From: Rhodococcus triatomae BKS 15-14
GTDB lineage: Bacteria; Actinomycetota; Actinomycetes; Mycobacteriales; Mycobacteriaceae
Direction: 5' to 3'
DNA length: 64,000 nt
Assembly (NCBI GenBank): GCA_000341795.1
Contig: AODO01000040.1
Coordinates: forward strand, 1-64,000
Positions within the stretch are counted from its first letter, which is position 1; each line of letters starts with the position of its first letter. Shown one piece after another: positions 1-64,000 of the stretch. The position numbers and the translations under genes are program-made. The notes beneath the pieces were generated by a model that ran no database searches, was not told the DNA's origin, and saw nothing but the letters and a program-made list of their open reading frames with translations.

Positions 1-2
1 TC

Positions 3-1046
3 GGCCGGGTGCGTGCCCGTTTCGGGGACCGGTCGGGAGCGCTGGTGGAGACGGTGTTGTTGCGTCGCCGGGCCGACGGCAAGCTCGCCGGGCGACACTG
101 GTTGCTCACCGACGACGCACTGCAGCAGGCCACCCCGACCGTCGTGGCGCGGCATCGCGCCACTCGACTGGTCGACCGGGACGTGCACGACGTGACGTGC
201 TCTGTCGGCGCGGACCTGTCCGCGCTCGTCGGGGTCGCGAGGGTCGTGCTGGGCAGTGACCTCGATCCGGTCCGTACCGCGATGGCGGCGCGCAATGTTC
301 CCGGCGCCACCGTGATTCGGGCGGACGCCCTGATGCCGTGCAGCCGGGGTACCGTCGTCCTCGCCGATCCGGCGCGCCGATCCGGTGGCAAACGCAGGCA
401 CGACCCCGCCGCGTTGATGCCGCCCCTGCCGGACCTGCTGGACGTGTACGCCGGGCGCGACATCGCGGTCAAGTGCGCGCCGGGTCTGGATTACGACAAG
501 CTCGCGTGGGACGGCGAGGTCGAGATCGTGTCGCTCTCCGGTGGTGTGCGGGAGGCGTGCCTGTGGTCGCGCGGGCTCGCCGGTTCCGGCGTGCGCCGTC
601 GCGCGACGGTCCTCGACGCCGACGGTGGTGGGTGGGAGATCACCGATGCCGAACCGGACGACATCCCGGAACGGGAGCCGGGGGAGTGGATCGTCGACCC
701 GGACGGAGCGGTGGTGCGTGCCGGACTGGTGCGCCATTACGCGGCGCGCCACGGCCTCTGGCAGCTCGATCCGCGGATCGCGTACCTCACCGGCGACACC
801 GTGCCGGACGGGGTGCGCGGATTCCGAATCCTGGTGCAGCTCAAGTACTCCGAGAAGGCACTGAAGCAGGAGCTGGCGCGGCTCGACTGTGGTGTCGCGG
901 AAATCCTGGTGCGTGGCGTCGACGTCGACCCGGCTGTACTGCGGCCGCGGTTGAAGCTCCGGGGCAACCGGTCGCTGAGCGTTGTTCTCACCCGCGTCGG
1001 CCGCACACCCACCGCGTTCGTCTGCGAGCCCGGCGCCCGGGCCTGA
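3..1046 (+). CDS. THUMP-like-domain SAM-dependent methyltransferase (5' end outside window)
   Basis: The reading frame is already open at the window edge and continues to the TGA at 1044-1046, giving about 345 visible residues. Family members are nearer 390-400 residues, so the N-terminus is probably missing; the GTG at 9 need not be the true start. A Rossmann methyltransferase core is suggested by 'VTCSVGADLSALV' (glycine-rich SAM loop position), a following acidic 'GSDLDP', and 'LADPARR', which occupies the catalytic motif IV position. The last 90 residues form the THUMP-like C-terminal domain of this actinobacterial family. Its substrate, presumably RNA, cannot be told from sequence. It converges on the cbiX end of the cys operon, with two repeats between. 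Confidence 0.75.
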   Translation, partial: GRVRARFGDRSGALVETVLLRRRADGKLAGRHWLLTDDALQQATPTVVARHRATRLVDRDVHDVTCSVGADLSALVGVARVVLGSDLDPVRTAMAARNVPGATVIRADALMPCSRGTVVLADPARRSGGKRRHDPAALMPPLPDLLDVYAGRDIAVKCAPGLDYDKLAWDGEVEIVSLSGGVREACLWSRGLAGSGVRRRATVLDADGGGWEITDAEPDDIPEREPGEWIVDPDGAVVRAGLVRHYAARHGLWQLDPRIAYLTGDTVPDGVRGFRILVQLKYSEKALKQELARLDCGVAEILVRGVDVDPAVLRPRLKLRGNRSLSVVLTRVGRTPTAFVCEPGARA

Positions 1047-1062
1047 CGCTCCCCGCCCCTCA

Positions 1063-1120
1063 CCGGCTGAAGGTGGCCTTCGTTCGCTCCAACGTGATGA
1101 AGGTGGCCTTCAGCCGGTGG
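1063..1120. repeat. 58-bp intergenic repeat, copy 1 (hairpin)
   Basis: This is a 58-bp unit identical to 1137-1194. Outer arms CCGGCTGAAGG / CCTTCAGCCGG are inverted, and flanking bases extend the stem to 13 bp in this copy. The words AAGGTGGCCTT recur inside as direct repeats. It lies between two convergent genes, so transcripts from either side would fold into the hairpin; a terminator role is inferred. Confidence 0.8.
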
Positions 1121-1136
1121 GCGGGGTATGCGGTGT

Positions 1137-1194
1137 CCGGCTGAAGGTGGCCTTCGTTCGCTCCAACGTGATGAAGGTGGCCTTCAGCCGGTGG
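1137..1194. repeat. 58-bp intergenic repeat, copy 2 (hairpin)
   Basis: Exact second copy of 1063-1120, separated from it by 16 bp and ending 9 bp before the cbiX stop. Identity over all 58 bases, in noncoding DNA, suggests recent duplication or gene conversion. Confidence 0.8.
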
Positions 1195-1203
1195 ACGGGA
1201 GGG

Positions 1204-1950
1204 TCAGGCGGCGCGGGGCAGGCTGCGGCGCGTGAGGGCGGCGCGATAGCGGTCCAGAACGACGTCGACGAGCAGGGGGTGCGCGCCGATGGCGTCGGTG
1301 CGCACCGCGTCCGGTGCGACGGTGTCGGCCTGGCGGTCGAGACGGTCGGTGAGCAGGCCCGGCGCCAGGAACCACGGAGCGACGACGATCCGCCGCGCTC
1401 CGGACGCGCGGAGACGCGAGACCGCCTGTGGCAGAGAAGGTTCGGTGGTGGCGAAGCAGACCTCGACGCCGGCCCATCCGGTTCCGGCGAGGAGTCGCGG
1501 TGCGACCGCGGCGGTTCGTGCGTTGGCGGAGGTGTCGGACGACCCGACGGCGGCGAGAACCACGCCGACCTCGGGGCCGGCGACTCCGGTGGCCGTGACG
1601 CGTTCGCGGACCGCGTCGACGAGGCGGTCGTCGTCGCCGAGCACGTCGGCCTGGACGAGTTCGAGTCCAGGGTGCCGGGAGCGTGCCGCGGCGAGCAGCC
1701 CGGGCAGGTCCACGCGGGCGTGGAAAGCGCTGCCGAGCAGCATCGGCACGACGATCGCGGACCGGTGGCCCTCCGCGGCGACGGTGTCGAGCACCTGGTC
1801 GACCGACGGCGCCGAGAGGTCGAGGAAACAGAGCCGGACGTCGAGATCCGGCCGGGTCCGCCGAACCGCCGCGGCGGCAGCCGCTATCACCCGCGCGGAG
1901 CGGGGATCACGGCTGCCGTGCGCGACGAGAACGAGCGGAACGGAGTGCAC
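1204..1950 (-). CDS. Sirohydrochlorin chelatase, CbiX/SirB family
   Basis: 248 residues from a GTG start. The N-terminal 'VAHGSRDPR' carries the metal-binding histidine (His11) of CbiX/SirB chelatases, and a second related half begins near 'VVLAAVGSSDTSANA', so the protein has the two-lobed long form. It is the last gene of the leftward sir-cysH-cysD-cysN-cbiX operon, starting 5 nt after the cysN stop codon. Insertion of iron into sirohydrochlorin would supply the siroheme of the sulfite reductase encoded at the front of the operon. A cobalt chelatase role is the alternative, but the context favours iron. The M. tuberculosis equivalent next to nirA-cysH is annotated as a ferrochelatase-like protein. 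Confidence 0.85.
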   Translation of the reverse strand: MHSVPLVLVAHGSRDPRSARVIAAAAAAVRRTRPDLDVRLCFLDLSAPSVDQVLDTVAAEGHRSAIVVPMLLGSAFHARVDLPGLLAAARSRHPGLELVQADVLGDDDRLVDAVRERVTATGVAGPEVGVVLAAVGSSDTSANARTAAVAPRLLAGTGWAGVEVCFATTEPSLPQAVSRLRASGARRIVVAPWFLAPGLLTDRLDRQADTVAPDAVRTDAIGAHPLLVDVVLDRYRAALTRRSLPRAA

Positions 1951-1954
1951 GAGA

Positions 1955-3241
1955 CTAGACGGGCTGACCCAGCTCGATGGCGGCGATGGCGTCCCCGACG
2001 AGCCCGGCTGCCAGGGTGTTGCCGCCGGCCGGATCGATCAGCAGGAAGCTGCCGGTGTGCCGGTTGACACGGTAGTCGTCCGCGACGATCGGGTCCGCCA
2101 CGCGCACCGAGATCTTGCCGATCTCGTTGAGCTCGAGGGTCTCCGGGCTCTGCTCGGTGGTGAGCTCCTGCTCGTCGAAACGCTCGACGATGGCGCCGAC
2201 GATCGCCTGCGTGGTGCGGGTGCCGTGCTTGAGCTGCAGACGAGCACCGGGACGCAGCGGCTTCTCGGCCAGCCAGCACACGGTGGCCTCGAAGTCGCCG
2301 ATCGGCTCCGGTGCGTCCTGCGGCGACGCGATGGTGTCGCCGCGGGAGATGTCCACGTCGTCCTCGAGGAGCAGCGTGACACTGCGACCCGCGTGCGCGG
2401 AGTCGAGTTCGCCGTCGGCGGTGTCGATCCGGGTGACGGTGGTGCGGATGCCGGACGGAAGCACGACGACCTCGTCACCGGGCCGGACCGCGCCCGCGGC
2501 GACCTGACCGGCGTAGCCGCGGTAGTCGGGGAACTCGGCGGTGCGCGGCCGGATCACGTACTGCACCGGGAAGCGCAGGCCGACGCGGTGCGGCTCGGCG
2601 TCGACGGGCACCGACTCGAGGTGCTCGATCAGCGTCGGGCCGTCGTAGTACGGGGTGTTCTCGGAACGCACCGCGACGTTGTCACCGTGCAACGCCGACA
2701 CCGGAATCTCCAGCACGTCCTCGGCCGCCCAGCCGAGCGACGAGGTGAGCGCGTTGAACTCGCGGGAGATGTCGGCGAACACCGTCGCGGGATCCTCGAC
2801 GAGATCGATCTTGTTGACCGCGAGCACCAGCTTCGGCACGCCGAGCAGGGCGAGCACCGCGGCGTGCTTGCGGGTCTGCGAGATGACACCCTTGCGTGCG
2901 TCGACCAGCAGGATCACCAGCTGCGCGGTCGACGCGCCGGACACCGTGTTCCGCGTGTACTGCACGTGCCCCGGGGTGTCGGCGAGCACGAAACTGCGCT
3001 TCGGCGTGGCGAAGTAGCGGTACGCGACGTCGATGGTGATGCCCTGTTCGCGTTCGGCGCGGAGGCCGTCGACGAGCAGCGAGAGGTCAGGGGTGTCGAG
3101 GCCTTTGTCGACCGACGCGCGGGTGACGGCGTCGATCTGGTCGGCGAGAACGGACTTGGTGTCGTACAGCAGCCGGCCCACCAGGGTGGACTTGCCGTCG
3201 TCGACGCTGCCGGCCGTCGCCAGGCGCAGCAGATCACTCAT
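1955..3241 (-). CDS. cysN: Sulfate adenylyltransferase subunit 1 (GTPase)
   Basis: 428 residues. An EF-Tu-like GTPase: P-loop 'GSVDDGKST' near residue 11, switch II 'ADTPGH', and G4 'NKID', followed by beta-barrel domains. With CysD it makes adenylyl sulfate (APS) from ATP and sulfate, driven by GTP hydrolysis. It stops after the barrel domains and has no C-terminal APS kinase, unlike the roughly 610-residue CysNC fusion of M. tuberculosis. That agrees with the APS-type reductase in this operon. The start ATG overlaps the cysD stop by one base (TGATG), indicating translational coupling. Confidence 0.95.
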   Translation of the reverse strand: MSDLLRLATAGSVDDGKSTLVGRLLYDTKSVLADQIDAVTRASVDKGLDTPDLSLLVDGLRAEREQGITIDVAYRYFATPKRSFVLADTPGHVQYTRNTVSGASTAQLVILLVDARKGVISQTRKHAAVLALLGVPKLVLAVNKIDLVEDPATVFADISREFNALTSSLGWAAEDVLEIPVSALHGDNVAVRSENTPYYDGPTLIEHLESVPVDAEPHRVGLRFPVQYVIRPRTAEFPDYRGYAGQVAAGAVRPGDEVVVLPSGIRTTVTRIDTADGELDSAHAGRSVTLLLEDDVDISRGDTIASPQDAPEPIGDFEATVCWLAEKPLRPGARLQLKHGTRTTQAIVGAIVERFDEQELTTEQSPETLELNEIGKISVRVADPIVADDYRVNRHTGSFLLIDPAGGNTLAAGLVGDAIAAIELGQPV

Positions 3242-4176
3242 CAGAAGTAGCCCTCTCGCTTGCGGTCTTCCATGGCCGCTTCGGAAACTCGGTCGTCGCC
3301 GCGCGTCGCGCCGCGTTCGGTCAGCCGGGACGCCGCGACCTCGTCCAGGATGGCGTCGTTGTCGGCCGCCTCGGACAGCACGGCGCCGGTGGTGGAGCCG
3401 TCACCGACGGTGCGGTAGCGCACCGAGAGTGTCTGGACCTGCTCGCCCTCGCGCGGGCCGCCCCACACACCGGACGTCATCCACATGCCGTCGCGCTGGT
3501 ACACCTCGCGCTGGTGGGCGTAGTAGATGCTGGCCAGCTCGATGTTGTCGCGGGCGATGTAACGCCAGATGTCGAGCTCGGTGAAGTTGCTCAACGGGAA
3601 CACCCGCACCTGCTCACCGGGAGAGTGCTTGCCGTTGTACAGGTTCCACAGCTCGGGACGCTGCTTCTTCGGATCCCAGCGGCCGAACGCGTCGCGCAGC
3701 GAGAAGATGCGCTCCTTGGCACGCGAGCGTTCCTCGTCGCGGCGGCCGCCGCCGAAGATCGCGTCGAAGCGGTGCTCGGCGATCGCGTCGAGCAGCGGCA
3801 CGGTCTGCAGCGGGTTGCGGACGCCGTCGGGGCGTTCGGTGAGCCGGCCGTCGGCGAGGTAGTCCTCGACGTTGGCGACGTGCAGCCGCAGGTTGTACTT
3901 CTCGACGACGTGGTCGCGGAACGCGAGCACCTCGGGCAGGTTGTGCCCGGTGTCGACGTGCAGCAGCGCGAACGGAATCGGCGCGGGCCAGAACGCCTTG
4001 ATCGCGAGGTGCAGCAGGACGGTGGAGTCCTTGCCGCCGGAGAACAGGATCACCGGCCGCTCGAACTCGCCCGCGACCTCGCGGAAGATGTGGATGGCCT
4101 CCGATTCGAGCGCCGCGAGGGTGTCGAAGTCGGTGCCGTCGAGGACGGGCCGGATGTCGGTCAGTTCAGCAGTCAT
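3241..4176 (-). CDS. cysD: Sulfate adenylyltransferase subunit 2
   Basis: 311 residues from the ATG at 4176, which overlaps the cysH stop codon as ATGA. The same frame stays open to about 4971 but that part runs antisense-like across cysH and is not CysD. The PP-loop 'LFSGGKDST' (ATP pyrophosphatase fold) lies near residue 45, and 'GGGRRDEERSRAKER' is the conserved arginine-rich segment of CysD. It catalyses adenylyl transfer in the CysDN heterodimer. The coupled neighbours are cysH upstream and cysN downstream. Confidence 0.95.
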   Translation of the reverse strand: MTAELTDIRPVLDGTDFDTLAALESEAIHIFREVAGEFERPVILFSGGKDSTVLLHLAIKAFWPAPIPFALLHVDTGHNLPEVLAFRDHVVEKYNLRLHVANVEDYLADGRLTERPDGVRNPLQTVPLLDAIAEHRFDAIFGGGRRDEERSRAKERIFSLRDAFGRWDPKKQRPELWNLYNGKHSPGEQVRVFPLSNFTELDIWRYIARDNIELASIYYAHQREVYQRDGMWMTSGVWGGPREGEQVQTLSVRYRTVGDGSTTGAVLSEAADNDAILDEVAASRLTERGATRGDDRVSEAAMEDRKREGYF

Positions 4177-4922
4177 GAGGCGTGCAACCCGCATTCTGTC
4201 TTGGAGTTGCCGGCCCACCGTCCGCTGCGCGGATCGGAGCCGGGTGCTGGCTTGGAGGTGCAGGGTGCGCACCCGATGGACGGATAGCCCTCGTCGACAA
4301 GGGGATTGACGAGAATGCCGTGCTTGTCGATGTAGTCCTGCATGTCCTCGTCCGACCATGCTGCGATCGGGTTGATCTTGACCAGGCCGAAGGCCTCGTC
4401 GAACGAGATCAGGGGCGCGTTGGCGCGGGTGGGCGCCTCGACGCGGCGGATGCCGGTGACCCACGCCTTGTAGCCGGCGAGCGACTTCTTCAGCGGCGCG
4501 ACCTTGCGCAGCGCGCAGCATCGACCGGGGTCGCGGGCGAAGAGGTCCTTGCCCTCGGCTGCGTCCTGCTCCGCGACGGTGGCCTCGGCGCGGACGTTGC
4601 GCACGTTGACGCCGTAGACGGCCTCGACGGCGTCGCGGGTGCCGATGGTCTCGGCGAAGTGGTAGCCCGTGTCGAGGAACAGTACGTCGACGCCGGGATG
4701 CACCTGCGCGGCGAGGTGGACGAGCACGCCGTCCTGCATGTTCGACGCCACGATGTACTGGCTGCGCTGATTCCCCGTCGCTGCGCTCGCCGACCCGAAC
4801 GTGTCCTCGGTCCAGCGCAGCAGCTCCTCGGCCGACGCGCCGTCGAGCTCGGCCGCACCGCGGGCTGCGATCTCGCGCAGCTCCGCCTCGGTGGCCGTGG
4901 AAAGGTCGAGACCCGAACTCAT
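4173..4922 (-). CDS. cysH: Adenylylsulfate (APS) reductase, thioredoxin-dependent
   Basis: 249 residues from the ATG at 4922. This start is chosen because it overlaps the sir stop as ATGA and follows a GAGGAT ribosome site; an upstream in-frame GTG at 4955 lies inside sir. The paired cysteines 'RCCALRK' and 'GCAPC' are the [4Fe-4S] ligands that mark APS reductases and assimilatory enzymes of Gram-positive bacteria. The C-terminal 'TECGLH' holds the catalytic cysteine. It reduces APS to sulfite with thioredoxin, feeding Sir. In actinobacteria this protein is often labelled PAPS reductase, but the cluster cysteines and the absence of APS kinase here favour APS. Confidence 0.93.
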   Translation of the reverse strand: MSSGLDLSTATEAELREIAARGAAELDGASAEELLRWTEDTFGSASAATGNQRSQYIVASNMQDGVLVHLAAQVHPGVDVLFLDTGYHFAETIGTRDAVEAVYGVNVRNVRAEATVAEQDAAEGKDLFARDPGRCCALRKVAPLKKSLAGYKAWVTGIRRVEAPTRANAPLISFDEAFGLVKINPIAAWSDEDMQDYIDKHGILVNPLVDEGYPSIGCAPCTSKPAPGSDPRSGRWAGNSKTECGLHAS

Positions 4923-6637
4923 CGCAGATCCTCCTCGTCTGCCCGCACTGCCCATTCGGCGAACCGCTCACCCTCGTTGCGGTGCTTGACGAACTGGCGG
5001 GTCACCCGCTCGATGTAGTCGCCCAGCTCGTCGCTGGTGACCTTGTGCTGACGGAGCTTGCGTCCGAAACCGGAGTCGAGGCCGAGGCTTCCGCCGAGAT
5101 GCACCTGGAAGCCCTCGATCTGGTTGCCGTCGCCGTCGTCGACGAGCTGGCCCTTGAACCCGATGTCGGCGATCTGGGAACGGCCGCACGAGTTGGGGCA
5201 GCCGTTGATGTTCACCGTGATCGGCACGTCGAGCTGGTCGTTGATGTCCGCGAGCCGCTGCTCGAGCTCGGGTGCGAGCACCTGCGACCGCTTGCGGGTC
5301 TCGGTGAACGACAGCTTGCAGAACTCGATACCGCTGCAGGCGAGCAGGTTCCGTCGCCAGTGCGACGGACGGCCGTGCAGACCCAGCGGCTTCAGCTCCT
5401 CGATCAGCCACTCGACCTTGTCGTCCGGCACGTCCAGGACGATGAGCTTCTGGTACGGGGTGAAGCGGACGCGGTCGGAACCGACGGCGGCGACGGCGTC
5501 GGCGACCTTCTGCAGGATGGTGCCCGAGACGCGGCCGGCGATGGGGGAGAACCCGATCGCGTTGAGTCCGTTGCGGAGCTTCTGCACGCCGATGTGGTCG
5601 ATCGGCCGTTCGGGCTTCTCCGGTGCGGGTCCGTCGATCAGCTTCCGCTTCAGGTACTCCGTCTCCAGCACCTCGCGGAACTTCTCGATGCCCCAGTCCT
5701 TGACGAGGAACTTCAGCCGGGCCTTGCTGCGCAGCCGCCGGTAGCCGTAGTCGCGGAAGATCGCGACGACCGCCTCCCACACGTCGGGGACCTCGTCGAG
5801 CGGCACCCACACGCCGACCCGCTGCGCGAGCATCGGGTTGGTGGACAGGCCACCGCCGACCCACAGGTCGAGGCCGGGGCCGTGCTCGGGATGATTGACG
5901 CCGACGAACGCGACGTCGTTGATCTCGTGGACCACGTCCTGCTGACCGGAGATGGCGGTCTTGAACTTGCGGGGCAGGTTCGAGTACGCCGGGTCGCCGA
6001 TGTAGCGGCTGACGATCTCGTCGATCGCGGGTGTGGGGTCGATGATCTCGTCGAACGACTCGCCGGCGAGCGGGGACCCGAGGACGACACGGGGGCAGTC
6101 TCCGCACGCCTCGGTGGTCTTGAGCCCGACGGCCTCCAGACGCTTCCAGATCTCGGGGACGTTCTCGATCTCGATCCAGTGGTACTGGACGTTCTCGCGG
6201 TCCGACAGGTCGGCGGTGTCGCGGCCGAACTCGGTGGAGAGCTCGCCGATGGTCCGCAACTGCGCGACGTTCAGGGCGCCGGCGTCGCAGCGGACACGCA
6301 TCATGAAGTACCGGGCCTCGAGCAGGTCGATGTTCTCGTCACCGGTGTAGGTGCCGTCGAATCCCTGCTCGCGTTGGGTGTAGAGGCCCCACCAGCGCAT
6401 CCGGCCACGCAGGTCGGCCTTGTCGATGCTGTCGAAACCCTGCTTCGAGTAGATGTTCTCGATGCGGGCGCGGACGTTGAGGGGGTTGTCGTCCTTCTTG
6501 GTCTGCTCGTTCGCATTGAGCGGCTCCCGGTATCCGAGAGCCCACTGGCCCTCGGAACGGCGCTTGACCGGGCGCGGCGCGCGCGCACGCGGTGCGGCGT
6601 CCGCCGCGGGAGGTGGTGAGTCGACTGTCTGCGACAT
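4919..6637 (-). CDS. sir: Ferredoxin-dependent assimilatory sulfite reductase
   Basis: About 572 residues from the ATG at 6637, preceded by GGAG. The TTG-type start 15 nt upstream seen in the same frame is not preferred. It has two ferredoxin-like plus siroheme/[4Fe-4S] half-domains; cluster ligands are in 'ACSGIEFCKLSFTETR' and 'NGCPNSCGRSQIADIG' (C-x5-C and C-x3-C). It reduces sulfite to sulfide with six electrons from ferredoxin. It matches the mycobacterial NirA/SirA family, which despite the name reduces sulfite. It is the first structural gene of the operon and follows a cysteine-rich leader peptide. No NADPH-flavoprotein subunit is nearby. Confidence 0.94.
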   Translation of the reverse strand: MSQTVDSPPPAADAAPRARAPRPVKRRSEGQWALGYREPLNANEQTKKDDNPLNVRARIENIYSKQGFDSIDKADLRGRMRWWGLYTQREQGFDGTYTGDENIDLLEARYFMMRVRCDAGALNVAQLRTIGELSTEFGRDTADLSDRENVQYHWIEIENVPEIWKRLEAVGLKTTEACGDCPRVVLGSPLAGESFDEIIDPTPAIDEIVSRYIGDPAYSNLPRKFKTAISGQQDVVHEINDVAFVGVNHPEHGPGLDLWVGGGLSTNPMLAQRVGVWVPLDEVPDVWEAVVAIFRDYGYRRLRSKARLKFLVKDWGIEKFREVLETEYLKRKLIDGPAPEKPERPIDHIGVQKLRNGLNAIGFSPIAGRVSGTILQKVADAVAAVGSDRVRFTPYQKLIVLDVPDDKVEWLIEELKPLGLHGRPSHWRRNLLACSGIEFCKLSFTETRKRSQVLAPELEQRLADINDQLDVPITVNINGCPNSCGRSQIADIGFKGQLVDDGDGNQIEGFQVHLGGSLGLDSGFGRKLRQHKVTSDELGDYIERVTRQFVKHRNEGERFAEWAVRADEEDLR

Positions 6638-6650
6638 CAGGGGGCGCTCC

Positions 6651-6674
6651 AAGATCTGCTTCGGGATGGATCTT
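6651..6674 (-). promoter_or_regulatory. Hairpin just upstream of the sir ribosome site
   Basis: AAGATC (6651-6656) and GATCTT (6669-6674) are perfect 6-bp complements with a 12-nt loop. They end 4-5 nt before the GGAG of sir (about 6643-6647). A longer-range pair, 6682-6689 with 6741-6748 (8 bp), could compete with this region. Both lie in the leader between the polycysteine ORF stop and sir, the place expected for an attenuation switch. Function is inferred. Confidence 0.4.
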
Positions 6675-6776
6675 CACGGGCGCCGGTCTACGGAGGGCAT
6701 GGCTGTCGAGGGGAGGGCTGTCCCCGCGTGCCCACATTCGAGACCGGCCGGGACTGGCGGGCTGCTGAGAATGCGT

Positions 6777-6866
6777 CTACGCAGAACAGGAGAGACAGCA
6801 ACAGCTACAGACACGCTTGAGATCGACATGGCGGCGAGCCACGAGCACAATCCCAAGTCCGGTCAC
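6777..6866 (-). CDS. Polycysteine leader peptide of the sulfur operon
   Basis: A 29-codon ORF read right to left: GTG at 6866, TAG at 6779-6777. The peptide contains 'VARRHVDLKR' followed by 'VCSCCCLSC', with five cysteines in the last ten residues. The RRHVDL motif is that of small leader peptides found upstream of sulfur genes in many actinobacteria. In mycobacteria, leaderless polycysteine ORFs before sulfur operons act as cysteine-responsive attenuators. A TANNNT-like CACAAT ends 7 nt before the GTG, so the transcript probably starts on the start codon. When cysteinyl-tRNA is scarce, ribosomes would stall on the Cys codons and change folding of the 140-nt leader before sir. A second in-frame GTG lies six codons inside. 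Confidence 0.85.
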   Translation of the reverse strand: MTGLGIVLVARRHVDLKRVCSCCCLSCSA

Positions 6867-6873
6867 GCCGACG

Positions 6874-6902
6874 ATTGTGCCAGATCACATCGGCGATGCC
6901 GA
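6874..6902 (-). promoter_or_regulatory. Promoter of leader peptide and sir operon
   Basis: On the minus strand, -10 CACAAT (6879-6874) lies 7 nt before the leader GTG. A weak -35 candidate TCGGCA (6902-6897) is 17 bp further up. The spacing predicts a leaderless transcript beginning at about 6866. Confidence 0.5.
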
Positions 6903-6915
6903 CACCTGCACGGAT

Positions 6916-6939
6916 ATTTCCCCCGATTTGCGGGGAAAT
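6916..6939. promoter_or_regulatory. Inverted repeat between sir leader and hemW
   Basis: ATTTCCCC (6916-6923) and GGGGAAAT (6932-6939) form perfect 8-bp arms around an 8-bp spacer. The site is about 15 bp upstream of the -35 region of the sir leader and about 60 bp before hemW. The position and dyad suggest an operator for the divergent promoters, possibly for a sulfur or redox regulator; no known consensus is recognised. Confidence 0.45.
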
Positions 6940-6998
6940 GCGCAGACCAGTGGCCGGTGTGGGATGGGTCACTTTTGCCGCGATGGGACACTGGAGTG

Positions 6999-8225
6999 GT
7001 GAGTACCCGCGTGACCGAGTCGACCGCAACCGCCTTCACCCTGCCCGACGCAGCGCTGGAGGGACTCGGAACGCGGCCGTTCGGTGTGTACATCCACGTC
7101 CCGTTCTGTGCCACGCGCTGCGGGTACTGCGACTTCAACACCTACACCGCGGGCGAGCTCGGCACCTCGGCGTCGCCGCAGTCCTGGCTGGAGGGGCTGC
7201 GCCGGGAACTGGACGCCGGCGCGACGATGCTCGGACGCGACGGCCGGGCCGTTCCTGCGGCGCAGACCGTGTTCGTCGGCGGCGGCACGCCGTCGCTGCT
7301 CGGCGGCGGCGGGCTGGCCGACGTGCTCACCGCGGTCCGGTCGAGCTTCGGGCTCGCGCCCGGCGCCGAGGTGACCACCGAGTCGAACCCGGAGTCCACG
7401 TCGCCGGAGTTCTTCGAGGCGATCCGCGGCGCCGGCTACACCCGGGTGTCCCTGGGTATGCAGTCCGCTGCACCACACGTACTGCGCGTCCTCGACCGCA
7501 CCCACACTCCCGGCCGGGCCGTCGCCGCGGCCACGGAGGCCCGTGCGGCCGGTTTCGCGCACGTGAACCTCGACATGATCTACGGCACACCGGGCGAGCG
7601 TGACGAGGACCTCGACGCCACCCTCGACGCAGTGCTCTCCGCCGACGTCGACCACGTCTCGGCCTATTCACTCATCGTCGAGGACGGGACCGCCCTGGCC
7701 CGGAAGGTGAGGCGCGGGGAACTGCCCGCCCCCGACGACGACGTCCTCGCCGCCCGGTACGAGCGGATCGACGCACGCCTGTCCGAGGCGGGACTGAATT
7801 GGTACGAGGTGTCGAACTGGTCGAAGCCGGGCGCCGAGTGCAGGCACAACCTGGGCTACTGGGACGGCGGCGACTGGTGGGGTGCGGGTCCCGGGGCACA
7901 CAGCCACGTCGGCGGGGTCCGGTGGTGGAACGTCAAGCATCCCGCCCGCTACGCAGACGAATTGGCGTCGGGCGCTCTGCCGGTCGCGGACAGCGAGACG
8001 CTGACCGCCGACGACCGTCACATGGAACGGGTGATGCTGGTGCTGCGACTGCGCAGCGGGCTGCCGGACTCAGATCTGTTGCCCGGCGAAGTCGAGGCCG
8101 GAGAGCGAGCTGTCGCGGACCAGCTGTTGGAGGCAGTAGGAGACCGTCTGGTGCTCACGTCGCGGGGAAGGCTTCTGGCCGACGGCGTGATTCGAGACAT
8201 CCTGACCGGCAACAACATCGAATAG
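6999..8225 (+). CDS. hemW: HemW-like radical SAM heme chaperone
   Basis: 408 residues from the GTG at 6999 (an adjacent GTG at 6996 is also possible). The radical-SAM signature 'CATRCGYCDF' (C-x3-C-x2-C) lies near residue 30, followed by the glycine-rich 'GGGTPS' and 'TTESNPES' motifs of the HemN/HemW family and a C-terminal HemN domain. HemW proteins bind heme and are thought to deliver it to respiratory proteins; older annotations call them oxygen-independent coproporphyrinogen oxidase. The mycobacterial counterpart also sits near the sir-cysH genes. The gene is divergent from the sir operon. Confidence 0.9.
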   Translation: MSTRVTESTATAFTLPDAALEGLGTRPFGVYIHVPFCATRCGYCDFNTYTAGELGTSASPQSWLEGLRRELDAGATMLGRDGRAVPAAQTVFVGGGTPSLLGGGGLADVLTAVRSSFGLAPGAEVTTESNPESTSPEFFEAIRGAGYTRVSLGMQSAAPHVLRVLDRTHTPGRAVAAATEARAAGFAHVNLDMIYGTPGERDEDLDATLDAVLSADVDHVSAYSLIVEDGTALARKVRRGELPAPDDDVLAARYERIDARLSEAGLNWYEVSNWSKPGAECRHNLGYWDGGDWWGAGPGAHSHVGGVRWWNVKHPARYADELASGALPVADSETLTADDRHMERVMLVLRLRSGLPDSDLLPGEVEAGERAVADQLLEAVGDRLVLTSRGRLLADGVIRDILTGNNIE

Positions 8226-8282
8226 GGTGCTGGCAGGCCTGTCTCGCCGACATTCGTTCGCGAGGTCGCTTAAGGTGTCAGG

Positions 8283-9584
8283 GTGGTTACCAAACGCAGT
8301 GAAGGAAAATCGGACGCCGAGGCCGGGTTTCGGGTACTTGAAATTACTGATTGGCGGCAGTTTGACTCCGTCCGAATTGAATTCCATCCGCGATTAACAG
8401 TATTGACTGGCGCAAATGCCACTGGCAAGAGTACGATTCTTGGAATTCTCGCCAGACACTTCAACTGGCAGAGGTCTTTCTCTTCTGCTCCAATTCGGAG
8501 GAGTAGCCTGCTGAGCTCATGGTCAACGCTTGGTCGACGACGCGCAGTGAGCCCTGATCGCGGTAGTGCGTGGATCGAAATTGGATCGCTTATTTATGGC
8601 TCCGGGGTCCATACCACGATTAGCGTCCCGCAACCTGCGGATCCGCACGATCGAACGAGTTACGACCTCCTGATTCCCGCGCAACAGAACGTGGCCGGTG
8701 TTTTCTTGACTTCGCACCGTACGGTTTCGGGTAATTATGCGCCTGTCAATACGATCCCAGCCATATTCGGTGACGCAAATCAGATCTTCGAGCAGTTTAC
8801 CAATGAAGTTCGAACGCGTTGGATTGGTAGTTGGACGGGAAAGACGCCACAGCAAGCGCTGAAGGAGGCGCTAATCGCTGCGGCGGTGTTCGGAAATTCC
8901 GGAAATGAGTCTTTGGATTTTAACCCTGAAGCTGCTGAGATATGGGCGGGATTCCAATCGGTGATGAGGGAGATCGTTCCGAAGTCCCTGCGATTCAAGG
9001 GACTCCGGGTTCGAGTTCCGGACGTAATTGTGGAGACGGATACCGGTGACTTTATTTTGGACGATGCATCGGGAGGCTTATCTGCCTTGATTGAAATATC
9101 GTGGCAGATATTCCTGCGCGCCCGAACCGAGACGAACTTCACCGTCTTGCTTGATGAACCGGAGAATCATCTGCATCCTAGTCTGCAGAGGGAGATTATG
9201 CCCAGTCTCCTGCGTGCTTTTCCGGACGTCCAGTTCATTGTTGCAAGCCACAGTCCTTTCGTTGTGACGTCTGCGCCTGATTCAGCTGTGTATGCGCTCG
9301 ACTACGACGACGCTTACAGGGTGTATGCGCGAAGATTGGATTACGCAAATAAGGCCGCGAGTGCGAACGATACCCTCATGCGAGTGCTGGGAGTCGAGAG
9401 TGCGATGCCAAAGTGGGCTGAGCATGAATTCAGGGAGATCGTGGGCCGCTATATGGGCGGCGGGCTAAACGCCGGTCGTCTGCGAAATCTAAGAAATGAA
9501 CTACGCGAATTTGGGCTCGAATCTGAATTTCCCGACGCTGTCCTAAGACTGACTGACGGTTATGGGGAGAACGGTCTGTACTGA
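8283..9584 (+). CDS. PtuA-like AAA/ABC-type ATPase of a Septu-like defence module
   Basis: 433 residues. Walker A 'GANATGKST' at 43-51, ABC-type signature 'DASGGLSAL' at 261-269, Walker B 'VLLDEPENHLHP' at 288-299, switch histidine in 'ASHSPF' at 321-326. The long segment between Walker A and the signature and the lack of a TOPRIM domain fit Septu PtuA-type ATPases rather than OLD/GajA nucleases. Its stop overlaps the start of an HNH nuclease gene by one base (TGATG). Base composition is far richer in A and T than in all flanking genes (many codons ending in A/T), showing recent acquisition between hemW and the small gene at 10379. Assignment to Septu is by architecture and partner; other ATPase-HNH systems exist. 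Confidence 0.75.
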   Translation: MVTKRSEGKSDAEAGFRVLEITDWRQFDSVRIEFHPRLTVLTGANATGKSTILGILARHFNWQRSFSSAPIRRSSLLSSWSTLGRRRAVSPDRGSAWIEIGSLIYGSGVHTTISVPQPADPHDRTSYDLLIPAQQNVAGVFLTSHRTVSGNYAPVNTIPAIFGDANQIFEQFTNEVRTRWIGSWTGKTPQQALKEALIAAAVFGNSGNESLDFNPEAAEIWAGFQSVMREIVPKSLRFKGLRVRVPDVIVETDTGDFILDDASGGLSALIEISWQIFLRARTETNFTVLLDEPENHLHPSLQREIMPSLLRAFPDVQFIVASHSPFVVTSAPDSAVYALDYDDAYRVYARRLDYANKAASANDTLMRVLGVESAMPKWAEHEFREIVGRYMGGGLNAGRLRNLRNELREFGLESEFPDAVLRLTDGYGENGLY

Positions 9585-10216
9585 TGAAGGCTTTGGTTAA
9601 GATTGCTAAGCCTCGGATCCTAGTGAAGAATGAGAAGCGGTGGGAGGCGGCTTATGTTTGCTCCACAACGGCTGAGGAGCGAAAGAAGAATGAGCAATGG
9701 AGACACTCTGAGGTAAAGTCATCGCTAAGTGAGGAAACGGCGGGAAAATGTGCGTACTGCGAGGCGTTGGTTGGAGATGTATCTTACCCGAACGTTGAAC
9801 ACATTATACCGAAGTCTCTAAGGCCTGAACTCGCGCATGATTGGCACAATCTGACCCTGGCGTGCGGAAAGTGCAATGTCGGCAAGGGTGATTACTTTCA
9901 TGATACTGACCATATCTTAAACCCTTATGGCGACGATATTTCACGGTATCTATCATTCTATGGTGATCTTGTTGATTGGAAGATGGGCGAAAAGCGCGGC
10001 GAGGTGACTGTTCTGCTGCTTGACCTCAATAGGCTTGATTTGGTTAGGTCCCGCATGGAGAGAATCACGAAGATTCGCGGCCTCGTGTCGAGATGGTACG
10101 ACGCCAATGAGCCGCTTAAAGGTATCCTCGCGGAGAGTATTCGTGTTGATGCAAATGAGGGCGAGTTTACGGCTGCGGTCGTCGCATATCTTGAAGCTGT
10201 GGGGTTTCCGTGGTAG
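9584..10216 (+). CDS. PtuB-like HNH endonuclease of a Septu-like defence module
   Basis: 210 residues. The HNH core is clear: zinc cysteines C56-x2-C59 ('CAYCE'), catalytic 'VEHIIPKS' with E72-H73, 'WHNL' supplying the Asn, second zinc pair C94-x2-C97 ('CGKCN'), then Lys101. This order matches HNH effectors of Septu and retron-Ec78 PtuB type, which cleave DNA or RNA once released or triggered by the ATPase. Start ATG overlaps the ATPase stop, so both are co-translated. Composition is A/T-rich like its partner. The 162 bp downstream (10217-10378) hold no gene or clear terminator; no reverse transcriptase or retron RNA gene is visible. Confidence 0.75.
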   Translation: MKALVKIAKPRILVKNEKRWEAAYVCSTTAEERKKNEQWRHSEVKSSLSEETAGKCAYCEALVGDVSYPNVEHIIPKSLRPELAHDWHNLTLACGKCNVGKGDYFHDTDHILNPYGDDISRYLSFYGDLVDWKMGEKRGEVTVLLLDLNRLDLVRSRMERITKIRGLVSRWYDANEPLKGILAESIRVDANEGEFTAAVVAYLEAVGFPW

Positions 10217-10378
10217 GGATTAGGCCTGACGGGCTACGTCCTCACCTAGTCATGATTCCCGGCGGAATCCGCATTTCAGGTCGCCCTTCTACTTCGCGGG
10301 GTTGAGTAACTCTGGTCGAGGAAACTACCGTGCAGATTCGCGATGTCGTACACCCCCGTATTGCAGCACGAATGCGTC

Positions 10379-10681
10379 TCAGTGCAGCGCGTCGTAGTCG
10401 AACAGGCGAGCATGCAGGACGGCCCGGTTTCGCAACGCCGACCGGACCGCGTGGTGCACGCCGTCCTCGAGATAAATGACGCCGTGCCAGAGCACCGCGT
10501 GCGGGAAGAGGTCGCCGTAGAATGTCGAGTCCTCGGACAGAAGTCGGTCCAGTTCGAGGACCTTCGTGGTCGTGACGATCTCGTCGAGGCGGACCTGGCG
10601 CGGTGGAATCTTGGACCAGTCACGCATGGAGAGACCGTGGTCCGGGTAGGGCTTGCCGTCCCGGACACCCTTGAAAATCAT
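10379..10681 (-). CDS. Conserved actinobacterial small protein next to hrcA
   Basis: 100 residues from the ATG at 10681, ending in 'LFDYDALH'. I recognise no catalytic motif. Content includes a tryptophan/proline-rich N-terminal third and 'LWHGVIYLEDGVHHAVRSAL' in the middle. Position divergent from hrcA matches M. tuberculosis Rv2375, a conserved hypothetical of about the same size. High GC3 shows it belongs to the ancestral chromosome, so the A/T-rich ATPase-HNH pair was inserted just before it. Confidence 0.7.
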   Translation of the reverse strand: MIFKGVRDGKPYPDHGLSMRDWSKIPPRQVRLDEIVTTTKVLELDRLLSEDSTFYGDLFPHAVLWHGVIYLEDGVHHAVRSALRNRAVLHARLFDYDALH

Positions 10682-10705
10682 CTGTGCACCCCCTCGGATG
10701 GTTCG

Positions 10706-10726
10706 GTCGGTGCGGTGGGCACCGAC
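10706..10726. promoter_or_regulatory. Inverted repeat in the hrcA divergent region
   Basis: GTCGGTGC and GCACCGAC form perfect 8-bp arms with a 5-bp spacer, 25 bp from the start of the divergent small gene. It does not resemble CIRCE. It may be an operator for either gene or a 5' UTR hairpin. Confidence 0.35.
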
Positions 10727-10781
10727 TGTCGGTCGAGCGCCACCACAGTAAGGGCTGCACGTGCGGGGGTCACGAGACGAC

Positions 10782-10787
10782 TAGAAT
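10782..10787 (+). promoter_or_regulatory. -10 box of hrcA
   Basis: TAGAAT fits the actinobacterial TANNNT -10 consensus and predicts transcription from about 10794, leaving a 60-nt leader before hrcA. No good -35 hexamer is seen. Confidence 0.45.
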
Positions 10788-10856
10788 GCGAGGGCACCCG
10801 ACGGGAGTGTGGGGAACCCTGGTGGCAGGGGCGAGGCGAGCATGGAGGTGGCCGGC

Positions 10857-11882
10857 ATGTCGAGTACCGACGAACGACGCTTCGAGGTGCTCCGCGCGAT
10901 CGTCGCCGACTACGTCTCCACGCAGGAGCCCATCGGCTCGAAGGCTCTCGTCGAGCGACACAATCTCGGTGTGTCGAGTGCCACGATCCGCAACGACATG
11001 GCGGTCCTCGAGGCCGAGGGATACATCACCCAGCCGCACACCAGCTCGGGTCGGGTGCCGACGGACAAGGGTTACCGCGAGTTCGTCGACCGGATCGCCG
11101 AGGTGAAACCGCTCTCACCGGCCGAGCGCCGCGCCATTCTCGAGTTCCTGGACACCGGCGTCGACCTCGACGACGTCCTGCGCCGCGGCGTGCGTCTCCT
11201 GGCGCAACTCACCCGCCAGGTGGCGGTCGTGCAGTACCCGACGCTGTCGGCGTCCTCGGTTCGTCATCTGGAAGTGGTGGCGCTGACGCCGGCGCGGCTG
11301 CTGCTCGTTCTGATCACCGATTCCGGGCGCGTCGATCAGCGGATCGTCGAACTCGGTGACGTGCTCGGCGACGAGGAGTTGTCGCGGCTGCGTGCCCTGC
11401 TCGGCGGTGCGTTGGAGGGCAAGCGGCTCGCTGATGCGTCGGTGGCGGTGTCGGAGTTGGCGGAGGGAGCTCCGGAGTCGTTGCGGGACGCGGTCGTTCG
11501 CACGTCGACGGTGCTGATCGAGACGCTCGTCGAACATCCGGAGGAGCGGTTGGTCCTCGGCGGCACCGCGAACCTGACCCGCAATGCCGCGGACTTCCCG
11601 GGATCGCTGCGCTCGGTGCTCGAAGCACTCGAGGAGCAGGTGGTCGTGCTCAAGTTGCTGGCCGCGACCGGCACGCCGGGATCGGTGACGGTGCGGATCG
11701 GTGAGGAGACCCAGGTCGAGCAGATTCGTGGCACCTCGGTCATCACGACCGGCTACGGCGCGGGCGGCGCCGTGTTCGGCGGCATGGGTGTGCTCGGGCC
11801 CACCCGCATGGACTACCCGGGAACAATCGCGTCGGTCGCGGCCGTTGCCCGGTACATCGGCGAGGTGTTGGCCGAGCGGTGA
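10857..11882 (+). CDS. hrcA: Heat-inducible transcriptional repressor HrcA
   Basis: 341 residues from the ATG at 10857, chosen because GGAGGTG lies 7-8 nt upstream; an ATG at 10842 in the same frame lacks such a site. The N-terminal winged helix ('[18 protein letters not shown]', '[10 protein letters not shown]') is typical, followed by GAF-like and dimerisation domains and the conserved '[16 protein letters not shown]' C-terminus. HrcA represses groE-type genes through CIRCE elements with GroEL as corepressor. No CIRCE is seen in front of this operon. dnaJ2 follows 100 bp later. Confidence 0.95.
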
Positions 11883-11982
11883 TGCGCGCCCGTGGCCGGG
11901 CGCGGGGTGGTCGTCGGACCCGGAATTCCGACGTGGTGAACTTCTTTTCGAGTGGACAGACAACGAGGACGAGAGACGTAAC

Positions 11983-13137
11983 GTGGCACGGGACTATTAC
12001 GGACTGCTGGGTGTTTCGCCCAAGGCGACCGATCAGGAGATCAAGCGGGCCTACCGCAAGCTCGCCAGGGAGCTTCACCCCGACGTGAACCCCGACGAGG
12101 CGGCGCAGGCCCGGTTCAAGGACATCTCGACCGCGTACGAGGTGCTGTCCGACCCCGAGAAGCGTCGCATCGTCGACCTCGGCGGCGATCCCCTGCAGCA
12201 GGGTGGCGGTGGAGCGGGCGGCTTCGGCGGCGCCGGGTTCGGGGGCGGCCTCGGCGACGTTTTCGAGGCGTTCTTCGGTGGCGCGGGTGGCGGCCAGCGG
12301 CGCGGACCCCGCGGCCGTGTGCAGCCCGGCGCGGATTCGCTGCTGCGCACCAAGCTGACGCTGGAGGAGTGCGCCACCGGCGTCACCAAGCACATCACCG
12401 TGGACACCGCGATCCTGTGCGACCTGTGCACCGGTTCGGGCACCAACGGCGACTCCACGGCTGTGACCTGTGAGACCTGTGGCGGCGCCGGTGAGGTGCA
12501 GTCGGTGCAACGTTCCTTCCTCGGTCAGGTGATGACCTCGCGCCCGTGCCCCACGTGCCGTGGCGCAGGCGAGACGATTCCCGACCCGTGCCACAAGTGC
12601 GGCGGCGACGGACGCGTCCGCGCCCGCCGCGACATCGCGGTCAAGGTGCCCGTCGGCGTCGGCAACGGCATGCGGATCCGGCTCTCCGCGCAGGGCGAGG
12701 TCGGCCCCGGCGGTGGGCCCGCCGGTGACCTGTACGTCGAGGTGATCGAGCAGCAGCACGACGTGTTCGTGCGCGACGGCGACGACCTGCACTGCACGAT
12801 CCGGGTACCGATGGTCGACGCGGCGCTCGGCACCACGGTCTCGCTCGACACCATCATCGACGGTCCCACCGAGATCACCGTCGACGCGGGCACCCAGCCG
12901 GGCTCGGTCGCGGTCCTCCGCGGGCACGGCATGCCGAAGCTGCGGTCCGGAGTGCGCGGCGACGTACACGCCCACCTCGAGGTGGTGGTCCCGACGAAGC
13001 TCGACGCCAAGCAGACCGCCGCCCTGCGGGAGCTCAAGGACTTGCGCGACCGGGACTTCGCCGAGGTCGTCAGCAGCAGCACACAGCAGAGCGGCGGCCT
13101 GTTCTCGCGCCTGCGCGACGCGTTCAGCGGACGCTGA
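11983..13137 (+). CDS. dnaJ2: Molecular chaperone DnaJ (DnaJ2)
   Basis: 384 residues from a GTG at 11983; the frame is open further up but that part overlaps hrcA. J domain 1-70 with the HPD triad at 32-34; Gly/Phe-rich linker; four zinc repeats 'CDLCTGSG', 'CETCGGAG', 'CPTCRGAG', 'CHKCGGDG'; then the substrate-binding C-terminal domains. It stimulates DnaK ATPase and delivers unfolded clients. Actinobacteria usually carry a second dnaJ in the dnaK operon; this copy with hrcA is the DnaJ2 type. rsmE starts 12 nt after its stop. Confidence 0.95.
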
Positions 13138-13149
13138 CGGACGACCGTC

Positions 13150-13911
13150 ATGGCAGCGACGCTGTTCTACCTCGACCCGCTCCCCGCCGTGGGGGCGGTC
13201 GCCGTCCTCGACGGCAAGGAGGGCAGGCACGCCGCGACGGTGCGCCGCATCCGCGTCGGTGAGCAGCTGGTTCTCGCCGACGGCCGCGGCGGCATCGCCC
13301 GCGCCGAGGTGGTCGAGGTGGGCAAGGATCGGCTGGACCTGACGGTCACCGCCCGCGACGAGCTGCCCGCTGCGCGACCGGCCGTGACCCTCGTGCAGGC
13401 CCTGCCGAAGGCGGAGCGGTCCGAGCTCGCCGTCGAGCTGGCCACCGAGGCGGGTATCGACGAGATCGTGCCCTGGCAGTCCTCCCGCTGTGTCGCGAAA
13501 TGGGAGGGCCCCAAGGCCCTCAAGGGCGTGACGCGCTGGCAGGCCGTCGCGGTTGCGGCGGCGAAACAGTCACGGCGAGCACACATTCCGCAGGTCGCCG
13601 ATCTGCATCGGAGTGCGCAGGTGCTCGCCCGGGTGCGGGAGATCGTGGCATCCGGTGGTGTGGTGCTGGTGCTGCACGAGGCGGCGACGGCGGAGCTCGC
13701 GGCGATGGACCTGCGGACCGTGCCGGAGATCGCGCTCGTCGTCGGGCCCGAGGGCGGCCTCGCCGACGACGAGGTCACCTCGCTCACCGAGGCGGGCGCA
13801 TCTGCGGTCCGGCTCGGCCCGACGGTGCTGCGGACCTCGACCGCCGCTGCCGTGGCTCTCGGCGCGCTCGGCGTCCTCACCGACCGCTGGTCTGCAGCAC
13901 CCCTCGCGTGA
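13150..13911 (+). CDS. rsmE: 16S rRNA m3U1498 methyltransferase
   Basis: 253 residues. The N-terminal PUA-like domain ('[19 protein letters not shown]') is followed by a SPOUT knot with '[13 protein letters not shown]' and '[12 protein letters not shown]', the SAM-binding trefoil motifs of RsmE. It methylates N3 of U1498 in 16S rRNA. It is the third gene of hrcA-dnaJ2-rsmE, as in mycobacteria. Its 3' end overlaps the convergent puuE gene by 35 bp, marking the left junction of the accessory purine locus. Confidence 0.93.
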
Positions 13912-14821
13912 CGTCGGCGGGCGCGGGATGCGCGGCGCGCCAGTGCTCCGCGATGTCGATCCGCCTGGCGATCCAGACGTCCTCCCGACGCTGAACGTGG
14001 TCGAGGAACCGTTCCAGCGCCGCGGTGCGCCCGGGACGTCCGGCCAGGCGGCAGTGCAGTCCCACGGACATCATCTTCGCGCTGCCCCGTGATCCTTCTG
14101 CGTACAGGACGTCGAAGGTGTCGCGCAGATGCGTGAAGAACTGCTCACCGCTGGGGAATCCGGCAGGCGACGAGAACCGCATGTCGTTCGTGTCCAGCGA
14201 GTACGGCACCACCAGGTGCGGGGCGCCGCCGACCGCCACCCAGTACGGCAGGTCGTCGGCATACGAATCGGAGTCGTAGGCGAAGCCGCCGTGCTCGACG
14301 ACGAGGTCTCGGGTGTTCGGGGAGTGGCGGCCGGTGTACCAGCCGCGCGGAGGTGCGCCGGTGAGGTCGGTCAGGATCCGGACCGCCTCGGCGAGGTGGG
14401 CGCGCTCGGTGTCGCGGTCGACGTTCTGGTACGAGATCCAGCGCAACCCGTGGCAGGCGATCTCGTGCCCGAGTTCGCCGAACGCGGCGACGGCCTCCCG
14501 GTTGCGTTGCAGCGCCCGCGCGACGCCGAAGACGGTGAGTGGCAGGCCGCGACGTTCGAACACCCGCAACAGGCGCCACAGGCCGGCCCGCGAACCGTAC
14601 TCGTAGAGCGACTCCATGCTCATGTGGCGTTCGGGGAATGCCTGCGCGGGCACCATCTCCGACAGGAAGGTCTCGGATGCGGGATCGCCGTCCAGGACGC
14701 AGTTCTCGGCACCCTCCTCGTAGTTGAGGACGAACTGGACCGCGATCCGGGCGCCACCGGGCCACCGCGGGTCGGGCGGGTGCTGGCCGTATCCGACGAG
14801 GTCTCTCGGGTAGGAGGTCAT
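13877..14821 (-). CDS. puuE: Allantoinase, PuuE/polysaccharide deacetylase family
   Basis: 314 residues from the ATG at 14821, overlapping the allantoicase stop as ATGA. NodB-like fold with '[13 protein letters not shown]', '[20 protein letters not shown]', '[11 protein letters not shown]' and '[12 protein letters not shown]', all characteristic of PuuE, which hydrolyses allantoin to allantoate without the metal centre of classical amidohydrolase allantoinases. It is the last gene of the leftward purine operon and converges with rsmE, overlapping it by 35 bp. The frame is open upstream to 15358 but that is antisense overlap. Confidence 0.92.
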
Positions 14822-15789
14822 CGTGCGCTCCCGTCGTCGACGAGGGCGCCGTGCACGCGCAGTCGTGCCATGCCGCCGTCGGGGTGGATGTCGAGCCGGA
14901 CGTCGGTGACGGGGTCGGGGGCGTCGACGAGGAACCGGTGCCGGGTGTCCGGCTGCAGCGCGGTGCGGGGGATCAGGTCGTACCATTCGCCGTCCGGTCG
15001 CCGTCCGCGCACGCTCGCGGCGCCGGGGGCGTTGCCGAGGAAGCACGAGGTGTCGAGTTCGATCAGCCGCACCACGCCGGTGCCCGCCAGCCGCACCTCC
15101 ACCCAGTCGTTGCCGTCGTCGCGTCGCCTGCTGGTCTCCCAGCCCTCGCCCATGGTCCGGACGGGGCCGGGGAACAGCAGGTTCTGCGGCGAGCCGTAGT
15201 AGCCGTTGGAGCAGGCCGTCACCAGTGCACCGTTCTCCAGCGCCGCGAGGTCGAGCGAGCGCGCGTCGAGCAGCGCGAGGTCGGGACGGCCCTCGCCGTG
15301 GACCCGGAGCCGCGCGACGCCCCCGTCGGGGTGGATGGTGAGTTTGACGTGCGTCCACCGGGTTTCGGAGTCCACCGCGAAGTGGGTGCGGGTGTCGCCG
15401 GCGACCGCGCTGCGGTCGACGAGGAGGTGCCAGTCCGCCTTGACGAGGTCGTCGGGTGCGGGGTGGCCGTCGTGGGTGGTGCCGTGCAGGGTGATCTCGG
15501 TGGGGTGGTTGCCGGTGAACCAGGCGGTGTCGACGACGATTCCGCGGACGACACCGGGCACGCCGAGCCGCACGATCGCCTCGTCGGAGCCCGGGTCGCG
15601 CCTGCGCCGGGTCTCCCAGCCGTCGTAGATCTGGCCGCGGGGACCGAACGTCGCGGGCCGGTGCCCGGGATCACCGGGGAGGATCAGATTCTCCTTCTCG
15701 GCGAAGGATTCGTCGTTCGCCCAGACGACGGCGCCGCCGAGGCTGCGCAGCGCGAGGTCGGGAAGGGAGCAGAAGTCGGGTGCGGTCAT
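14818..15789 (-). CDS. alc: Allantoicase
   Basis: 323 residues from the ATG at 15789. Two homologous jelly-roll repeats each contain 'GWETRRRRD'/'GWETSRRRD', an acidic 'DTAWFTGNHP'/'DTSCFLGNAP' segment and 'IHPDGG.ARLRVHG', the arrangement of allantoicases. It hydrolyses allantoate to ureidoglycolate and urea, the step after PuuE. It starts 5 nt after the DUF6986 gene and overlaps puuE by ATGA, so translation is coupled. Confidence 0.94.
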   Translation of the reverse strand: MTAPDFCSLPDLALRSLGGAVVWANDESFAEKENLILPGDPGHRPATFGPRGQIYDGWETRRRRDPGSDEAIVRLGVPGVVRGIVVDTAWFTGNHPTEITLHGTTHDGHPAPDDLVKADWHLLVDRSAVAGDTRTHFAVDSETRWTHVKLTIHPDGGVARLRVHGEGRPDLALLDARSLDLAALENGALVTACSNGYYGSPQNLLFPGPVRTMGEGWETSRRRDDGNDWVEVRLAGTGVVRLIELDTSCFLGNAPGAASVRGRRPDGEWYDLIPRTALQPDTRHRFLVDAPDPVTDVRLDIHPDGGMARLRVHGALVDDGSAR

Positions 15790-15794
15790 GGTGC

Positions 15795-17045
15795 TCAACT
15801 CTCGGAACGGGTGACGGGCAGGGTGCGGTCGGCGAGGCCGCGCAGTATGTCGGGCGTGCAGTCGGGGGCGAGAGCGAGGACGTCTGCCTCGGTGTAGGCG
15901 CCGCACCCCAGTCCGCGCAGCACGACGGCGGAGAGGGCCTGAGCGGTCGCCGGTTCGTCGATCACCGATCCGTCGCGTCGTTGCAGGTACGCCTGGATCC
16001 GGGGGGCGGCGGCGGTGAGCGCGGAGCGATGGAAGTGCAGCACCGCCGCCCAGCGGGTGACCAGATGTCCTGGATGCATGTCCCATCCCTGGTGGTACCC
16101 GCGTTCGAGAGCGCGGGTCACGAGCCGGAAGTGCCGAGCCAGGGCGCCGCGGATCTCCGCGTCGGTGCCTTCGGGCACGACCTGCGTGGAGCCGTCCGAC
16201 ACCCGGACCCCCGTCTGGGCCGCGGCGACGAGCATCACCGCCTTCGCATGGTCGGCGACCGGGTGGTCCGCGGACTGCTGCCGGGGCGCGATCCCGCAGG
16301 CCGCGCTGTAGTCGTAGGTGCCGTAGTGCAGTCCGGTGCAGCGGCCGTCGGAGAGGTGCACGGCCCGCGCCACCTGAACGGTCCCGTCGGCGCCGATCAC
16401 CGCCTGCGGGCTCTCGATCTGCAGTTCGAACCGCAACGAGTACTCCGGGAGTCCGTGTGCGCGTTCGATCTCCGCGCACAGCGCGACCACGGCGGGCACC
16501 TGGTCCGCGGACCGCAACTTCGGCACCGTGAACACGAACCCGGGTGGCACTCCGCCTGCCGCGTCGAGGACGAGCTCGAGCGTCCGGATCGCGCGCCTGC
16601 GCTCGGTGGGACCGAGGCCCTTCGGCCGGATCCCGCACCAGCGGGGAGCGGCGACGCCTGCGGCGGTGACGGTGCGCAGGGTTCGGCCCGCCCGGCGGGC
16701 GTCCTCGTCCTCGACGGCGTCCGCGCGCCTGCCGTAGCCGTCCTCGAAGTCGATGCGCAGGTCGGCGATCGGGCGCCGCGTGAGGACGCTGTCCACACGG
16801 GCGACGGTCGCCTGGTCCGTCAGGCCGACGATCTGCTCGGTGTGCGCGGCGAGCAGGCTTCGTGCGGCGGCACCCCACTCCACCGGAGTACCGGAATGCG
16901 CTTGCGCTGCATCGACGTACACGGTGTGCACCGGCTGGTCGTCGATCCGGGGGTCCGGGAAGCGGGCGGTGAGTTCCGCGTCGACCGGGGCGAGGAGCTC
17001 GTCGATCCGGTGCAGGACTCCGGCGTCGAGTGTGGGGGTGTCCAT
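15795..17045 (-). CDS. DUF6986 protein, CitE/HpcH aldolase-like fold
   Basis: 416 residues from the ATG at 17045; an upstream in-frame extension overlaps uraH and is rejected. Recognisable barrel features: 'DLRIDFEDGYG' (metal-site acid), 'RWCGIRPKG', 'FVFTVPKLRS', 'RFELQIESPQAV', 'LHYGTYDYSA', all at positions used by CitE/malyl-CoA lyase-type enzymes to bind Mg2+ and an oxoacid. The family is unnamed but recurs beside ureide genes in actinobacteria. Here it lies between uraH and allantoicase. I infer it acts on ureidoglycolate or on the glyoxylate released from it, for example as a lyase or synthase. No activity is proven. Confidence 0.7.
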   Translation of the reverse strand: MDTPTLDAGVLHRIDELLAPVDAELTARFPDPRIDDQPVHTVYVDAAQAHSGTPVEWGAAARSLLAAHTEQIVGLTDQATVARVDSVLTRRPIADLRIDFEDGYGRRADAVEDEDARRAGRTLRTVTAAGVAAPRWCGIRPKGLGPTERRRAIRTLELVLDAAGGVPPGFVFTVPKLRSADQVPAVVALCAEIERAHGLPEYSLRFELQIESPQAVIGADGTVQVARAVHLSDGRCTGLHYGTYDYSAACGIAPRQQSADHPVADHAKAVMLVAAAQTGVRVSDGSTQVVPEGTDAEIRGALARHFRLVTRALERGYHQGWDMHPGHLVTRWAAVLHFHRSALTAAAPRIQAYLQRRDGSVIDEPATAQALSAVVLRGLGCGAYTEADVLALAPDCTPDILRGLADRTLPVTRSES

Positions 17046-17362
17046 CAGCTGCCCCGGTACGTCGAGTAGGCGAAGGGCGACAGGAGGAGTGGGACGTGGC
17101 TGTGACCGCCCTGGTGGTCGAAGGTGACGATCACCTCCGGGTGGAAGGTGTCGCGGCCACGGTCGGCGAACCACGCACCCGTGTCGAACGACAGCCGGTA
17201 GCGCCCCGGCGGGAGGGGCGACGGTGTGATCGCGCCGATCCGCCCGTCCCGGTCGGTGCTTCCCGTTCCGATCTCGACGCCGTCGACGTCCGCCAGCCGG
17301 ACCGTGAGATCGGCGGCCGGCGTGCCGGTGACCGCGTCGAGGACATGAGTGCTCACGCTCAT
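17045..17362 (-). CDS. uraH: 5-hydroxyisourate hydrolase (transthyretin-like)
   Basis: 105 residues from the ATG at 17362. 'STHVLD' at the N-terminus and the terminal 'YSTYRGS' are the signature ends of TRP/UraH proteins, with 'PGRYRLSFDTG' and 'HVPLLLSPF' between. It hydrolyses 5-hydroxyisourate, the urate oxidase product, to OHCU. Start overlaps the urate oxidase stop (ATGA), and its stop overlaps the next start (TGATG). Confidence 0.95.
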   Translation of the reverse strand: MSVSTHVLDAVTGTPAADLTVRLADVDGVEIGTGSTDRDGRIGAITPSPLPPGRYRLSFDTGAWFADRGRDTFHPEVIVTFDHQGGHSHVPLLLSPFAYSTYRGS

Positions 17363-18816
17363 GCCGCGCCCCGGGTCCAGGCCGGGCCCGCGTCGGGGGC
17401 GTCGGTGCGCTGCACGGTGGCCTGGATCAGCCCGTACGGGCGGTCGTCGGCGTGGAACACCTCGTTGGGGTTGTCCAGTCCGAACGGGCTCAGGTCGTAG
17501 TCGAAGTGGTGCTTGTTGGGTGCGGCGAGCCGGACCTCCGCGATCGTCGGATACGCCTCGAGCGCAGCCTTGCCCATCTCGAACAACGTCTGTTGCAGCG
17601 CCAGGGAGTGGACCTCGGCGAACCGTTCGACGAACAGTGCCCGCACCCCGATGTAGGTTGCCTCCCAGTCGACATCGGTAGTCGTGTAGCGCCATTCGGC
17701 GATCAGCGTCGTCGCCAGGATGCGGTCCTCGGTGGGGGTGAGGGTGGTGTACTCGTCGACGAGGAACCCGGAGAACGCGGAACCGGTGGACTTGAGGAGT
17801 GTGAGGTCCTGGAGGCCGGCGGTCACCCAGGTGCGCTGTTCGGGACCGATACCCTCCACCGTGACGGCTGCGGTGCGCACCTCCTGGCCCTGCCGGATCC
17901 AGGTGTGATCGTGTTCGCGGCCATCGACCCTGGCGCGTGCCCACGTGTACTCCTCGATGTCGATCCGAGCGCAGCGCACCGGCTCCACGTCGTCGACGAA
18001 GTGGCGGGCCAGTTCGAGGCCGTAGCTCTCGATCGACTCGAGACCCCGCTGTTTGGCGAAGGCGTACACGGTCTGCTTCTGCGTGTCGGTGGGCAGTACC
18101 GACGACTGGTCGCCGTGGAGGTGGGCGGCGGCGAAGTCGCCGCGCAGCGACGTCGAGACGCTGACGTCGCGGATCTCGTGCCGATCGGTGTCGCGGTAGA
18201 TGCGGACGACCCGGTTCTCGGACTTGCCGTACTGATGCGGACCGAGGACGATCTCCCCGGTCAGGTTCGTCGGTGCGGCGTGGGCGATCTGGGTGGCCAT
18301 GGTGTCGGTTCCCTCGTGTGTGGCGACTCGCCCGTCGGGCGCAAACATCTGCCGCAGTCGGTGTCGATTGATCTTGGCGAGTTCTTCTCTGGCGGTGTCG
18401 CGTTCGGCCTCGGTGTCGTTGGCGATCCGGCCGCGCAGCAGGTCGAGCAGTTCGGTTCCGCTCCGCCCCGCCGCGTGGACGAGGTACACCATCCGGTGTC
18501 TGCGCTCGTATTCGGCGCCGAGCGTCGCGAGTTCGGCGAGCGTCGCGGCGTCCGAGCCCTCGACGCCGGCCTGCTCGGCACGCGACCGGGGGTGGTCGGT
18601 TCGTTCTCCGATTCGGGGATGCCCGGCGAGCGCCGCGTCGAACTCCGGGCCGGGCAGCGCGGTCAGCGCGTCGTCGGCGGCGCCCAGCAGTGCGGCGACG
18701 GTGCCGTGTGGCCGCGCGGCGGAGAGTGCCGCCGCCCAGACCCTGGACTCGCAGACCTGGAGCAGCCTGGCCTCGGCGTCGTGTGGATCGAGCGCGTCGA
18801 ACTCGGCGATTCTCAC
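17359..18816 (-). CDS. Bifunctional OHCU decarboxylase-urate oxidase fusion
   Basis: 485 residues from a GTG overlapping the previous stop (GTGA). Residues 1-158 are UraD-like: 'GHPRIGE' with the catalytic His66 and 'ATLGAEYERRHRMVYLVHAAGRS'. Residues 173-485 are urate oxidase: 'GPHQYGKSENRVVRIYRD', 'SYGLELARHF', 'STGSAFSGF', 'PNKHHFDYDLSPFG'. This is the same domain order as Bacillus PucL. The join contains an in-frame ATG at 18300 with GAGGG about 12 nt upstream, so a free uricase could also be made. Together the domains take urate to 5-hydroxyisourate and, after UraH, OHCU to S-allantoin. Confidence 0.93.
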   Translation of the reverse strand: MRIAEFDALDPHDAEARLLQVCESRVWAAALSAARPHGTVAALLGAADDALTALPGPEFDAALAGHPRIGERTDHPRSRAEQAGVEGSDAATLAELATLGAEYERRHRMVYLVHAAGRSGTELLDLLRGRIANDTEAERDTAREELAKINRHRLRQMFAPDGRVATHEGTDTMATQIAHAAPTNLTGEIVLGPHQYGKSENRVVRIYRDTDRHEIRDVSVSTSLRGDFAAAHLHGDQSSVLPTDTQKQTVYAFAKQRGLESIESYGLELARHFVDDVEPVRCARIDIEEYTWARARVDGREHDHTWIRQGQEVRTAAVTVEGIGPEQRTWVTAGLQDLTLLKSTGSAFSGFLVDEYTTLTPTEDRILATTLIAEWRYTTTDVDWEATYIGVRALFVERFAEVHSLALQQTLFEMGKAALEAYPTIAEVRLAAPNKHHFDYDLSPFGLDNPNEVFHADDRPYGLIQATVQRTDAPDAGPAWTRGAA

Positions 18817-20144
18817 AGTGCCGCCAGCGTGCGGATCAGCTCGGTCTCGTCGACGCGGGTGCTGTGGCCGTCGCGGACCACGACGTCACCGTCGACGATC
18901 ACGGTGTCGATGATCCGGCTGGTACCGGTCGTGAGGATCGCGGCGCCCGGATCGCGTACCGGCAGGGTCGCGAAGTCCCGGTCGAATCGGATCAACGTCA
19001 GGTCGGCGACGTCCCCGACCTGCACGCCACCGGAGCGTGCCTGCAGTCCGAGGGCGGAATTCGCGCCGCCCGAGGCGATGTCGAGCATCTGCTCGAATCC
19101 GAAGAGGTCGGCCCGGCGTCGCGCCGCCCGCTGCACGTACGCACCGGTGCGAAGCGACTCGAGCATGTCCTGGGTGTCGTTGCTTGCGGCGCCGTCCACG
19201 CCCAGCCCGACCGCGACACCGTCGGCGATCAGGTCGGGTACCGCGGCGATCCCGCTGCCGAGGCGCATGTTCGAGATCGGGTTGTACGACACCGCGACGC
19301 CGCGATCGGCGAGGGTGCGGCGACCGTCGAGGTCGAGTTCGACGCAGTGCACCGCGATCATCCGGTCCCACAGGAAGTCGTGGGCGGCCAGGTACTCCAC
19401 CGCACCCATGCCCGCGTGTTCCCGGCACATGAGGTCGTCGGTGGTGGTTTCGAGCAGGTGAATGGAGACGGTCATGTCGCGGGCCGTGGCGAACTCCCGG
19501 ATCGCGGCCATTCCCTCGGGAGTAACGGAGCGCGGGTTGGGGACGGCGAGCCCGACGGTGACGGCGGACCCCGCGGCGTCCCTGGCCAGCTGCTCGGTGT
19601 GGTCGAGGACCTCGACGAGCGGCTGCATGAGCCGCGGTTCGAAACCCCATTTGCGGGTGGCGTCACCGCGATCGGCGATGCCCCTGCCGAGTACTGCGCG
19701 AATCCCGGTGTCCCGCAGTCCTCGCAGCACCGCATCGTGCACCGCGGTGGACGGATGCGGCCACATGTGCTCGACGAGCGCCGTGGTGCCGCTGCGCAGT
19801 GCCTCGAGTGAGGCGGCGACGGTCGCCGCGTATGCCCGCTCCGGTGTGATCGCCACCGATTCCTCGCCCACCTGCAGCAGCCACTCGAGAAGCGGAACGC
19901 CTTCGGCGATGCCCCGCATCAACGACTGCTGCAGGTGGGTGTGGGTGTTGACGAATCCCGGGATCAGGTGGGCACCCGATCCGTCGATCCGGCCGGCCGC
20001 GGGCAGTTCGACCTCGCCGCGACCGCCGATGGCGGTGACGTATCCGTCCTCGACCAGGACGTCGCGGCCCGGCAGCCACCGACCCCCGGAGAACACCGAC
20101 ACGTCGGTGATCGCGGTGGTGGTCTGGGGGTCGGTGTCGGTCAT
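18813..20144 (-). CDS. Amidohydrolase, 8-oxoguanine deaminase-like
   Basis: 443 residues; GGAGGAG ribosome site upstream of the ATG at 20144. Metal ligands are visible: 'NTHTHLQQ' (HxH), 'SIHLLET', 'HCVELD', and 'GVDGAASND' (Asp), the pattern of the AtzA/TrzN/guanine deaminase subgroup of amidohydrolases. In this subgroup 8-oxoguanine deaminase converts 8-oxoguanine to urate, which would feed the coupled urate oxidase directly. Guanine or another aminopurine are alternatives. The gene overlaps the uricase start by four bases. Confidence 0.75.
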   Translation of the reverse strand: MTDTDPQTTTAITDVSVFSGGRWLPGRDVLVEDGYVTAIGGRGEVELPAAGRIDGSGAHLIPGFVNTHTHLQQSLMRGIAEGVPLLEWLLQVGEESVAITPERAYAATVAASLEALRSGTTALVEHMWPHPSTAVHDAVLRGLRDTGIRAVLGRGIADRGDATRKWGFEPRLMQPLVEVLDHTEQLARDAAGSAVTVGLAVPNPRSVTPEGMAAIREFATARDMTVSIHLLETTTDDLMCREHAGMGAVEYLAAHDFLWDRMIAVHCVELDLDGRRTLADRGVAVSYNPISNMRLGSGIAAVPDLIADGVAVGLGVDGAASNDTQDMLESLRTGAYVQRAARRRADLFGFEQMLDIASGGANSALGLQARSGGVQVGDVADLTLIRFDRDFATLPVRDPGAAILTTGTSRIIDTVIVDGDVVVRDGHSTRVDETELIRTLAAL

Positions 20145-20203
20145 GGTCGTCTCCTCCGGGTTGTTCGGGTGTCGAGCGGACTGCGCCGTCGGCTGGGGCG
20201 GGA

Positions 20204-20302
20204 TCAGCAGCTGGGGTTGTAGGGCAGGACCGTGTGGACGGCGCGGGCGTCCGCGGCGAACATGCCGATCTGGTGGCGCGCCCAGCGCAGCAGGGTGGTC
20301 AT
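20204..20302 (-). CDS. 32-residue coupled micro-ORF in purine operon
   Basis: ATG at 20302 overlaps the stop of the oxygenase gene as ATGA; TGA at 20206-20204. The product begins MTTLLRWARHQIGMF and ends 'TVLPYNPSC'. Every one of the 32 sense codons ends in G or C, which would be unusual for noncoding DNA even here. The gap to the amidohydrolase start is 59 bp. No family is recognised. The amphipathic, basic N-terminal half and terminal cysteine could suit a small partner or regulatory peptide; function unknown. Confidence 0.6.
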   Translation of the reverse strand: MTTLLRWARHQIGMFAADARAVHTVLPYNPSC

Positions 20303-21300
20303 CGCGCCGCCGTCGTCTTCGCGCCCGAGTAGTTCGCCTCGACCCGCTGCCGCAGGTAGTCCTCGGCGGTGATCGGCGGGTACTTGCCCCGCGGGCTCTC
20401 GATCAGGACGTCCCGGTTGGCCTGGGCGAAGAACGCGAGGCTGTAGCGGGCGCCTCGGTGATCCTCCGGCCCGGGCGATTTCACGCGGTGGAAGTTCGAC
20501 GGCAGCAGGTCGTCGCTCCAGCGCATGAGCATGTCCCCGATGTTGCAGGTGATCGCCTCGTCGGACGGCTCGATCGGGGTCCAGGCCTCGCCGTCCATCT
20601 CGCGACCGGGGCACACCTGCAGTCCGCCCTGGCCGTTGCGCTGGAACAGCAGTGTCAGGCAGTCGAAGTCGGTGTGGGCGCCGGCTCGCCAGACGTCGGG
20701 GGACAGCGGCGCGTCCTCGGGCAGTGCGAAGTAGTGCAGCAGCCGCAGCGTGCTCTGGTAGCTGACGGTGGAGGGATCGTGTGCGCGGGTGAAGAAGTCA
20801 CGATCGAATCCGAGCCGATCCGCGAAGCACGACAGCAGGCTCATGGCCAGCTCCCAGCAGCGACGCTCGAAGTCGAGCACGGTGTCGCGGAACCCGGACA
20901 GGTTCTCCTCGCCCGGCCACAGTCCGTCCATGTGTGGCCGCGTGATCTGGAACGACTCCTTCTGGTCGGGTGTGCCGATCGAGGGACGAACCTGGGTCAT
21001 CGACTCCCAGCCGGAGTTGAGTCCCTTCTTCAGCGTGGCCCTGGACTTCACGGGCTCGGGCAGCGCGAAGTACGCCTCGGTGGCGGCGAACGCCCGGCGG
21101 ACCTCGGCGAGGTCGATACCGTGTCCGACGACCTGGAAGAAGCCGATGTCGGTGGCGGCGGCCCACAGTTCGTCGGTGATCTGCTCGCGCCGGTTCTCGA
21201 AGTCGGACAGATCGATCCGGCGAACGTCGCGGTCGGTGGTGACGGTGCCGAGCGCGCCCATCCGGGATTCGCGCTGTAGTTCGGTCATGGTGTGGTTCAT
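20299..21300 (-). CDS. 2-oxoglutarate/Fe(II) oxygenase, isopenicillin N synthase-like (1)
   Basis: 333 residues. N-terminal DIOX_N segment ('GFFQVVGHGID') and C-terminal 2OG-FeII domain with the iron triad H209-x-D211 ('AHTDF') and H271 ('NFHRV'), and the 2OG-binding R285-x-S287 ('RYS'). It should use O2 and 2-oxoglutarate to hydroxylate or demethylate a small molecule. It stands between the transporter lipoprotein (35 bp upstream) and the amidohydrolase/uricase genes, so I infer a purine-type substrate. A second, distinct homologue lies in the divergent operon. Confidence 0.82.
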   Translation of the reverse strand: MNHTMTELQRESRMGALGTVTTDRDVRRIDLSDFENRREQITDELWAAATDIGFFQVVGHGIDLAEVRRAFAATEAYFALPEPVKSRATLKKGLNSGWESMTQVRPSIGTPDQKESFQITRPHMDGLWPGEENLSGFRDTVLDFERRCWELAMSLLSCFADRLGFDRDFFTRAHDPSTVSYQSTLRLLHYFALPEDAPLSPDVWRAGAHTDFDCLTLLFQRNGQGGLQVCPGREMDGEAWTPIEPSDEAITCNIGDMLMRWSDDLLPSNFHRVKSPGPEDHRGARYSLAFFAQANRDVLIESPRGKYPPITAEDYLRQRVEANYSGAKTTAAR

Positions 21301-21334
21301 GGGTGGTCCTGTCGATCGGGGTGGGTCGCGGTTG

Positions 21335-22507
21335 TCACTCGATGCCGATGGTGGCGTCGGTGAACCGGTTCGTGAAGAGCTGCTCGGCGGTCATGCCGGT
21401 GGGCAGGTTCGCGCCGCCCGCGTTCAGAATGGGCACGAGGTCGTCGATGGTGTGCTGGGTGCGGGCCGGGTCGTAGGTGCCGACCGAGCCGTCCGCCTCG
21501 TTCGCGATGAGGCCGTCGGCGGCGAGCAGTTCGGCGCCCGCTGCGGCCTCGCCGGCGCTGTACGGCGAGTACGCGACGTCCTGGGAGATGACGTCGACGA
21601 TCTTCTCGTTCGCGGCATCCGGCGAGGTGACGAAGTCGGCGCTCGACTGCTGGACGATCGGCACCAGCTTGTCCAGGCAGGACGACATCGAGTCCACCTT
21701 GTCGGCGCGGACGACGAGGTTGGAGGCGTAGATGTCGAAGCCGACGTCCTTGACGAGCTGGTACTCGATCGGCTTGTTCCAGGCGGGGGTGTCCTCCTGG
21801 TACGAGTACGGCTCGGAGTTCGCGAATCCCTGCTGCGCGATGGTGGGATCGCCGACGAATCGGGACGGGGCGCCGTCGTAGGTGGTGTCCAGCTGGGAGG
21901 ACTCGAGCAGGCCCTTCGCGACGAGCCACTGCGGGAAGATCTGCTCCTTCGAGACCACGACGGTCGCATCGGTCTTCCCGATGTCGCCGATGGACGTCCA
22001 GTCGGGGTGGCTGGCCGGATCCCACATCAGGATCGCCGGGCTGTACTTGAGCAGGGGGGTGACGCCGACGACGGGCTGGTTGCCCGCGGCGGCGACCAGC
22101 TGGTCACCGTGGACGACACCGAGGTCGATCGTGTCGTCCACGTACAGCTGCGAGGTGACCGACTGGAATCCGATCGCGGGGCCTCCGGCCCGCAGGGTGA
22201 GGTCGACTCCGGTGTCCTTGCCGCCTGCGACGAGCGGACCGGTCACCGACCGGTTCTCGGTGTCGACGGTGTAGCCGGGGCCGAGCATCTCGAACAGCGC
22301 GCCCATGTCGGACTGCGGCTGCCACTGCAGCTGCACGTTCACGTTCTCGGGGCAGACGCCGGCGAGCTGCTGTTCCTGAGCCGCGGGCTCGAGGGCGACA
22401 TCCGACGCTTCCGCGGCGTCGCTGCTGGAGCACGCGGTCACGGTCAGCGAGGCGAGGGCGAGGACCGAGAGGCCGGCCCGCAGGCGGATGGTGCGTGAAG
22501 TGGTCAC
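21335..22507 (-). CDS. ABC transporter substrate-binding lipoprotein (NitT/TauT type)
   Basis: 390 residues. Lipoprotein signal: basic N-terminus, hydrophobic 'AGLSVLALASLTVTAC' with the lipidated Cys26, then a Ser/Asp-rich linker. The mature part resembles the NMT1/SsuA-like periplasmic-binding fold ('VNVQLQWQPQSDMGALFEML'; 'VTSQLYVDDTIDLGVVHGDQ'), which binds small heteroaromatic or sulfonate ligands. Its ATPase and permease are encoded divergently at 22815 and 23594. First gene of the leftward purine operon, so the transporter probably imports the substrate for it. Confidence 0.85.
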   Translation of the reverse strand: MTTSRTIRLRAGLSVLALASLTVTACSSSDAAEASDVALEPAAQEQQLAGVCPENVNVQLQWQPQSDMGALFEMLGPGYTVDTENRSVTGPLVAGGKDTGVDLTLRAGGPAIGFQSVTSQLYVDDTIDLGVVHGDQLVAAAGNQPVVGVTPLLKYSPAILMWDPASHPDWTSIGDIGKTDATVVVSKEQIFPQWLVAKGLLESSQLDTTYDGAPSRFVGDPTIAQQGFANSEPYSYQEDTPAWNKPIEYQLVKDVGFDIYASNLVVRADKVDSMSSCLDKLVPIVQQSSADFVTSPDAANEKIVDVISQDVAYSPYSAGEAAAGAELLAADGLIANEADGSVGTYDPARTQHTIDDLVPILNAGGANLPTGMTAEQLFTNRFTDATIGIE

Positions 22508-22617
22508 TGTGCTCCTCGTGATTCTGCGCGTGGTCCGCGCCGGAAAGGACGTGGGGAGAGGCGATGTGCGGCCGGGTGGTGGTCACCGGTGCAACGCTGC
22601 CAACTATCCACGGCGCG

Positions 22618-22633
22618 TGATTACATGCAATAT
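22618..22633. promoter_or_regulatory. Operator candidate 1, TGATTACATG motif
   Basis: TGATTACATG at 22618-22627 is the exact reverse complement of 22747-22756. As a 16-bp dyad TGATTACATGTAATCA, the left half is perfect and the right half has three mismatches. About 110 bp before the lipoprotein start. Confidence 0.45.
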
Positions 22634-22740
22634 CTGCTGTGTTTCGTCTGGGTTAACAACCTCGGATGACCTCGTTGGCCGCAAACCATCCAGCTCAACG
22701 ACCAAATGGTGACCGGCTCGTAACAATCGGTCATTCGGTC

Positions 22741-22756
22741 GTCATACATGTAATCA
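22741..22756. promoter_or_regulatory. Operator candidate 2, CATGTAATCA motif
   Basis: CATGTAATCA (22747-22756) mirrors site 1; the core TACATGTA (22745-22752) is itself palindromic. About 60 bp before the ABC ATPase start, near the expected promoter. The GntR protein at 25604 is the natural candidate ligand; this is inference. Confidence 0.45.
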
Positions 22757-22814
22757 ATGATCTCACTCATAAATTCACGGGGTTCTGCATGTAGGAACTG
22801 ATCCGGAGGTCGGA

Positions 22815-23597
22815 ATGGCTCTAGCGAACACGATGCGCGACGCGGATGCGCGCACCCTGACCAAGTCCACGGAGATGTCGTTCGACGGTGTGGTGAAGCG
22901 GTTCCCCACGGGGACAACGGCACTCGACGGAATCGACCTGAAGGTCGGCCGCGGTGACTTCGTCGCGGTGGTGGGGCCGTCGGGGTGCGGCAAGTCGACG
23001 CTGCTGCGGATGGCAGCCGGTCTCGACATCCCCACCGACGGCAGCGTCGCGGTCGGAACCGAATCCGTCGGGTTCATCTTCCAGGAGCCCACCCTGCTGC
23101 CCTGGCGAACGGTCCGGCGCAACGTGGAGCTCACGGCTGAGCTCGGGCACCTGCCCAGGGGTGAACGCCGGGACCGGGCAGCGGCCGCGATCGCCGCGGT
23201 CGGCCTGGGCGACTTCGAGGACCAGCTGCCACGCGCGTTGTCGGGTGGAATGAAGATGCGTGCTTCCCTTGCCCGTTCACTCGCGCTCGCGCCCGAGGTG
23301 TTGCTCCTGGACGAGCCGTTCGGTGCCCTCGACGAGATGACGCGCCTCGACATGCAGGTCGAGCTCCAGAAGCTCTACACGGAGAAGCGGTTCACGGCGA
23401 TGTTCATCACGCACTCGGTGTCCGAAGCGGTCTTCCTCGCGAACCGGGTGGTCGTCATGACCGCGCGACCGGGCCGGATCGCCGAGGTCGTCGACGTCGA
23501 CTTCCCCTACCCCCGGGGCCCCGAACTGCGCTACGACCCGCGCTTCACCGACCACGTCTCGCGGATCTCCGCCTCGCTGCATGGAAGTGCACGATGA
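22815..23597 (+). CDS. ABC transporter ATP-binding protein
   Basis: 260 residues. Walker A 'GPSGCGKST', Q-loop 'IFQEPTLLPW', signature 'LSGGMKMRASLARSLAL', Walker B 'VLLLDEPFGALDE', and switch 'FITHS'. It is of the SsuB/TauB/NitT class that energises import. RBS GGAGG at about 22805. Overlaps the permease start (ATGA). The matching lipoprotein is transcribed divergently. Confidence 0.92.
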   Translation: MALANTMRDADARTLTKSTEMSFDGVVKRFPTGTTALDGIDLKVGRGDFVAVVGPSGCGKSTLLRMAAGLDIPTDGSVAVGTESVGFIFQEPTLLPWRTVRRNVELTAELGHLPRGERRDRAAAAIAAVGLGDFEDQLPRALSGGMKMRASLARSLALAPEVLLLDEPFGALDEMTRLDMQVELQKLYTEKRFTAMFITHSVSEAVFLANRVVVMTARPGRIAEVVDVDFPYPRGPELRYDPRFTDHVSRISASLHGSAR

Positions 23598-24472
23598 CCG
23601 TCCTCGCTCGCCCCACCCGCATGGCTGCCGCCACTGCGCAGCGTCCGGTCGCCGGCTCGCGCACGTCCGCAGGGGCCGTGCGAAACCTGCTCGGCGGCAT
23701 CATGGTTCCGCTCGCCTCCTTCGCTGCCGCGATCGCAGCCTGGTACGCGGTCACCTACCTCGTGCTCAGCCCCGAACGACGTTTCCTGCTGCCACCGCCA
23801 CATGCGGTGCTGACCAACTCGATTCTCGACTGGACCCACCTGAAGCCGATGCTCGACGCCCTCCTCGTCACAACCCGGGTGGCGGCGTTCGGATTCGTAC
23901 TCGCAGCCGCCATCGGCGTCGGCGTCGGTGTCCTCATGAGCAGGGCGCGCTGGCTCGAGCGCGCGATCTATCCGTACGCCGTTGTGCTTCAGGTCATTCC
24001 GATCCTCGCGATCGTGCCCCTGATCGGACTGTGGTTCGGGTACGGCACCTTCGCCCGCGTCCTGGTGTGCGTCCTCATCGCCGCGTTCCCGATCATCACC
24101 AACACGCACTTCGGACTCCAGTCCGTCGATCGCGGACAACACGAACTGTTCACGCTGGCCCGGGCGTCCGCGTGGGACCGGTTGATCAAACTCGAACTGC
24201 CGTCGGCCCTTCCGTCCATCCTCACCGGTATCCGCACCGCCGCAGGGCTCGTCGTGGTCGGAGCGATCATCGGCGACATGTTCTTCGCCAAGGGTGACCC
24301 GGGAATCGGCACCCTGCTCGACGTCTACCGCAGCCGCCTGCAGTCCGAGGACCTCTTCGCCGCGATCGTCCTCGCCTCCCTGCTCGGGGTGGCCGTGTTC
24401 ATGCTCTTCGGTGCCCTGTCGAAGGTTCTGATCGGCAGCTGGCACTCCTCCGCCGACACCAGCAAGAAGTAG
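23594..24472 (+). CDS. ABC transporter permease
   Basis: 292 residues with about six transmembrane segments; the first lies near residues 35-58. The cytoplasmic EAA-like loop is around 'QHELFTLARASAWDRLIKLELPSALPSIL', conserved in SsuC/TauC permeases. It forms the channel with the ATPase at 22815 and the lipoprotein at 21335. The oxygenase start is 14 nt after its stop, so uptake and oxidation are co-transcribed. Confidence 0.9.
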   Translation: MTVLARPTRMAAATAQRPVAGSRTSAGAVRNLLGGIMVPLASFAAAIAAWYAVTYLVLSPERRFLLPPPHAVLTNSILDWTHLKPMLDALLVTTRVAAFGFVLAAAIGVGVGVLMSRARWLERAIYPYAVVLQVIPILAIVPLIGLWFGYGTFARVLVCVLIAAFPIITNTHFGLQSVDRGQHELFTLARASAWDRLIKLELPSALPSILTGIRTAAGLVVVGAIIGDMFFAKGDPGIGTLLDVYRSRLQSEDLFAAIVLASLLGVAVFMLFGALSKVLIGSWHSSADTSKK

Positions 24473-24485
24473 GAGTACACGACAC

Positions 24486-25532
24486 ATGCACGACAACACC
24501 TCGTTCGACGTTCCGACCGTCGACATCAGCCCCTACCTCGCGGACACGCCCGATCCGGCGGCCTGCGCCGAGGTGGCCGCGCAGCTCGACCGCGCCTGCC
24601 GCGACGTCGGCTTCGTCCAGATCGTCGGGCACGGGATACCGGAGAGTGTCCAGGCAGATCTCGCCGCGGCCCTCGACGAGTTCTTCGCTCTTCCCATCGA
24701 CACGAAGAAGGCGTACCGGCGGCCCGGAGAGAACCGCGGCTACGCACCGCCGAAGTCCGAGTCCCTCAGCATGAGCCTCGGGGTGGCGTCCGCGTCGGCG
24801 ATGAACGACTTCTACGAGGCGATCACCGTCGGGTCCGAGGCCTCGGATTTCCCCGGGCTCGATCTTCCCGAGGTCAGCTACCCGCACAACACCTGGCCGG
24901 TGGCGGCGCCGTCGTTCCGCGAGCCCGTGGAGGAGTACTTCTGTCGCGCGCAAGCCCTGTCTCGGACGCTGATGCGCGCGTTCACCGACGCACTCGAGCT
25001 CGAGGCCGGGTACTTCGACACCCTCGTCGACCACTCGATCGAGGTGTTGAAGATGAACAACTACGCACTACCCGAATCCGAGATCGAGATGGCCGACGAT
25101 CTCACGGGGATGGGAGCCCACACCGACTTCGGGATCCTCACGGTGTTGTGGGCGGACCGGGTTCCCGGCCTCCAGGTACTGGGCGGCGACGGCCGCTGGC
25201 ACGACGTCCAACCCGCGGAGGGCGCTCTGCTGGTCAATCTCGGTGACGCACTGGCCAGGTGGACGAACGACCGCTGGCGATCCACCATCCACCGCGTCGA
25301 TCCACCGGTCGTGGACGGCCGGATCGTCCGCAGGCGGTCGGCGGCGTTCTTCTTCGACGGAAATCACGACGCGGTGATCGAGACGCTGCCCGGCTGCGTG
25401 GCAGCAGGCGAGACGGGCTACCCGCCGATCACCGTCGCCGAGAACATCGCCGCGAAGCTCGCCGGCATGAAGGGCGGTGTCGCGCCGGCCGGCCTCCGGG
25501 AAGCCGAGCGGGTTCTTGCGGCGCACACCTGA
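24486..25532 (+). CDS. 2-oxoglutarate/Fe(II) oxygenase, isopenicillin N synthase-like (2)
   Basis: 348 residues. DIOX_N 'GFVQIVGHGIP' near residue 42, iron triad H212-x-D214 ('AHTDF') and H269 ('STIHRV'), 2OG-binding R283-x-S285. It is in the same family as the 20299-21300 protein but clearly diverged, so the two likely perform different steps or act on different substrates. It follows the transporter permease in one operon. I infer oxidation of the imported heterocycle; the product is not known. Confidence 0.82.
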   Translation: MHDNTSFDVPTVDISPYLADTPDPAACAEVAAQLDRACRDVGFVQIVGHGIPESVQADLAAALDEFFALPIDTKKAYRRPGENRGYAPPKSESLSMSLGVASASAMNDFYEAITVGSEASDFPGLDLPEVSYPHNTWPVAAPSFREPVEEYFCRAQALSRTLMRAFTDALELEAGYFDTLVDHSIEVLKMNNYALPESEIEMADDLTGMGAHTDFGILTVLWADRVPGLQVLGGDGRWHDVQPAEGALLVNLGDALARWTNDRWRSTIHRVDPPVVDGRIVRRRSAAFFFDGNHDAVIETLPGCVAAGETGYPPITVAENIAAKLAGMKGGVAPAGLREAERVLAAHT

Positions 25533-25603
25533 GTCCGGACGATCGAGGGGACGCCACACCCGCGTTACCGTGGGGCGTGGCCAACAGCAGCGGAGAAGCA
25601 CAG

Positions 25604-26248
25604 ATGACGACCACTGAACGCGAGTTGCTCGCGGAGTCGGTCCACGCCACGCTTCGGGAACAGATCTTCGCCGGTGAGCTGCTCCCGGGCACCGCGCTGT
25701 CGGTGCCCGCCCTGGCCGCGAAGCTCAACGTGAGCCGGACTCCCGTCCGCGAGGCCGTGCAGCAGCTCATCAACGACGGGATCGCGGTCCACACGCGCAA
25801 CGCGGGCGCCAAGGTCGACGTCGTCGACGACGAGACGATCCGCGAGGTGTTCGCGGTACGCGAGGTTCTCGACGGTCTCGCCGGTTACCAGGCGACCTTG
25901 CGGGCCACGCATCAGCACGTCGAGGATCTCGTGGCGATGGTGGACGCCCAGCGGGCACTGCTCGACCAGCCCGCCGACCAGCGCCGGGACGCCAGGCTCG
26001 ATCTCGACTTCCACACCGCGATCCGGGACGTCGCGGGGAACAAGCCGCTTCGTGAGGCGCTGTTCCGCCTCGATGCGCAGGCTCATCTGTATCGGTCGGA
26101 CATGTGGGCGCTGGAGGTGAACCGGCGGATCGCGGTCGACGAGCACGAACGCATCGTCTCCGCGATCCGGTCCGGCGACGCCGACGGAGCCCGCGCGGCG
26201 TGCTGCGCGCACGTCGCGGGACTGGCGGTGCGTATCCGGCGTCGGTGA
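25604..26248 (+). CDS. GntR-family regulator (FCD domain)
   Basis: 214 residues from the ATG at 25604, preceded by GGAGAA; a leaderless GTG at 25577 with TACCGT 5 nt upstream is an alternative that adds nine residues. Winged helix 'LSVPALAAKLNVSRTPVREAVQQL', then an all-helical FCD effector domain with likely metal-binding residues in 'LDLDFHTAI' and 'DEHERIVSAI'. It is the last gene after the second oxygenase and is the probable controller of the divergent purine operons through the 22618/22741 motifs. Confidence 0.85.
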   Translation: MTTTERELLAESVHATLREQIFAGELLPGTALSVPALAAKLNVSRTPVREAVQQLINDGIAVHTRNAGAKVDVVDDETIREVFAVREVLDGLAGYQATLRATHQHVEDLVAMVDAQRALLDQPADQRRDARLDLDFHTAIRDVAGNKPLREALFRLDAQAHLYRSDMWALEVNRRIAVDEHERIVSAIRSGDADGARAACCAHVAGLAVRIRRR

Positions 26249-26293
26249 CGGTGCCGTCGGGCCGGAACGAGCGAGGCGCGTCGGCGCGGGACA

Positions 26294-27067
26294 ATGTCGT
26301 CCATGCCCCGCACCCGCATCGACTACGGCTCGCACCCCGCCCAGTTCGGGTACCTGTACACCCCGCTCGGGGTCGACGGGCCGGTGCCGGTGGTGATGCT
26401 CGTCCACGGCGGCTACTGGAGCGCCGACTTCAACCTCAATCTCGCCACGACCCTCGCGTCGGAGCTCGCCCGCCGCGGGCTTGCGGCCTGGAACGTCGAG
26501 TACCGCCGCGTCGGGGCGGGCGGAGGGTGGCCGGAGACCAGCGCCGACATCGAGGCCGCGCTCGCGGCGACAGCGACGCTGCTGCCCGAGCAGTCACCGG
26601 TGCCGCTCGACACCGCCGACGTACGGATCGTCGGGCACTCGGCCGGCGCGCAGCTCGCGGTATGGGTTGCAGGGCAACGAGACTGCCCGGTGCGGCCCAC
26701 GCGAGTCGTGTCGCAGGCAGGTGCTCTCGACCTCGCGTCCCGTGCCGCCACCCGGAGTGGGGGTGCCGCACTCACGGCACTGTTCGGGGTGTCCTACGCC
26801 GACGACCCCGAGCTGTACCGGTCGGCGTCGCCGCTGCACCGTGTCCCCACCGGCGTTCCGACCGTGTGCATCCACGGCGTCGAGGACGTGCAGGTGCCGG
26901 TGGCGGCCAGTCGCGCATACGTGGACGCGGCCCGCGGGGCCTGCGACCGTGCGGTGCTGTGGGAGGTACCGGGGGAGGGGCACAACGACTTCCTCAACCG
27001 GACCACTCGCAGCTGGGCACTCACCCTGCAGGCAGTGGTGGATCAGGATCCGTGGTCCATCCGGTGA
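26294..27067 (+). CDS. Alpha/beta hydrolase, kynurenine-formamidase/esterase-like
   Basis: 257 residues from ATG 26294 (ATG 26303 also possible). Oxyanion-hole 'HGGYW' and nucleophile elbow 'GHSAG' match the BD-FAE/kynurenine formamidase group; the acid is likely in 'HGVEDVQVP' and the base in 'GEGHNDF'. Substrate unknown; an amidase or esterase. It lies 45 bp after the GntR gene, so it may belong to the purine operon, but its link is not compelling. A strong hairpin follows. Confidence 0.75.
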   Translation: MSSMPRTRIDYGSHPAQFGYLYTPLGVDGPVPVVMLVHGGYWSADFNLNLATTLASELARRGLAAWNVEYRRVGAGGGWPETSADIEAALAATATLLPEQSPVPLDTADVRIVGHSAGAQLAVWVAGQRDCPVRPTRVVSQAGALDLASRAATRSGGAALTALFGVSYADDPELYRSASPLHRVPTGVPTVCIHGVEDVQVPVAASRAYVDAARGACDRAVLWEVPGEGHNDFLNRTTRSWALTLQAVVDQDPWSIR

Positions 27068-27103
27068 CGTGTGGCCTCCGTGCCCGGCCTCGGTCCGACG
27101 TGT

Positions 27104-27141
27104 GATCAGGCGGTGGCGCTCGCCGGAGCCACCGCCCGATC
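27104..27141. terminator. Bidirectional hairpin terminator
   Basis: GGCGGTGGC (27109-27117) and GCCACCGCC (27128-27136) form a 9-bp perfect stem with a 10-nt loop, flanked by GATC on both sides. Lies between convergent genes. Confidence 0.6.
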
Positions 27142-27153
27142 CGTGTCGGAGCC

Positions 27154-28524
27154 TCAGCCGCGCAGCGGCGCACACCCCCGCATCTCGAAGTCGGCCTTGG
27201 AGGAGTATTCACCGTCGGGCAGGTACGCGCCCATCACCGCCTTCTCGTCGCCGGGTGTTCGGGTGTGCTGGACTGCCTGGTCGAATCCCGCCGACGGCAA
27301 CATGTTCCGCAGGATGACGTAGCCGTCGTCCGGGTGTCCGGCGCCGTCTCCGGTGGGGGAGAGCGGTAGCCAGGCGACCCCGCACGCCTCGGTCGCGTTC
27401 ACCGGCCGATCCTCCGGCAGGCTCGCGACGATGGTGTAGCCGCGCGCAGAGTCGAGTGGAACCTGCTCGTCGTACAGGCATCCGACGACCTTGGTGGTGG
27501 CCATCGACTCGTTGTTGCACAGCGACCAGTACCGCATGTCCACGTCGCCGGTGGCGGCCTGCCCGTCCGTGGTGCGGGGCGTCACCGGCATCGTCCCGGT
27601 GAAGGTGAGGACCTCGCCGAATCCACGACTGGTCAGTGCAGCGACGTAGTTGTTGTCGATGTTGGAGTACTGCCCGCCGGTGCGAGCCGGTGTTCCGTCG
27701 CAGTGTCCGAGGTAGTTGCACTGGTGTCCGAACGGCACGTTGTAGAAGGTCCGCCACATAGGCCGCTGTTCGGCGGGGAAGGTCGCGGGCTTGCCCGGTT
27801 GGTCCCGCAGCGAGAGGTAGGTGTCCAGCGGGAGCTTGTCCACCCTGGGTGTGGTCGTCGCGGCGCTCACCGCGGTGCACAGGGATTCGCCGGTGAGCAC
27901 GCGACCGTCCGTCAGATGCAGTTCGGGCTCGGGGAGTCCCGCGTCGCCGGTCGTGTCCCGGCCGTTGTCGGGTAGGTACAGCCGGTAGAGGAGGGTGGTC
28001 CGATCCTGTCCGGGCACCCCTGCGTACAGGGTGTTCACCGCGGCGGTTGCGGGATCCGTCGGCGGGAGCTCGTTCAGGACGGTGGCGGTGTACGAGCGGA
28101 GATCGCTCGTGTCGCGGGAGACGCCCGGCAGGTACGGGTTCGCCGAACCCGGGTCGGGCACCGTGGACACGTCGTTGAGCGCTGCGGTGGGCGAGTTGGT
28201 GCTGATGTCGTAGGAGTTCAGCGACTGGTACCGGGCGTGCGCGTAGTCGCCTCGCAGCACCAGGCGGGCGTCGTCGGGGATCGCGAACTGGGCCGCCCAG
28301 TACAGCGCCCCCGAGTCGGGGAAGGCGTAGTTGAGGTTCTGGTCGGTCGCGGAGAAGGTCGGGCCGAACCAGAAGCACGAGGACGTGGGGTGGGGTTCGC
28401 CACCGGTGGAGCCGGAACCCACCGATCCGAGGTCGGGCAGGTCCAGGGCCTGAGCGGTGCCGGGAACCAGCGTGACGCCCGCCGCGACTGCGGCGGCCGT
28501 CACGAGTCTTGCCAGGGCGGGCAT
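27154..28524 (-). CDS. Secreted protein of unknown function
   Basis: 456 residues from the ATG at 28524. Signal peptide: 'LARLVTAAAVAAGVTLVPG' then a likely cleavage after 'GTAQA' near residue 28. The mature part has several cysteines ('CFWFGP', 'CNYLGHCDG', 'SLCNNESM', 'VVGCLYDE', 'ACGVAW', 'RGCAP'), consistent with disulfides outside the cell. Phrases such as 'LVLRGDYAHARYQSLNSYD' recall large exported proteins of actinobacteria, but no enzyme motif is recognised. Divergent from the QsdR-type regulator at 28647, which may control it. Confidence 0.7.
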   Translation of the reverse strand: MPALARLVTAAAVAAGVTLVPGTAQALDLPDLGSVGSGSTGGEPHPTSSCFWFGPTFSATDQNLNYAFPDSGALYWAAQFAIPDDARLVLRGDYAHARYQSLNSYDISTNSPTAALNDVSTVPDPGSANPYLPGVSRDTSDLRSYTATVLNELPPTDPATAAVNTLYAGVPGQDRTTLLYRLYLPDNGRDTTGDAGLPEPELHLTDGRVLTGESLCTAVSAATTTPRVDKLPLDTYLSLRDQPGKPATFPAEQRPMWRTFYNVPFGHQCNYLGHCDGTPARTGGQYSNIDNNYVAALTSRGFGEVLTFTGTMPVTPRTTDGQAATGDVDMRYWSLCNNESMATTKVVGCLYDEQVPLDSARGYTIVASLPEDRPVNATEACGVAWLPLSPTGDGAGHPDDGYVILRNMLPSAGFDQAVQHTRTPGDEKAVMGAYLPDGEYSSKADFEMRGCAPLRG

Positions 28525-28634
28525 TCGTGCTCCTTGTGACGTGGGTAACAAACTGCGGGCCGACGATAGGGCGTGTGTGGAACAAAAGTCAACAACGTCC
28601 CATGTGGCATATCTTGTGTGAAAGTTTCGTGCAG

Positions 28635-28640
28635 TACAGT
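28635..28640 (+). promoter_or_regulatory. -10 box giving a leaderless transcript
   Basis: TACAGT followed by exactly 6 nt and then the GTG at 28647. This fits TANNNT and a transcript starting at the start codon. Confidence 0.5.
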
Positions 28641-28646
28641 GCGAGC

Positions 28647-29261
28647 GTGAGTTCGCATCCCGAGGCCGGACCGCCGTCGTTCCGCAAGCCGACTGCCGGT
28701 GATGCCCGCACGGTGGCGACATGGTTGTTCCGGCGGGGTGAGCGCGTGGACATGCACACCCTCGCGACGCATCTCGACATCGGCCGGTCCACGCTCTACC
28801 GGTGGGTGGGGGACCGCGAAAAGCTCATGGACCAGGTGATTCTCGCCTCCGTCGGCGACATCTGGGACGACGCACGACGAGACGCTGTCGGTGGCGGCGT
28901 CGACCGCGTGCTGGACGCGACACGGCGCTTCATGCAGGGCTGCATCGACTTCCAACCGCTCGCGACCTTCGCGCGGCGAGAGCCGAATCTCGCACTGCGC
29001 GTCCTGCTCGATCCCGACGGTCTCGTCACCGCCGCGCTCGCTCGCAACCTCTCCCGCGAGGTCGCCGCAGCCGCGCCGGAGGTCGCGGTTCCCCAACGGA
29101 CGTTCGAGGTCCTGGCGTTGGCGGCCACCGCGCTCCTCTGGGCGCACGTCGCCGCGAGCCGTGATCCGGACATCGACGCAACGATCGACATCATGCGCAC
29201 GGTGCTGTCCGCGCACGCGCGCGTTGCGGAATCGCCTGGCGAGGAAGCGGATCGACTGTAG
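28647..29261 (+). CDS. TetR-superfamily QsdR-like regulator
   Basis: 204 residues from the GTG at 28647, chosen because a TACAGT -10 box sits 6 nt before it. The helix-turn-helix is 'DMHTLATHLDIGRSTLYRWV'. The remainder is a helical ligand domain typical of QsdR-like proteins, named after the regulator next to the quorum-quenching lactonase gene of Rhodococcus. Likely controls itself and the divergent secreted-protein gene. Confidence 0.75.
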   Translation: MSSHPEAGPPSFRKPTAGDARTVATWLFRRGERVDMHTLATHLDIGRSTLYRWVGDREKLMDQVILASVGDIWDDARRDAVGGGVDRVLDATRRFMQGCIDFQPLATFARREPNLALRVLLDPDGLVTAALARNLSREVAAAAPEVAVPQRTFEVLALAATALLWAHVAASRDPDIDATIDIMRTVLSAHARVAESPGEEADRL

Positions 29262-29321
29262 ATCCACCCGAACTCGATCGTCCTCTGGAGGTGATTCGGG
29301 AGGGTGGCCCGCGGTGATCCG

Positions 29322-29864
29322 TCAGCGGGTGATCCCGTCGAACCCGATCGGCCGGGCCGCAGGATGTTCGCGTAGCGCCACTTCCAGCCGCGCCGCGACG
29401 TAGGAAGGGTCCGTGCCCTCGGTGCTCAGGACCAGGTCCACGCACGCGAGATCCCGCATGGTGATGGCGAGCCGGTGCGCGTCGGTGGCCAGTTGCTCTC
29501 GTCCCGACCAGGTTTCGGGCTCGCGGTCGAGGACTCGACGCCGCACGGTGTCGGGCTCGGCGTCCAGGCGCACGGTCAGACGATGGTCGGCGCCGATCGC
29601 CTCCGACAACGCCCGGCCGTACGCGTCGTCCTCGATGGTGGCGGTGACGAGCAGGAGCGTGTGGCCGGCCTCGCGGTAGGAGTCGGCCAGCATGGCGACG
29701 TGCCGCAGCAGGCGCCTGCCGTCCAGTGGCGGGTAGCACCTCTCGAGTTCGTCGAGTTCGATCAGCGCGTTGGCGATGCCGGCGTCGCCGAGGCCGTCGT
29801 GCAGTTCGGTGAGGACGGAGGACTTTCCCGCCCCGGGCGGTCCCGTCAGAAGCAACACCAACAT
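29322..29864 (-). CDS. P-loop kinase-like ATPase
   Basis: 180 residues. Walker A 'LTGPPGAGKSS' at the very N-terminus, an acidic 'ALIELDELERCYPP' segment at the acceptor site position, and 'DTVRRRVLDRE' lid-like arginines. Size and motifs fit small nucleoside or antibiotic phosphotransferases (adenylate-kinase-like fold). No substrate can be assigned. Converges with the QsdR-type gene, 60 bp away. Confidence 0.65.
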   Translation of the reverse strand: MLVLLLTGPPGAGKSSVLTELHDGLGDAGIANALIELDELERCYPPLDGRRLLRHVAMLADSYREAGHTLLLVTATIEDDAYGRALSEAIGADHRLTVRLDAEPDTVRRRVLDREPETWSGREQLATDAHRLAITMRDLACVDLVLSTEGTDPSYVAARLEVALREHPAARPIGFDGITR

Positions 29865-29944
29865 GCGGCCAGTGTGTCAGTCGCTCGGCTGGATCGTCGG
29901 CGTGCCTGCCGGAGCCGGGGACTGCCGTGCGCGAGAGTCGACCC

Positions 29945-30313
29945 ATGACCATCGAGAAGATCGACGGACTCCCGGCAGGCACCCTCGGCTACCGCGGGCT
30001 CGGGGTGGTGACCTCCGACGACTACCGAACCGTGCTCGATCCGGCGATCGAGGAGGCCGTCGCCGCGCACGAGCGCGTCAACCTCGTCTACGTCCTCGGT
30101 GACGGATTCGACCGGTACTCACTGGGCGCGATGTGGCAGGACACCCAGCTGATCGGTGTCCCACGCGACATCTGGGGGCGGTTGGCGCTGGTCACCGACC
30201 ACAGTGGGCTCGGTGAGGCCGTCCACCTGTTCGCGTTCCTGTTCCCGGGGGAACTGCGGGTGTTCGCTGCTGCGCGGGAATCCGACGCGATCGACTGGGT
30301 CACCGGCAGCTGA
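29945..30313 (+). CDS. SpoIIAA-like/STAS-fold protein
   Basis: 122 residues from the ATG at 29945. 'GVVTSDDYRTVLDPAIEEAV', 'NLVYVLGDGFDRYSLGAMW' and the terminal 'ESDAIDWVTGS' match the SpoIIAA-like (DUF3478) family, a STAS-type fold found as a stand-alone protein. Molecular role unknown. Short intergenic spacing to the convergent MFS gene is filled by a hairpin. Confidence 0.75.
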   Translation: MTIEKIDGLPAGTLGYRGLGVVTSDDYRTVLDPAIEEAVAAHERVNLVYVLGDGFDRYSLGAMWQDTQLIGVPRDIWGRLALVTDHSGLGEAVHLFAFLFPGELRVFAAARESDAIDWVTGS

Positions 30314-30318
30314 CGGCT

Positions 30319-30357
30319 GCCGGTGCGGCGAGGGCCCGGGCACCTCGCTGCACCGGC
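30319..30357. terminator. Bidirectional hairpin terminator
   Basis: GCCGGTGC-G-GCGAGG pairs with CCTCGC-T-GCACCGGC (one bulged mismatch) around a 9-nt loop; 14 paired bases. It lies between the convergent STAS-like and MFS genes. Confidence 0.65.
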
Positions 30358-30364
30358 GGACAGG

Positions 30365-31972
30365 TCATTCCGCGGCGGCGACTGCGGTCGTGGTCTTCAC
30401 GGATCGGCCGGGCAGGATCACCGCCACCACCACTGCGCCGATCGCGAGTGCGAGACCTCCGACGAGACTGGCGTGCCCGATGGCGTCGGCGAACGCGCTC
30501 CCGGCGGCTTCGCGCAACGGTTCGGCATACGACGAGGCGAACGGGTTGTTCGCCATCTCCTGCGCGACCAACGTTGCGCCGCCGACGGATTCACGCGACA
30601 CCTCCATCGCGTAGTCGGCCTGCGCGGCCATGTCGCCGGTCAGTGCGGGCAGCGGAGCGTCGTCGATGAAACCGGCGATCGAGCCCTGGTAGGTCGACGC
30701 GAGGACCGAGCCGAGGATCGCGATGCCGAGTGAACCACCGAGTTCGATGGCGGTGTCGTTCAGTCCGCCGGCGGCACCCAGGTCGTTCTCGGGGAAGCGG
30801 TCCATGATCGCGTCGGTGGCGGGGGGCTCGGCGAGGCCGATGCCGAAGCCGAGGAGGACCAGTGGCACCGCGAATGCGAGGTAACCCGCGCCGGCGTCGA
30901 CCCGCGCCATCAGCAGGACGCCCGCCGCGGCGAACAGCATGCCCGCCACCACCGTGCCGCGCACGCCCAGTCGCGGCGAGATCCGGCCGCTGCTCAGGGC
31001 GCCGAGCGAGACCGCCGCCGCGAGGGGGAGTAGCCGAACGCCCGTTTCGAGTGGGCCGTAGCCGAGGACGAACTGGAACTGCTGGGCGACGAAGTAGATC
31101 GCGGCGAAGGCGGCGAGGAACAGCAGGAGCACCGCGAGGGTCGCGCCACCGATCGTCCGGTCGGTCAGCCGGCGCACGTCGAGAAGCGGCGCGGGGTGGC
31201 GCAGTTCCCACACCACGAACACCGCCGAAGCGAGGGCTGCGACGACCATCGCCGCGACCGGGCCTGCGCTCCACCCGAAGTGGAAGCCGTTGATGATCGA
31301 GTAGACCAGCGCGCCGATCGCGAGCACCGACAGCGCTCCACCGATCCAGTCGATGCGGCGGGCCTCGGCCGCCTTCGACGGCGGCACCAGGACCAGTGCG
31401 CCCACGGCCGCGACGGCTGCGATCGGCACGTTGATCAGGAATGTGGCGCTCCACGAATGGGATTCGAGTATCCACCCGGCCAGCAACGGCCCGAACGCGA
31501 TGGCGAGGCCTGCGGTCGCCGCCCAGGCCGCGATCGCGCGGGAGCGTTCGGCGCGGGGGAACGTCGCCACGAGCAGCGACAGCGTCGCGGGCATGATGAC
31601 GGCCGCGCCGACGCCCATGACGATCCGGGCGGTGACGACCGCGGCGGTCGTGTCGGCGAGGCTGCCGAACACCGCACCGGCTCCGAACACGAGCAGACCG
31701 GCGAGCAGCGCGCGGCGGCGGCCGTAACGGTCGCCGACGACACCGAAGAGCAACATCAGTGCGGCGTAGGGGACGGTGTAGCCGTCGATGACCCACTGCA
31801 GCTGCGAACTGGTCAGCGCGAGATCGCGGGTCATGTCCGGTGCCGCGACGATCAGAGCGGTGTTGGCCATGACGACGATCAGCAGGGCCAGGCACAGCAC
31901 CCCGAGGGCGGCCCACCGCCAGCGGTAGGGCGTCCGTTCGTCTGTTACCGGTCGGGTGGCGAGAAGGGTCAT
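30365..31972 (-). CDS. MFS drug exporter, DHA2 (14-TM) family
   Basis: 535 residues from the ATG at 31972. About 14 hydrophobic segments; the motif after TM2 'GDRYGRRRALLAG' and 'LVATFPRAERSRAIAAW' are those of the DHA2/EmrB-QacA exporters. It would expel a drug or metabolite with proton antiport. It is divergent from a TetR gene with two matching dyads between them, the usual layout of an inducible efflux pump. Confidence 0.9.
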   Translation of the reverse strand: MTLLATRPVTDERTPYRWRWAALGVLCLALLIVVMANTALIVAAPDMTRDLALTSSQLQWVIDGYTVPYAALMLLFGVVGDRYGRRRALLAGLLVFGAGAVFGSLADTTAAVVTARIVMGVGAAVIMPATLSLLVATFPRAERSRAIAAWAATAGLAIAFGPLLAGWILESHSWSATFLINVPIAAVAAVGALVLVPPSKAAEARRIDWIGGALSVLAIGALVYSIINGFHFGWSAGPVAAMVVAALASAVFVVWELRHPAPLLDVRRLTDRTIGGATLAVLLLFLAAFAAIYFVAQQFQFVLGYGPLETGVRLLPLAAAVSLGALSSGRISPRLGVRGTVVAGMLFAAAGVLLMARVDAGAGYLAFAVPLVLLGFGIGLAEPPATDAIMDRFPENDLGAAGGLNDTAIELGGSLGIAILGSVLASTYQGSIAGFIDDAPLPALTGDMAAQADYAMEVSRESVGGATLVAQEMANNPFASSYAEPLREAAGSAFADAIGHASLVGGLALAIGAVVVAVILPGRSVKTTTAVAAAE

Positions 31973-32006
31973 GCCGGGCTCCGTTCCTCGAGTTCGCGAC
32001 GCTGAC

Positions 32007-32022
32007 TGCACACTGATGTGCA
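32007..32022. promoter_or_regulatory. TetR operator 1 (TGCACA-N4-TGTGCA)
   Basis: TGCACA and TGTGCA form perfect 6-bp arms with a 4-bp spacer; same core and spacer as the neighbouring dyad. It lies 35 bp before the MFS start. Confidence 0.65.
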
Positions 32023-32029
32023 AGTTACG

Positions 32030-32055
32030 GTCATTGCACAGAGATGTGCAATGAC
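32030..32055. promoter_or_regulatory. TetR operator 2 (11-bp arms)
   Basis: GTCATTGCACA and TGTGCAATGAC are perfect 11-bp inverted arms around GAGA. The centres of operators 1 and 2 are 28 bp apart. Placed to cover both divergent promoters. Confidence 0.75.
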
Positions 32056-32133
32056 GTTGTGGTCGGAATCACCGGCGCGCGGGACGCCGTATCTCCGTCG
32101 TGGAACACTGCGGAGGTGGAAGGCGGTGCAGTC

Positions 32134-32781
32134 GTGGGCAACGAGTCGGTCAGGCCGCGGCGCAGCCAGGCCCGCGCGAACCGGTCCCGCATCATCGAGG
32201 CCGCGATCAGCGAATTCGCCCGTAACCCCGACGCCAGCATGGACGACGTCGCGCGCGCCGCCGGCGTCGTGCGACGGACCGTCTACGGGCACTTCCCGAA
32301 CCGGGACGCGCTCGTCGAGGGCCTCGTCGACGAGGCGTCGTCCGCGCTGCTCGCCGTCCTCGACGAGCTCCCGACGCTGCCGGATCGCCCCGACCTGACA
32401 ACGGCGGTGCTGGCTCTTCTGAGCTGGCCCATCGGTGACAGATTCCGGGTGCTGCTCACCTTCGCCCGCGCCGAACTCGGGGAGGAACGCATCCGTGACC
32501 TCCTCGTGCCCGCCCGAGCGCCGAGCATCGCACTCGTCGAACGTGGTCAGGCCGATGGGGTGTTCTCCGCGTACCTGCCGGCGTCGGTGCTCGTCGCGAT
32601 GACCGAGGCCGTCACCCTCGCGCTGTTCGAGGAGGCGAACCACGGCACGATCACCGACGACGGGGACTCGTTCGCGCTCGCATCGCTCGTATTGCTCGGT
32701 GTCGAGCCGAGCCGGGCCGCCGACGTCGTCGCCGAGGCGTGGGACCTGCTGCGGACGAGGCCGGCCACTCCGGGGGCCTGA
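32134..32781 (+). CDS. TetR-family repressor of the MFS exporter
   Basis: 215 residues from the GTG at 32134 (GTG 32116 possible; an in-frame ATG at 32044 would lie inside operator 2 and is rejected). HTH 'MDDVARAAGVVRRTVYGHF' in the N-terminal third, after a basic 'RRSQARANRSRI'. The C-terminal part is a ligand pocket of all-helical type. Probable autorepressor and repressor of the divergent exporter gene. Confidence 0.85.
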   Translation: MGNESVRPRRSQARANRSRIIEAAISEFARNPDASMDDVARAAGVVRRTVYGHFPNRDALVEGLVDEASSALLAVLDELPTLPDRPDLTTAVLALLSWPIGDRFRVLLTFARAELGEERIRDLLVPARAPSIALVERGQADGVFSAYLPASVLVAMTEAVTLALFEEANHGTITDDGDSFALASLVLLGVEPSRAADVVAEAWDLLRTRPATPGA

Positions 32782-32838
32782 GGGCCCGCCGGACGCTGCG
32801 GTGCTGGTAACTCGGTGGGAAGCCGCGAGCGTGCGCGA

Positions 32839-32844
32839 TAGACT
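32839..32844 (+). promoter_or_regulatory. -10 box of phoH
   Basis: TAGACT matches TANNNT and predicts a start near 32851, giving a 40-nt leader before the phoH GTG at 32892. Confidence 0.4.
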
Positions 32845-32891
32845 GCACATGTCACCGCCGTCGGATCAGGAAAGCAGGCCATAGCAACCAC

Positions 32892-35081
32892 GTGAGTGCA
32901 GACAGCATGGGTGGGACGTCGTCCCCCGTCTCCCGGTCCGGTTCCTCGGCGCGGACGGTCGACGCGCAGCAGCGTCCCGCGCAGCGCTCGGTGCGATCGA
33001 GTATGGAGATCTCGCCCGAAGCGATGTTGCCTCTGCTCGGTTCGACGGACGAGAACCTCAAGGCCCTCGAACGCGCGCTCGCCGCCGACATCCACGCCCG
33101 CGGCAACACCCTCACCTTCACCGGTGCCGCAGCCGACGTCGCTCTCGCCGAACGGGTCGTCAGCGAACTCGTCGCCCTGGTCGGCAAGGGTCAGGCCCTC
33201 ACCCCGGATGCGGTGCGCCGCAGCATCTCGATGATGACCGACGGCGCGGGCGAGTCGCCTGCCGAGGTGCTGAGCCTCGACATCCTGTCCCGGCGGGGCA
33301 GGACGATCCGCCCGAAGACGGTCAACCAGAAGCGGTACGTCGACGCGATCGACGCCAACACCATCGTGTTCGGCATCGGTCCCGCGGGTACCGGCAAGAC
33401 GTACCTGGCGATGGCGAAGGCCGTGCAGGCGTTGCAGAGCAAGAACGTCAGCCGGATCATCCTCACGCGCCCGGCGGTCGAGGCCGGCGAACGGCTCGGC
33501 TTCCTGCCCGGAACGCTGCACGAGAAGATCGACCCGTACCTGCGGCCGCTGCACGACGCGCTGCACGACATGATGGACCCCGAGGCGATCCCGAAGCTGA
33601 TGCAGGCGGGCGTGATCGAGGTCGCCCCGCTGGCGTACATGCGCGGCCGGGCGCAGCCTTTGTCCACCAACGTTCTGACCCCTGAGGGTTTTCGCAGGAT
33701 CGGCGACGTGAAGGTCGGTGATTCGGTGATCGGGTCAGACGGACGACCGACCGAGGTCCTCGGTGTCTACCCCCAGGGATTCAAGGACATCGTGCGGGTG
33801 ACCGCTCAGGACGGGGCGTCCACGCTCTGCTCGACCGATCACCTGTGGTCGGTGTACACGCGTGACGACCGCAGACGTGGCAAGGGTCCTCGTGTGCTCG
33901 AAGCCAAGGAGATGATCGGGAACCTCCGTGCCGCGCACTACCACCGCTACGAGCTCCCGATGCTCTCGGCGCCGGTGACGTTCGACGCGACGCCGGTGCC
34001 GATGGATCCTTACGCACTCGGGTTGATGCTGGGTGACGGATGTATGGCCGGTGTGACGACGCCGAGCTACACCACCGCAGATCCGGAGTTGATCGAGGCG
34101 CTCGTCGCGGCCATTCCCGGTATCGTGGCGCGTCGCAAGTCGGACGTGGACTACGTTCTGAACCGCATCACGACGCCGGGCGAGGTCATCACCATCGAGA
34201 ATCCCGTCACCTACGCCATGCGGGTGCTGGGCCTGTGGGGCACGAAGTCACCGACCAAGTTCGTTCCGGCGGAGTACTTGCACAATTCGGCCAGTGTGCG
34301 GCTCGCGGTGTTGCAGGGACTTCTCGACTCCGACGGTGGACCGGTTGGCCAGACCGGGCGTTCCTGTCGCGTCCAATACACGACCGTGTCCGATCGCTTG
34401 CGTGACGACGTCCTGTACCTCGTGCAGTCGTTGGGCGGTGTCGCCTACAGCCGCACCCGCGCCGCCGAGGGTCGGAAGCCCGGACGCGCCCGCGGACGAG
34501 ACGTGGAGTACAGGCACGACGCACACGTCATCGATATTCGTCTGCCGGAAGGGTGCGCGCCGTTCCGGCTCCGACGGAAGGTCGAGAAGTACTCGGTGAC
34601 AAAGCCCAAGTCACCTCGGCGATACATCGAGAGCATCGAATCTGTGGGCACCGAGGAGGCTGTCTGCATCAGCGTCGCGGCAGCAGACTCCCTGTACGTC
34701 ACCGAGGATTTTCTGCTGACCCACAACACCCTGAACGACGCGTTCATCATCCTGGACGAGGCGCAGAACACGACCGCCGAGCAGATGAAGATGTTCCTCA
34801 CCCGGCTCGGATTCGGTTCGAAGATCGTCGTCACCGGTGACGTCACGCAGATCGACCTGCCCGGCGGGCAGCGTTCCGGGCTGCGTGCGGCGAGCGAGAT
34901 CCTCACGGACATCGACGACATCCACTTCGCGGAACTGACGAGCGCCGACGTCGTCCGGCACCGGCTCGTCTCCGACATCGTCGACGCCTACGACCGGTTC
35001 GAGTCCGAGCGGGGCGACGACGTGTCCCTCGGCAACCGGGCGCAGCGCCGCGCGGCGGCCGGTCGCCCCGGGCGCCGGTGA
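32892..35081 (+). CDS. phoH: PhoH-like ATPase precursor containing an intein
   Basis: 729-residue precursor from the GTG at 32892. Extein residues 1-253 and the last 117 residues join to a 370-residue PhoH protein. N-terminal KH-like segment (40-95), Walker A 'GPAGTGKT' at 163-170, and Walker B 'FIILDEAQN' just after the splice point. PhoH2-type proteins with ybeY downstream are linked to RNA processing and ribosome maturation; the mycobacterial PhoH1 is the counterpart. The intein lies between 'AYMRGR' and 'TLNDAF', separating Walker A from Walker B, so the precursor should be inactive until spliced. Confidence 0.93.
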   Translation: MSADSMGGTSSPVSRSGSSARTVDAQQRPAQRSVRSSMEISPEAMLPLLGSTDENLKALERALAADIHARGNTLTFTGAAADVALAERVVSELVALVGKGQALTPDAVRRSISMMTDGAGESPAEVLSLDILSRRGRTIRPKTVNQKRYVDAIDANTIVFGIGPAGTGKTYLAMAKAVQALQSKNVSRIILTRPAVEAGERLGFLPGTLHEKIDPYLRPLHDALHDMMDPEAIPKLMQAGVIEVAPLAYMRGRAQPLSTNVLTPEGFRRIGDVKVGDSVIGSDGRPTEVLGVYPQGFKDIVRVTAQDGASTLCSTDHLWSVYTRDDRRRGKGPRVLEAKEMIGNLRAAHYHRYELPMLSAPVTFDATPVPMDPYALGLMLGDGCMAGVTTPSYTTADPELIEALVAAIPGIVARRKSDVDYVLNRITTPGEVITIENPVTYAMRVLGLWGTKSPTKFVPAEYLHNSASVRLAVLQGLLDSDGGPVGQTGRSCRVQYTTVSDRLRDDVLYLVQSLGGVAYSRTRAAEGRKPGRARGRDVEYRHDAHVIDIRLPEGCAPFRLRRKVEKYSVTKPKSPRRYIESIESVGTEEAVCISVAAADSLYVTEDFLLTHNTLNDAFIILDEAQNTTAEQMKMFLTRLGFGSKIVVTGDVTQIDLPGGQRSGLRAASEILTDIDDIHFAELTSADVVRHRLVSDIVDAYDRFESERGDDVSLGNRAQRRAAAGRPGRR
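33651..34727 (+). other. Class 3-type intein with LAGLIDADG homing endonuclease
   Basis: 359 residues in frame within phoH. It begins with Ala ('AQPLSTNVL'), not Cys or Ser, and ends 'LLTHN' before a Thr +1. The class 3 'WCT' set is present: Trp66 in block B ('STDHLW'), Cys339 in block F ('AVCISVAAADSLYV'), Thr357 before His-Asn. Class 3 inteins use the block F cysteine as first nucleophile instead of residue 1. A homing endonuclease is inserted: 'YALGLMLGDG' (121-130) and 'LQGLLDSDGG' (221-230) are the two LAGLIDADG-type helices with acidic residues. Whether nuclease and splicing are active cannot be judged from sequence, but all key residues are intact. Confidence 0.9.
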
Positions 35082-35186
35082 CCGGTTTCCGCAGCGGGCC
35101 GCACTACAGTTGAACCCCCACACAGTCACCGGACGTCACGGCGCGATCGCGACCCGCGGAGCACGGTCCCGAGGAGAAACGCACAG

Positions 35187-35729
35187 ATGAGCATCGAGGT
35201 ATCCAACGAGTCCGGGATGGACGTCTCCGAGTCGGAGTTGGTGAGCGTCGCCCGGTTCGTCATCTCCCGGATGGACGTGCACCCGGCGGCCGAGCTGTCG
35301 ATGGTGCTCGTCGACCTCGACACGATGGCGGACCTCCACATGCGGTGGATGGACCTCCCCGGCCCCACCGACGTGATGTCCTTCCCGATGGACGAACTCG
35401 AGCCCGGCGGCCGCCCCGACGCCCCCGAGCCGGGTCCGGCGATGCTCGGTGACATCGTCCTGTGCCCGGCGTTCGCCGCCGACCAGGCCGCGAAGGCGGG
35501 TCACTCCACCGCGCACGAACTGGCGTTGCTCACCGTCCACGGCGTGCTGCACCTGCTCGGCTACGACCACGCCGAGCCGGAGGAGGAGAAGGAGATGTTC
35601 GCGCTCCAGAACAGTCTCCTCGCCGAGTGGTACGACGACGTCGCGCGTCAGGAGCGCGACGCCGAACTCGCCGCCCGCGACAGCAGGCTCCTCGGCAAGA
35701 CCGGGTTCGTCGACCGGCCCGAGCCGTGA
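35187..35729 (+). CDS. ybeY: Endoribonuclease/rRNA maturation factor YbeY
   Basis: 180 residues. The zinc motif H-x3-H-x5-H is seen in '[11 protein letters not shown]', preceded by 'HELALLTV'. '[11 protein letters not shown]' is the conserved substrate-side segment. It acts in 16S rRNA 3'-end maturation and 70S quality control. Standard position after phoH; the downstream membrane protein gene begins 34 nt after its stop. Confidence 0.95.
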
Positions 35730-35763
35730 CCCCCGACGCGGCCCGAACGGTGAGCGAGCGCCC

Positions 35764-37107
35764 GTGACCGGCGCTGCTGCCCTGCTCATCCTCTCCGCTG
35801 TCCTCCTCGTGCTCCTCGGTGGCGTGTTCGCCGCCCTCGATTCCGCGCTGAACACGGTGTCGCCCGCGCGGGTCGAGGAGATGGCGAAGGACGAACGCCC
35901 GGGCGCGAACCGACTGCTCGCCGTCGTCGAGGATCGTCCCCGATACGTGAATCTGACGGTGCTGCTGCGCATCACCGCCGAGATCAGCGCCACCGTCCTG
36001 CTCGCCGGTGGACTGTTGACGATGCTCTCGACCGGCTGGGCACTCGCGTCCACCGCGGTCGTGATGGTGCTCGTGAACTACGTCGCCATCGGAGTCGGGC
36101 CGCGCACGATCGGCAGGCAGCACGCGTACTCGATCTCGCTCGCCGGTGCCCTGCCGGTCCAGGCGCTCGGTGTGCTGCTGAGCCCGATCAGCCGCCTGCT
36201 CATCCTCGTCGGCAACGCGCTCACCCCGGGCAAGGGATTCCGGAACGGCCCGTTCGCGTCGGAGATCGAACTGCGCGAACTCGTCGACCTCGCGCAGGAG
36301 CGTGGCGTCGTGGCCGACGAGGAGCGACGCATGATCCAGTCGGTCTTCGAACTCGGCGACACCCCCGCCCGCGAGGTGATGGTGCCGCGGCCGGAGATGG
36401 TGTGGATCGAGGCCGACAAGTCCGCGGGCCAGGCCACGTCGCTCGCGGTGCGCAGCGGGCACTCGCGCATCCCCGTGATCGGCGAGAACGTCGACGACGT
36501 CCTCGGCGTCGTGTACCTCAAGGACCTGGTCGACAAGACGTACCACTCCACCGACGGCGGCCGCGGTGTCGCCGTCGCCGAGGTGATGCGTCCCGCTGTG
36601 TTCGTGCCCGACTCGAAGCCGCTCGACAGTCTGCTCGCGGAGATGCAGCGGGACCGCAACCACATGGCGTTGCTCGTCGACGAGTACGGCGGCATCGCCG
36701 GGCTCGTCACCATCGAGGACGTCATCGAGGAGATCGTCGGCGAGATCGCCGACGAGTACGACACCGACGAGATCCCGCCCGTCGAGGACCTCGAGGACGG
36801 CCGTTACCGACTGTCGGCGCGTCTGCCGCTCGAGGACCTGGCCGAACTGTTCGACATCGAGATGGACAGCGACGAGGTCGACACCGTCGGCGGACTCGTC
36901 GGCTACGAACTCGGCCGGGTACCGCTGCCCGGTTCCGAGGTCGTGGTTGCCGTCCGCGACGCGACGGCAGGTCGTGACGCCCCGCCCGAGAGCCTCGTGT
37001 TGCGCGCCGAGGGCGGCGGTGACATGCGTGGACGCGTGCGCATCACCACGGTGCTCGCCTGGCGCGTACCCCACACCGACGAGACCGACACCCAGGAGTC
37101 CGCATGA
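35764..37107 (+). CDS. CNNM/CorC-like membrane protein with CBS pair
   Basis: 447 residues from the GTG at 35764. N-terminal DUF21/CNNM transmembrane domain (about four TM segments, residues 1-140), then two CBS domains ('[10 protein letters not shown]', '[10 protein letters not shown]', '[24 protein letters not shown]') and a C-terminal CorC/HlyC transporter-associated domain ending near residue 420. Members are linked to Mg2+/Co2+ efflux; older names call them hemolysins. Stop overlaps the era start as ATGA. Confidence 0.9.
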
Positions 37108-38021
37108 CCGCAACCGAATTCCGTTCCGGCTTCGTCTGTTTCGTCGGCCGGCCGAACACCGGGAAGTCGACACTGACCAACGCTCTGGTCGGCAGCAAGA
37201 TCGCGATCACCTCGTCGCGGCCGCAGACCACGCGGCACACGATCCGGGGCATCGTGCACCGCGAGCACACCCAGCTGATCCTCGTGGACACACCGGGACT
37301 GCACCGGCCCCGCACTCTGCTCGGGCAGCGGCTCAACGACCTGGTCCGCGACACCTACTCGGAGGTCGACGCGATCGGGTTGTGCATCCCCGCGGACGAG
37401 AAGATCGGGCCCGGCGACCGGTGGATCCTCGAGCAGGTCCGGCAGGTCGCGCCGCGGACGACGCTGCTCGGCATCGTGACCAAGATCGACAAGGTGACGA
37501 AGGACCAACTCGCACACCAGCTGATGGCGGTGTCCCAGTTGCTCGGACCGGACACCGACGTGGTTCCGGTGTCCGCGAGCTCGGGGGAGCAGGTCGAGGT
37601 GCTCGTCGACGTCCTCGCCTCGCACATGGAGGAGGGTCCCGCCTTCTACCCGGACGGCGAGCTCACCGACGAGCCCGAGGAGACGCTGATGGCCGAGTTG
37701 ATCCGCGAGGCGGCGCTCGAAGGGCTCGGCGACGAACTGCCGCACTCGCTCGCCGTGGTGATCGAGGAGGTCACCGAGCGGGAGGGCCGCACCGAGAAGC
37801 AGGGCGAGCTCCTCGACGTGCACGCCCTGCTGTACGTGGAACGGCCCAGCCAGAAGGGCATCGTGATCGGCAAGGGCGGTGCCCGGCTGCGCGAGGTCGG
37901 CACCCGGGCCCGCACTCAGATCGAGAAGCTGCTCGGCGTCAAGATCTACCTGGATCTGCACGTGAAGGTCGCCAAGGACTGGCAGCGGGACCCGAAGCAG
38001 CTGGGACGCCTCGGCTTCTAG
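37104..38021 (+). CDS. era: GTPase Era
   Basis: 305 residues. G1 'GRPNTGKST' at 15-23, G3 'VDTPG', G4 'TKID', and a C-terminal KH domain with '[19 protein letters not shown]'. Era binds the 3' end of 16S rRNA and chaperones 30S assembly, working with YbeY encoded two genes upstream. Translationally coupled to the CBS protein. Confidence 0.96.
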
Positions 38022-38122
38022 GTCGCCGTACGTCTCGACTCGAGACGACGCAGCGACGAGTCCTCGTCCGGATCGAGGTCTACCCTCCTGGGAGGGCATC
38101 CGAATCTCACCCAGGAGACGGC

Positions 38123-38767
38123 ATGGGACTCATCGACATCGAGTTGTTCACCACCCTCGACCTCGTTGCGCAGGCACCTGGCGGGCCGGAGGAGGATCCG
38201 GACGGATTCCCGTTCGGTGGCTGGCAGGCGCCTCTGCTGGACGAGGTGGCCGGCGGGCAGGTCGCTGCGGCGTACGAGGGCACGGACGCCCTCCTGCTCG
38301 GCCGACGAACGTACGACATCTTCGCCGCGTACTGGCCCCGTCAGGAAGGCGGCGCGGACAACGATTTCGCGACGCTCTTCAACCGGATCCCGAAGTACGT
38401 GGCGTCCCGCGGTCGACCGGATCTCCCGTGGGCGGGCTCGACGCAGCTGGGCCCGGATCTGGTGACCGCAGTGCGTGAGCTCCGGGACCGACACGACCAC
38501 GTCAAGGTCGTCGGAAGCGTGAACCTGGTGCAGACCCTCCTGCGCGAGAAGCTCTACGACCGTCTCGACCTCTGGGTGCATCCGATCGTTCTCGGCGTCG
38601 GCAAGAAGTTGTTCGACGGTGGCGCGGTGCCCACCAACCTCACTCTCCTCGAACCTCCGGTGGCCGGTCCGAAAGGCACCGTGTACCTGCGTTACGGGCT
38701 CGCCGAGGGACTGCCGCGGACAGGTGACATGGCTGCCCCCGACCGTGGCCTCGGAGGGGGCGACTGA
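38123..38767 (+). CDS. Dihydrofolate-reductase/RibD-fold family protein
   Basis: 214 residues from the ATG at 38123 (AGGAG 9 nt upstream). 'MGLIDIELFTTLDLVAQAPGG' and 'LLLGRRTYDIFAAYWP', and later 'VKVVGSVNLVQTLL' and 'HPIVLGVGKKLF', are hallmarks of the RibD C-terminal/DHFR-like YwjB group that bind NADPH. Physiological substrate unknown; many such genes are accessory reductases. It stands alone between era and a TetR gene. Confidence 0.85.
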   Translation: MGLIDIELFTTLDLVAQAPGGPEEDPDGFPFGGWQAPLLDEVAGGQVAAAYEGTDALLLGRRTYDIFAAYWPRQEGGADNDFATLFNRIPKYVASRGRPDLPWAGSTQLGPDLVTAVRELRDRHDHVKVVGSVNLVQTLLREKLYDRLDLWVHPIVLGVGKKLFDGGAVPTNLTLLEPPVAGPKGTVYLRYGLAEGLPRTGDMAAPDRGLGGGD

Positions 38768-38787
38768 CGCAGGCCGGGCGTGTGGGG

Positions 38788-39351
38788 TCAGCCGGCGGCG
38801 AGCAGTCGGAGGATCGCGGCCGAGACGTCCTGCGGTACGCCGGTTGCCACCCGCCGCAGTTGCAGACCGGCGATGGTCGCGACGAGTGTCGAGGCGACCG
38901 CGCGGGCGTCGGGAACTCCGAGCGCTTCGAGGATCGTCACCGTCAGGGTGTCGTAGGCGGCGAAGCACTCGCCTGCGGCGGCCTGCAGCGACGCGTCGCG
39001 CCCGGCCTGGATGTAGAGCTCGAACGGAGCGAGGCGTTCGGCGGACCACCCGAGGTCGCGTACTACCTGCTGGGTGAGCGAGGCGGCGTCGGCGACGCTG
39101 AGCCCGCGGTCCCGGTAACCCTCGGCGAGTTCGGTCAGCCGGGCCGTCTCGTCGGTGACGAATCCGAGCATCGCGTCGCGCAGCATGTCGCCCTGGGTGG
39201 GGAAGTGGTACGTGATCGAGCCGAGCGACACCTTCGCCTGTGCGGCGATGCGGCGGTTCGTCACCGCAGAGACGCCGTCCGTACCGATCACGTGCAGCAC
39301 CGCCTGCAGGATCCGCTCCCGCACGGACGCGACGGCGACGGGCTCGCTCAC
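38788..39351 (-). CDS. TetR-family regulator, paired with amidase
   Basis: 187 residues from the GTG at 39351, one base after the amidase stop, so co-transcribed with it. HTH 'NRRIAAQAKVSLGSITYHF' within an N-terminal 'VRERILQAVLHVIGTDGVSAV'. The likely operator is the perfect palindrome at 40834-40849 in front of the amidase, implying autoregulation of the two-gene operon. Confidence 0.82.
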   Translation of the reverse strand: MSEPVAVASVRERILQAVLHVIGTDGVSAVTNRRIAAQAKVSLGSITYHFPTQGDMLRDAMLGFVTDETARLTELAEGYRDRGLSVADAASLTQQVVRDLGWSAERLAPFELYIQAGRDASLQAAAGECFAAYDTLTVTILEALGVPDARAVASTLVATIAGLQLRRVATGVPQDVSAAILRLLAAG

Positions 39352-39352
39352 C

Positions 39353-40828
39353 TCACCACCACCGAGCGGGGACTGCTGTGTCCCAATGCAATTCGCGTTC
39401 CAGCTGCGCCGCGAGCGAGACCAGGAGCGGCTCGCCGGACTCGTGACCCATCAGCTGAACGCCGCGGGGGAGGCCGTCGTCGGTGAACCCGGCGGGCACG
39501 TTGACGCTCGGCCAGCCGAGCACGTTCCACGGCCACGCGTAGGGACACGCCGCCGTGATGGCCTTGTCGGTGGCGTAGTGGCCGATCCCGTCGATCGCGT
39601 CGACGAGCGGCGGCGGTGTCGCGGTCGTCGGGGCGAGGACGACGTCGTATTCGGTGAAGATCGCGCCGACCCGTCGCCGGATTCGTGGTTCGGCGGCGCG
39701 TGCCGCGCGCAGCGGCAGACCACCGAGCAGTCGCCCGGTGCGTGCATTGGCGAGCGTGCGGGGATCGAGGAGGGCCGGGTCGGGTACCCGTCCGCGCCAG
39801 TCCTCCAGGCCGGCGAGTGATCGGGGAAGGAAGTTGGCGCCCAACAGGGTCCCGTAGTCGGGGTCGGCGACGGTCACCTCGTGCCCGAGTCGGCGGAGCG
39901 TGTGGGCGACGGACCCGAGTGCGTCGAGAAGGTCCGGATGCAGCGCGGTCGGGGTCGCGGTGAACGGCAGCCTTGTCGAGAGTGCGATCCGCAGCGGCCC
40001 GGGCTCGCGGTCGACGGCGTCGCGCACGGACACCGGCGCGGGCGTGTGCAGGTCGCCTTCGTGGGAACCGGACACCAGGTCCAGCAGGAGCGCCGCGTCC
40101 GCGACGGTGCGGGCGAGCGGCCCGATGACCGTGATGCCGTTGAACGCCTCCGGGTCCGGCCAGGTGGAGATCCGTCCACGCTGCGGCTTGATTCCCACGA
40201 GGTTGGTCCAGGCCGCGGGGATGCGAATGGATCCTGCGCCGTCGGAGCCGAGGGCCGCGGGGACCAGTCCGGCCGCGACCGCGGCCGCGGTGCCACCCGA
40301 GGAACCGCCGGGTGTCCGGTCCCGTGCCCACGGGTTGCGGGTGTGACCGAAGCTGCCGCCGGTGAAGGGCCATTGGCCGAGTTCGGGACTGTGGGTCTTG
40401 CCGACGATCACCGCGCCGGCCTCGCGGAGCCTGCGGACGACCTCGGAGTCGGCGGTCTTGGCGGGGAAGTCGCCGGCGCAGCCGAAGGCGGTCGGCTCGC
40501 CGGCCACGTCGACATCGTCCTTGACCGCGATCGGCACGCCGAGCAGCGGGAGTCGCTCGCCTGCGGCGAGCCGGCGGTCCGCCTCGTCTGCCTCGGCGAG
40601 CGCGGCTGCACGGCGAACCACCTTGAACGCGTTCAGCGTGGCCTGACTGGCGGCGATCGCGTCGAGGCTGCGGGTGACCATCGCCACCGACGTGGTGTCT
40701 CCCGCCGCCAGCGACCGCGCGCACTCCTCGAGCGTCGGCCACGTGACGGTGTCCCCGGTGCGGCCGGACCCCTCGTTCGCGGCCGCCCCGTGTGCACCCT
40801 GTTGACCGGTGTCAACGCTCATGTCCAT
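39353..40828 (-). CDS. amiA2: Amidase (amidase-signature family), AmiA2-like
   Basis: 491 residues (ATG 40828; ATG 40822, 'MSVDTG', is an equally good start behind GGGGGA). Catalytic triad of the amidase signature family: Lys103 ('AVKDDVDV'), cis-Ser in 'TPGGSSGGT' (176/177), nucleophile Ser200 in 'GSDGAGSIRIPAA'. Hydrolyses an amide to acid and ammonia; substrate range unknown. Position next to recO and era matches M. tuberculosis amiA2 (Rv2363), also divergent from recO. Confidence 0.9.
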   Translation of the reverse strand: MDMSVDTGQQGAHGAAANEGSGRTGDTVTWPTLEECARSLAAGDTTSVAMVTRSLDAIAASQATLNAFKVVRRAAALAEADEADRRLAAGERLPLLGVPIAVKDDVDVAGEPTAFGCAGDFPAKTADSEVVRRLREAGAVIVGKTHSPELGQWPFTGGSFGHTRNPWARDRTPGGSSGGTAAAVAAGLVPAALGSDGAGSIRIPAAWTNLVGIKPQRGRISTWPDPEAFNGITVIGPLARTVADAALLLDLVSGSHEGDLHTPAPVSVRDAVDREPGPLRIALSTRLPFTATPTALHPDLLDALGSVAHTLRRLGHEVTVADPDYGTLLGANFLPRSLAGLEDWRGRVPDPALLDPRTLANARTGRLLGGLPLRAARAAEPRIRRRVGAIFTEYDVVLAPTTATPPPLVDAIDGIGHYATDKAITAACPYAWPWNVLGWPSVNVPAGFTDDGLPRGVQLMGHESGEPLLVSLAAQLERELHWDTAVPARWW

Positions 40829-40833
40829 CCCCC

Positions 40834-40849
40834 GTTCGTTCGAACGAAC
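40834..40849. promoter_or_regulatory. Perfect 16-bp palindrome, amidase/TetR operator
   Basis: GTTCGTTCGAACGAAC is perfectly self-complementary. On the minus strand TACTGT (40853-40848) fits a -10 box, so the dyad covers the expected transcription start of the amidase operon, an ideal repressor site. Confidence 0.75.
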
Positions 40850-40977
40850 AGTAACCCGACGGGATGGCGCAGCGTGCGGTTTCCGCCGGAGCGGTCCGAG
40901 GCGTGGGTCCGCTTCGGCCGGTGCGACATGGTCTCGGCGTGACCGGGGGAGTCGGTGCCGCGTGGGACAATCACGTC

Positions 40978-41787
40978 GTGAGGTTGTACCGGGATCATGC
41001 CGTCGTGCTCCGCCAGCACAAGCTGGGCGAGGCCGATCGCATCGTCACCCTCCTCACCAGGCAGTACGGGCTGGTCCGCGCCGTGGCCAAGGGGGTCCGC
41101 CGCACCAAGTCGAAGTTCGGGGCGCGGCTCGAGCCGTTCGCCCATGTCGATGTCCAGCTCTACCCCGGGCGCAGCCTCGACGTGATCACCCAGGTGCAGA
41201 CGCTCGACGCGTTCGCGACCGACATCGTCGACGACTACGGCCGCTACACCACCGCCTGCGCGATCCTGGAGACCGCCGAGCGGCTGTCCGGGGAGGAACG
41301 GGCACCCGCGCCCCGCCTGCACAGGCTGACGGTCGGTGCTCTGCGCGCGGTCAGCGACCAGGTCCGCCCGCCCGAACTGGTCCTCGACGCCTTCCTGCTC
41401 CGCGCGATGGGATTCGCCGGCTGGGCTCCCGCGGTCGACGAGTGCGCCCGCTGCGCCGCGCCCGGCCCGCACCGCGCGTTCCACGTCGCGGCCGGGGGAG
41501 CGGTGTGCGTGCACTGCCGTCCGCCCGGCGCGGCCACACCGTCGCCCGGCGTGCTCGACCTGATGGCCGCCCTGGAACGGGGGGACTGGGCGTTCGCCGA
41601 GTCCGTCGCGCCCGGGGCGCGGTCGCAGGCGTCCGGTCTGGTCGCCGCGCACCTGCAGTGGCATCTGGAACGGCAGTTGCGGACGCTGCCGTTGATCGAG
41701 CGGGCGCGGCCGCATGCCGTCGTCGAGGGGGCCGTCGGGCAGGATGAAGGGCGTGATCCGACGCCGCGCACCGCAAGCCTCGCCTGA
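40978..41787 (+). CDS. recO: DNA repair protein RecO
   Basis: 269 residues from the GTG at 40978. GACAAT ends 6 nt before it, suggesting a leaderless transcript. N-terminal OB fold ('[20 protein letters not shown]'), then a helical domain and zinc site C156-x2-C159 and C177-x2-C180. RecO loads RecA onto SSB-coated DNA with RecR. Its last 44 bp overlap the uppS start. Confidence 0.94.
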
Positions 41788-42550
41788 CCGGGAGATCCGT
41801 CCCCCCAGCCCGCACCCGTCCGGCGCGCGTGCGCCGATCATCCAGCCCGAGCTGATTCCCCGGCACGTTGCGCTGGTCATGGACGGTAACGGCCGGTGGG
41901 CCCAGGACCGTGGACTGCCCCGGACCGCCGGCCACGAGCGTGGCGAGGCCGTCCTGATGGACTCCGTCGAGGGGTGCATCGAGGTCGGGGTGAAGTGGCT
42001 GTCGGCCTACGCCTTCTCCACCGAGAACTGGAAGCGCAGCCCCGAGGAGGTCAAGTTCCTCATGGGGTTCAACCGCGACGTGATCCGGCGCCGTCGTGAC
42101 GAGATGCACGAGATGGGTGTCCGTGTCCGCTGGGCGGGACGCCGGCCGCGGCTGTGGGCGTCGGTGATCCGGGAACTGGAGATCGCCGAGGAGCTGACGA
42201 AGGACAACGACGTCATGACCCTCACCATGTGCGTCAACTACGGCGGCCGCGCCGAGATCGCGGACGCCACGCGGGAGATCGCGCGCCGGGTCGCGGCGGG
42301 GGAGATCAACCCGGAGAAGATCACCGAGGCGACGGTCGCGAAGTACCTCGACGAACCCGACATGCCTGACGTCGACCTCTTCCTGCGGCCGTCGGGCGAA
42401 CTGCGCACCTCCAACTTCCTGATCTGGCAGTCGGCGTACGCGGAGATGGTGTTCCAGCAGAAGCTGTTCCCCGACTTCGACCGCCGGGACCTGTGGGCTG
42501 CCTGTGTCGAGTACGCGTCGCGTGACCGCAGGTTCGGGGGGGTCAAGTGA
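41744..42550 (+). CDS. uppS: Isoprenyl (decaprenyl) diphosphate synthase
   Basis: 268 residues from the ATG at 41744 (GGGCAGG upstream), overlapping recO. '[13 protein letters not shown]' with the catalytic Asp47, '[13 protein letters not shown]', and the terminal '[19 protein letters not shown]' are the cis-prenyltransferase motifs. In mycobacteria the gene after recO (Rv2361c) makes decaprenyl phosphate precursor for cell-wall synthesis, and the same role is likely here. Confidence 0.94.
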
Positions 42551-42948
42551 GCGAGGAGTCGGCTGCCGAGCTGCAGACCCGGGCACACGCGGCGCTCGCG
42601 CCGTTCGTCGAGGTCTCCGAAACCAGCGACGGCTCATTGGGATTCGAATACGCGGGCGCACTGTGCTCGATGCGGGCGGTGAATCTCGCGCCAGGGCTGG
42701 ACGTGCTGTCGCTGACGGCGGTGCTCGCGTGGGATCGCCCGGTGAGCACCACGCTGCACAAGAAGGTCGCGGCGAAGAACGACTCACTCCAGTTCGGTCT
42801 GGTCTCGGTGATCACCCGTTCCCGGCTGGCCGACGTCATCCTCCGCTACACGTTCCCGGCGGCGGGACTCGAGGACACGGCGCTGACGACGATGCTGTTA
42901 CTTGTGCTGGCCGGCGTCGAGGACAGCAGGCAGGGGCTCATTCCCTGA
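42547..42948 (+). CDS. Conserved protein following uppS (YbjN-like)
   Basis: 133 residues from GTG, overlapping the uppS stop. Content such as '[31 protein letters not shown]' suggests a type III secretion chaperone-like/YbjN fold. Equivalent gene in M. tuberculosis is Rv2360c, a conserved hypothetical. Function unknown. Confidence 0.75.
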
Positions 42949-43067
42949 CGAGCGGCGCTGCCGGGAGGGGCACTGTCGCAGCATGCGAATCGCTGTTAAC
43001 ATCTCTCGGCAGCGATCAGGGGTGGTCGCGACCGGGTTCCACTTCGCTGGTCTAGGGGGCAACGTCG

Positions 43068-43289
43068 ATGAAAACGCTCAGCCGGGTGCTGGACTACGAG
43101 CTGAAGGTCTCGGAGATCCTGGGGATCCTGATCCTGGTGGGGATTCCGTACTTCGTGATCGGGGTGATCTGGACGGTCACTCACACGGACCACCTGAGCG
43201 ACATGAGCGGCCTCGACGTCGTGATCTCGTTCCTCGGGTCGATCGTGTGCTGGCCGGTCCTGTTGTTCTCGAACGTGTGCATGACGTGA
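43068..43289 (+). CDS. Small membrane protein, two TM segments
   Basis: 73 residues, ATG 43068; TAACAT at 42997-43002 could be its -10 box. Hydrophobic stretches at about 16-38 ('ILGILILVGIPYFVIGVIW') and 48-70 ('VVISFLGSIVCWPVLLFSNV'). No recognised family. A second small membrane protein follows at 43321. Confidence 0.6.
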   Translation: MKTLSRVLDYELKVSEILGILILVGIPYFVIGVIWTVTHTDHLSDMSGLDVVISFLGSIVCWPVLLFSNVCMT

Positions 43290-43320
43290 CAGGTCGCATC
43301 GCAGTCGAGAGGGTCAGCCG

Positions 43321-43524
43321 ATGATGATCCTGGTCCGATTGATCGACGCCGTCGTCACGCTTCTGCGCGTCCTCGGCGGGAGCCGCCCCGCTCCGACCGC
43401 GGTACGCGCGCTGGCCTGGGTCGCGTTCGCCTCGCTCGTGCTGTTCGGGCTCGGCGTCGCCGTCTTCGTGGTGGCCCACCTCCTCGACATCGTCGAGGCG
43501 ATCACCGGCGAGACCTACCACTGA
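43321..43524 (+). CDS. Small membrane protein
   Basis: 67 residues from ATG 43321 (a second ATG follows directly). One clear C-terminal TM segment ('LAWVAFASLVLFGLGVAVFV') after an amphipathic N-terminus ('LVRLIDAVVTLLRVLGG'). Separated by 31 bp from the previous small membrane protein; the two are probably co-transcribed. Confidence 0.6.
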   Translation: MMILVRLIDAVVTLLRVLGGSRPAPTAVRALAWVAFASLVLFGLGVAVFVVAHLLDIVEAITGETYH

Positions 43525-43630
43525 GCTCCCGTCGGGGTCGGTACGTCGGTGAACGACCCTGTCGGTCGGTGCGTTCCCGCCGTATCGTGATCACAGATCC
43601 CATGACCCGAGTCGAGCCGAGGTGGCCGCT

Positions 43631-45031
43631 GTGGGAATCGATCAGAGCACCGAGATCCTTCCGGAACGGAACGCCGAATCCGTCGTCGCCGGCCTACGGG
43701 CGACCTTCGCGTCCGGCCGCACGAAACCCCTCGGCTGGCGCCTCGCGCAGCTCGACGGCATCGAGCGGCTCGTCGTCGAGAGGGAGGGCGAGATAGCGGA
43801 GGCCCTCGCGGAGGATCTCGGGCGGTCGCCGTTCGAGGCGTGGTTCGGGGACGTCGCGAACGTGCGCATCGTCGCGGAGTACGCGCGCAAGCACGTCCGG
43901 CGGTGGATGCGCCGGAGCCTCCGGCCGCTGCCGGCGAACCTGATGCCCGCGATGGGGTGGGTGCAGTCGGAGCCGTTGGGTGTGGTGCTGGTCGTGGCGC
44001 CGTGGAACTACCCGCTCACCCTCGCCCTGAATCCACTGGTCGCTGCCGTCGCGGCGGGCAACTGCGCCGTGGTGAAGCCGTCGGAGATGACGCCCTCGGC
44101 ATCCGCGTTGCTCGCGCGACTCGTCCCCGAGTACCTCGACGGCGACGCCGTGGCGGTGGTCGAGGGTGACGGCGCCGTGACGCAGGAGCTCCTGGCGCAG
44201 GGCGTCGACCACTGCCTCTTCACCGGCGGAACCGAGATCGGCCGGAAGATCATGGCTGGTGCGGCGCCTCACCTGACCCCGGTGACGCTCGAACTCGGTG
44301 GGAAGTCCCCGGCGATCGTCGCGGCCGACGCAGATCTGGACGTGACGGCACGCAGGATCGCCTGGGCCAAGCTGCTCAGTTCGGGGCAGACGTGCATCGC
44401 GCCCGACTACGTGCTCGTCGAACGGTCGGTCCGGGACGAGCTCGTCGGTCGACTCGTGTCCACGATCGGGGAGTTCAGGTCCGATGCGGTGCGGCCCGGG
44501 ATGCGGATCGTGAACCGGCGGCAGTTCGACCGGCTCGCGGCCTGTCTCGCGACGACCCGCGCGACGGTGGCGGTCGGCGGCGGCACGGACGGATCCGCGC
44601 TCTCCGTCGAACCGACGGTGCTGGTCGATCCCGCGGTGGACGAACAGGTCATGACGGAGGAGATATTCGGACCCGTCCTCCCCGTGGTGGCCGTCGATTC
44701 GATCGACCGGGCCGTCGATTTCGTGACGGCCCGGCCGAAACCGCTGGCAACCTACCTCTTCACCCGGTCTGGCCAGGTTCGGCGGCAGGTGCTCGACGAG
44801 GTGAGCGCCGGTGCGATCGTGGTGAACCACCTGATCTATCACTATGCGGCGCAGCAACTCCCGTTCGGTGGTGTCGGTGCCAGCGGTATGGGCCGCTACA
44901 ACGGGAGATGGGGATTCGACACCTTCAGCAACCGGAAGGCCGTTCTGGTCAAACCCTTCAGGCCCGATCTCCGCTTCGCGTACCCGCCGTACACCGAGCG
45001 CGCGCAGGCGATCATGCGGCGACTGTTCTAG
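43631..45031 (+). CDS. Aldehyde dehydrogenase
   Basis: 466 residues from the GTG at 43631 (AGGTGG 6 nt upstream; GTG 43622 also in frame). NAD-binding and catalytic features: 'VLVVAPWNYPL', 'LELGGKSP' (general base Glu), 'LSSGQTCIAPDY' (nucleophile Cys), 'EEIFGPVLPVV', 'PFGGVGASGMGRYNG'. The last motif and the C-terminal 'RPDLRFAYPPYTE' place it with class 3-like/coniferyl aldehyde dehydrogenases that oxidise fatty or aromatic aldehydes. Its end overlaps the convergent gene at 45028 by four bases. Confidence 0.93.
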   Translation: MGIDQSTEILPERNAESVVAGLRATFASGRTKPLGWRLAQLDGIERLVVEREGEIAEALAEDLGRSPFEAWFGDVANVRIVAEYARKHVRRWMRRSLRPLPANLMPAMGWVQSEPLGVVLVVAPWNYPLTLALNPLVAAVAAGNCAVVKPSEMTPSASALLARLVPEYLDGDAVAVVEGDGAVTQELLAQGVDHCLFTGGTEIGRKIMAGAAPHLTPVTLELGGKSPAIVAADADLDVTARRIAWAKLLSSGQTCIAPDYVLVERSVRDELVGRLVSTIGEFRSDAVRPGMRIVNRRQFDRLAACLATTRATVAVGGGTDGSALSVEPTVLVDPAVDEQVMTEEIFGPVLPVVAVDSIDRAVDFVTARPKPLATYLFTRSGQVRRQVLDEVSAGAIVVNHLIYHYAAQQLPFGGVGASGMGRYNGRWGFDTFSNRKAVLVKPFRPDLRFAYPPYTERAQAIMRRLF

Positions 45032-45753
45032 TCGTCCTTCGGTGCGAGCGCGGCCAGGGCGGCGGTGAGGTCGGACTCGAACCGCTCCCGGTCGACGCCG
45101 GCGGCGGTCAGGGGTCCTTCGCCGTCCTCGACCTCGAGCAGGGCGAGCAGAACGTGCTCGGTGCCGATGTAATTGTGGCCCAACCGCAATGCCTGTCGGA
45201 AGGTCAGTTCGAGGGCCTTGCGCGCGTCGGCGTCGTAGGGGACGAGGTCGGGGGTGTCGTCGGTGGGTGCGGGCAGTGCGGTGGTCGCCGACGCGCGAAC
45301 CGTGCCGGCGTCGACGGACTGCCGAGCCAGCAGGACGAAGGCCAGTGACTCCGGCTCGCTGAGTAGACCGAGGGTCAGGTGCGCGGTGCCGACCTCGGCG
45401 CTGTGGGCCGCCTTCGCCTCGTTGTGGGCGGCGGCGATGACATTGCGCGCACGCGGGGTGAACTGGTTGAAGCCCTGGTTCGGGTCGATGCCACCGGGGT
45501 CCTTGGGGGTGAACCGCTTCTGGGCCGCCTGCTTCGTGACGCCCATGCTCCGTCCGATGTCGGTCCACGAGGCGCCCGTGCGGCGAGCCTGGTCGACGAA
45601 GTGGCCGATCAGATGGTCGGCCACGTCGCCGAGGTGGTCCGCGGCGAGGACCGCGTCGGAGAGTTGCTCGAGTGGGTCCGCGTGAACCTTCTTGATCGCG
45701 TCGATGAGGTCGTCGAGGCGGATGCGGGGACTGAGGGGCGTCGGTTCGCTCAT
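45028..45753 (-). CDS. HTH plus Clp N-terminal repeat protein
   Basis: 241 residues. An HTH ('SWTDIGRSMGVTKQAAQKRF', 62-82) is followed by two Clp-N repeats (about 97-155 and 175-238; 'FTPRARNVIAAAHNEAK' and 'IGTEHVLLALL'). There is no AAA+ ATPase domain, so it is not ClpC. Clp-N domains bind substrates or arginine-phosphorylated proteins; here one is probably the sensor of a DNA-binding regulator. The start codon lies inside a 35-bp palindrome, suggesting autoregulation. It follows zur by 51 bp on the same strand. Confidence 0.8.
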   Translation of the reverse strand: MSEPTPLSPRIRLDDLIDAIKKVHADPLEQLSDAVLAADHLGDVADHLIGHFVDQARRTGASWTDIGRSMGVTKQAAQKRFTPKDPGGIDPNQGFNQFTPRARNVIAAAHNEAKAAHSAEVGTAHLTLGLLSEPESLAFVLLARQSVDAGTVRASATTALPAPTDDTPDLVPYDADARKALELTFRQALRLGHNYIGTEHVLLALLEVEDGEGPLTAAGVDRERFESDLTAALAALAPKDD

Positions 45754-45781
45754 GCGTCAACCTTAGGTTGACGCATGAGCG
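45747..45781. promoter_or_regulatory. 35-bp palindrome over the start of the Clp-N regulator
   Basis: Arms CGCTCATGCGTCAACCT and AGGTTGACGCATGAGCG (17 bp each, perfect) around a single T at 45764. It contains the start codon of the 45028-45753 gene and the core CGTCAACC-N3-GGTTGACG. Confidence 0.8.
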
Positions 45782-45802
45782 TCGTCAACCATTGGTTGAC
45801 GA
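45782..45802. promoter_or_regulatory. Second CGTCAACC-N3-GGTTGACG operator
   Basis: TCGTCAACCA and TGGTTGACGA are perfect 10-bp arms around a T at 45792. Centre-to-centre distance from the first dyad is 28 bp. Ends 2 bp before the zur stop codon. Confidence 0.8.
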
Positions 45803-45804
45803 TT

Positions 45805-46248
45805 TCAGGATGCGCAGGTGCGGCAGGTTCCGAAGACCTCGACCGTGTGGCTCACGTTCGTGAATCCGTTGGCCTCGGCGATCGAGTGCGACCACTGCTC
45901 GACCTCCGGACCGTCCACCTCCACCGTGTATCCGCACGAGCGGCACACCAGGTGATGGTGGTGTCCCGACGAGCAGCGCCGGTAGACCGACTCGCCGGAG
46001 TCCGTCCGGAGCATGTCGACGGCGCCGGCCTCCGCGAGCGTCTGCAGCGTCCGATACACGGTGGTCAGGCCGATGCCCTCGCCTCGCCTGCGCAGCACGT
46101 CGTGCAGTTCCTGGGCGGATCGGAACTCGTCGATCTCGTCGAGCAGCGCCGAGATCGCGCTGCGCTGCTTGGTGGCGCGGACACCCACTGCGACGGGGGT
46201 GCGGGGCTTGTCGGGCACTCGGTTTCCTTCCTCGGTGCTGTCGCTCAT
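45805..46248 (-). CDS. zur: Zinc uptake regulator, Fur family (Zur/FurB)
   Basis: 147 residues. Winged-helix 'RSAQELHDVLRRRGEGIGLTTVYRTLQTL', histidine-rich sensor 'HHHHLVCRSCG', and structural zinc cysteines C102-x2-C105 and C142-x2-C145. Represses zinc-uptake and zinc-sparing genes when Zn-loaded. The dyad at 61218-61232 near a cysteine-free L36 is a probable target. Encoded after smtB on the same strand, as in mycobacteria. Confidence 0.92.
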   Translation of the reverse strand: MSDSTEEGNRVPDKPRTPVAVGVRATKQRSAISALLDEIDEFRSAQELHDVLRRRGEGIGLTTVYRTLQTLAEAGAVDMLRTDSGESVYRRCSSGHHHHLVCRSCGYTVEVDGPEVEQWSHSIAEANGFTNVSHTVEVFGTCRTCAS

Positions 46249-46306
46249 CGGTGGTCGTTCCTGGTGCTCGTGGTCGTGCGGCGACCGCGCTCGGGGCCGG
46301 CGTGCA

Positions 46307-46684
46307 TCAGTGGCCTTCCTCTGCGTGGGCGACGGCGTCGATCACGATGTGTGCGAGGTGATCGTCGACGAGTCGGTAGACGACTTCGCGGCCCGACCGG
46401 TCGCCCCGGACCACGCCGGCCGACTTCAGGACGCGCAGGTGCTGACTGATCAGCGGTTGCGTGACGCCGAGCGCGTCGACGAGTTCGTGCACGCACCGCG
46501 GCGCGGCTCGCAGTTGCAGCACGATTGCGATGCGGACGGGTGCGGCGAGCGCGCGGAGGATGTCGCCCGCTGCCGTCAGCGTGTCGCGATCGGGCATCGC
46601 CGCGGGTGGTGCGGACGCGTCGTGCGGCGTCGTCTCGTGTGGGGCGGGATGACCACGTAGGTCGTCCGCGTCGGTGATGCTCAC
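46307..46684 (-). CDS. smtB: ArsR/SmtB-family zinc-responsive repressor
   Basis: 125 residues from GTG. HTH 'LVDALGVTQPLISQHLRVLKSAGVV'; the C-terminal helix 'DDHLAHIVIDAVAHAEEGH' gives the alpha-5 metal site pattern (D-x-H then H-x2-H-like) of SmtB/CzrA. Mycobacterial SmtB releases DNA on binding Zn and controls itself with zur. The dyad at 46743 lies 60 bp upstream. Confidence 0.9.
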   Translation of the reverse strand: MSITDADDLRGHPAPHETTPHDASAPPAAMPDRDTLTAAGDILRALAAPVRIAIVLQLRAAPRCVHELVDALGVTQPLISQHLRVLKSAGVVRGDRSGREVVYRLVDDHLAHIVIDAVAHAEEGH

Positions 46685-46742
46685 GAGTGCGTGCTCCTCA
46701 CGATGCCGCGACAGTGGGTGCCGAATCGAGCTTATTGCAAAT

Positions 46743-46760
46743 CATATCCATTTTGATATG
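46743..46760. promoter_or_regulatory. A/T-rich dyad upstream of smtB
   Basis: CATATC and GATATG are inverted around CATTTT, followed by two ATGCATG words (46757-46773). A local A/T-rich island in the smtB-glyS divergent region; a candidate SmtB operator. Confidence 0.45.
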
Positions 46761-46872
46761 CATGAGTATGCATGTCAAACGGCGAATTGGGCGCGCTCAC
46801 CCGTCCCGATAGGCTGGAACCGCACGTCCCTATCCACGCAGGCATCTATTACCCAGATGGAGAGCTTCCCCA

Positions 46873-48264
46873 GTGGCACCCAAGTCCAAGGTCGAAACCG
46901 TCGCCAACCTCGCCAAGCGTCGAGGTCTCGTCTTCCCCTGTGGTGAGATCTACGGCGGCACCAAGTCCGCCTGGGACTACGGGCCGCTCGGCGTCGAGCT
47001 CAAGGAGAACATCAAGAAGCAGTGGTGGCGGTCCATGGTCACCGGCCGCGACGACGTCGTCGGTCTCGACTCCTCCGTCATCCTGCCCCGTCAGGTGTGG
47101 GTCGCGTCCGGTCACGTCGGTGTCTTCAACGACCCGCTCGTCGAGTGCCTGAACTGCCACAAGCGGCACCGCCAGGACCATCTGCAGGAGGCGTACGCGG
47201 AGAAGAAGGGTCTCGACAACCCGGACGACGTCGCGATGGATGTCCTGGCCTGCCCCGACTGCGGCACCGTCGGCCAGTGGACCGAGCCCCGCGACTTCAA
47301 CATGATGCTCAAGACCTACCTCGGCCCGGTCGAGTCCGAGGAGGGTCTGCACTACCTCCGCCCGGAGACCGCACAGGGCATCTTCGTCAACTTCGCGAAC
47401 GTGCTCACCACCTCGCGCAAGAAGCCGCCGTTCGGCATCGGCCAGATCGGCAAGAGCTTCCGCAACGAGATCACGCCCGGCAACTTCATCTTCCGCACGC
47501 GCGAGTTCGAGCAGATGGAGATGGAGTTCTTCGTCAAGCCGGGTGAGGACGAGGAGTGGCACCAGTACTGGATCGACACCCGTCTCGCCTGGTACACCGA
47601 CCTCGGCATCGACCCCGACAACCTGCGCCTGTTCGAGCACCCCGAGGACAAGCTGTCGCACTACTCGAAGCGGACCGTCGACATCGAATACCGCTTCGGG
47701 TTCCAGGGCAGCGAGTGGGGCGAGCTCGAGGGCGTCGCGAACCGCACCGACTACGACCTCCGAGTCCACGAGGAGTCGTCGGGCCAGGACCTCAAGTATT
47801 TCGACCAGACCACCGGTGAGCGCTACACCCCGTACGTCATCGAGCCGGCGGCCGGCCTGACCCGATCGCTGATGGCCTTCCTCGTCGACGCCTACCAGGA
47901 GGACGAGGCGCCGAACGCGAAGGGCGGGGTCGACAAGCGGACCGTGCTGCGCCTCGACCGCAGGCTCGCCCCCGTCAAGGCCGCGGTGCTGCCGCTGAGC
48001 CGCAACGAGGCGCTGTCACCGAAGGCTCGTGACCTCGCGGCGCAGCTGCGCAAGCACTGGAACGTCGAGTTCGACGACGCCGGTGCGATCGGCCGCCGCT
48101 ACCGCCGTCAGGACGAGATCGGCACCCCGTTCTGCATCACCGTCGACTTCGACACCCTCGAGGATCAGGCCGTCACGATCCGTGAGCGCGACACCATGGA
48201 GCAGGAGCGGGTGTCCCTGGACAAGGTCGAGGGCTACCTCGCCCAGCGCCTCCTCGGCGCGTAG
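46873..48264 (+). CDS. glyS: Glycyl-tRNA synthetase (dimeric)
   Basis: 463 residues from GTG. Class II core: '[13 protein letters not shown]', '[14 protein letters not shown]', '[17 protein letters not shown]', '[14 protein letters not shown]' and a C-terminal anticodon-binding domain. Single-chain alpha2 type. Also present is a metal-like insertion '[13 protein letters not shown]'...'CPDCGT'. Position beside smtB/zur is conserved in mycobacteria. Terminates in a strong hairpin. Confidence 0.96.
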
Positions 48265-48268
48265 CGCA

Positions 48269-48310
48269 TGTGCGCGCTTCCGGTAGTGGGAGCTACCGGA
48301 AGCGCGCACA
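48269..48310. terminator. Bidirectional hairpin terminator after glyS
   Basis: An 18-bp perfect stem (48269-48286 / 48293-48310) with a 6-nt loop, apex CGGTAG-N6-CTACCG. Between convergent glyS and a permease gene. Shares its apex with the hairpin at 53208. Confidence 0.85.
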
Positions 48311-48316
48311 GGTGCG

Positions 48317-49057
48317 TCAGCGCCTGACCACTCCTCGGGCGACGAGTTCCATCGTCACCGCGACGCTGCACGTCTGGGCCAGGAGGAGCCCGACGAGCAC
48401 GAGGATCTGTACGGCACCCGCCTGCACCGCCGACCCGCTCGCGAGCAGGACGCCGACGAAGGCGCCCGGAAGGGTGACCAGGCCGACGGTCCTGGTCTGG
48501 TCTAGGCCCGGCAGCAGCGCGTCCGCGGCGACGTCCTGGACGACGAGCATGCGCGAATCCCGTTCGTCCAGACCGAGACTCAGTGCCGCCTCCACCTCGC
48601 CGCGGCGGTGGTCGATGGAGTCGAGTGCACGTTTTGCGGCCAGGGACGTGGACGTCATCGCGTTGCCGAGCACGATGCCGCCGATCGGGATCAGTGCAAC
48701 CCCCTCGAGCGGCACCACGCCGCTGGCCAGCATCGGGGTGAGCACCGCCGTGATCCCGACCGCCAGTGCCACCGTCAGCCACAACCCCGAGCGGCCTGCC
48801 TTGGATCGCCGCGCCGCGGTGACCGACGCCGCCGCGAACATGACGACGAGAACGGCGATCGCCGACCACAGGTGCCGCAGCGCCGCCGCGAGGATCAGCG
48901 ACACGACGGCGAGTTGTGCCGCGCCACGGAGCGCGGCCGAGGGCGCCGACAGCGCACGGTCCAGCCCGGCGAGCCGATAGACCAGCGCGGCCGCGAGGGC
49001 CATGCCCGCACACAGTGCCACCAGTGCGAACCCGGGCTCCGCCAGCGCCGTGCTCAT
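48317..49057 (-). CDS. FetB-like (UPF0014) membrane permease
   Basis: 246 residues, about seven TM segments. 'IPIGGIVLGNAMTSTSLAAKR' and 'ALSLGLDERDSRM', followed by 'LLPGLDQTRTVGLVTLPGAFVGVLLAG'-like text (here ending LLAS), are the hallmarks of the FetB/YbbM family, an ABC exporter subunit implicated in iron homeostasis. No cognate ATPase gene (FetA) is adjacent. Confidence 0.88.
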   Translation of the reverse strand: MSTALAEPGFALVALCAGMALAAALVYRLAGLDRALSAPSAALRGAAQLAVVSLILAAALRHLWSAIAVLVVMFAAASVTAARRSKAGRSGLWLTVALAVGITAVLTPMLASGVVPLEGVALIPIGGIVLGNAMTSTSLAAKRALDSIDHRRGEVEAALSLGLDERDSRMLVVQDVAADALLPGLDQTRTVGLVTLPGAFVGVLLASGSAVQAGAVQILVLVGLLLAQTCSVAVTMELVARGVVRR

Positions 49058-49118
49058 CGCAGTGGCGTGCTCGCGGGCGATGGCACCTCGGTCAGTGCAC
49101 GTCCGCGCCGCGGTGGCA

Positions 49119-51161
49119 TCAGAAGCGTCCGCTCCGACTGATCCGGCCCGAACTGCCGGAGCCGCCGAACGAGCCCGGGCTGCGACCGCCGCCGCGATGT
49201 CCTCCGCCGCCCCCGTAACCGCGACCGCCGCCGCCCATGCTGCCGCGGATCATCGAGTCGATGAGGATGCCGCCGAGGATCGCACCGGTATTGGCTCCCG
49301 ACGACTGCTGCGGGCGCCGGCTCGCCTCCCACTGCTGTACGTCGGCCTGCGCGACGTACAGTGCCCGGCCACTCAGCTCGCCCGCCGCCCTGGAGTGCTG
49401 GAGCGCCTTCGACGGATCGGACCCGCTGAGCTGACGGGCCGCGTCGAGGTGCCGCTGTGCTTCCGACAACCTGGTCCGGGCCTCCGCGCCGACCGCGCCG
49501 CGCCGGGTCGCGATGAAGTCCGTCGCCGCGGTGATCTGCGCCTGCGCCGCGGTGATGTCCTGCGTCAGTCGTTGCGCGGTCCGCTCCGCCTGCGCTTTCG
49601 CCTCGGTCGCCGACGCGAGCATCTCGTCGAGCACCGCATCCGCCTTGGCGACCTCGGTGAGAGCTCCGAGCGGATCGCTGTCCCGCAGTGCCTCGGCCCG
49701 CGTGATCGCATCCTGCGCGGCCGTCCGTGCGGCGGCCAGTTCGGCGCCGCCGTGGTCGGTCAGGGCGTCGGCGGCGGCGATGTCGGTGCGGGCGTCCTCG
49801 ATGGCTGCGGGCAGTGTCGCCGTCGCGGCCCGGATGTTCTCGGCGGCATGGTCGATGCCGTCGAGAAGTTCCCGCACCTGATCCAGCGCACCCTCGGCGG
49901 CGCGGATCGCGACGACTGCGGGGCCCTGCTTGCCTGCCGGCTGCGCGACCGCATCGCGGCCTGCGGTGACGTTCTCGTCCGCGAACGCCAACTGTTCGCG
50001 GGCGAGCGTGACGTTCTCCGCCACCGCCGCCAACGCGGTGGGCGGGAACTCGGTTCGCAGCTGCGCCAGAACGGAATCAGACGCGGGCACCCGCACCGTC
50101 ATCTCGACCATCCGCTGGGTGAGGGCGTCGAGCCTGGCGGGGGCGTCGATGAGCAGATCGCGCATGCCGTCGAACTCCGCAACCCGATCGTCGAGTTCGC
50201 GGTCGGCGCGCGAGCAGGTGGCGATGAGTTCGACGAGCATGTCCCGCTGCTGCTCCGGGGTCTCCGGGATGTCGTCGTCGAGACGCTGCCGGATGGTGAA
50301 CGCAGACGCGAGTGCGGCCTTCGCCGCCTCGAACGCGGCCGTGAAGGGTGCGGTCGTCGCGTCGCCGAACTCGCCGCGCGCCAGGTTCAGCTCCTCCTCG
50401 CTCGTGCGGATCGCGTTGTCGGTGTCGACGAGCACTTCGCGTGCCTTGGCGTCGAGCACGCCGACCGGCACCATCGCCACGGCGGCCGGGTCGGTCCAGT
50501 CGATGTCTGCCGACACGCCGTCTCTGGTGGCCTTCCTGCGGCGCCGCGTGTACAGGACCGCGCCGCCGACGACAACCACCGCGACGCCGCCGACGACGAG
50601 GTAGGTGGCGCCCGATCCGGAGCCACCCGGGGAGGCCGCGTCCGACAGTCCGCCGGCCGCCGCCACCGCGGCGCCGGCCCAGTCCTCGTCCCGCAGCGCG
50701 GGCACGACGGCGTCGGTCTCGATGTCGGCGATGTCGGAGTCGGTGACGTCGGTGATCCCGACGGGCACGGTGAACGCGTACGCGCGGTCGCCGGTCGCGA
50801 CCGACAGCAGCGCCGTCTCTCCGCCGAGCCCGCTGAGCTGCTCGGTGCGGGCCGCCCACGTGTCGGCGGTCAGGTCGTCGAACGAGTCGACGTAGACGAC
50901 CCACAGTTGCACGTGGTGCTCGTCGAACAGCGCGTCCACGGCGGCCTGGACGTCGGCGCGAGCGTCGTCGTCGAGCACTCCGGCCGTGTCGGTGATCTGT
51001 GACGGTAGGCGGGTCGGAGCCTCGGCCGCGGCCGTGGCGGGAAGGCAGAGCAGCGCGATCGTGGCGACCGCGGCAGCGAGCGCGGCGCCGGCGGAACTGC
51101 GGTGTCGGCGTGGGCGACCTGTGGCGAGCGGTCGCGCGGATGACTGGACCCCGAATGGCAT
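49119..51161 (-). CDS. TPM-domain secreted/membrane protein with Gly-rich tail
   Basis: 680 residues from the ATG at 51161. Signal or TM segment 25-45 ('AALAAAVATIALLCLPATA'), TPM domain about 48-170 ('ITDTAGVLDDDARADVQ', 'LWVVYVDSFDDL'), a second TM helix near 190-210 ('ATYLVVGGVAVVVVGGAVLY'), long helical, Ala-rich region (probable coiled coil, 220-610), and a Gly/Ser-rich end terminating 'ISRSGRF'. TPM proteins are linked to thylakoid repair and to bacterial membrane-protein quality control; role here unknown. TAGATT 7 nt before ATG suggests a leaderless message. Confidence 0.88.
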   Translation of the reverse strand: MPFGVQSSARPLATGRPRRHRSSAGAALAAAVATIALLCLPATAAAEAPTRLPSQITDTAGVLDDDARADVQAAVDALFDEHHVQLWVVYVDSFDDLTADTWAARTEQLSGLGGETALLSVATGDRAYAFTVPVGITDVTDSDIADIETDAVVPALRDEDWAGAAVAAAGGLSDAASPGGSGSGATYLVVGGVAVVVVGGAVLYTRRRRKATRDGVSADIDWTDPAAVAMVPVGVLDAKAREVLVDTDNAIRTSEEELNLARGEFGDATTAPFTAAFEAAKAALASAFTIRQRLDDDIPETPEQQRDMLVELIATCSRADRELDDRVAEFDGMRDLLIDAPARLDALTQRMVEMTVRVPASDSVLAQLRTEFPPTALAAVAENVTLAREQLAFADENVTAGRDAVAQPAGKQGPAVVAIRAAEGALDQVRELLDGIDHAAENIRAATATLPAAIEDARTDIAAADALTDHGGAELAAARTAAQDAITRAEALRDSDPLGALTEVAKADAVLDEMLASATEAKAQAERTAQRLTQDITAAQAQITAATDFIATRRGAVGAEARTRLSEAQRHLDAARQLSGSDPSKALQHSRAAGELSGRALYVAQADVQQWEASRRPQQSSGANTGAILGGILIDSMIRGSMGGGGRGYGGGGGHRGGGRSPGSFGGSGSSGRISRSGRF

Positions 51162-51168
51162 GGCGACG

Positions 51169-51174
51169 AATCTA
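51169..51174 (-). promoter_or_regulatory. -10 box of the TPM gene
   Basis: TAGATT on the minus strand, 7 nt before the ATG at 51161. Consistent with a leaderless transcript. Confidence 0.5.
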
Positions 51175-51254
51175 TCGGGTGCCGCCGCGGTGGCGCTGCC
51201 CTCGGCGGTGCGCCGCTGGCCGCTGCCGGTGATCCCGGCTGGCAGACTTGGGGA

Positions 51255-51932
51255 GTGAGTTACGCACCTGCGCCCCCGGAGCGCGACGACAGGCTCGGCT
51301 TCACGGGCACCCTGGCCCGCTGGACGCGCCGCGTCGTCGTCGGCGTGCTCCTGATCGTGCTGCTGCTGGTCGGCGGCACCGCAGTGCGCGTGTGGCAGGT
51401 CGCCCGGATCGACGACACCCGGGCCGCCGACGCGATCGTCGTGCTCGGGGCGGCCCAGTACGCAGGCACTCCGTCGTCTGTGTTCGAGGCCCGCCTGGAA
51501 CAGGCGGTGAAGCTGTTCGAGAAGGGTGTGGCGCCGACCGTCGTGACGGTCGGAGGCAAGCAGGACGGAGACCTGTACACCGAGGCGGCGTCCGGGAAGA
51601 ACTATCTGATCTCCCGCGGTGTGCCGGAGGATCGGATCATCGCGGTCGAGGAAGGCTCCGACACGCTCCGCAGCATCGAGGGCGTCAACCGGGTGATGGG
51701 GGAGTCGGGGCTGAGTTCGGTGGTCCTGGTCAGCGACCCGTGGCACTCGCTGCGCACCCGGACGATGGCGCGTGACGCCGGGCTCGACGCGTGGACGGCG
51801 CCGACCCGGCAGGGGCCGGCGGTCTTCACCCGGGAATCGCAGTTACACGGAATCGCAAGGGAGACAGGTGCATTGCTCTGGTATCAGTTGACCCACTTCT
51901 CGGCGGACTTCCCGTACGACGCGGGCCAGTGA
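51255..51932 (+). CDS. YdcF/SanA-like DUF218 membrane protein
   Basis: 225 residues from GTG. One N-terminal TM helix (about 28-48, '[20 protein letters not shown]'), then the DUF218 domain with '[23 protein letters not shown]', '[10 protein letters not shown]', '[12 protein letters not shown]' and '[14 protein letters not shown]'. Members (SanA, ElyC, YdcF) act in envelope integrity, enzymatic activity unclear. Its stop overlaps the dgt start. Confidence 0.88.
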
Positions 51933-53197
51933 CGGTGGCGCCCTACACCGAGCACGACCTCGAACGGCGGGTGCGCGAGGCGGCCAAGTCGGCCGGGCTG
52001 CCGGGCACGTCGTCGGCGCGCAGCGACCTGTCCCGGGACCGGGCCCGGGTGCTGCACAGCGCTGCGCTGCGCCGCCTCGCCGACAAGACCCAGGTCGTCG
52101 GTCCCCGCGACGGTGACACGCCCCGCACCCGTTTGACCCACTCGATCGAGGTCGCACAGATCGGACGCGGCATCGCCGACGGACTCGGCTGCGATCCCGA
52201 TCTCGTCGACCTCGCAGGCCTCGCGCACGACATCGGGCACCCCCCGTACGGGCACAACGGAGAGAAGGCGCTCGACGAGGTCGCCGCCGACTGCGGCGGC
52301 TTCGAGGGCAACGCACAGAACCTGCGCATCCTCACCAGCCTCGAACCGAAGGTCCTCGCCGCCGACGGCCGCAGCGTCGGTCTGAACCTGACGCGGGCGG
52401 CGCTCGACTCCGCGATCAAGTACCCGTGGACCCGCCCGGCACCGGGCGCGAAGTTCGGCGCGTACGCGGACGACGCGGAAATCCTGGCGTGGGTGCGCGA
52501 CGGAGCCCCGGACCGGCGTCGCTGCCTGGAGGCGCAGGTCATGGACTGGGCCGACGACGTCGCGTACTCGGTGCACGACGTCGAGGACGGCGTCCTCGCC
52601 GGCCGCATCGACCTGCGTGCCCTCGCCGACCCGGCCGAGCGGGCTGCGCTCGCCGCGATGGGGGCGGCCGAGTTCCGCGGTCCGGTCGTCGACGATCTCG
52701 TCGAGGCCGCCTCCAGGCTGTCCAGGTTGCCGGTGGTCGTCGCGGTCGGCAGCTACGACGGGACGTTGGCATCCTCGGTCGCGCTGAAGAATCTCACGAG
52801 CGAACTCGTCGGCCGGTTCGCGACGGCCGCGGTGTCCGCGACCCGCGCGGTCGCGGGCGGCGGCCCGCTCACCCGCTACGCCGCGGATCTGGAGATCCCG
52901 CCTGTCGTCGCGGCGGAGGTGGCGTTGCTCAAGACGGTGGCCCTGCGCTACGTCATGTCGGATGCCGGGCACCGCGCGAAGCAGGACCGGCAGCGGGACC
53001 GGATCCATCGCGTCGCGGAGTGGTTGGCGCACACGGCGCCGAGCTGCCTCGATCCCATCCTGCTGCCGTCGTGGGAGCGGGCCGTCGACGACGCCGCGCG
53101 GACGCGGGTGATCGTCGACCAGATCGCCTCCTACACGGAGAGCCGCCTGGAGCGAATCGACAAGCAGAGCCTCGGGGCGCAGGCGTCGTGGGGGTAG
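51929..53197 (+). CDS. dgt: Deoxyguanosine triphosphate triphosphohydrolase
   Basis: 422 residues from the GTG at 51929 (overlapping the previous stop; GTG 51935 also in frame). HD domain ligands: H71 ('RLTHSIEV'), H100-D101 ('[15 protein letters not shown]'), and '[17 protein letters not shown]'. Hydrolyses dGTP to deoxyguanosine and tripolyphosphate, tuning dNTP pools. Followed one gene later by dnaG, as in M. tuberculosis (Rv2344c-Rv2343c), here with a convergent dipeptidase in between. Confidence 0.94.
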
Positions 53198-53207
53198 GCA
53201 CCTGCGG

Positions 53208-53257
53208 TGCCCGTGCGCGAGTTCGGTAGCTCTGACTACCGAACTCACGCACGGGCA
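53208..53257. terminator. Bidirectional hairpin terminator after dgt
   Basis: A 22-bp stem with one mismatch (53208-53229 / 53236-53257), loop CTCTGA. Apex CGGTAG-N6-CTACCG is the same as at 48269. Confidence 0.85.
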
Positions 53258-53266
53258 GCGGAGCTG

Positions 53267-54454
53267 CTATTCGGGCAGGACCTGCGCCATGACGCGGAAG
53301 GTGTTGCCGCCCATGATCGCCCGGATCTCGTCGTCGCTGCGGCCTCGGTTGCGCAGCTCCTGGGTGATCACGGCGATCTCGCTGGTGTCCCACGCGACGG
53401 TCGTGGCACCGTCGAAGTCGCTGCCGAGTGCCGCCGTCTGCAGGCCGCCGACGGCGACGACGTGCTCGATGGCGTCGACCACCGCCGCGGGTGTCAGCTC
53501 GCAGACCGCGGCATCCCAGTACCCGATTCCCACGACACCGCCCGTCGCGGCGACGCCCCGGATCTCGTCGTCGGTGAGGTTGCGGTTGACGTCGCAGGTG
53601 GCCTGGACACCGCCGTGGCTGGCGACGACGGGTTTCGTCGCCAGTGCGAGCATCTCCGTGATCGCGGTGTGGCTCGCATGTGCGATGTCCACGATGACCC
53701 CGCGCCGCTCCATCTCGGCGAACGCCGCCCGGCCGAGGTCGGTCAGCCCGCCCTGCTCGACGCCGTGCATCGATCCGACGGCCTCGTTGTCGAAGAAGTG
53801 CGCGAAACCGGCCATCCGCATGCCGGCGTCGTACAGCGCGTCGAAGTTCTCGATTCGGCCCTCCAGGTTCTGGAGACCCTCGACGGAGAACAGCGCGCCC
53901 GTCACGTCCTGGCCGGACGCACGGTCCGCGAGCAGGGTGTCGAGGTCGCTCCGGGTGCGGACGACCCGCAGCCGGCCCTCGGAGTCCGCGGCGGCCTTGT
54001 CGAGCTTCTCCGCGTGGTACAGCGACCGCTCGAGCAGCGACCCCCACGTACGGGGCGGTTGCAGCTGCGCCACCGTCAGGAGCGTGATGTTGTCGGTGTC
54101 GGCGGTGTTCGCGTCGTAGTTCTGGCCCTTCGGCGACTTGGACACGGACGAGAAGACCTGCAGTGCGACATTCCCGTCCTGCAGCCGCGGCAGGTCCATG
54201 TGGCCGCGCGCGGATCGTTCGAGCAGGTCGCGATTCCACATCAGTGTGTCGGAGTGCATGTCGGCGATCTGCAGGCTGTCGTGCAACGCCTGCACCTCGG
54301 GGGAGACACCCGGCAGGTCGGTGTCCACGACCTTGTTCTGTGCCCGCTCGACGATGCCGGGAGCGAGGGCGAAGAAGGCGAGGACGGCGACGGGCACGAG
54401 GACGGCGACACCGATCCCCGCACGACGGAGCCACCGGTGTGATGTGGACGACAT
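53267..54454 (-). CDS. Membrane-anchored dipeptidase (M19, renal-dipeptidase-like)
   Basis: 395 residues from the ATG at 54454. N-terminal TM anchor 'AGIGVAVLVPVAVLAFFALAPG' (12-33). Zinc-binding motifs of the M19 family: 'DMHSDTL' (HxD), 'SVEGLQNLEG' (bridging Glu), 'DIAHAS', 'ASHGG', 'GSDFDG'. Cleaves dipeptides, often with a C-terminal D-residue. Likely anchored outside the membrane. It is convergent with dgt and divergent from dnaG. Confidence 0.9.
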   Translation of the reverse strand: MSSTSHRWLRRAGIGVAVLVPVAVLAFFALAPGIVERAQNKVVDTDLPGVSPEVQALHDSLQIADMHSDTLMWNRDLLERSARGHMDLPRLQDGNVALQVFSSVSKSPKGQNYDANTADTDNITLLTVAQLQPPRTWGSLLERSLYHAEKLDKAAADSEGRLRVVRTRSDLDTLLADRASGQDVTGALFSVEGLQNLEGRIENFDALYDAGMRMAGFAHFFDNEAVGSMHGVEQGGLTDLGRAAFAEMERRGVIVDIAHASHTAITEMLALATKPVVASHGGVQATCDVNRNLTDDEIRGVAATGGVVGIGYWDAAVCELTPAAVVDAIEHVVAVGGLQTAALGSDFDGATTVAWDTSEIAVITQELRNRGRSDDEIRAIMGGNTFRVMAQVLPE

Positions 54455-54526
54455 GGCCGGAATCGTAGACGCCCGACGCGCGGGGATCGGCGGTGATGCG
54501 GCGGGGGCGTCGGCGCGCGCAGCACC

Positions 54527-54532
54527 TAGACT
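54527..54532 (+). promoter_or_regulatory. -10 box of dnaG
   Basis: TAGACT, followed by 7 nt and the GTG at 54540; leaderless layout. Confidence 0.55.
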
Positions 54533-54539
54533 GTCGGAC

Positions 54540-56444
54540 GTGGCCGGCCGAATTCCTGAACGTGACATCGCGGCCATTCGGGAGCGCACTCGCATCGAGG
54601 ACATAGTCGGCGAGTACGTCGCGCTCAAGAGCAGCGGCGGCGACTCGATGAAGGGCCTGTGCCCGTTCCACGACGAGAAGTCGCCCTCGTTCCACGCCCG
54701 CCCCAACCACGGGACCTTCCACTGCTTCGGCTGCGGAGAGGGCGGCGACGTCTACTCGTTCCTGCAGAAGATCGAGCACGTCTCCTTCGTCGAGGCCGTC
54801 GAGCAACTCGCCGACCGCTTGAACTACACCATCTCCTACGAGGGGGGCGGAACCTCCGTCCAGCGCGATCGTGGCACTCGGGCCCGGCTCGTCGCCGCGA
54901 ACGCCGCGGCGCAGAAGTTCTACGCGTCCCGGTTGAAGGAGCCGGACGCGCAGACGGCACGCGACTACCTGACCGAGCGCAACTTCGACGGCCAGGCCGC
55001 GTTGACGTTCGGCTGTGGCTACGCGCCGGACGGCTGGGACACGCTGACCAAGCACCTGATGACGCAGGGCTTCGAGGCGAAGGAGATCGTCGACGCCGGC
55101 CTGGCGACGCCCGGAAAGCGCGGCACCCCGATCGACAGGTTCCGGCGTCGCCTGGTGTGGCCGATCCGCAACCTCGGCGGCGACGTCATCGGGTTCGGTG
55201 CTCGCAAGCTCTTCGACGACGACACCATGCCGGGCAAGTACATCAACACCCCGGAAACCATGCTGTACAAGAAGTCCCAGGTGCTGTTCGGGCTCGATCT
55301 GGCCAAACGCGACATCGCGAAGGGACACCAGGCCGTCGTCGTCGAGGGATACACCGACGTGATGGCGATGCACCTGGCCGGCGTCACCACCGCCGTCGCC
55401 GCCTGCGGCACCGCGTTCGGTGACGACCACCTGGCCTTGCTGCGGCGCCTGCTGTTGGACGACAGCTACTTCCGCGGCGAGGTGATCTACACCTTCGACG
55501 GGGACGCGGCCGGGCAGGCGGCGGCGATGAAGGCGTTCGAGGGTGACCAGAAGATGGCGGGGCAGACGTACGTCGCCATCGCACCCGACGGCATGGACCC
55601 GTGTGAGCTGCGTCAGGAATCCGGCGACGCGGCCGTCCGCGACCTCGTGGCGCGACGTGTTCCGTTGTTCCGTTTCGTCGTCAAATCGGTTCTGTCCGAG
55701 CATGATCTGGAAACCGCCGAGGGGCGCGTGGACGCACTGCGCCGCACCGTCCCGGTGGTCGCCCGGATCAAGGACACTGCGCTGCGGGAGGACTACGCGC
55801 GCCAACTCGCCGGCTGGGTCGGTTGGGACGACATCAACTCGGTTGTCCGGCGGGTGCGAGACGAAGCGCGCCGAGGCGGACCCAGAGGTGGAAAGGCTCA
55901 GCAGCCGAGCAGGTTTCGTAAGGAGCCTCAGGCCCCGTCCGCACCAGAAGGTCCGGCGCGCCCGAATCCTCGCGATCCAGCACTGTGGCCGCAGCGGGAC
56001 GCACTGAAGGCGGGCCTGCAGTACCCGGAGATCGCCGGATCGGTGTTCGACTCGCTGCCGCCGGAGACGTTCACCCATCCCGCGTACGCGCTCGTGCGGC
56101 AGGCGATGGCCGACGCGGGAGGAACCGCGGCCGGGCTCGGCGGCGCCGAATGGATGGACGCGGTCGCGAAGCTGTCCGATCCGCTGCAGTCGCTCGTGAC
56201 GGAGTTGGCGGTCGAGCCGATCCGCGCAGCGGACGTGCCCGCCTACATCCCCAAGGTCCTGGCCCGACTGCAGGAGGTGTGGGTCGGGCAGCAGGTCGCC
56301 GACCTGAAATCGCGCCTGCAACGGATGTCCCAGGCCGATCAGCCCGACGAGTACATGTCGTTGTTCGGTGACCTCGTCGCGCTCGAGCAGTACCGCCGCA
56401 GCCTCCTCGAGCAGGCCGTCGGCGACAACGCCGAGGAGTACTGA
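54540..56444 (+). CDS. dnaG: DNA primase
   Basis: 634 residues from the GTG at 54540, supported by a TAGACT -10 box 7 nt upstream (leaderless). CHC2-type zinc finger: C41, H44, C62, C65 ('CPFHDEK', 'CFGCGEGGD'). TOPRIM core with 'VVVEGYTDVMAM' and 'FDGDAAGQAA'. A C-terminal DnaB-binding domain follows a Pro/Gly/Gln-rich linker near 450-490. It makes RNA primers for replication. Confidence 0.97.
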   Translation: MAGRIPERDIAAIRERTRIEDIVGEYVALKSSGGDSMKGLCPFHDEKSPSFHARPNHGTFHCFGCGEGGDVYSFLQKIEHVSFVEAVEQLADRLNYTISYEGGGTSVQRDRGTRARLVAANAAAQKFYASRLKEPDAQTARDYLTERNFDGQAALTFGCGYAPDGWDTLTKHLMTQGFEAKEIVDAGLATPGKRGTPIDRFRRRLVWPIRNLGGDVIGFGARKLFDDDTMPGKYINTPETMLYKKSQVLFGLDLAKRDIAKGHQAVVVEGYTDVMAMHLAGVTTAVAACGTAFGDDHLALLRRLLLDDSYFRGEVIYTFDGDAAGQAAAMKAFEGDQKMAGQTYVAIAPDGMDPCELRQESGDAAVRDLVARRVPLFRFVVKSVLSEHDLETAEGRVDALRRTVPVVARIKDTALREDYARQLAGWVGWDDINSVVRRVRDEARRGGPRGGKAQQPSRFRKEPQAPSAPEGPARPNPRDPALWPQRDALKAGLQYPEIAGSVFDSLPPETFTHPAYALVRQAMADAGGTAAGLGGAEWMDAVAKLSDPLQSLVTELAVEPIRAADVPAYIPKVLARLQEVWVGQQVADLKSRLQRMSQADQPDEYMSLFGDLVALEQYRRSLLEQAVGDNAEEY

Positions 56445-56459
56445 GGACCGAGGCGCCGT

Positions 56460-56699
56460 CTACAGGCGGTCGCGGGGGACGTAGAGCTGGGTGTCCTCGT
56501 CGATCGGTTTCATGGGTTCGAGTTTCGGTGTCGGGTCCAGGCTGTCCGCCAGCTTGCGTCGGCCGACCTCGATGGCCTTCTTCGTGGCCGGGCTCTCCAC
56601 GATCGCCTTCGTGGTCCGGGAGATCTGTTCGTAGCGGGCGCGGCCGGCCTTCGTGCCGAGCACGTATCCCGCCGCGATCCCGATCAGCAAGCGCAACAT
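56460..56699 (-). CDS. Small YtxH-like membrane protein
   Basis: 79 residues from the ATG at 56699 (GGAGGGAAAG upstream). N-terminal TM helix 'LRLLIGIAAGYVLGTKAGR' followed by a helical basic tail, the pattern of YtxH-like proteins, and an unusual end 'LYVPRDRL'. Converges with dnaG, 15 bp away. Function unknown. Confidence 0.75.
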   Translation of the reverse strand: MLRLLIGIAAGYVLGTKAGRARYEQISRTTKAIVESPATKKAIEVGRRKLADSLDPTPKLEPMKPIDEDTQLYVPRDRL

Positions 56700-56835
56700 G
56701 TACTGCTTTCCCTCCTGTCGAACGGCTTCCCACAGTCTGCCTGACGAGCCCACTGGCAGGCGATTTGGTACCAGGGTGGGTCTATGGGTTAAAGTTCCTT
56801 CCGCAGCCAGCGAGCAGGACCGGCTGCCGAAGTGA

Positions 56836-56908
56836 TCCCCTGTAGCTCAATTGGCAGAGCTTCCGACTGTTAATCGGACGGTTGCTGGTTCGAGTCCAGC
56901 CGGGGGAG
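56836..56908 (+). tRNA. tRNA-Asn (GTT)
   Basis: 73 nt. Acceptor TCCCCTG/CGGGGGA (one G-U pair), D-arm GCTCAATTGGCAGAGC, anticodon loop CTGTTAA with GTT at 56869-56871, T-arm GGTTCGAGTCC region, discriminator G. CCA not encoded. Confidence 0.97.
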
Positions 56909-56915
56909 CATCCGG

Positions 56916-56952
56916 AAAGACCTTCATCCGCGTAGCGCGGGTGAAGGTCTTT
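56916..56952 (+). terminator. Hairpin terminator after tRNA-Asn
   Basis: A 17-bp stem (56916-56932 / 56936-56952, one G-U pair in RNA) with a 3-nt TAG loop, ending GGTCTTTCGTC. It starts 7 nt after the tRNA. Confidence 0.85.
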
Positions 56953-57059
56953 CGTCGTTCCGGGCCATTGCAGCATGGTTGTCACGGATTGTCACAACCG
57001 ATCCCCGAAGGTGCGTCGACATCTCGCAGGTGTGACGTGCATCGTGCAGTCGAACGAAC

Positions 57060-57470
57060 GTGACCGAAAGTGACTCCGCCGCTGTCACTGCCACTGTTCG
57101 CGTCGGCACGCTGCCGCACGGTGTGGCGGTGACGCCGGACGGCGCCCGCGCGTACGTCGCCGATCGTTCCAGTGCCTCGGTGTCGGTGATCGAGCTCGAC
57201 CAGCCCGTACCGTGTACGGGGTCCGCCGGCTCCTCCGGCAGGTTCGGCACCACCTTCGGTTCCTTCGACGGCTGCGGACCCTCCGGATCTTCGGGAGCGT
57301 TCGGTAGCCGACGCTCTCCCGAACCGACAACAGTGGCCCCTCGCGCCGCCCAAACTCGGAAGTCGGCACTGACCTCGGCTTTCCGGGCCGGGGTGAAGGT
57401 CGCTTCGACCGAGTGCGCTTGCTCGCACTGTGGGGCGGTGCTAGACAGAAGAGGTCGACTTCGACGCTGA
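57060..57470 (+). pseudogene. Remnant of a YVTN beta-propeller (YncE-like) gene
   Basis: An open frame of 136 codons from GTG 57060. The first 45 residues contain one propeller repeat ('VRVGTLPHGVAVTPDGARAY', then 'SSASVSVIELD'), normally repeated seven times in YncE/40-residue YVTN proteins. The rest is a Gly/Ser-rich tail with mixed codon use, then random-looking sequence. There is no recognisable repeat before or after. Probably a degraded gene fragment; it could also be a chance ORF. Confidence 0.4.
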
Positions 57471-57572
57471 TGGCGTAACCCGCCGTCGGTCGCGATTCCC
57501 AGATCTCCACGCAACAGCTTGTTGCGGTTTGAGAGTTCGAGTTTGGGTCGATGACCGCTCCGGGAGGTCCAG

Positions 57573-58010
57573 GTGCGTGTTCACATTCATTCCCTTCATC
57601 AACCACTGGTCGAGTCAGCCATACCTGGAGGCCGCCGCAACGGGGGTGCGGGGTCCTCCGTTGCGGTTGTGACGGGTGAAATCGATTCCGCAGTCCTGGC
57701 CAACTTCACGTCAGGTCTCGACCGGGCGATCGACGAGGCCATCGGAACTCTGCTCGTGGATCTGTCGCAGGTGGACTTCATGTCCGTCTCGGGTGCACGG
57801 GCGCTGGTGGATGCCCATCGGCGTGCGGAGCAGTGCGGCGTCGCAATGTTGATTGCCTCCGAAGGACCTTCGAGTCGGACCCTCGCGGTCACCGGCATCG
57901 ACTGCGTGCTCCGGTGCTACCCGACGGTGCGCGACGCGCTGGAGGCGCGGCGCACGGAGCTGTCGGCCCATGTCGACCTCGACCGGAGTGCCACCTTTCA
58001 AACTCGGTGA
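57573..58010 (+). CDS. STAS-domain anti-sigma factor antagonist-like protein
   Basis: 145 residues from GTG. 'VAVVTGEIDSAVLANFTSGL', 'LLVDLSQVDFMSVSGARALV' form the SpoIIAA-type STAS core; the Ser in 'FMSVSGARAL' is at the phosphorylation position. Such proteins release sigma factors by binding anti-sigma kinases. No partner RsbW-like kinase or sigma gene is nearby. The 100 bp upstream of it (57471-57572) show no feature. Confidence 0.82.
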   Translation: MRVHIHSLHQPLVESAIPGGRRNGGAGSSVAVVTGEIDSAVLANFTSGLDRAIDEAIGTLLVDLSQVDFMSVSGARALVDAHRRAEQCGVAMLIASEGPSSRTLAVTGIDCVLRCYPTVRDALEARRTELSAHVDLDRSATFQTR

Positions 58011-58201
58011 GGGTAGGGAGCTGTCGGGCGCGAGGGGGACCCCGGCTGACGACCGGGAGCGCCCGATACGCGGGGCCGTCGGAGCTGTTCACCGCTCCGA
58101 CGGCCCCGATGCGTATCCGGTCGGTCGAGCGGCGCCGGTTCGGCCTCCTCGTCCAGGCAGTGAACCTCGCCGGCGAACGGCCGGACTGCAAGACTCACTT
58201 C

Positions 58202-59170
58202 GTGATCGGCCTGCATCCGCCCACGGAACCGTACGACTCCGGCCTACTGGACGTCACCGACGGCAACTCCTTGTACTGGGAGACCGTCGGGACACCCGCC
58301 GGCCTTCCCGTCGTCCACCTGCACGGAGGGCCCGGCTCGGGCTGCACCCCGGGTGCGCGGCGATTCTTCGACCCGCAGGTGTTTCGCGCGGTGCTGTTCG
58401 ATCAGCGAGGGTGCGGTCGCAGTCGGCCTCGGGCCGACGACCCCTCGACAGACCTGACGACGAACACAACCGGCCACCTGATCGCGGACATCGAACGTCT
58501 CCGGGAACATCTCGGGATCGACAGGTGGATCGTCGTCGGCCTGTCGTGGGGAGTCACTCTCGGGCTGGCCTACGCGCAGGCACACCCGGATCGGGTGCTC
58601 GCGATGGCGTTGGGAGCCGTCACGGCGGGCACCCGCAGGGAGGTCGAATGGATCACACGCGACATGCGGCGGGTCTTCCCGCGTGAATGGGAGCGGTTCA
58701 TCGAGCCCGTACCCGAGAACGGCCGCGAAGGGAACATCGCGGCCGCGTACGCGCTCCTGCTCGCCGACGCGGACCCGCAGGTGCGTGAGCAGGCCGCTCG
58801 GCGATGGTGTGAATGGGAGGACGTCCACGTGTCCCTGATGCCCGGCTGGACGCCCCGCGCGAGCTTTCAGGACGCGTCGTTCCGAATGACGTTCGCGCGA
58901 ATGGTCACCCACTACTGGGGCAACGACTGCTTCCTCGTCGACGGCCGACTTCACGACCGGATGGACAGGCTGGCCGACGTCCCCGGCGTCCTCGTTCACG
59001 GCAGGTACGACGTCTCCGGGCCGCTCGACACCGCCTGGGACCTGCATCGCCGGTGGGACGGGAGCACTCTCGTCGTCGTCGACGACGCGGGCCACGGCGG
59101 TGGCAGCTTCAGCGGACGGTTCGCGGACGAGATCGGCGCCGTTGCGGAACTTGCTGTCCGCCGGAGGTGA
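58202..59170 (+). CDS. pip: Prolyl aminopeptidase (proline iminopeptidase)
   Basis: 322 residues from the GTG at 58202, chosen because 'LHPPTEPYDSGLLDV' is the usual beginning of Pip proteins and AAGACT is 6 nt before it; the frame is open further up to 57833. Alpha/beta hydrolase: oxyanion 'HGGPGSG', 'LFDQRGCGRS', nucleophile 'GLSWGVT', acid in 'GRYDVSGP', base in 'DDAGHGG'. Removes N-terminal proline from peptides (S33). Confidence 0.9.
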   Translation: MIGLHPPTEPYDSGLLDVTDGNSLYWETVGTPAGLPVVHLHGGPGSGCTPGARRFFDPQVFRAVLFDQRGCGRSRPRADDPSTDLTTNTTGHLIADIERLREHLGIDRWIVVGLSWGVTLGLAYAQAHPDRVLAMALGAVTAGTRREVEWITRDMRRVFPREWERFIEPVPENGREGNIAAAYALLLADADPQVREQAARRWCEWEDVHVSLMPGWTPRASFQDASFRMTFARMVTHYWGNDCFLVDGRLHDRMDRLADVPGVLVHGRYDVSGPLDTAWDLHRRWDGSTLVVVDDAGHGGGSFSGRFADEIGAVAELAVRRR

Positions 59171-59178
59171 CACCTACC

Positions 59179-59230
59179 GCCGACAGCCGGGTCCCCGACC
59201 TGTGTACGCAGGTCGGGGACCGCCGTCGGC
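59179..59230 (+). terminator. Hairpin terminator after pip
   Basis: GGTCCCCGACCTG (59190-59202) pairs with CAGGTCGGGGACC (59209-59221), 13 bp, 6-nt loop; an outer GCCGAC/GTCGGC pair (59179/59225) extends it. Confidence 0.8.
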
Positions 59231-59308
59231 GCGGTGACCGAGGTCGGGACCTTCGGCCCTGTTTCTGCCGCGTCGAAGGTGGAACCCTCGCATTGTCGAG
59301 GAAAGGCG

Positions 59309-59467
59309 ATGAAAATGATGCAGAACTCGCGAACTCCTGCGAGTACCCACCTCCTTGCGCCGCGTGACGCCGGCGAGCACGTCGCCCGCACGCAGTTCGT
59401 TCTCGCGATGCTCATCGCGCTGTCCGTGGTGGCAGCGGGAGTTCTCCTCCTCCTGGCGTTGAGCTGA
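59309..59467 (+). CDS. Small single-TM protein
   Basis: 52 residues from the ATG at 59309, preceded by GAGGAAAGG. Polar N-terminal half and a C-terminal membrane helix 'FVLAMLIALSVVAAGVLLLL'. A longer frame begins at 59234 but lacks a ribosome site. No family recognised. Confidence 0.5.
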   Translation: MKMMQNSRTPASTHLLAPRDAGEHVARTQFVLAMLIALSVVAAGVLLLLALS

Positions 59468-59549
59468 CCGACCGCCGGTGTCGGCCCCGGCGTTCACGAC
59501 CGGTAGCATTCCCGTGCGCCCACATCGGTTTCCGGACCTGCGGGCGGAC

Positions 59550-59623
59550 GGGGCGGTAGCTCAGTCGGTTAGAGCCGTGGACTCATAATCCATTGGTCGC
59601 GGGTTCGAGCCCCGCCCGCCCCA
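59550..59623 (+). tRNA. tRNA-Met (CAT, elongator-type)
   Basis: 74 nt. Acceptor GGGGCGG/CCGCCCC, D-arm GCTCAGTCGGTTAGAGC, anticodon loop CTCATAA with CAT at 59584-59586, T-arm GCGGGTTCGAGCCCCGC, discriminator A, CCA not encoded. The 5' end is fully paired, so it is not an initiator. The body resembles actinobacterial elongator tRNA-Met more than tRNA-Ile2(CAT). Confidence 0.9.
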
Positions 59624-59667
59624 CTTTTCCCGACCGCGACCAGGGCTGCATGCTGACACCCCACAAA

Positions 59668-59686
59668 TTAGGTAAGGCATGCTTGA
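59668..59686. promoter_or_regulatory. IdeR/DtxR-box-like site before doxX
   Basis: TTAGGTAAGGCATGCTTGA matches 13 of 19 positions of the IdeR consensus TTAGGTTAGGCTAACCTAA, with the left half nearly perfect. It ends 9 bp before the doxX GTG, overlapping the expected promoter. Confidence 0.4.
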
Positions 59687-59695
59687 CTTCGTCGA

Positions 59696-60169
59696 GTGAC
59701 AACAACCATGCGCACCTGGCTGACCAACAGCAGCGCCTATGTGATCGCCACCTTCCGGATCGTCATCGGATTCCTCTTCCTCTGTCACGGCACCACCAGC
59801 CTGTGGGCCTGGCCGGCCGAGCCGTACGGCGGCAACACGGCCGAGTTCGGTGCGTGGCCCGGTTGGTGGGGCGCCGTCATCCAGGTCGTCTGCGGTGCGG
59901 CCCTGATCGTCGGGTTCGGCACCCGTCTGGCCGCGTTCCTCGGATCAGGCTCGATGGCCTACGCCTACTTCTGGAGCCACCAGGCCGACGGCGCACTCCC
60001 CATCCAGAACGACGGCGAGTCCGCGGCACTGTTCTGCTGGGCGATGTTCGTGCTGATCTTCATCGGTTCCGGTGCGCTGTCGGTCGACCGCGTCCTCGAA
60101 CGCCGACGTGCCGCGGCAGCCGACGTCGCACCGGCGACGCCCGGAGAATCGGAACTCGTCGACGCCTGA
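59696..60169 (+). CDS. DoxX-family membrane protein
   Basis: 157 residues from the GTG at 59696 (ATG 59708 is an alternative). Four TM segments; 'ATFRIVIGFLFLCHGTTSLW' and 'VIQVVCGAALIVGFGTRLAA' are the DoxX motifs. DoxX-type proteins associate with membrane redox enzymes; in mycobacteria one works with SodA and SseA in oxidant defence. No such partners are here. A possible IdeR box overlaps its promoter. Confidence 0.85.
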   Translation: MTTTMRTWLTNSSAYVIATFRIVIGFLFLCHGTTSLWAWPAEPYGGNTAEFGAWPGWWGAVIQVVCGAALIVGFGTRLAAFLGSGSMAYAYFWSHQADGALPIQNDGESAALFCWAMFVLIFIGSGALSVDRVLERRRAAAADVAPATPGESELVDA

Positions 60170-60189
60170 ATCCTGTCCGGTGATCGAAC

Positions 60190-60221
60190 GAGGGGCGCCG
60201 CCAACGATGTCGGCGCCCCTC
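60190..60221. terminator. Bidirectional hairpin terminator
   Basis: GAGGGGCGCCG (60190-60200) and CGGCGCCCCTC (60211-60221), 11-bp perfect stem, 10-nt loop, followed by CTCTTGTC. Between convergent doxX and the CobW-like gene. Confidence 0.8.
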
Positions 60222-60243
60222 CTCTTGTCGGCCCGTCGTGTCC

Positions 60244-61185
60244 TCAGTCGTCCCATCGGGGAAGCGGATCCGGCATCCGTGCCCACGCGTCCGCCCCCGC
60301 GAGCAACTCGTCGTCGTCGAGTACGCACGCGTCCAGTGCCGCCGTGAGTCGGGTGATGTCGAGGTCGACACCCGTGAACGCGATGTCCTGGCCGATCGTC
60401 AGCGGTTCCGCGTCGGCGGGATCGTGCCGGAGCGGTGAGAACGTCATGCCGGTTCCGCAGTGATCCCACAGTGCGATCCGGTGTGGTCGGCTGGCGACGG
60501 TGCAGAAGCCGGCGGAGCGGATCACCCGGCCACTCCCTTCTGTGTCGTCGGCGAACAGATCGGCGAGCCGGGCCGGGTGGAACGGGCGCACGTTCTCGTA
60601 GCGGAACGTGGTCACCCCGTCGTGAACGGTTCGGGGAGTGAAGGTTCCGCTCAGCACGTGCATCCACCCCGGATTCCCCATGGCGGCGGACGCGAGGTCG
60701 AGGTGGCGCGCGTCATCGACGCCGATGCAGGATTCGGAACCGAGAAGTACGACGGTCGCGCTCGGATTCAGATGGCCGAGCAGTGCGACCAGGAGCGAGA
60801 TCGAGTCGCCTCCGAGTGAGCGCCATTCGGTGAGGACCACGGTGGTGGCGTGTTCGATCTGTGCCGCGACGGTGACCGCTGGGACCGCGCCCGGTGCCCG
60901 CCCGCTGAGTATCTGCCATGTCGAGTCGGCGTCGAGGGTCGTGACGACGGACGCGAGCGGGATCGGGTCGTCGGAGCGCGAGCGCGCCACCACGAAATCA
61001 GTGAGGACGTGGCGGGCGCAGGCGTCTGCGGGGCACGTGAGCAGGGTGGTGCCGCGCAACTCGTCGAGGCGATCGATCGCATCGGCGAAGGGGACGAGTG
61101 CGCCGATGTCGCCCCGGACGAGTGCGGCGTCGAAGGCCTCTGTCGCCTCGGTCTGGGTGAAGTACAGGTGTGCGCGGGCTGTCAT
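60244..61185 (-). CDS. CobW/COG0523-like protein without a GTPase P-loop
   Basis: 313 residues. The C-terminal 110 residues match the CobW_C domain ('RPFHPARLADLF', 'VIRSAGFCTVASRP', 'FTGVDLD', 'ALDACVLDDDEL'). The N-terminal 190 residues correspond to the G domain in length and topology but there is no GxxxxGK[ST]; 'LLTCPADACARHVL' occupies that position. CobW-like proteins are zinc chaperones induced under zinc starvation, and the Zur-type dyad 32 bp upstream fits. This looks like a paralogue that has lost GTP binding and may act as a partner subunit. Confidence 0.8.
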   Translation of the reverse strand: MTARAHLYFTQTEATEAFDAALVRGDIGALVPFADAIDRLDELRGTTLLTCPADACARHVLTDFVVARSRSDDPIPLASVVTTLDADSTWQILSGRAPGAVPAVTVAAQIEHATTVVLTEWRSLGGDSISLLVALLGHLNPSATVVLLGSESCIGVDDARHLDLASAAMGNPGWMHVLSGTFTPRTVHDGVTTFRYENVRPFHPARLADLFADDTEGSGRVIRSAGFCTVASRPHRIALWDHCGTGMTFSPLRHDPADAEPLTIGQDIAFTGVDLDITRLTAALDACVLDDDELLAGADAWARMPDPLPRWDD

Positions 61186-61217
61186 CGGTTGTCCTTGTCT
61201 TCGCGGTGTATCGTGAA

Positions 61218-61232
61218 CGATAACCGTTATCG
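61218..61232. promoter_or_regulatory. Zur-box-like palindrome
   Basis: CGATAAC-C-GTTATCG is a perfect 15-bp dyad inside a longer A/T-rich stretch (GAACGATAACCGTTATCGATAA). It resembles actinobacterial Zur sites (GATAA..TTATC type) and sits between the divergent CobW-like and L36 genes, both expected Zur targets. Confidence 0.75.
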
Positions 61233-61245
61233 ATAAGGAGATGAA

Positions 61246-61368
61246 GTGAAGGTTCGCAACTCGTTGAAGGCCCTGAAGGCGCAGCCGGGTGCGCAGGTGG
61301 TGCGTCGCCGCGGCCGGGTGTTCGTGATCAACAAGAAGAACCCGCGCATGAAGGCGCGCCAGGGCTGA
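61246..61368 (+). CDS. rpmJ: Ribosomal protein L36, zinc-independent form
   Basis: 40 residues from the GTG at 61246 (AAGGAG 6 nt upstream); too short for many gene finders. Sequence '[15 protein letters not shown]'... '[16 protein letters not shown]' is L36 of the C- (YkgO) type: no cysteine or histidine, whereas zinc-binding L36 has a CxxC-C-H ribbon. Under zinc starvation such paralogues replace the zinc form and free the metal. The Zur-type dyad lies directly upstream. Confidence 0.93.
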
Positions 61369-61385
61369 GCGGGGGATCGCGGAAT

Positions 61386-61413
61386 GGGAGGGGATGCGGG
61401 TACATCCCCTCCC
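61386..61413. terminator. Bidirectional hairpin terminator
   Basis: GGGAGGGGATG (61386-61396) and CATCCCCTCCC (61403-61413), an 11-bp perfect stem with 6-nt loop, between convergent rpmJ and the ParB-like gene. Confidence 0.8.
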
Positions 61414-61419
61414 TGCCGA

Positions 61420-62487
61420 TCACAGGCCGTGTGTTGCCTTGTACTGCAGCGCGTACGCGATCTTGCCCGGCTTGGCGTCCGAGTACGGCTTCGACAGCTT
61501 CGCGAACTCGCCCTTGTCGGCGGCCTTGCCGTCGTTCCAGGCACCGAGAACTCCGAGCTGCGAGGCGGTGAATCCGGCCGTCACCACCGCGTCGGCGGGA
61601 AGGGCGGTCTGCGCCCGGGTGACCCGATCGACCGCGGAGAGGTAGCTCGCGGCGTCGTTGTCGTTCCAGCCCGCGACGCCGCCCGCACCGCCGTCGCGCA
61701 GCCAGTCGCCCCAGTAGAACTCCTGGAACGGGATGGTGCCCGGCGTGTAGCCGATGTCGCGGCCGAAGTACATCAGGCTGCGGTACGGATCGTCGGCGAA
61801 GTTCGCGAGCCCGACGCTCTGGGGAAGTGCGGCGTACGCGACCTCGTTGCCGTCGACGTCGTGATTCCACGCCCAGCGGTTCGCCTGCATCTGCGCCCAG
61901 AAGTCCGGCAGGCTCAGGGCCGACAGGTTGCCGAGCACCCGCAGGCGCACGTGCACGTCGGGACCCTCGACCTCCTGGAACGAGGTCAGCGTGTGATGGC
62001 CGTCGGTCAGGTACAGCAGGCCGCCGGGACCGACGACGACCGTCTTCATCGCAGCGATCGTCTCGGGGGTCTCCCGGCCCACCGCGACCTCGCAGGTGAA
62101 CGAGGCCGGGTCGCCCAGGCGGGCCTCCGGTGTGGCGGCGACGGCGGTGCCCTGGCCGTTCGCCTCGCACCAGTCCTCGAACTTCTTGTTGATCTCGTCC
62201 TTGCCCAGCGTGTAGCGGCCGAGCTTGTAGTAGACCTCGTCGTACCCGAGGGACGGCTGGGTCGCCCGGACGTCGCCGATCCGGACGTCGAGCAGGTCAC
62301 CCTCCTGCGCGCACAGGTACGGGGAATCGGTCGACCCGCCGGCGGATCCGGTGGCGAGAAGGGTGGCGAGGCCGCCGGTCGTGGTGCACGGGGCGGCGGC
62401 TGCGGTGCCACTCGAAACGCCGACGGTGACACCGGTGAGGGCGAGCGCGGCGGCGGTGAGGGCCGCGACGCGCGAGGCGAGGGACAT
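61420..62487 (-). CDS. Secreted ParB/Srx-fold protein
   Basis: 355 residues from the ATG at 62487. Sec signal peptide: 'SLASRVAALTAAALALTG' with cleavage near 'TAAAAPC' (residue 34). The mature region begins with 'DVRIGDVRATQPSLGYDEVYYKLGRY', and contains 'LLYLTDGHHTLTSFQEV', matching the ParB/sulfiredoxin N-terminal fold with its DGHH signature. A ParB-fold protein outside the cytoplasm cannot partition DNA; an ATP-independent nuclease or binding role is possible. Cysteines are few and paired, consistent with export. Confidence 0.78.
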   Translation of the reverse strand: MSLASRVAALTAAALALTGVTVGVSSGTAAAAPCTTTGGLATLLATGSAGGSTDSPYLCAQEGDLLDVRIGDVRATQPSLGYDEVYYKLGRYTLGKDEINKKFEDWCEANGQGTAVAATPEARLGDPASFTCEVAVGRETPETIAAMKTVVVGPGGLLYLTDGHHTLTSFQEVEGPDVHVRLRVLGNLSALSLPDFWAQMQANRWAWNHDVDGNEVAYAALPQSVGLANFADDPYRSLMYFGRDIGYTPGTIPFQEFYWGDWLRDGGAGGVAGWNDNDAASYLSAVDRVTRAQTALPADAVVTAGFTASQLGVLGAWNDGKAADKGEFAKLSKPYSDAKPGKIAYALQYKATHGL

Positions 62488-62609
62488 GTGTGGCGATCTC
62501 CTGTCGTGGGGCGTTGGCGGGGTCACCGTCGCGGACGCCGATGAGCGCCAGGTGACCGCGACGCGACGGTTGTCCGGACGACGGGTGAACGCGCGGCTAG
62601 GGTGACGTC

Positions 62610-63146
62610 ATGGCGATCACCCCGGACTCGAAGAACTGGACCTGGGTCGTGGAAAAGCCCTGTCCAGACTGCGGATTCGATCCCGCTGCGATCGAGTTCG
62701 CAGGGGTACCCGAGCGTGTCCGGGCGAATGCGGCACGATGGCCGGCGGTGCTCGCTCGCCCCGATGTCGCCGTGCGGCCCGACGATCGGACGTGGTCCGC
62801 GTTGGAGTACGGCGCCCACGTCCGCGACGTGTTCCGCATCTTCCGCAGCCGCCTCGAACTGATGCTGTCCGAGACCGACCCGACATTCGCGAACTGGGAC
62901 CAGGACGAGACCGCCGTCGCGGAGGACTACGGCGCACAGGATCCGGCGACGGTGTCCGCGGATCTGGTTGCGGCGGCCGAGGCGATCGCCGACGCGTTCG
63001 CCGCCGTGCCCGACTCCGCGCTCGACCGGCGGGGTGTGCGCAGTGACGGGTCGGCCTTCACCGTCCGCACCCTCGCGGTGTACTTCCTCCACGACCCCGT
63101 CCATCACCTCCACGACGTGGGTGGCGGATCCGACATGGGTCGTTGA
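62610..63146 (+). CDS. DinB/maleylpyruvate isomerase-like metal-binding protein
   Basis: 178 residues. The four-helix DinB_2 pattern is seen: 'WSALEYGAHVRDVFRIF' supplies the first His, and 'TVRTLAVYFLHDPVHHLHDV' the C-terminal histidines. Also 'CPDCGFD' at the start. Members are thiol-dependent (mycothiol) transferases or of unknown function. Divergent from the secreted ParB-like gene. Confidence 0.82.
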   Translation: MAITPDSKNWTWVVEKPCPDCGFDPAAIEFAGVPERVRANAARWPAVLARPDVAVRPDDRTWSALEYGAHVRDVFRIFRSRLELMLSETDPTFANWDQDETAVAEDYGAQDPATVSADLVAAAEAIADAFAAVPDSALDRRGVRSDGSAFTVRTLAVYFLHDPVHHLHDVGGGSDMGR

Positions 63147-63222
63147 CCTGCGAAAACGGAACTACGTTAGACCCTGTTACGAAACTCTTCTAGAACGTGT
63201 TCCAAATTCGGCACTTTCCCGC

Positions 63223-63228
63223 TATGGT
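63223..63228 (+). promoter_or_regulatory. -10 box of the alcohol dehydrogenase gene
   Basis: TATGGT fits TANNNT; predicted start about 63235 leaves a 58-nt leader. Upstream the words TTCTAGAA and GAACGTGTTC (63188-63202) form small dyads, possible regulator sites. Confidence 0.4.
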
Positions 63229-63292
63229 GAGCCCTTGTGATCGCCGTCACCTCGATCACCCGTAGCTGCTGTGGACGAAAGGCCGGAACCAG

Positions 63293-64000
63293 ATGAAGAC
63301 AAAAGGCGCGCTCCTGTGGGGACTGAACGAGCCGTTCTCGGTCGAGGAGATCGAGCTCGGTGACCCTCGTGAGGGTGAGGTCCAGATCCGCATGGAGGCG
63401 GCCGGAATGTGCCACTCCGACTACCACATCGTCACCGGCGCCACCCCGATGCCGTCGTTCCCGGTGCTCGCCGGGCACGAGGGCGCGGGCGTCGTCACCA
63501 AGGTCGGCCCGAACGTCAAGCGAATCAAGGAAGGCGACCACGTCGTCCTGTCCTTCATTCCGGCGTGTGGCACCTGCGACCCGTGTCGCCAGGGACTCTC
63601 GAACCTCTGCGACCTGGGCATGGGCCTGCTCACCGGGCAGTCCATCGCCGACGGGTCGTACCGCGTCCAGGCCCGCGGCCAGAACGTCATCCCGATGTCG
63701 CTGCTCGGGACCTTCTCGCCGTACATGACCGTGCACGAGTTCTCCGTGGTCAAGATCGACGACGCGATCCCGTTCGACGTCGCCGCTCTCGTCGGCTGCG
63801 GCGCGACCACCGGCTGGGGCTCGGCCACCCGTGTCGCGCAGGTCAGCCCGGGCGACACGGTCGCGATCGTCGGCGTCGGCGGCGTCGGCATGGCGGCCCT
63901 GCAGGGCGCGGTCGTGTCGGGCGCCCGCAACGTCATCGCCATCGACCCGGTCGCGTTCAAGCGCGAGCAGGCCCTCAAGTTCGGTGCCACCCACGCGTAC
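63293..64000 (+). CDS. Zinc alcohol dehydrogenase, NDMA-dependent type (3' end outside window)
   Basis: 236 residues visible and still open at the window edge. Zn-ADH features: catalytic 'GMCHSDYHI' and 'GHEGAGVV', structural zinc cysteines 'ACGTCDPCRQGLSNLC', NAD loop 'GVGGVGMAAL'. 'MKTKGALLWGLNEPFSVEEI' and 'GQSIADGSYRVQARGQNV' are typical of the NDMA-dependent (nicotinoprotein-like) alcohol dehydrogenases of Rhodococcus and mycobacteria, which keep NAD bound. Full length is normally about 370 residues, so a third is missing here. Confidence 0.9.
   Translation, partial: MKTKGALLWGLNEPFSVEEIELGDPREGEVQIRMEAAGMCHSDYHIVTGATPMPSFPVLAGHEGAGVVTKVGPNVKRIKEGDHVVLSFIPACGTCDPCRQGLSNLCDLGMGLLTGQSIADGSYRVQARGQNVIPMSLLGTFSPYMTVHEFSVVKIDDAIPFDVAALVGCGATTGWGSATRVAQVSPGDTVAIVGVGGVGMAALQGAVVSGARNVIAIDPVAFKREQALKFGATHAY

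Follow-up and report, generated by a model that had tools for sequence, protein, structure and literature searches.

The phoH gene in the window, the whole 64,000-nucleotide stretch of Rhodococcus triatomae BKS 15-14 DNA analysed here, is interrupted in frame by a long insert, which raises the questions of whether this insert is an active protein-splicing element and how it came to lie there. Sequence comparisons point very strongly to a class 3 intein, its LAGLIDADG endonuclease apparently intact, that was most likely gained horizontally at a fixed phoH site, RGR|T; it is an ordinary member of a known intein family, unusual in its position immediately ahead of the second ATP-binding motif. 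The gene is laid out as follows.

32892..35081, + strand: phoH open reading frame with intein, 729 aa, GTG start at 32892, stop at 35081.
32892..33650, + strand: N-extein of PhoH, 253 aa from the GTG, C-terminal end ...AYMRGR, first stretch of PF02562; start codon provisional.
33378..33401, + strand: Walker A motif GPAGTGKT of PhoH, read from the sequence and aligned in PDB 3b85, where it is GPAGSGKT.
33651..34727, + strand: class 3 intein, 359 aa, AQPLST...FLLTHN, assigned from sequence, family conservation and predicted fold.
34728..35081, + strand: C-extein of PhoH, 117 aa plus stop, first residue Thr+1 (TLNDAFIILDEAQN), second stretch of PF02562.
34743..34760, + strand: Walker B motif FIILDE of PhoH, read from the sequence.

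Translation of the 729-aa frame gives a spliced PhoH of 370 aa and an intein of 359 aa (residues 254-612), and the interval given for the latter in the preliminary description proved exact. The PhoH profile PF02562 matches the exteins in two stretches (302.5 bits) with LAGLIDADG_3 in between, and the joined exteins align with PDB 3b85 without a gap at RGRT. The insertion point RGR|T lies ahead of Walker B and not inside Walker A (P-loop GK|T), and the two motifs fall on either side of the intein, as had been claimed. Since the intein separates Walker A from Walker B, PhoH activity can be expected to need splicing, and the ATPase is plausibly inactive before it. Directly upstream of phoH (window positions 30365-32781) are an MFS transporter gene (- strand) and a gene for a TetR-type regulator (+ strand); downstream come ybeY, a CNNM/CorC gene and a gene for an era-like GTPase.

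Class membership was read from the residues of the splicing domain; the counts below refer to 43 inteins at the phoH site.

33651..33950, + strand: N-terminal part of the Hint splicing domain (residues 1-100, with Ala1); boundary approximate.
33831..33848, + strand: block B, S61-T-D-H64-L-W66, with H64 and W66 in 43/43.
34623..34727, + strand: C-terminal part of the Hint domain (residues 325-359), from alignment and model.
34665..34667, + strand: Cys339, predicted class 3 block F nucleophile, in 43/43.
34719..34727, + strand: block G, Thr357-His358-Asn359, in 43/43.

There is no nucleophile at position 1, which is Ala, and the triplet Trp66, Cys339 and Thr357 corresponds to the WCT set, numbered as Trp at block B12, Cys at block F4 and Thr at block G5 (PMC5050341). 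Block B His64, the terminal His358-Asn359 and the nucleophilic Thr+1 are all present, Trp66 stands two residues past His64, and the predicted structure of the intein has the Hint fold. A phmmer alignment with gp41-1 (PDB 6riz, the title of which lists C1A, F65W and D107C; chain offset of 3 counted by hand) pairs Trp66 and Cys339 with two engineered residues, Trp65 and Cys107 respectively. Every residue that the preliminary description had named is therefore in place, and its assignment of Trp66 and Cys339 to blocks B and F agrees with this alignment; its broader reading, that PhoH holds a class 3 intein equipped with a homing endonuclease, is backed by sequence, family conservation and predicted fold.

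After removal of thirteen intein copies identical to others, A1, S61, H64, W66, C339, T357, H358 and N359 were identical in 31/31 distinct family sequences, so the pattern is not due to chance. Once 12 loci from the wider phylum were added, H64, W66, C339, T357, H358 and N359 were found in 43/43, and the same six residues are invariant in an alignment (A3) of 18 rows, 12 of them from phages, down to 33% identity. Position 1 is Ala in 42 of the 43 sequences and Ser in one; position 61 is Ser in 31, Cys in 9 and Thr in 3. From these residues, the segment is almost certainly a functional class 3 intein. The class 3 pathway described in the literature consists of attack by the block F Cys, attack of the +1 residue on the thioester and Asn cyclisation (PMC6195587, PMC5050341). 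By analogy, Cys339 would attack the Arg-Ala1 bond at the N-junction, the N-extein would be transferred to the Thr+1 hydroxyl, and cyclisation of Asn359 would free the intein, the exteins being joined by a peptide bond into the 370-aa PhoH.

It is hardly credible that the insert is dead for splicing and simply interrupts PhoH, with a second gene covering the function. The genome does hold a second PhoH-domain gene (G000:C18:5514-6125, locus L002), strongly and continuously matched across profile positions 3-203, but the reading frame through the insert is open and its splicing residues are all intact. Furthermore, over the 43 sequences the majority residue has a share of 0.82-0.87 in the Hint blocks and of 0.70 in the endonuclease, where gaps lower the value, and dN/dS between the window and the intein-bearing locus L011 is about 0.1.

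The element has known counterparts. Class 3 inteins have been described in the PhoH proteins of M. fortuitum (OBK00716) and M. xenopi (EID13626) (PMC6195587), and a PhoH intein of M. smegmatis is named in PMC7360933; all three share the host protein of the window's intein, class 3 being stated for the first two, and they probably share the RGR|T site. M. smegmatis DnaBi1 (PDB 6bs8) is a class 3 mini-intein at the DnaB P-loop, without an endonuclease and with Asp in the DxxH motif, whereas the window's intein has S61xxH64, is equipped with a full endonuclease and lies outside the P-loop. The window's own genome carries a further class 3-like intein, of 285 aa, at the DnaB P-loop (G000:C68:203465-203851, locus L010; junctions GVGK|ALALD...THN|STIGMD), in which His65-x-Trp67 is present and the second endonuclease motif is degenerate (VLDTIAT); one congener (G003) has a matching 285-aa DnaB intein and another (G004) one of 417 aa. 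Phage class 3 inteins (PhiPA3 SNF2-like, Colt helicase, MetMV terminase) have the same architecture and invariant residues at 33-44% identity over 12 phage rows, but follow the GK of Walker A, whereas the phoH family follows GR ahead of Walker B. The yeast VMA intein PI-SceI is eukaryotic, a class 1 intein with Cys1, and only about 20% identical to that of the window.

The middle of the intein holds the endonuclease.

34008..34538, + strand: LAGLIDADG homing endonuclease domain (about residues 120-296), from PF14528 and the model; boundaries approximate.
34035..34037, + strand: Asp129, acid of the first LAGLIDADG motif (LGLMLGDG), from sequence and alignments.
34332..34334, + strand: Asp228, acid of the second LAGLIDADG motif (LLDSDG), from sequence and alignments.

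PF14528 (LAGLIDADG_3) matches residues 216-276 with 36 bits against a cut-off of 22.5, and the predicted structure matches PI-SceI and also, over 112-318, I-Tsp061I. The two motifs reported earlier were both found with their acidic residues, Asp129 and Asp228, which we take to be the catalytic acids, and the endonuclease is apparently intact. Scored as a length of at least 340 aa with Asp or Glu at both 129 and 228, an intact endonuclease occurs in 32 of the 43 phoH-site inteins, and of the 748 phage records that match, 715 have a single place covering at least 80% of the intein query, so that a full endonuclease is usual among the kin of the phoH intein, both counts being biased because the query includes the endonuclease. 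We infer that the enzyme would cut intein-free phoH at the RGR|T homing site, upon which the intein-bearing copy would serve as template for repair and the intein would spread to the empty gene.

The distribution of the intein is patchy. While phoH is present in 399 of 401 family genomes among the matches listed, 34/401 match the intein at E up to 1e-20; 30 of these were read, among them the window's, and each has it at RGR|T. One further genome (G193) is likely the 31st, because it gives an intein match in two pieces and a phoH match of split size. The remaining three (G069, G167 and G186) match the intein at 31-40%, and their best E-values for phoH (1.5e-155, 4.6e-158 and 2.0e-158) correspond to an unsplit gene, so that their inteins are taken to sit elsewhere; we take the phoH intein to be present in 31/401 family genomes. 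Full-length relatives at RGR|T in these genomes are 69-89% identical to it. A phylum-wide draw gave matches in 21 of 396 genomes, three of them common to the family draw, and twelve further phoH intein loci at RGR|T; the intein of L103 likewise ends HN|TLNDSFIVLDEAQN and was left out of the automatic set, and those of L113 and L114 lie in proteins other than PhoH. Scanning of genome contigs returned 15 loci, 14 at the phoH site and one (L054) without a phoH frame, the 14 coming from records of Rhodococcus, Gordonia, Skermania and Nocardia and from one Maritimibacter MAG. The latter (L041) was rejected as a transfer to Proteobacteria: contamination is likelier, since a stretch of its contig shares 7068 of 7077 bases with Gordonia tangerina L045.

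A survey for intein-free alleles, proposed in the preliminary description, found them in all five other genomes of the genus, each with an uninterrupted single phoH match 90-96% identical to that of the window. There are zero bases between RGR and T in these five and in 25 other loci, the 30 being the phoH genes most similar to the window's. The intein itself was matched in 3/6 genomes of the genus at E up to 1e-6, the matches other than the window's phoH being DnaB inteins of 31-32% identity.

These empty alleles bear on the proposal that splicing is a control point for RNA metabolism, for which we found no support. A regulatory intein, whose conditional splicing under redox or stress would control PhoH in the phoH-ybeY-era cluster, seems to us improbable. 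The insert should block assembly of the ATPase between Walker A and B, the genes that follow phoH (ybeY, CNNM/CorC and era-like) can be counted in its favour, and the class 3 DnaB intein of M. smegmatis has been reported as a redox sensor (PMC6195587); Cys60 beside block B could conceivably pair with Cys339. Yet position 60 is Cys in 29 of the 43 inteins, Ala in 13 and Ser in one, and the intein is missing from 5/5 congeners. These relatives therefore manage without the intein, which is more simply read as a mobile element.

The tree of exteins (70 loci) pairs the window with an empty locus, L055 (98, starred), within the clade of its genus (97, starred), whereas the intein tree (139 rows) places it with L011 and L012, from two other genera (99, starred); its placement thus conflicts between the two trees on starred branches. 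Because of the empty congeners and the tree conflict, gain by homing is the simplest reading for the window's lineage, and on these comparisons its intein was probably acquired horizontally. The nearest intein found, that of L012, is not itself an active donor, as His at 129 replaces the first endonuclease acid. Silent sites lend no support to a recent transfer into the window: dS is 0.680 in the intein against 0.514 in the extein versus L011, and 0.741 against 0.558 versus L012, and intein dS is not lower versus any intein-bearing locus compared, a comparison made ambiguous by the different codon bias of intein and extein. No co-conversion tract was visible next to the insertion in 15-codon windows. 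A further point against horizontal gain is that three changes overall suffice on the extein tree, for which the empty loci sampled were the phoH genes closest to the window's; repeated exact loss in congeners is a less likely alternative.

The same dS values would also suit an old actinobacterial phoH intein that was lost many times and survives in the window as a relic, and all 26 actinobacterial phoH inteins in the tree do group in one clade across several family codes. Such a history is nevertheless unlikely: repeated exact losses would be needed in one small genus and widely in the family (31/401), and the trees conflict for the window. A different pair, L026 and L030, does show a sign of transfer, its dS being lower in the intein (0.291) than in the extein (0.470).

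The ultimate source of the phoH inteins may lie among viruses. Phage relatives were found in 748 of 50,697 records, all below 60% identity among the matches listed, and G-K stands immediately ahead of the intein in 11 of the 13 that were read (in the other two, L089 and L094, the match begins a few residues late). Among 106 loci fetched from viral contigs (26 plus the best 80 of at least 583), classified by regex with near-copies retained, the contexts are Walker A-like [GSA]K| in 84, other GK| in 9, GR| in 6 and other in 5, with 2 remaining. A preference for the P-loop is already known, since Kelley and co-workers name Lys|Thr in the P-loop as a classic intein site; they place TerL1-e class 3 inteins in Walker B (PMC5050341). 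The accessible text of the literature on PhoH and class 3 inteins yielded no statement on the phoH GR|T site, and a search for papers pairing intein, Rhodococcus and PhoH, its scope largely outside subscription journals, found none. Within the window's phylum, related inteins at L111, L115, L116 and L117 occupy a Walker A, GEVGSGK|T. Its motif looks like that of RecG, which we presume it to be.

The six viral GR| loci are L119, L126, L127, L128, L133 and L154. L119 is a viral phoH with RGR|TLNNAFIILDE on a 100-kb contig of a viral collection (PhoH frame 572 aa, intein 333 aa). In the intein tree, which came from a short search, is rooted at its midpoint and is weak in its deep branches, L119 is sister (99, starred) to a single clade of the 26 actinobacterial phoH inteins (SH-aLRT 98, starred). 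L126, L127, L128 and L133, terminase-like by motif and two distinct sequences on the tree, read YDQGR|TKWQADTV and then VW-DEEP, so that their GR|T site is just ahead of Walker B, as in phoH. A common origin of the PhoH and terminase sites was considered and is unsupported, as they lie apart on the tree, where deep branches are weak. We put forward tentatively, at somewhat less than even chances for the scenario as a whole, that the actinomycetotal phoH inteins descend from one founding jump from a virus-type Walker A GK|T to the PhoH GR|T, with a separate matching jump in the terminases, that the virus-borne phoH L119 keeps the link, and that later homing carried the intein from genus to genus; with the tree rooted at its midpoint and weak in its deep branches, this direction of the jump is tentative.

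If this is true, class 3 insertion would follow a G-[K/R]|[T/S] catalytic-site context and not one protein family. The finding bears on how class 3 inteins choose their sites, most of the fetched virus relatives lying at Walker A and the phoH family at one non-P-loop GR|T site phylum-wide. With one filled and five empty phoH alleles in a single genus, intein relatives in genera close by, and kin whose endonucleases have decayed to different degrees while the splicing residues were retained, the phoH gene offers a natural system for intein homing.
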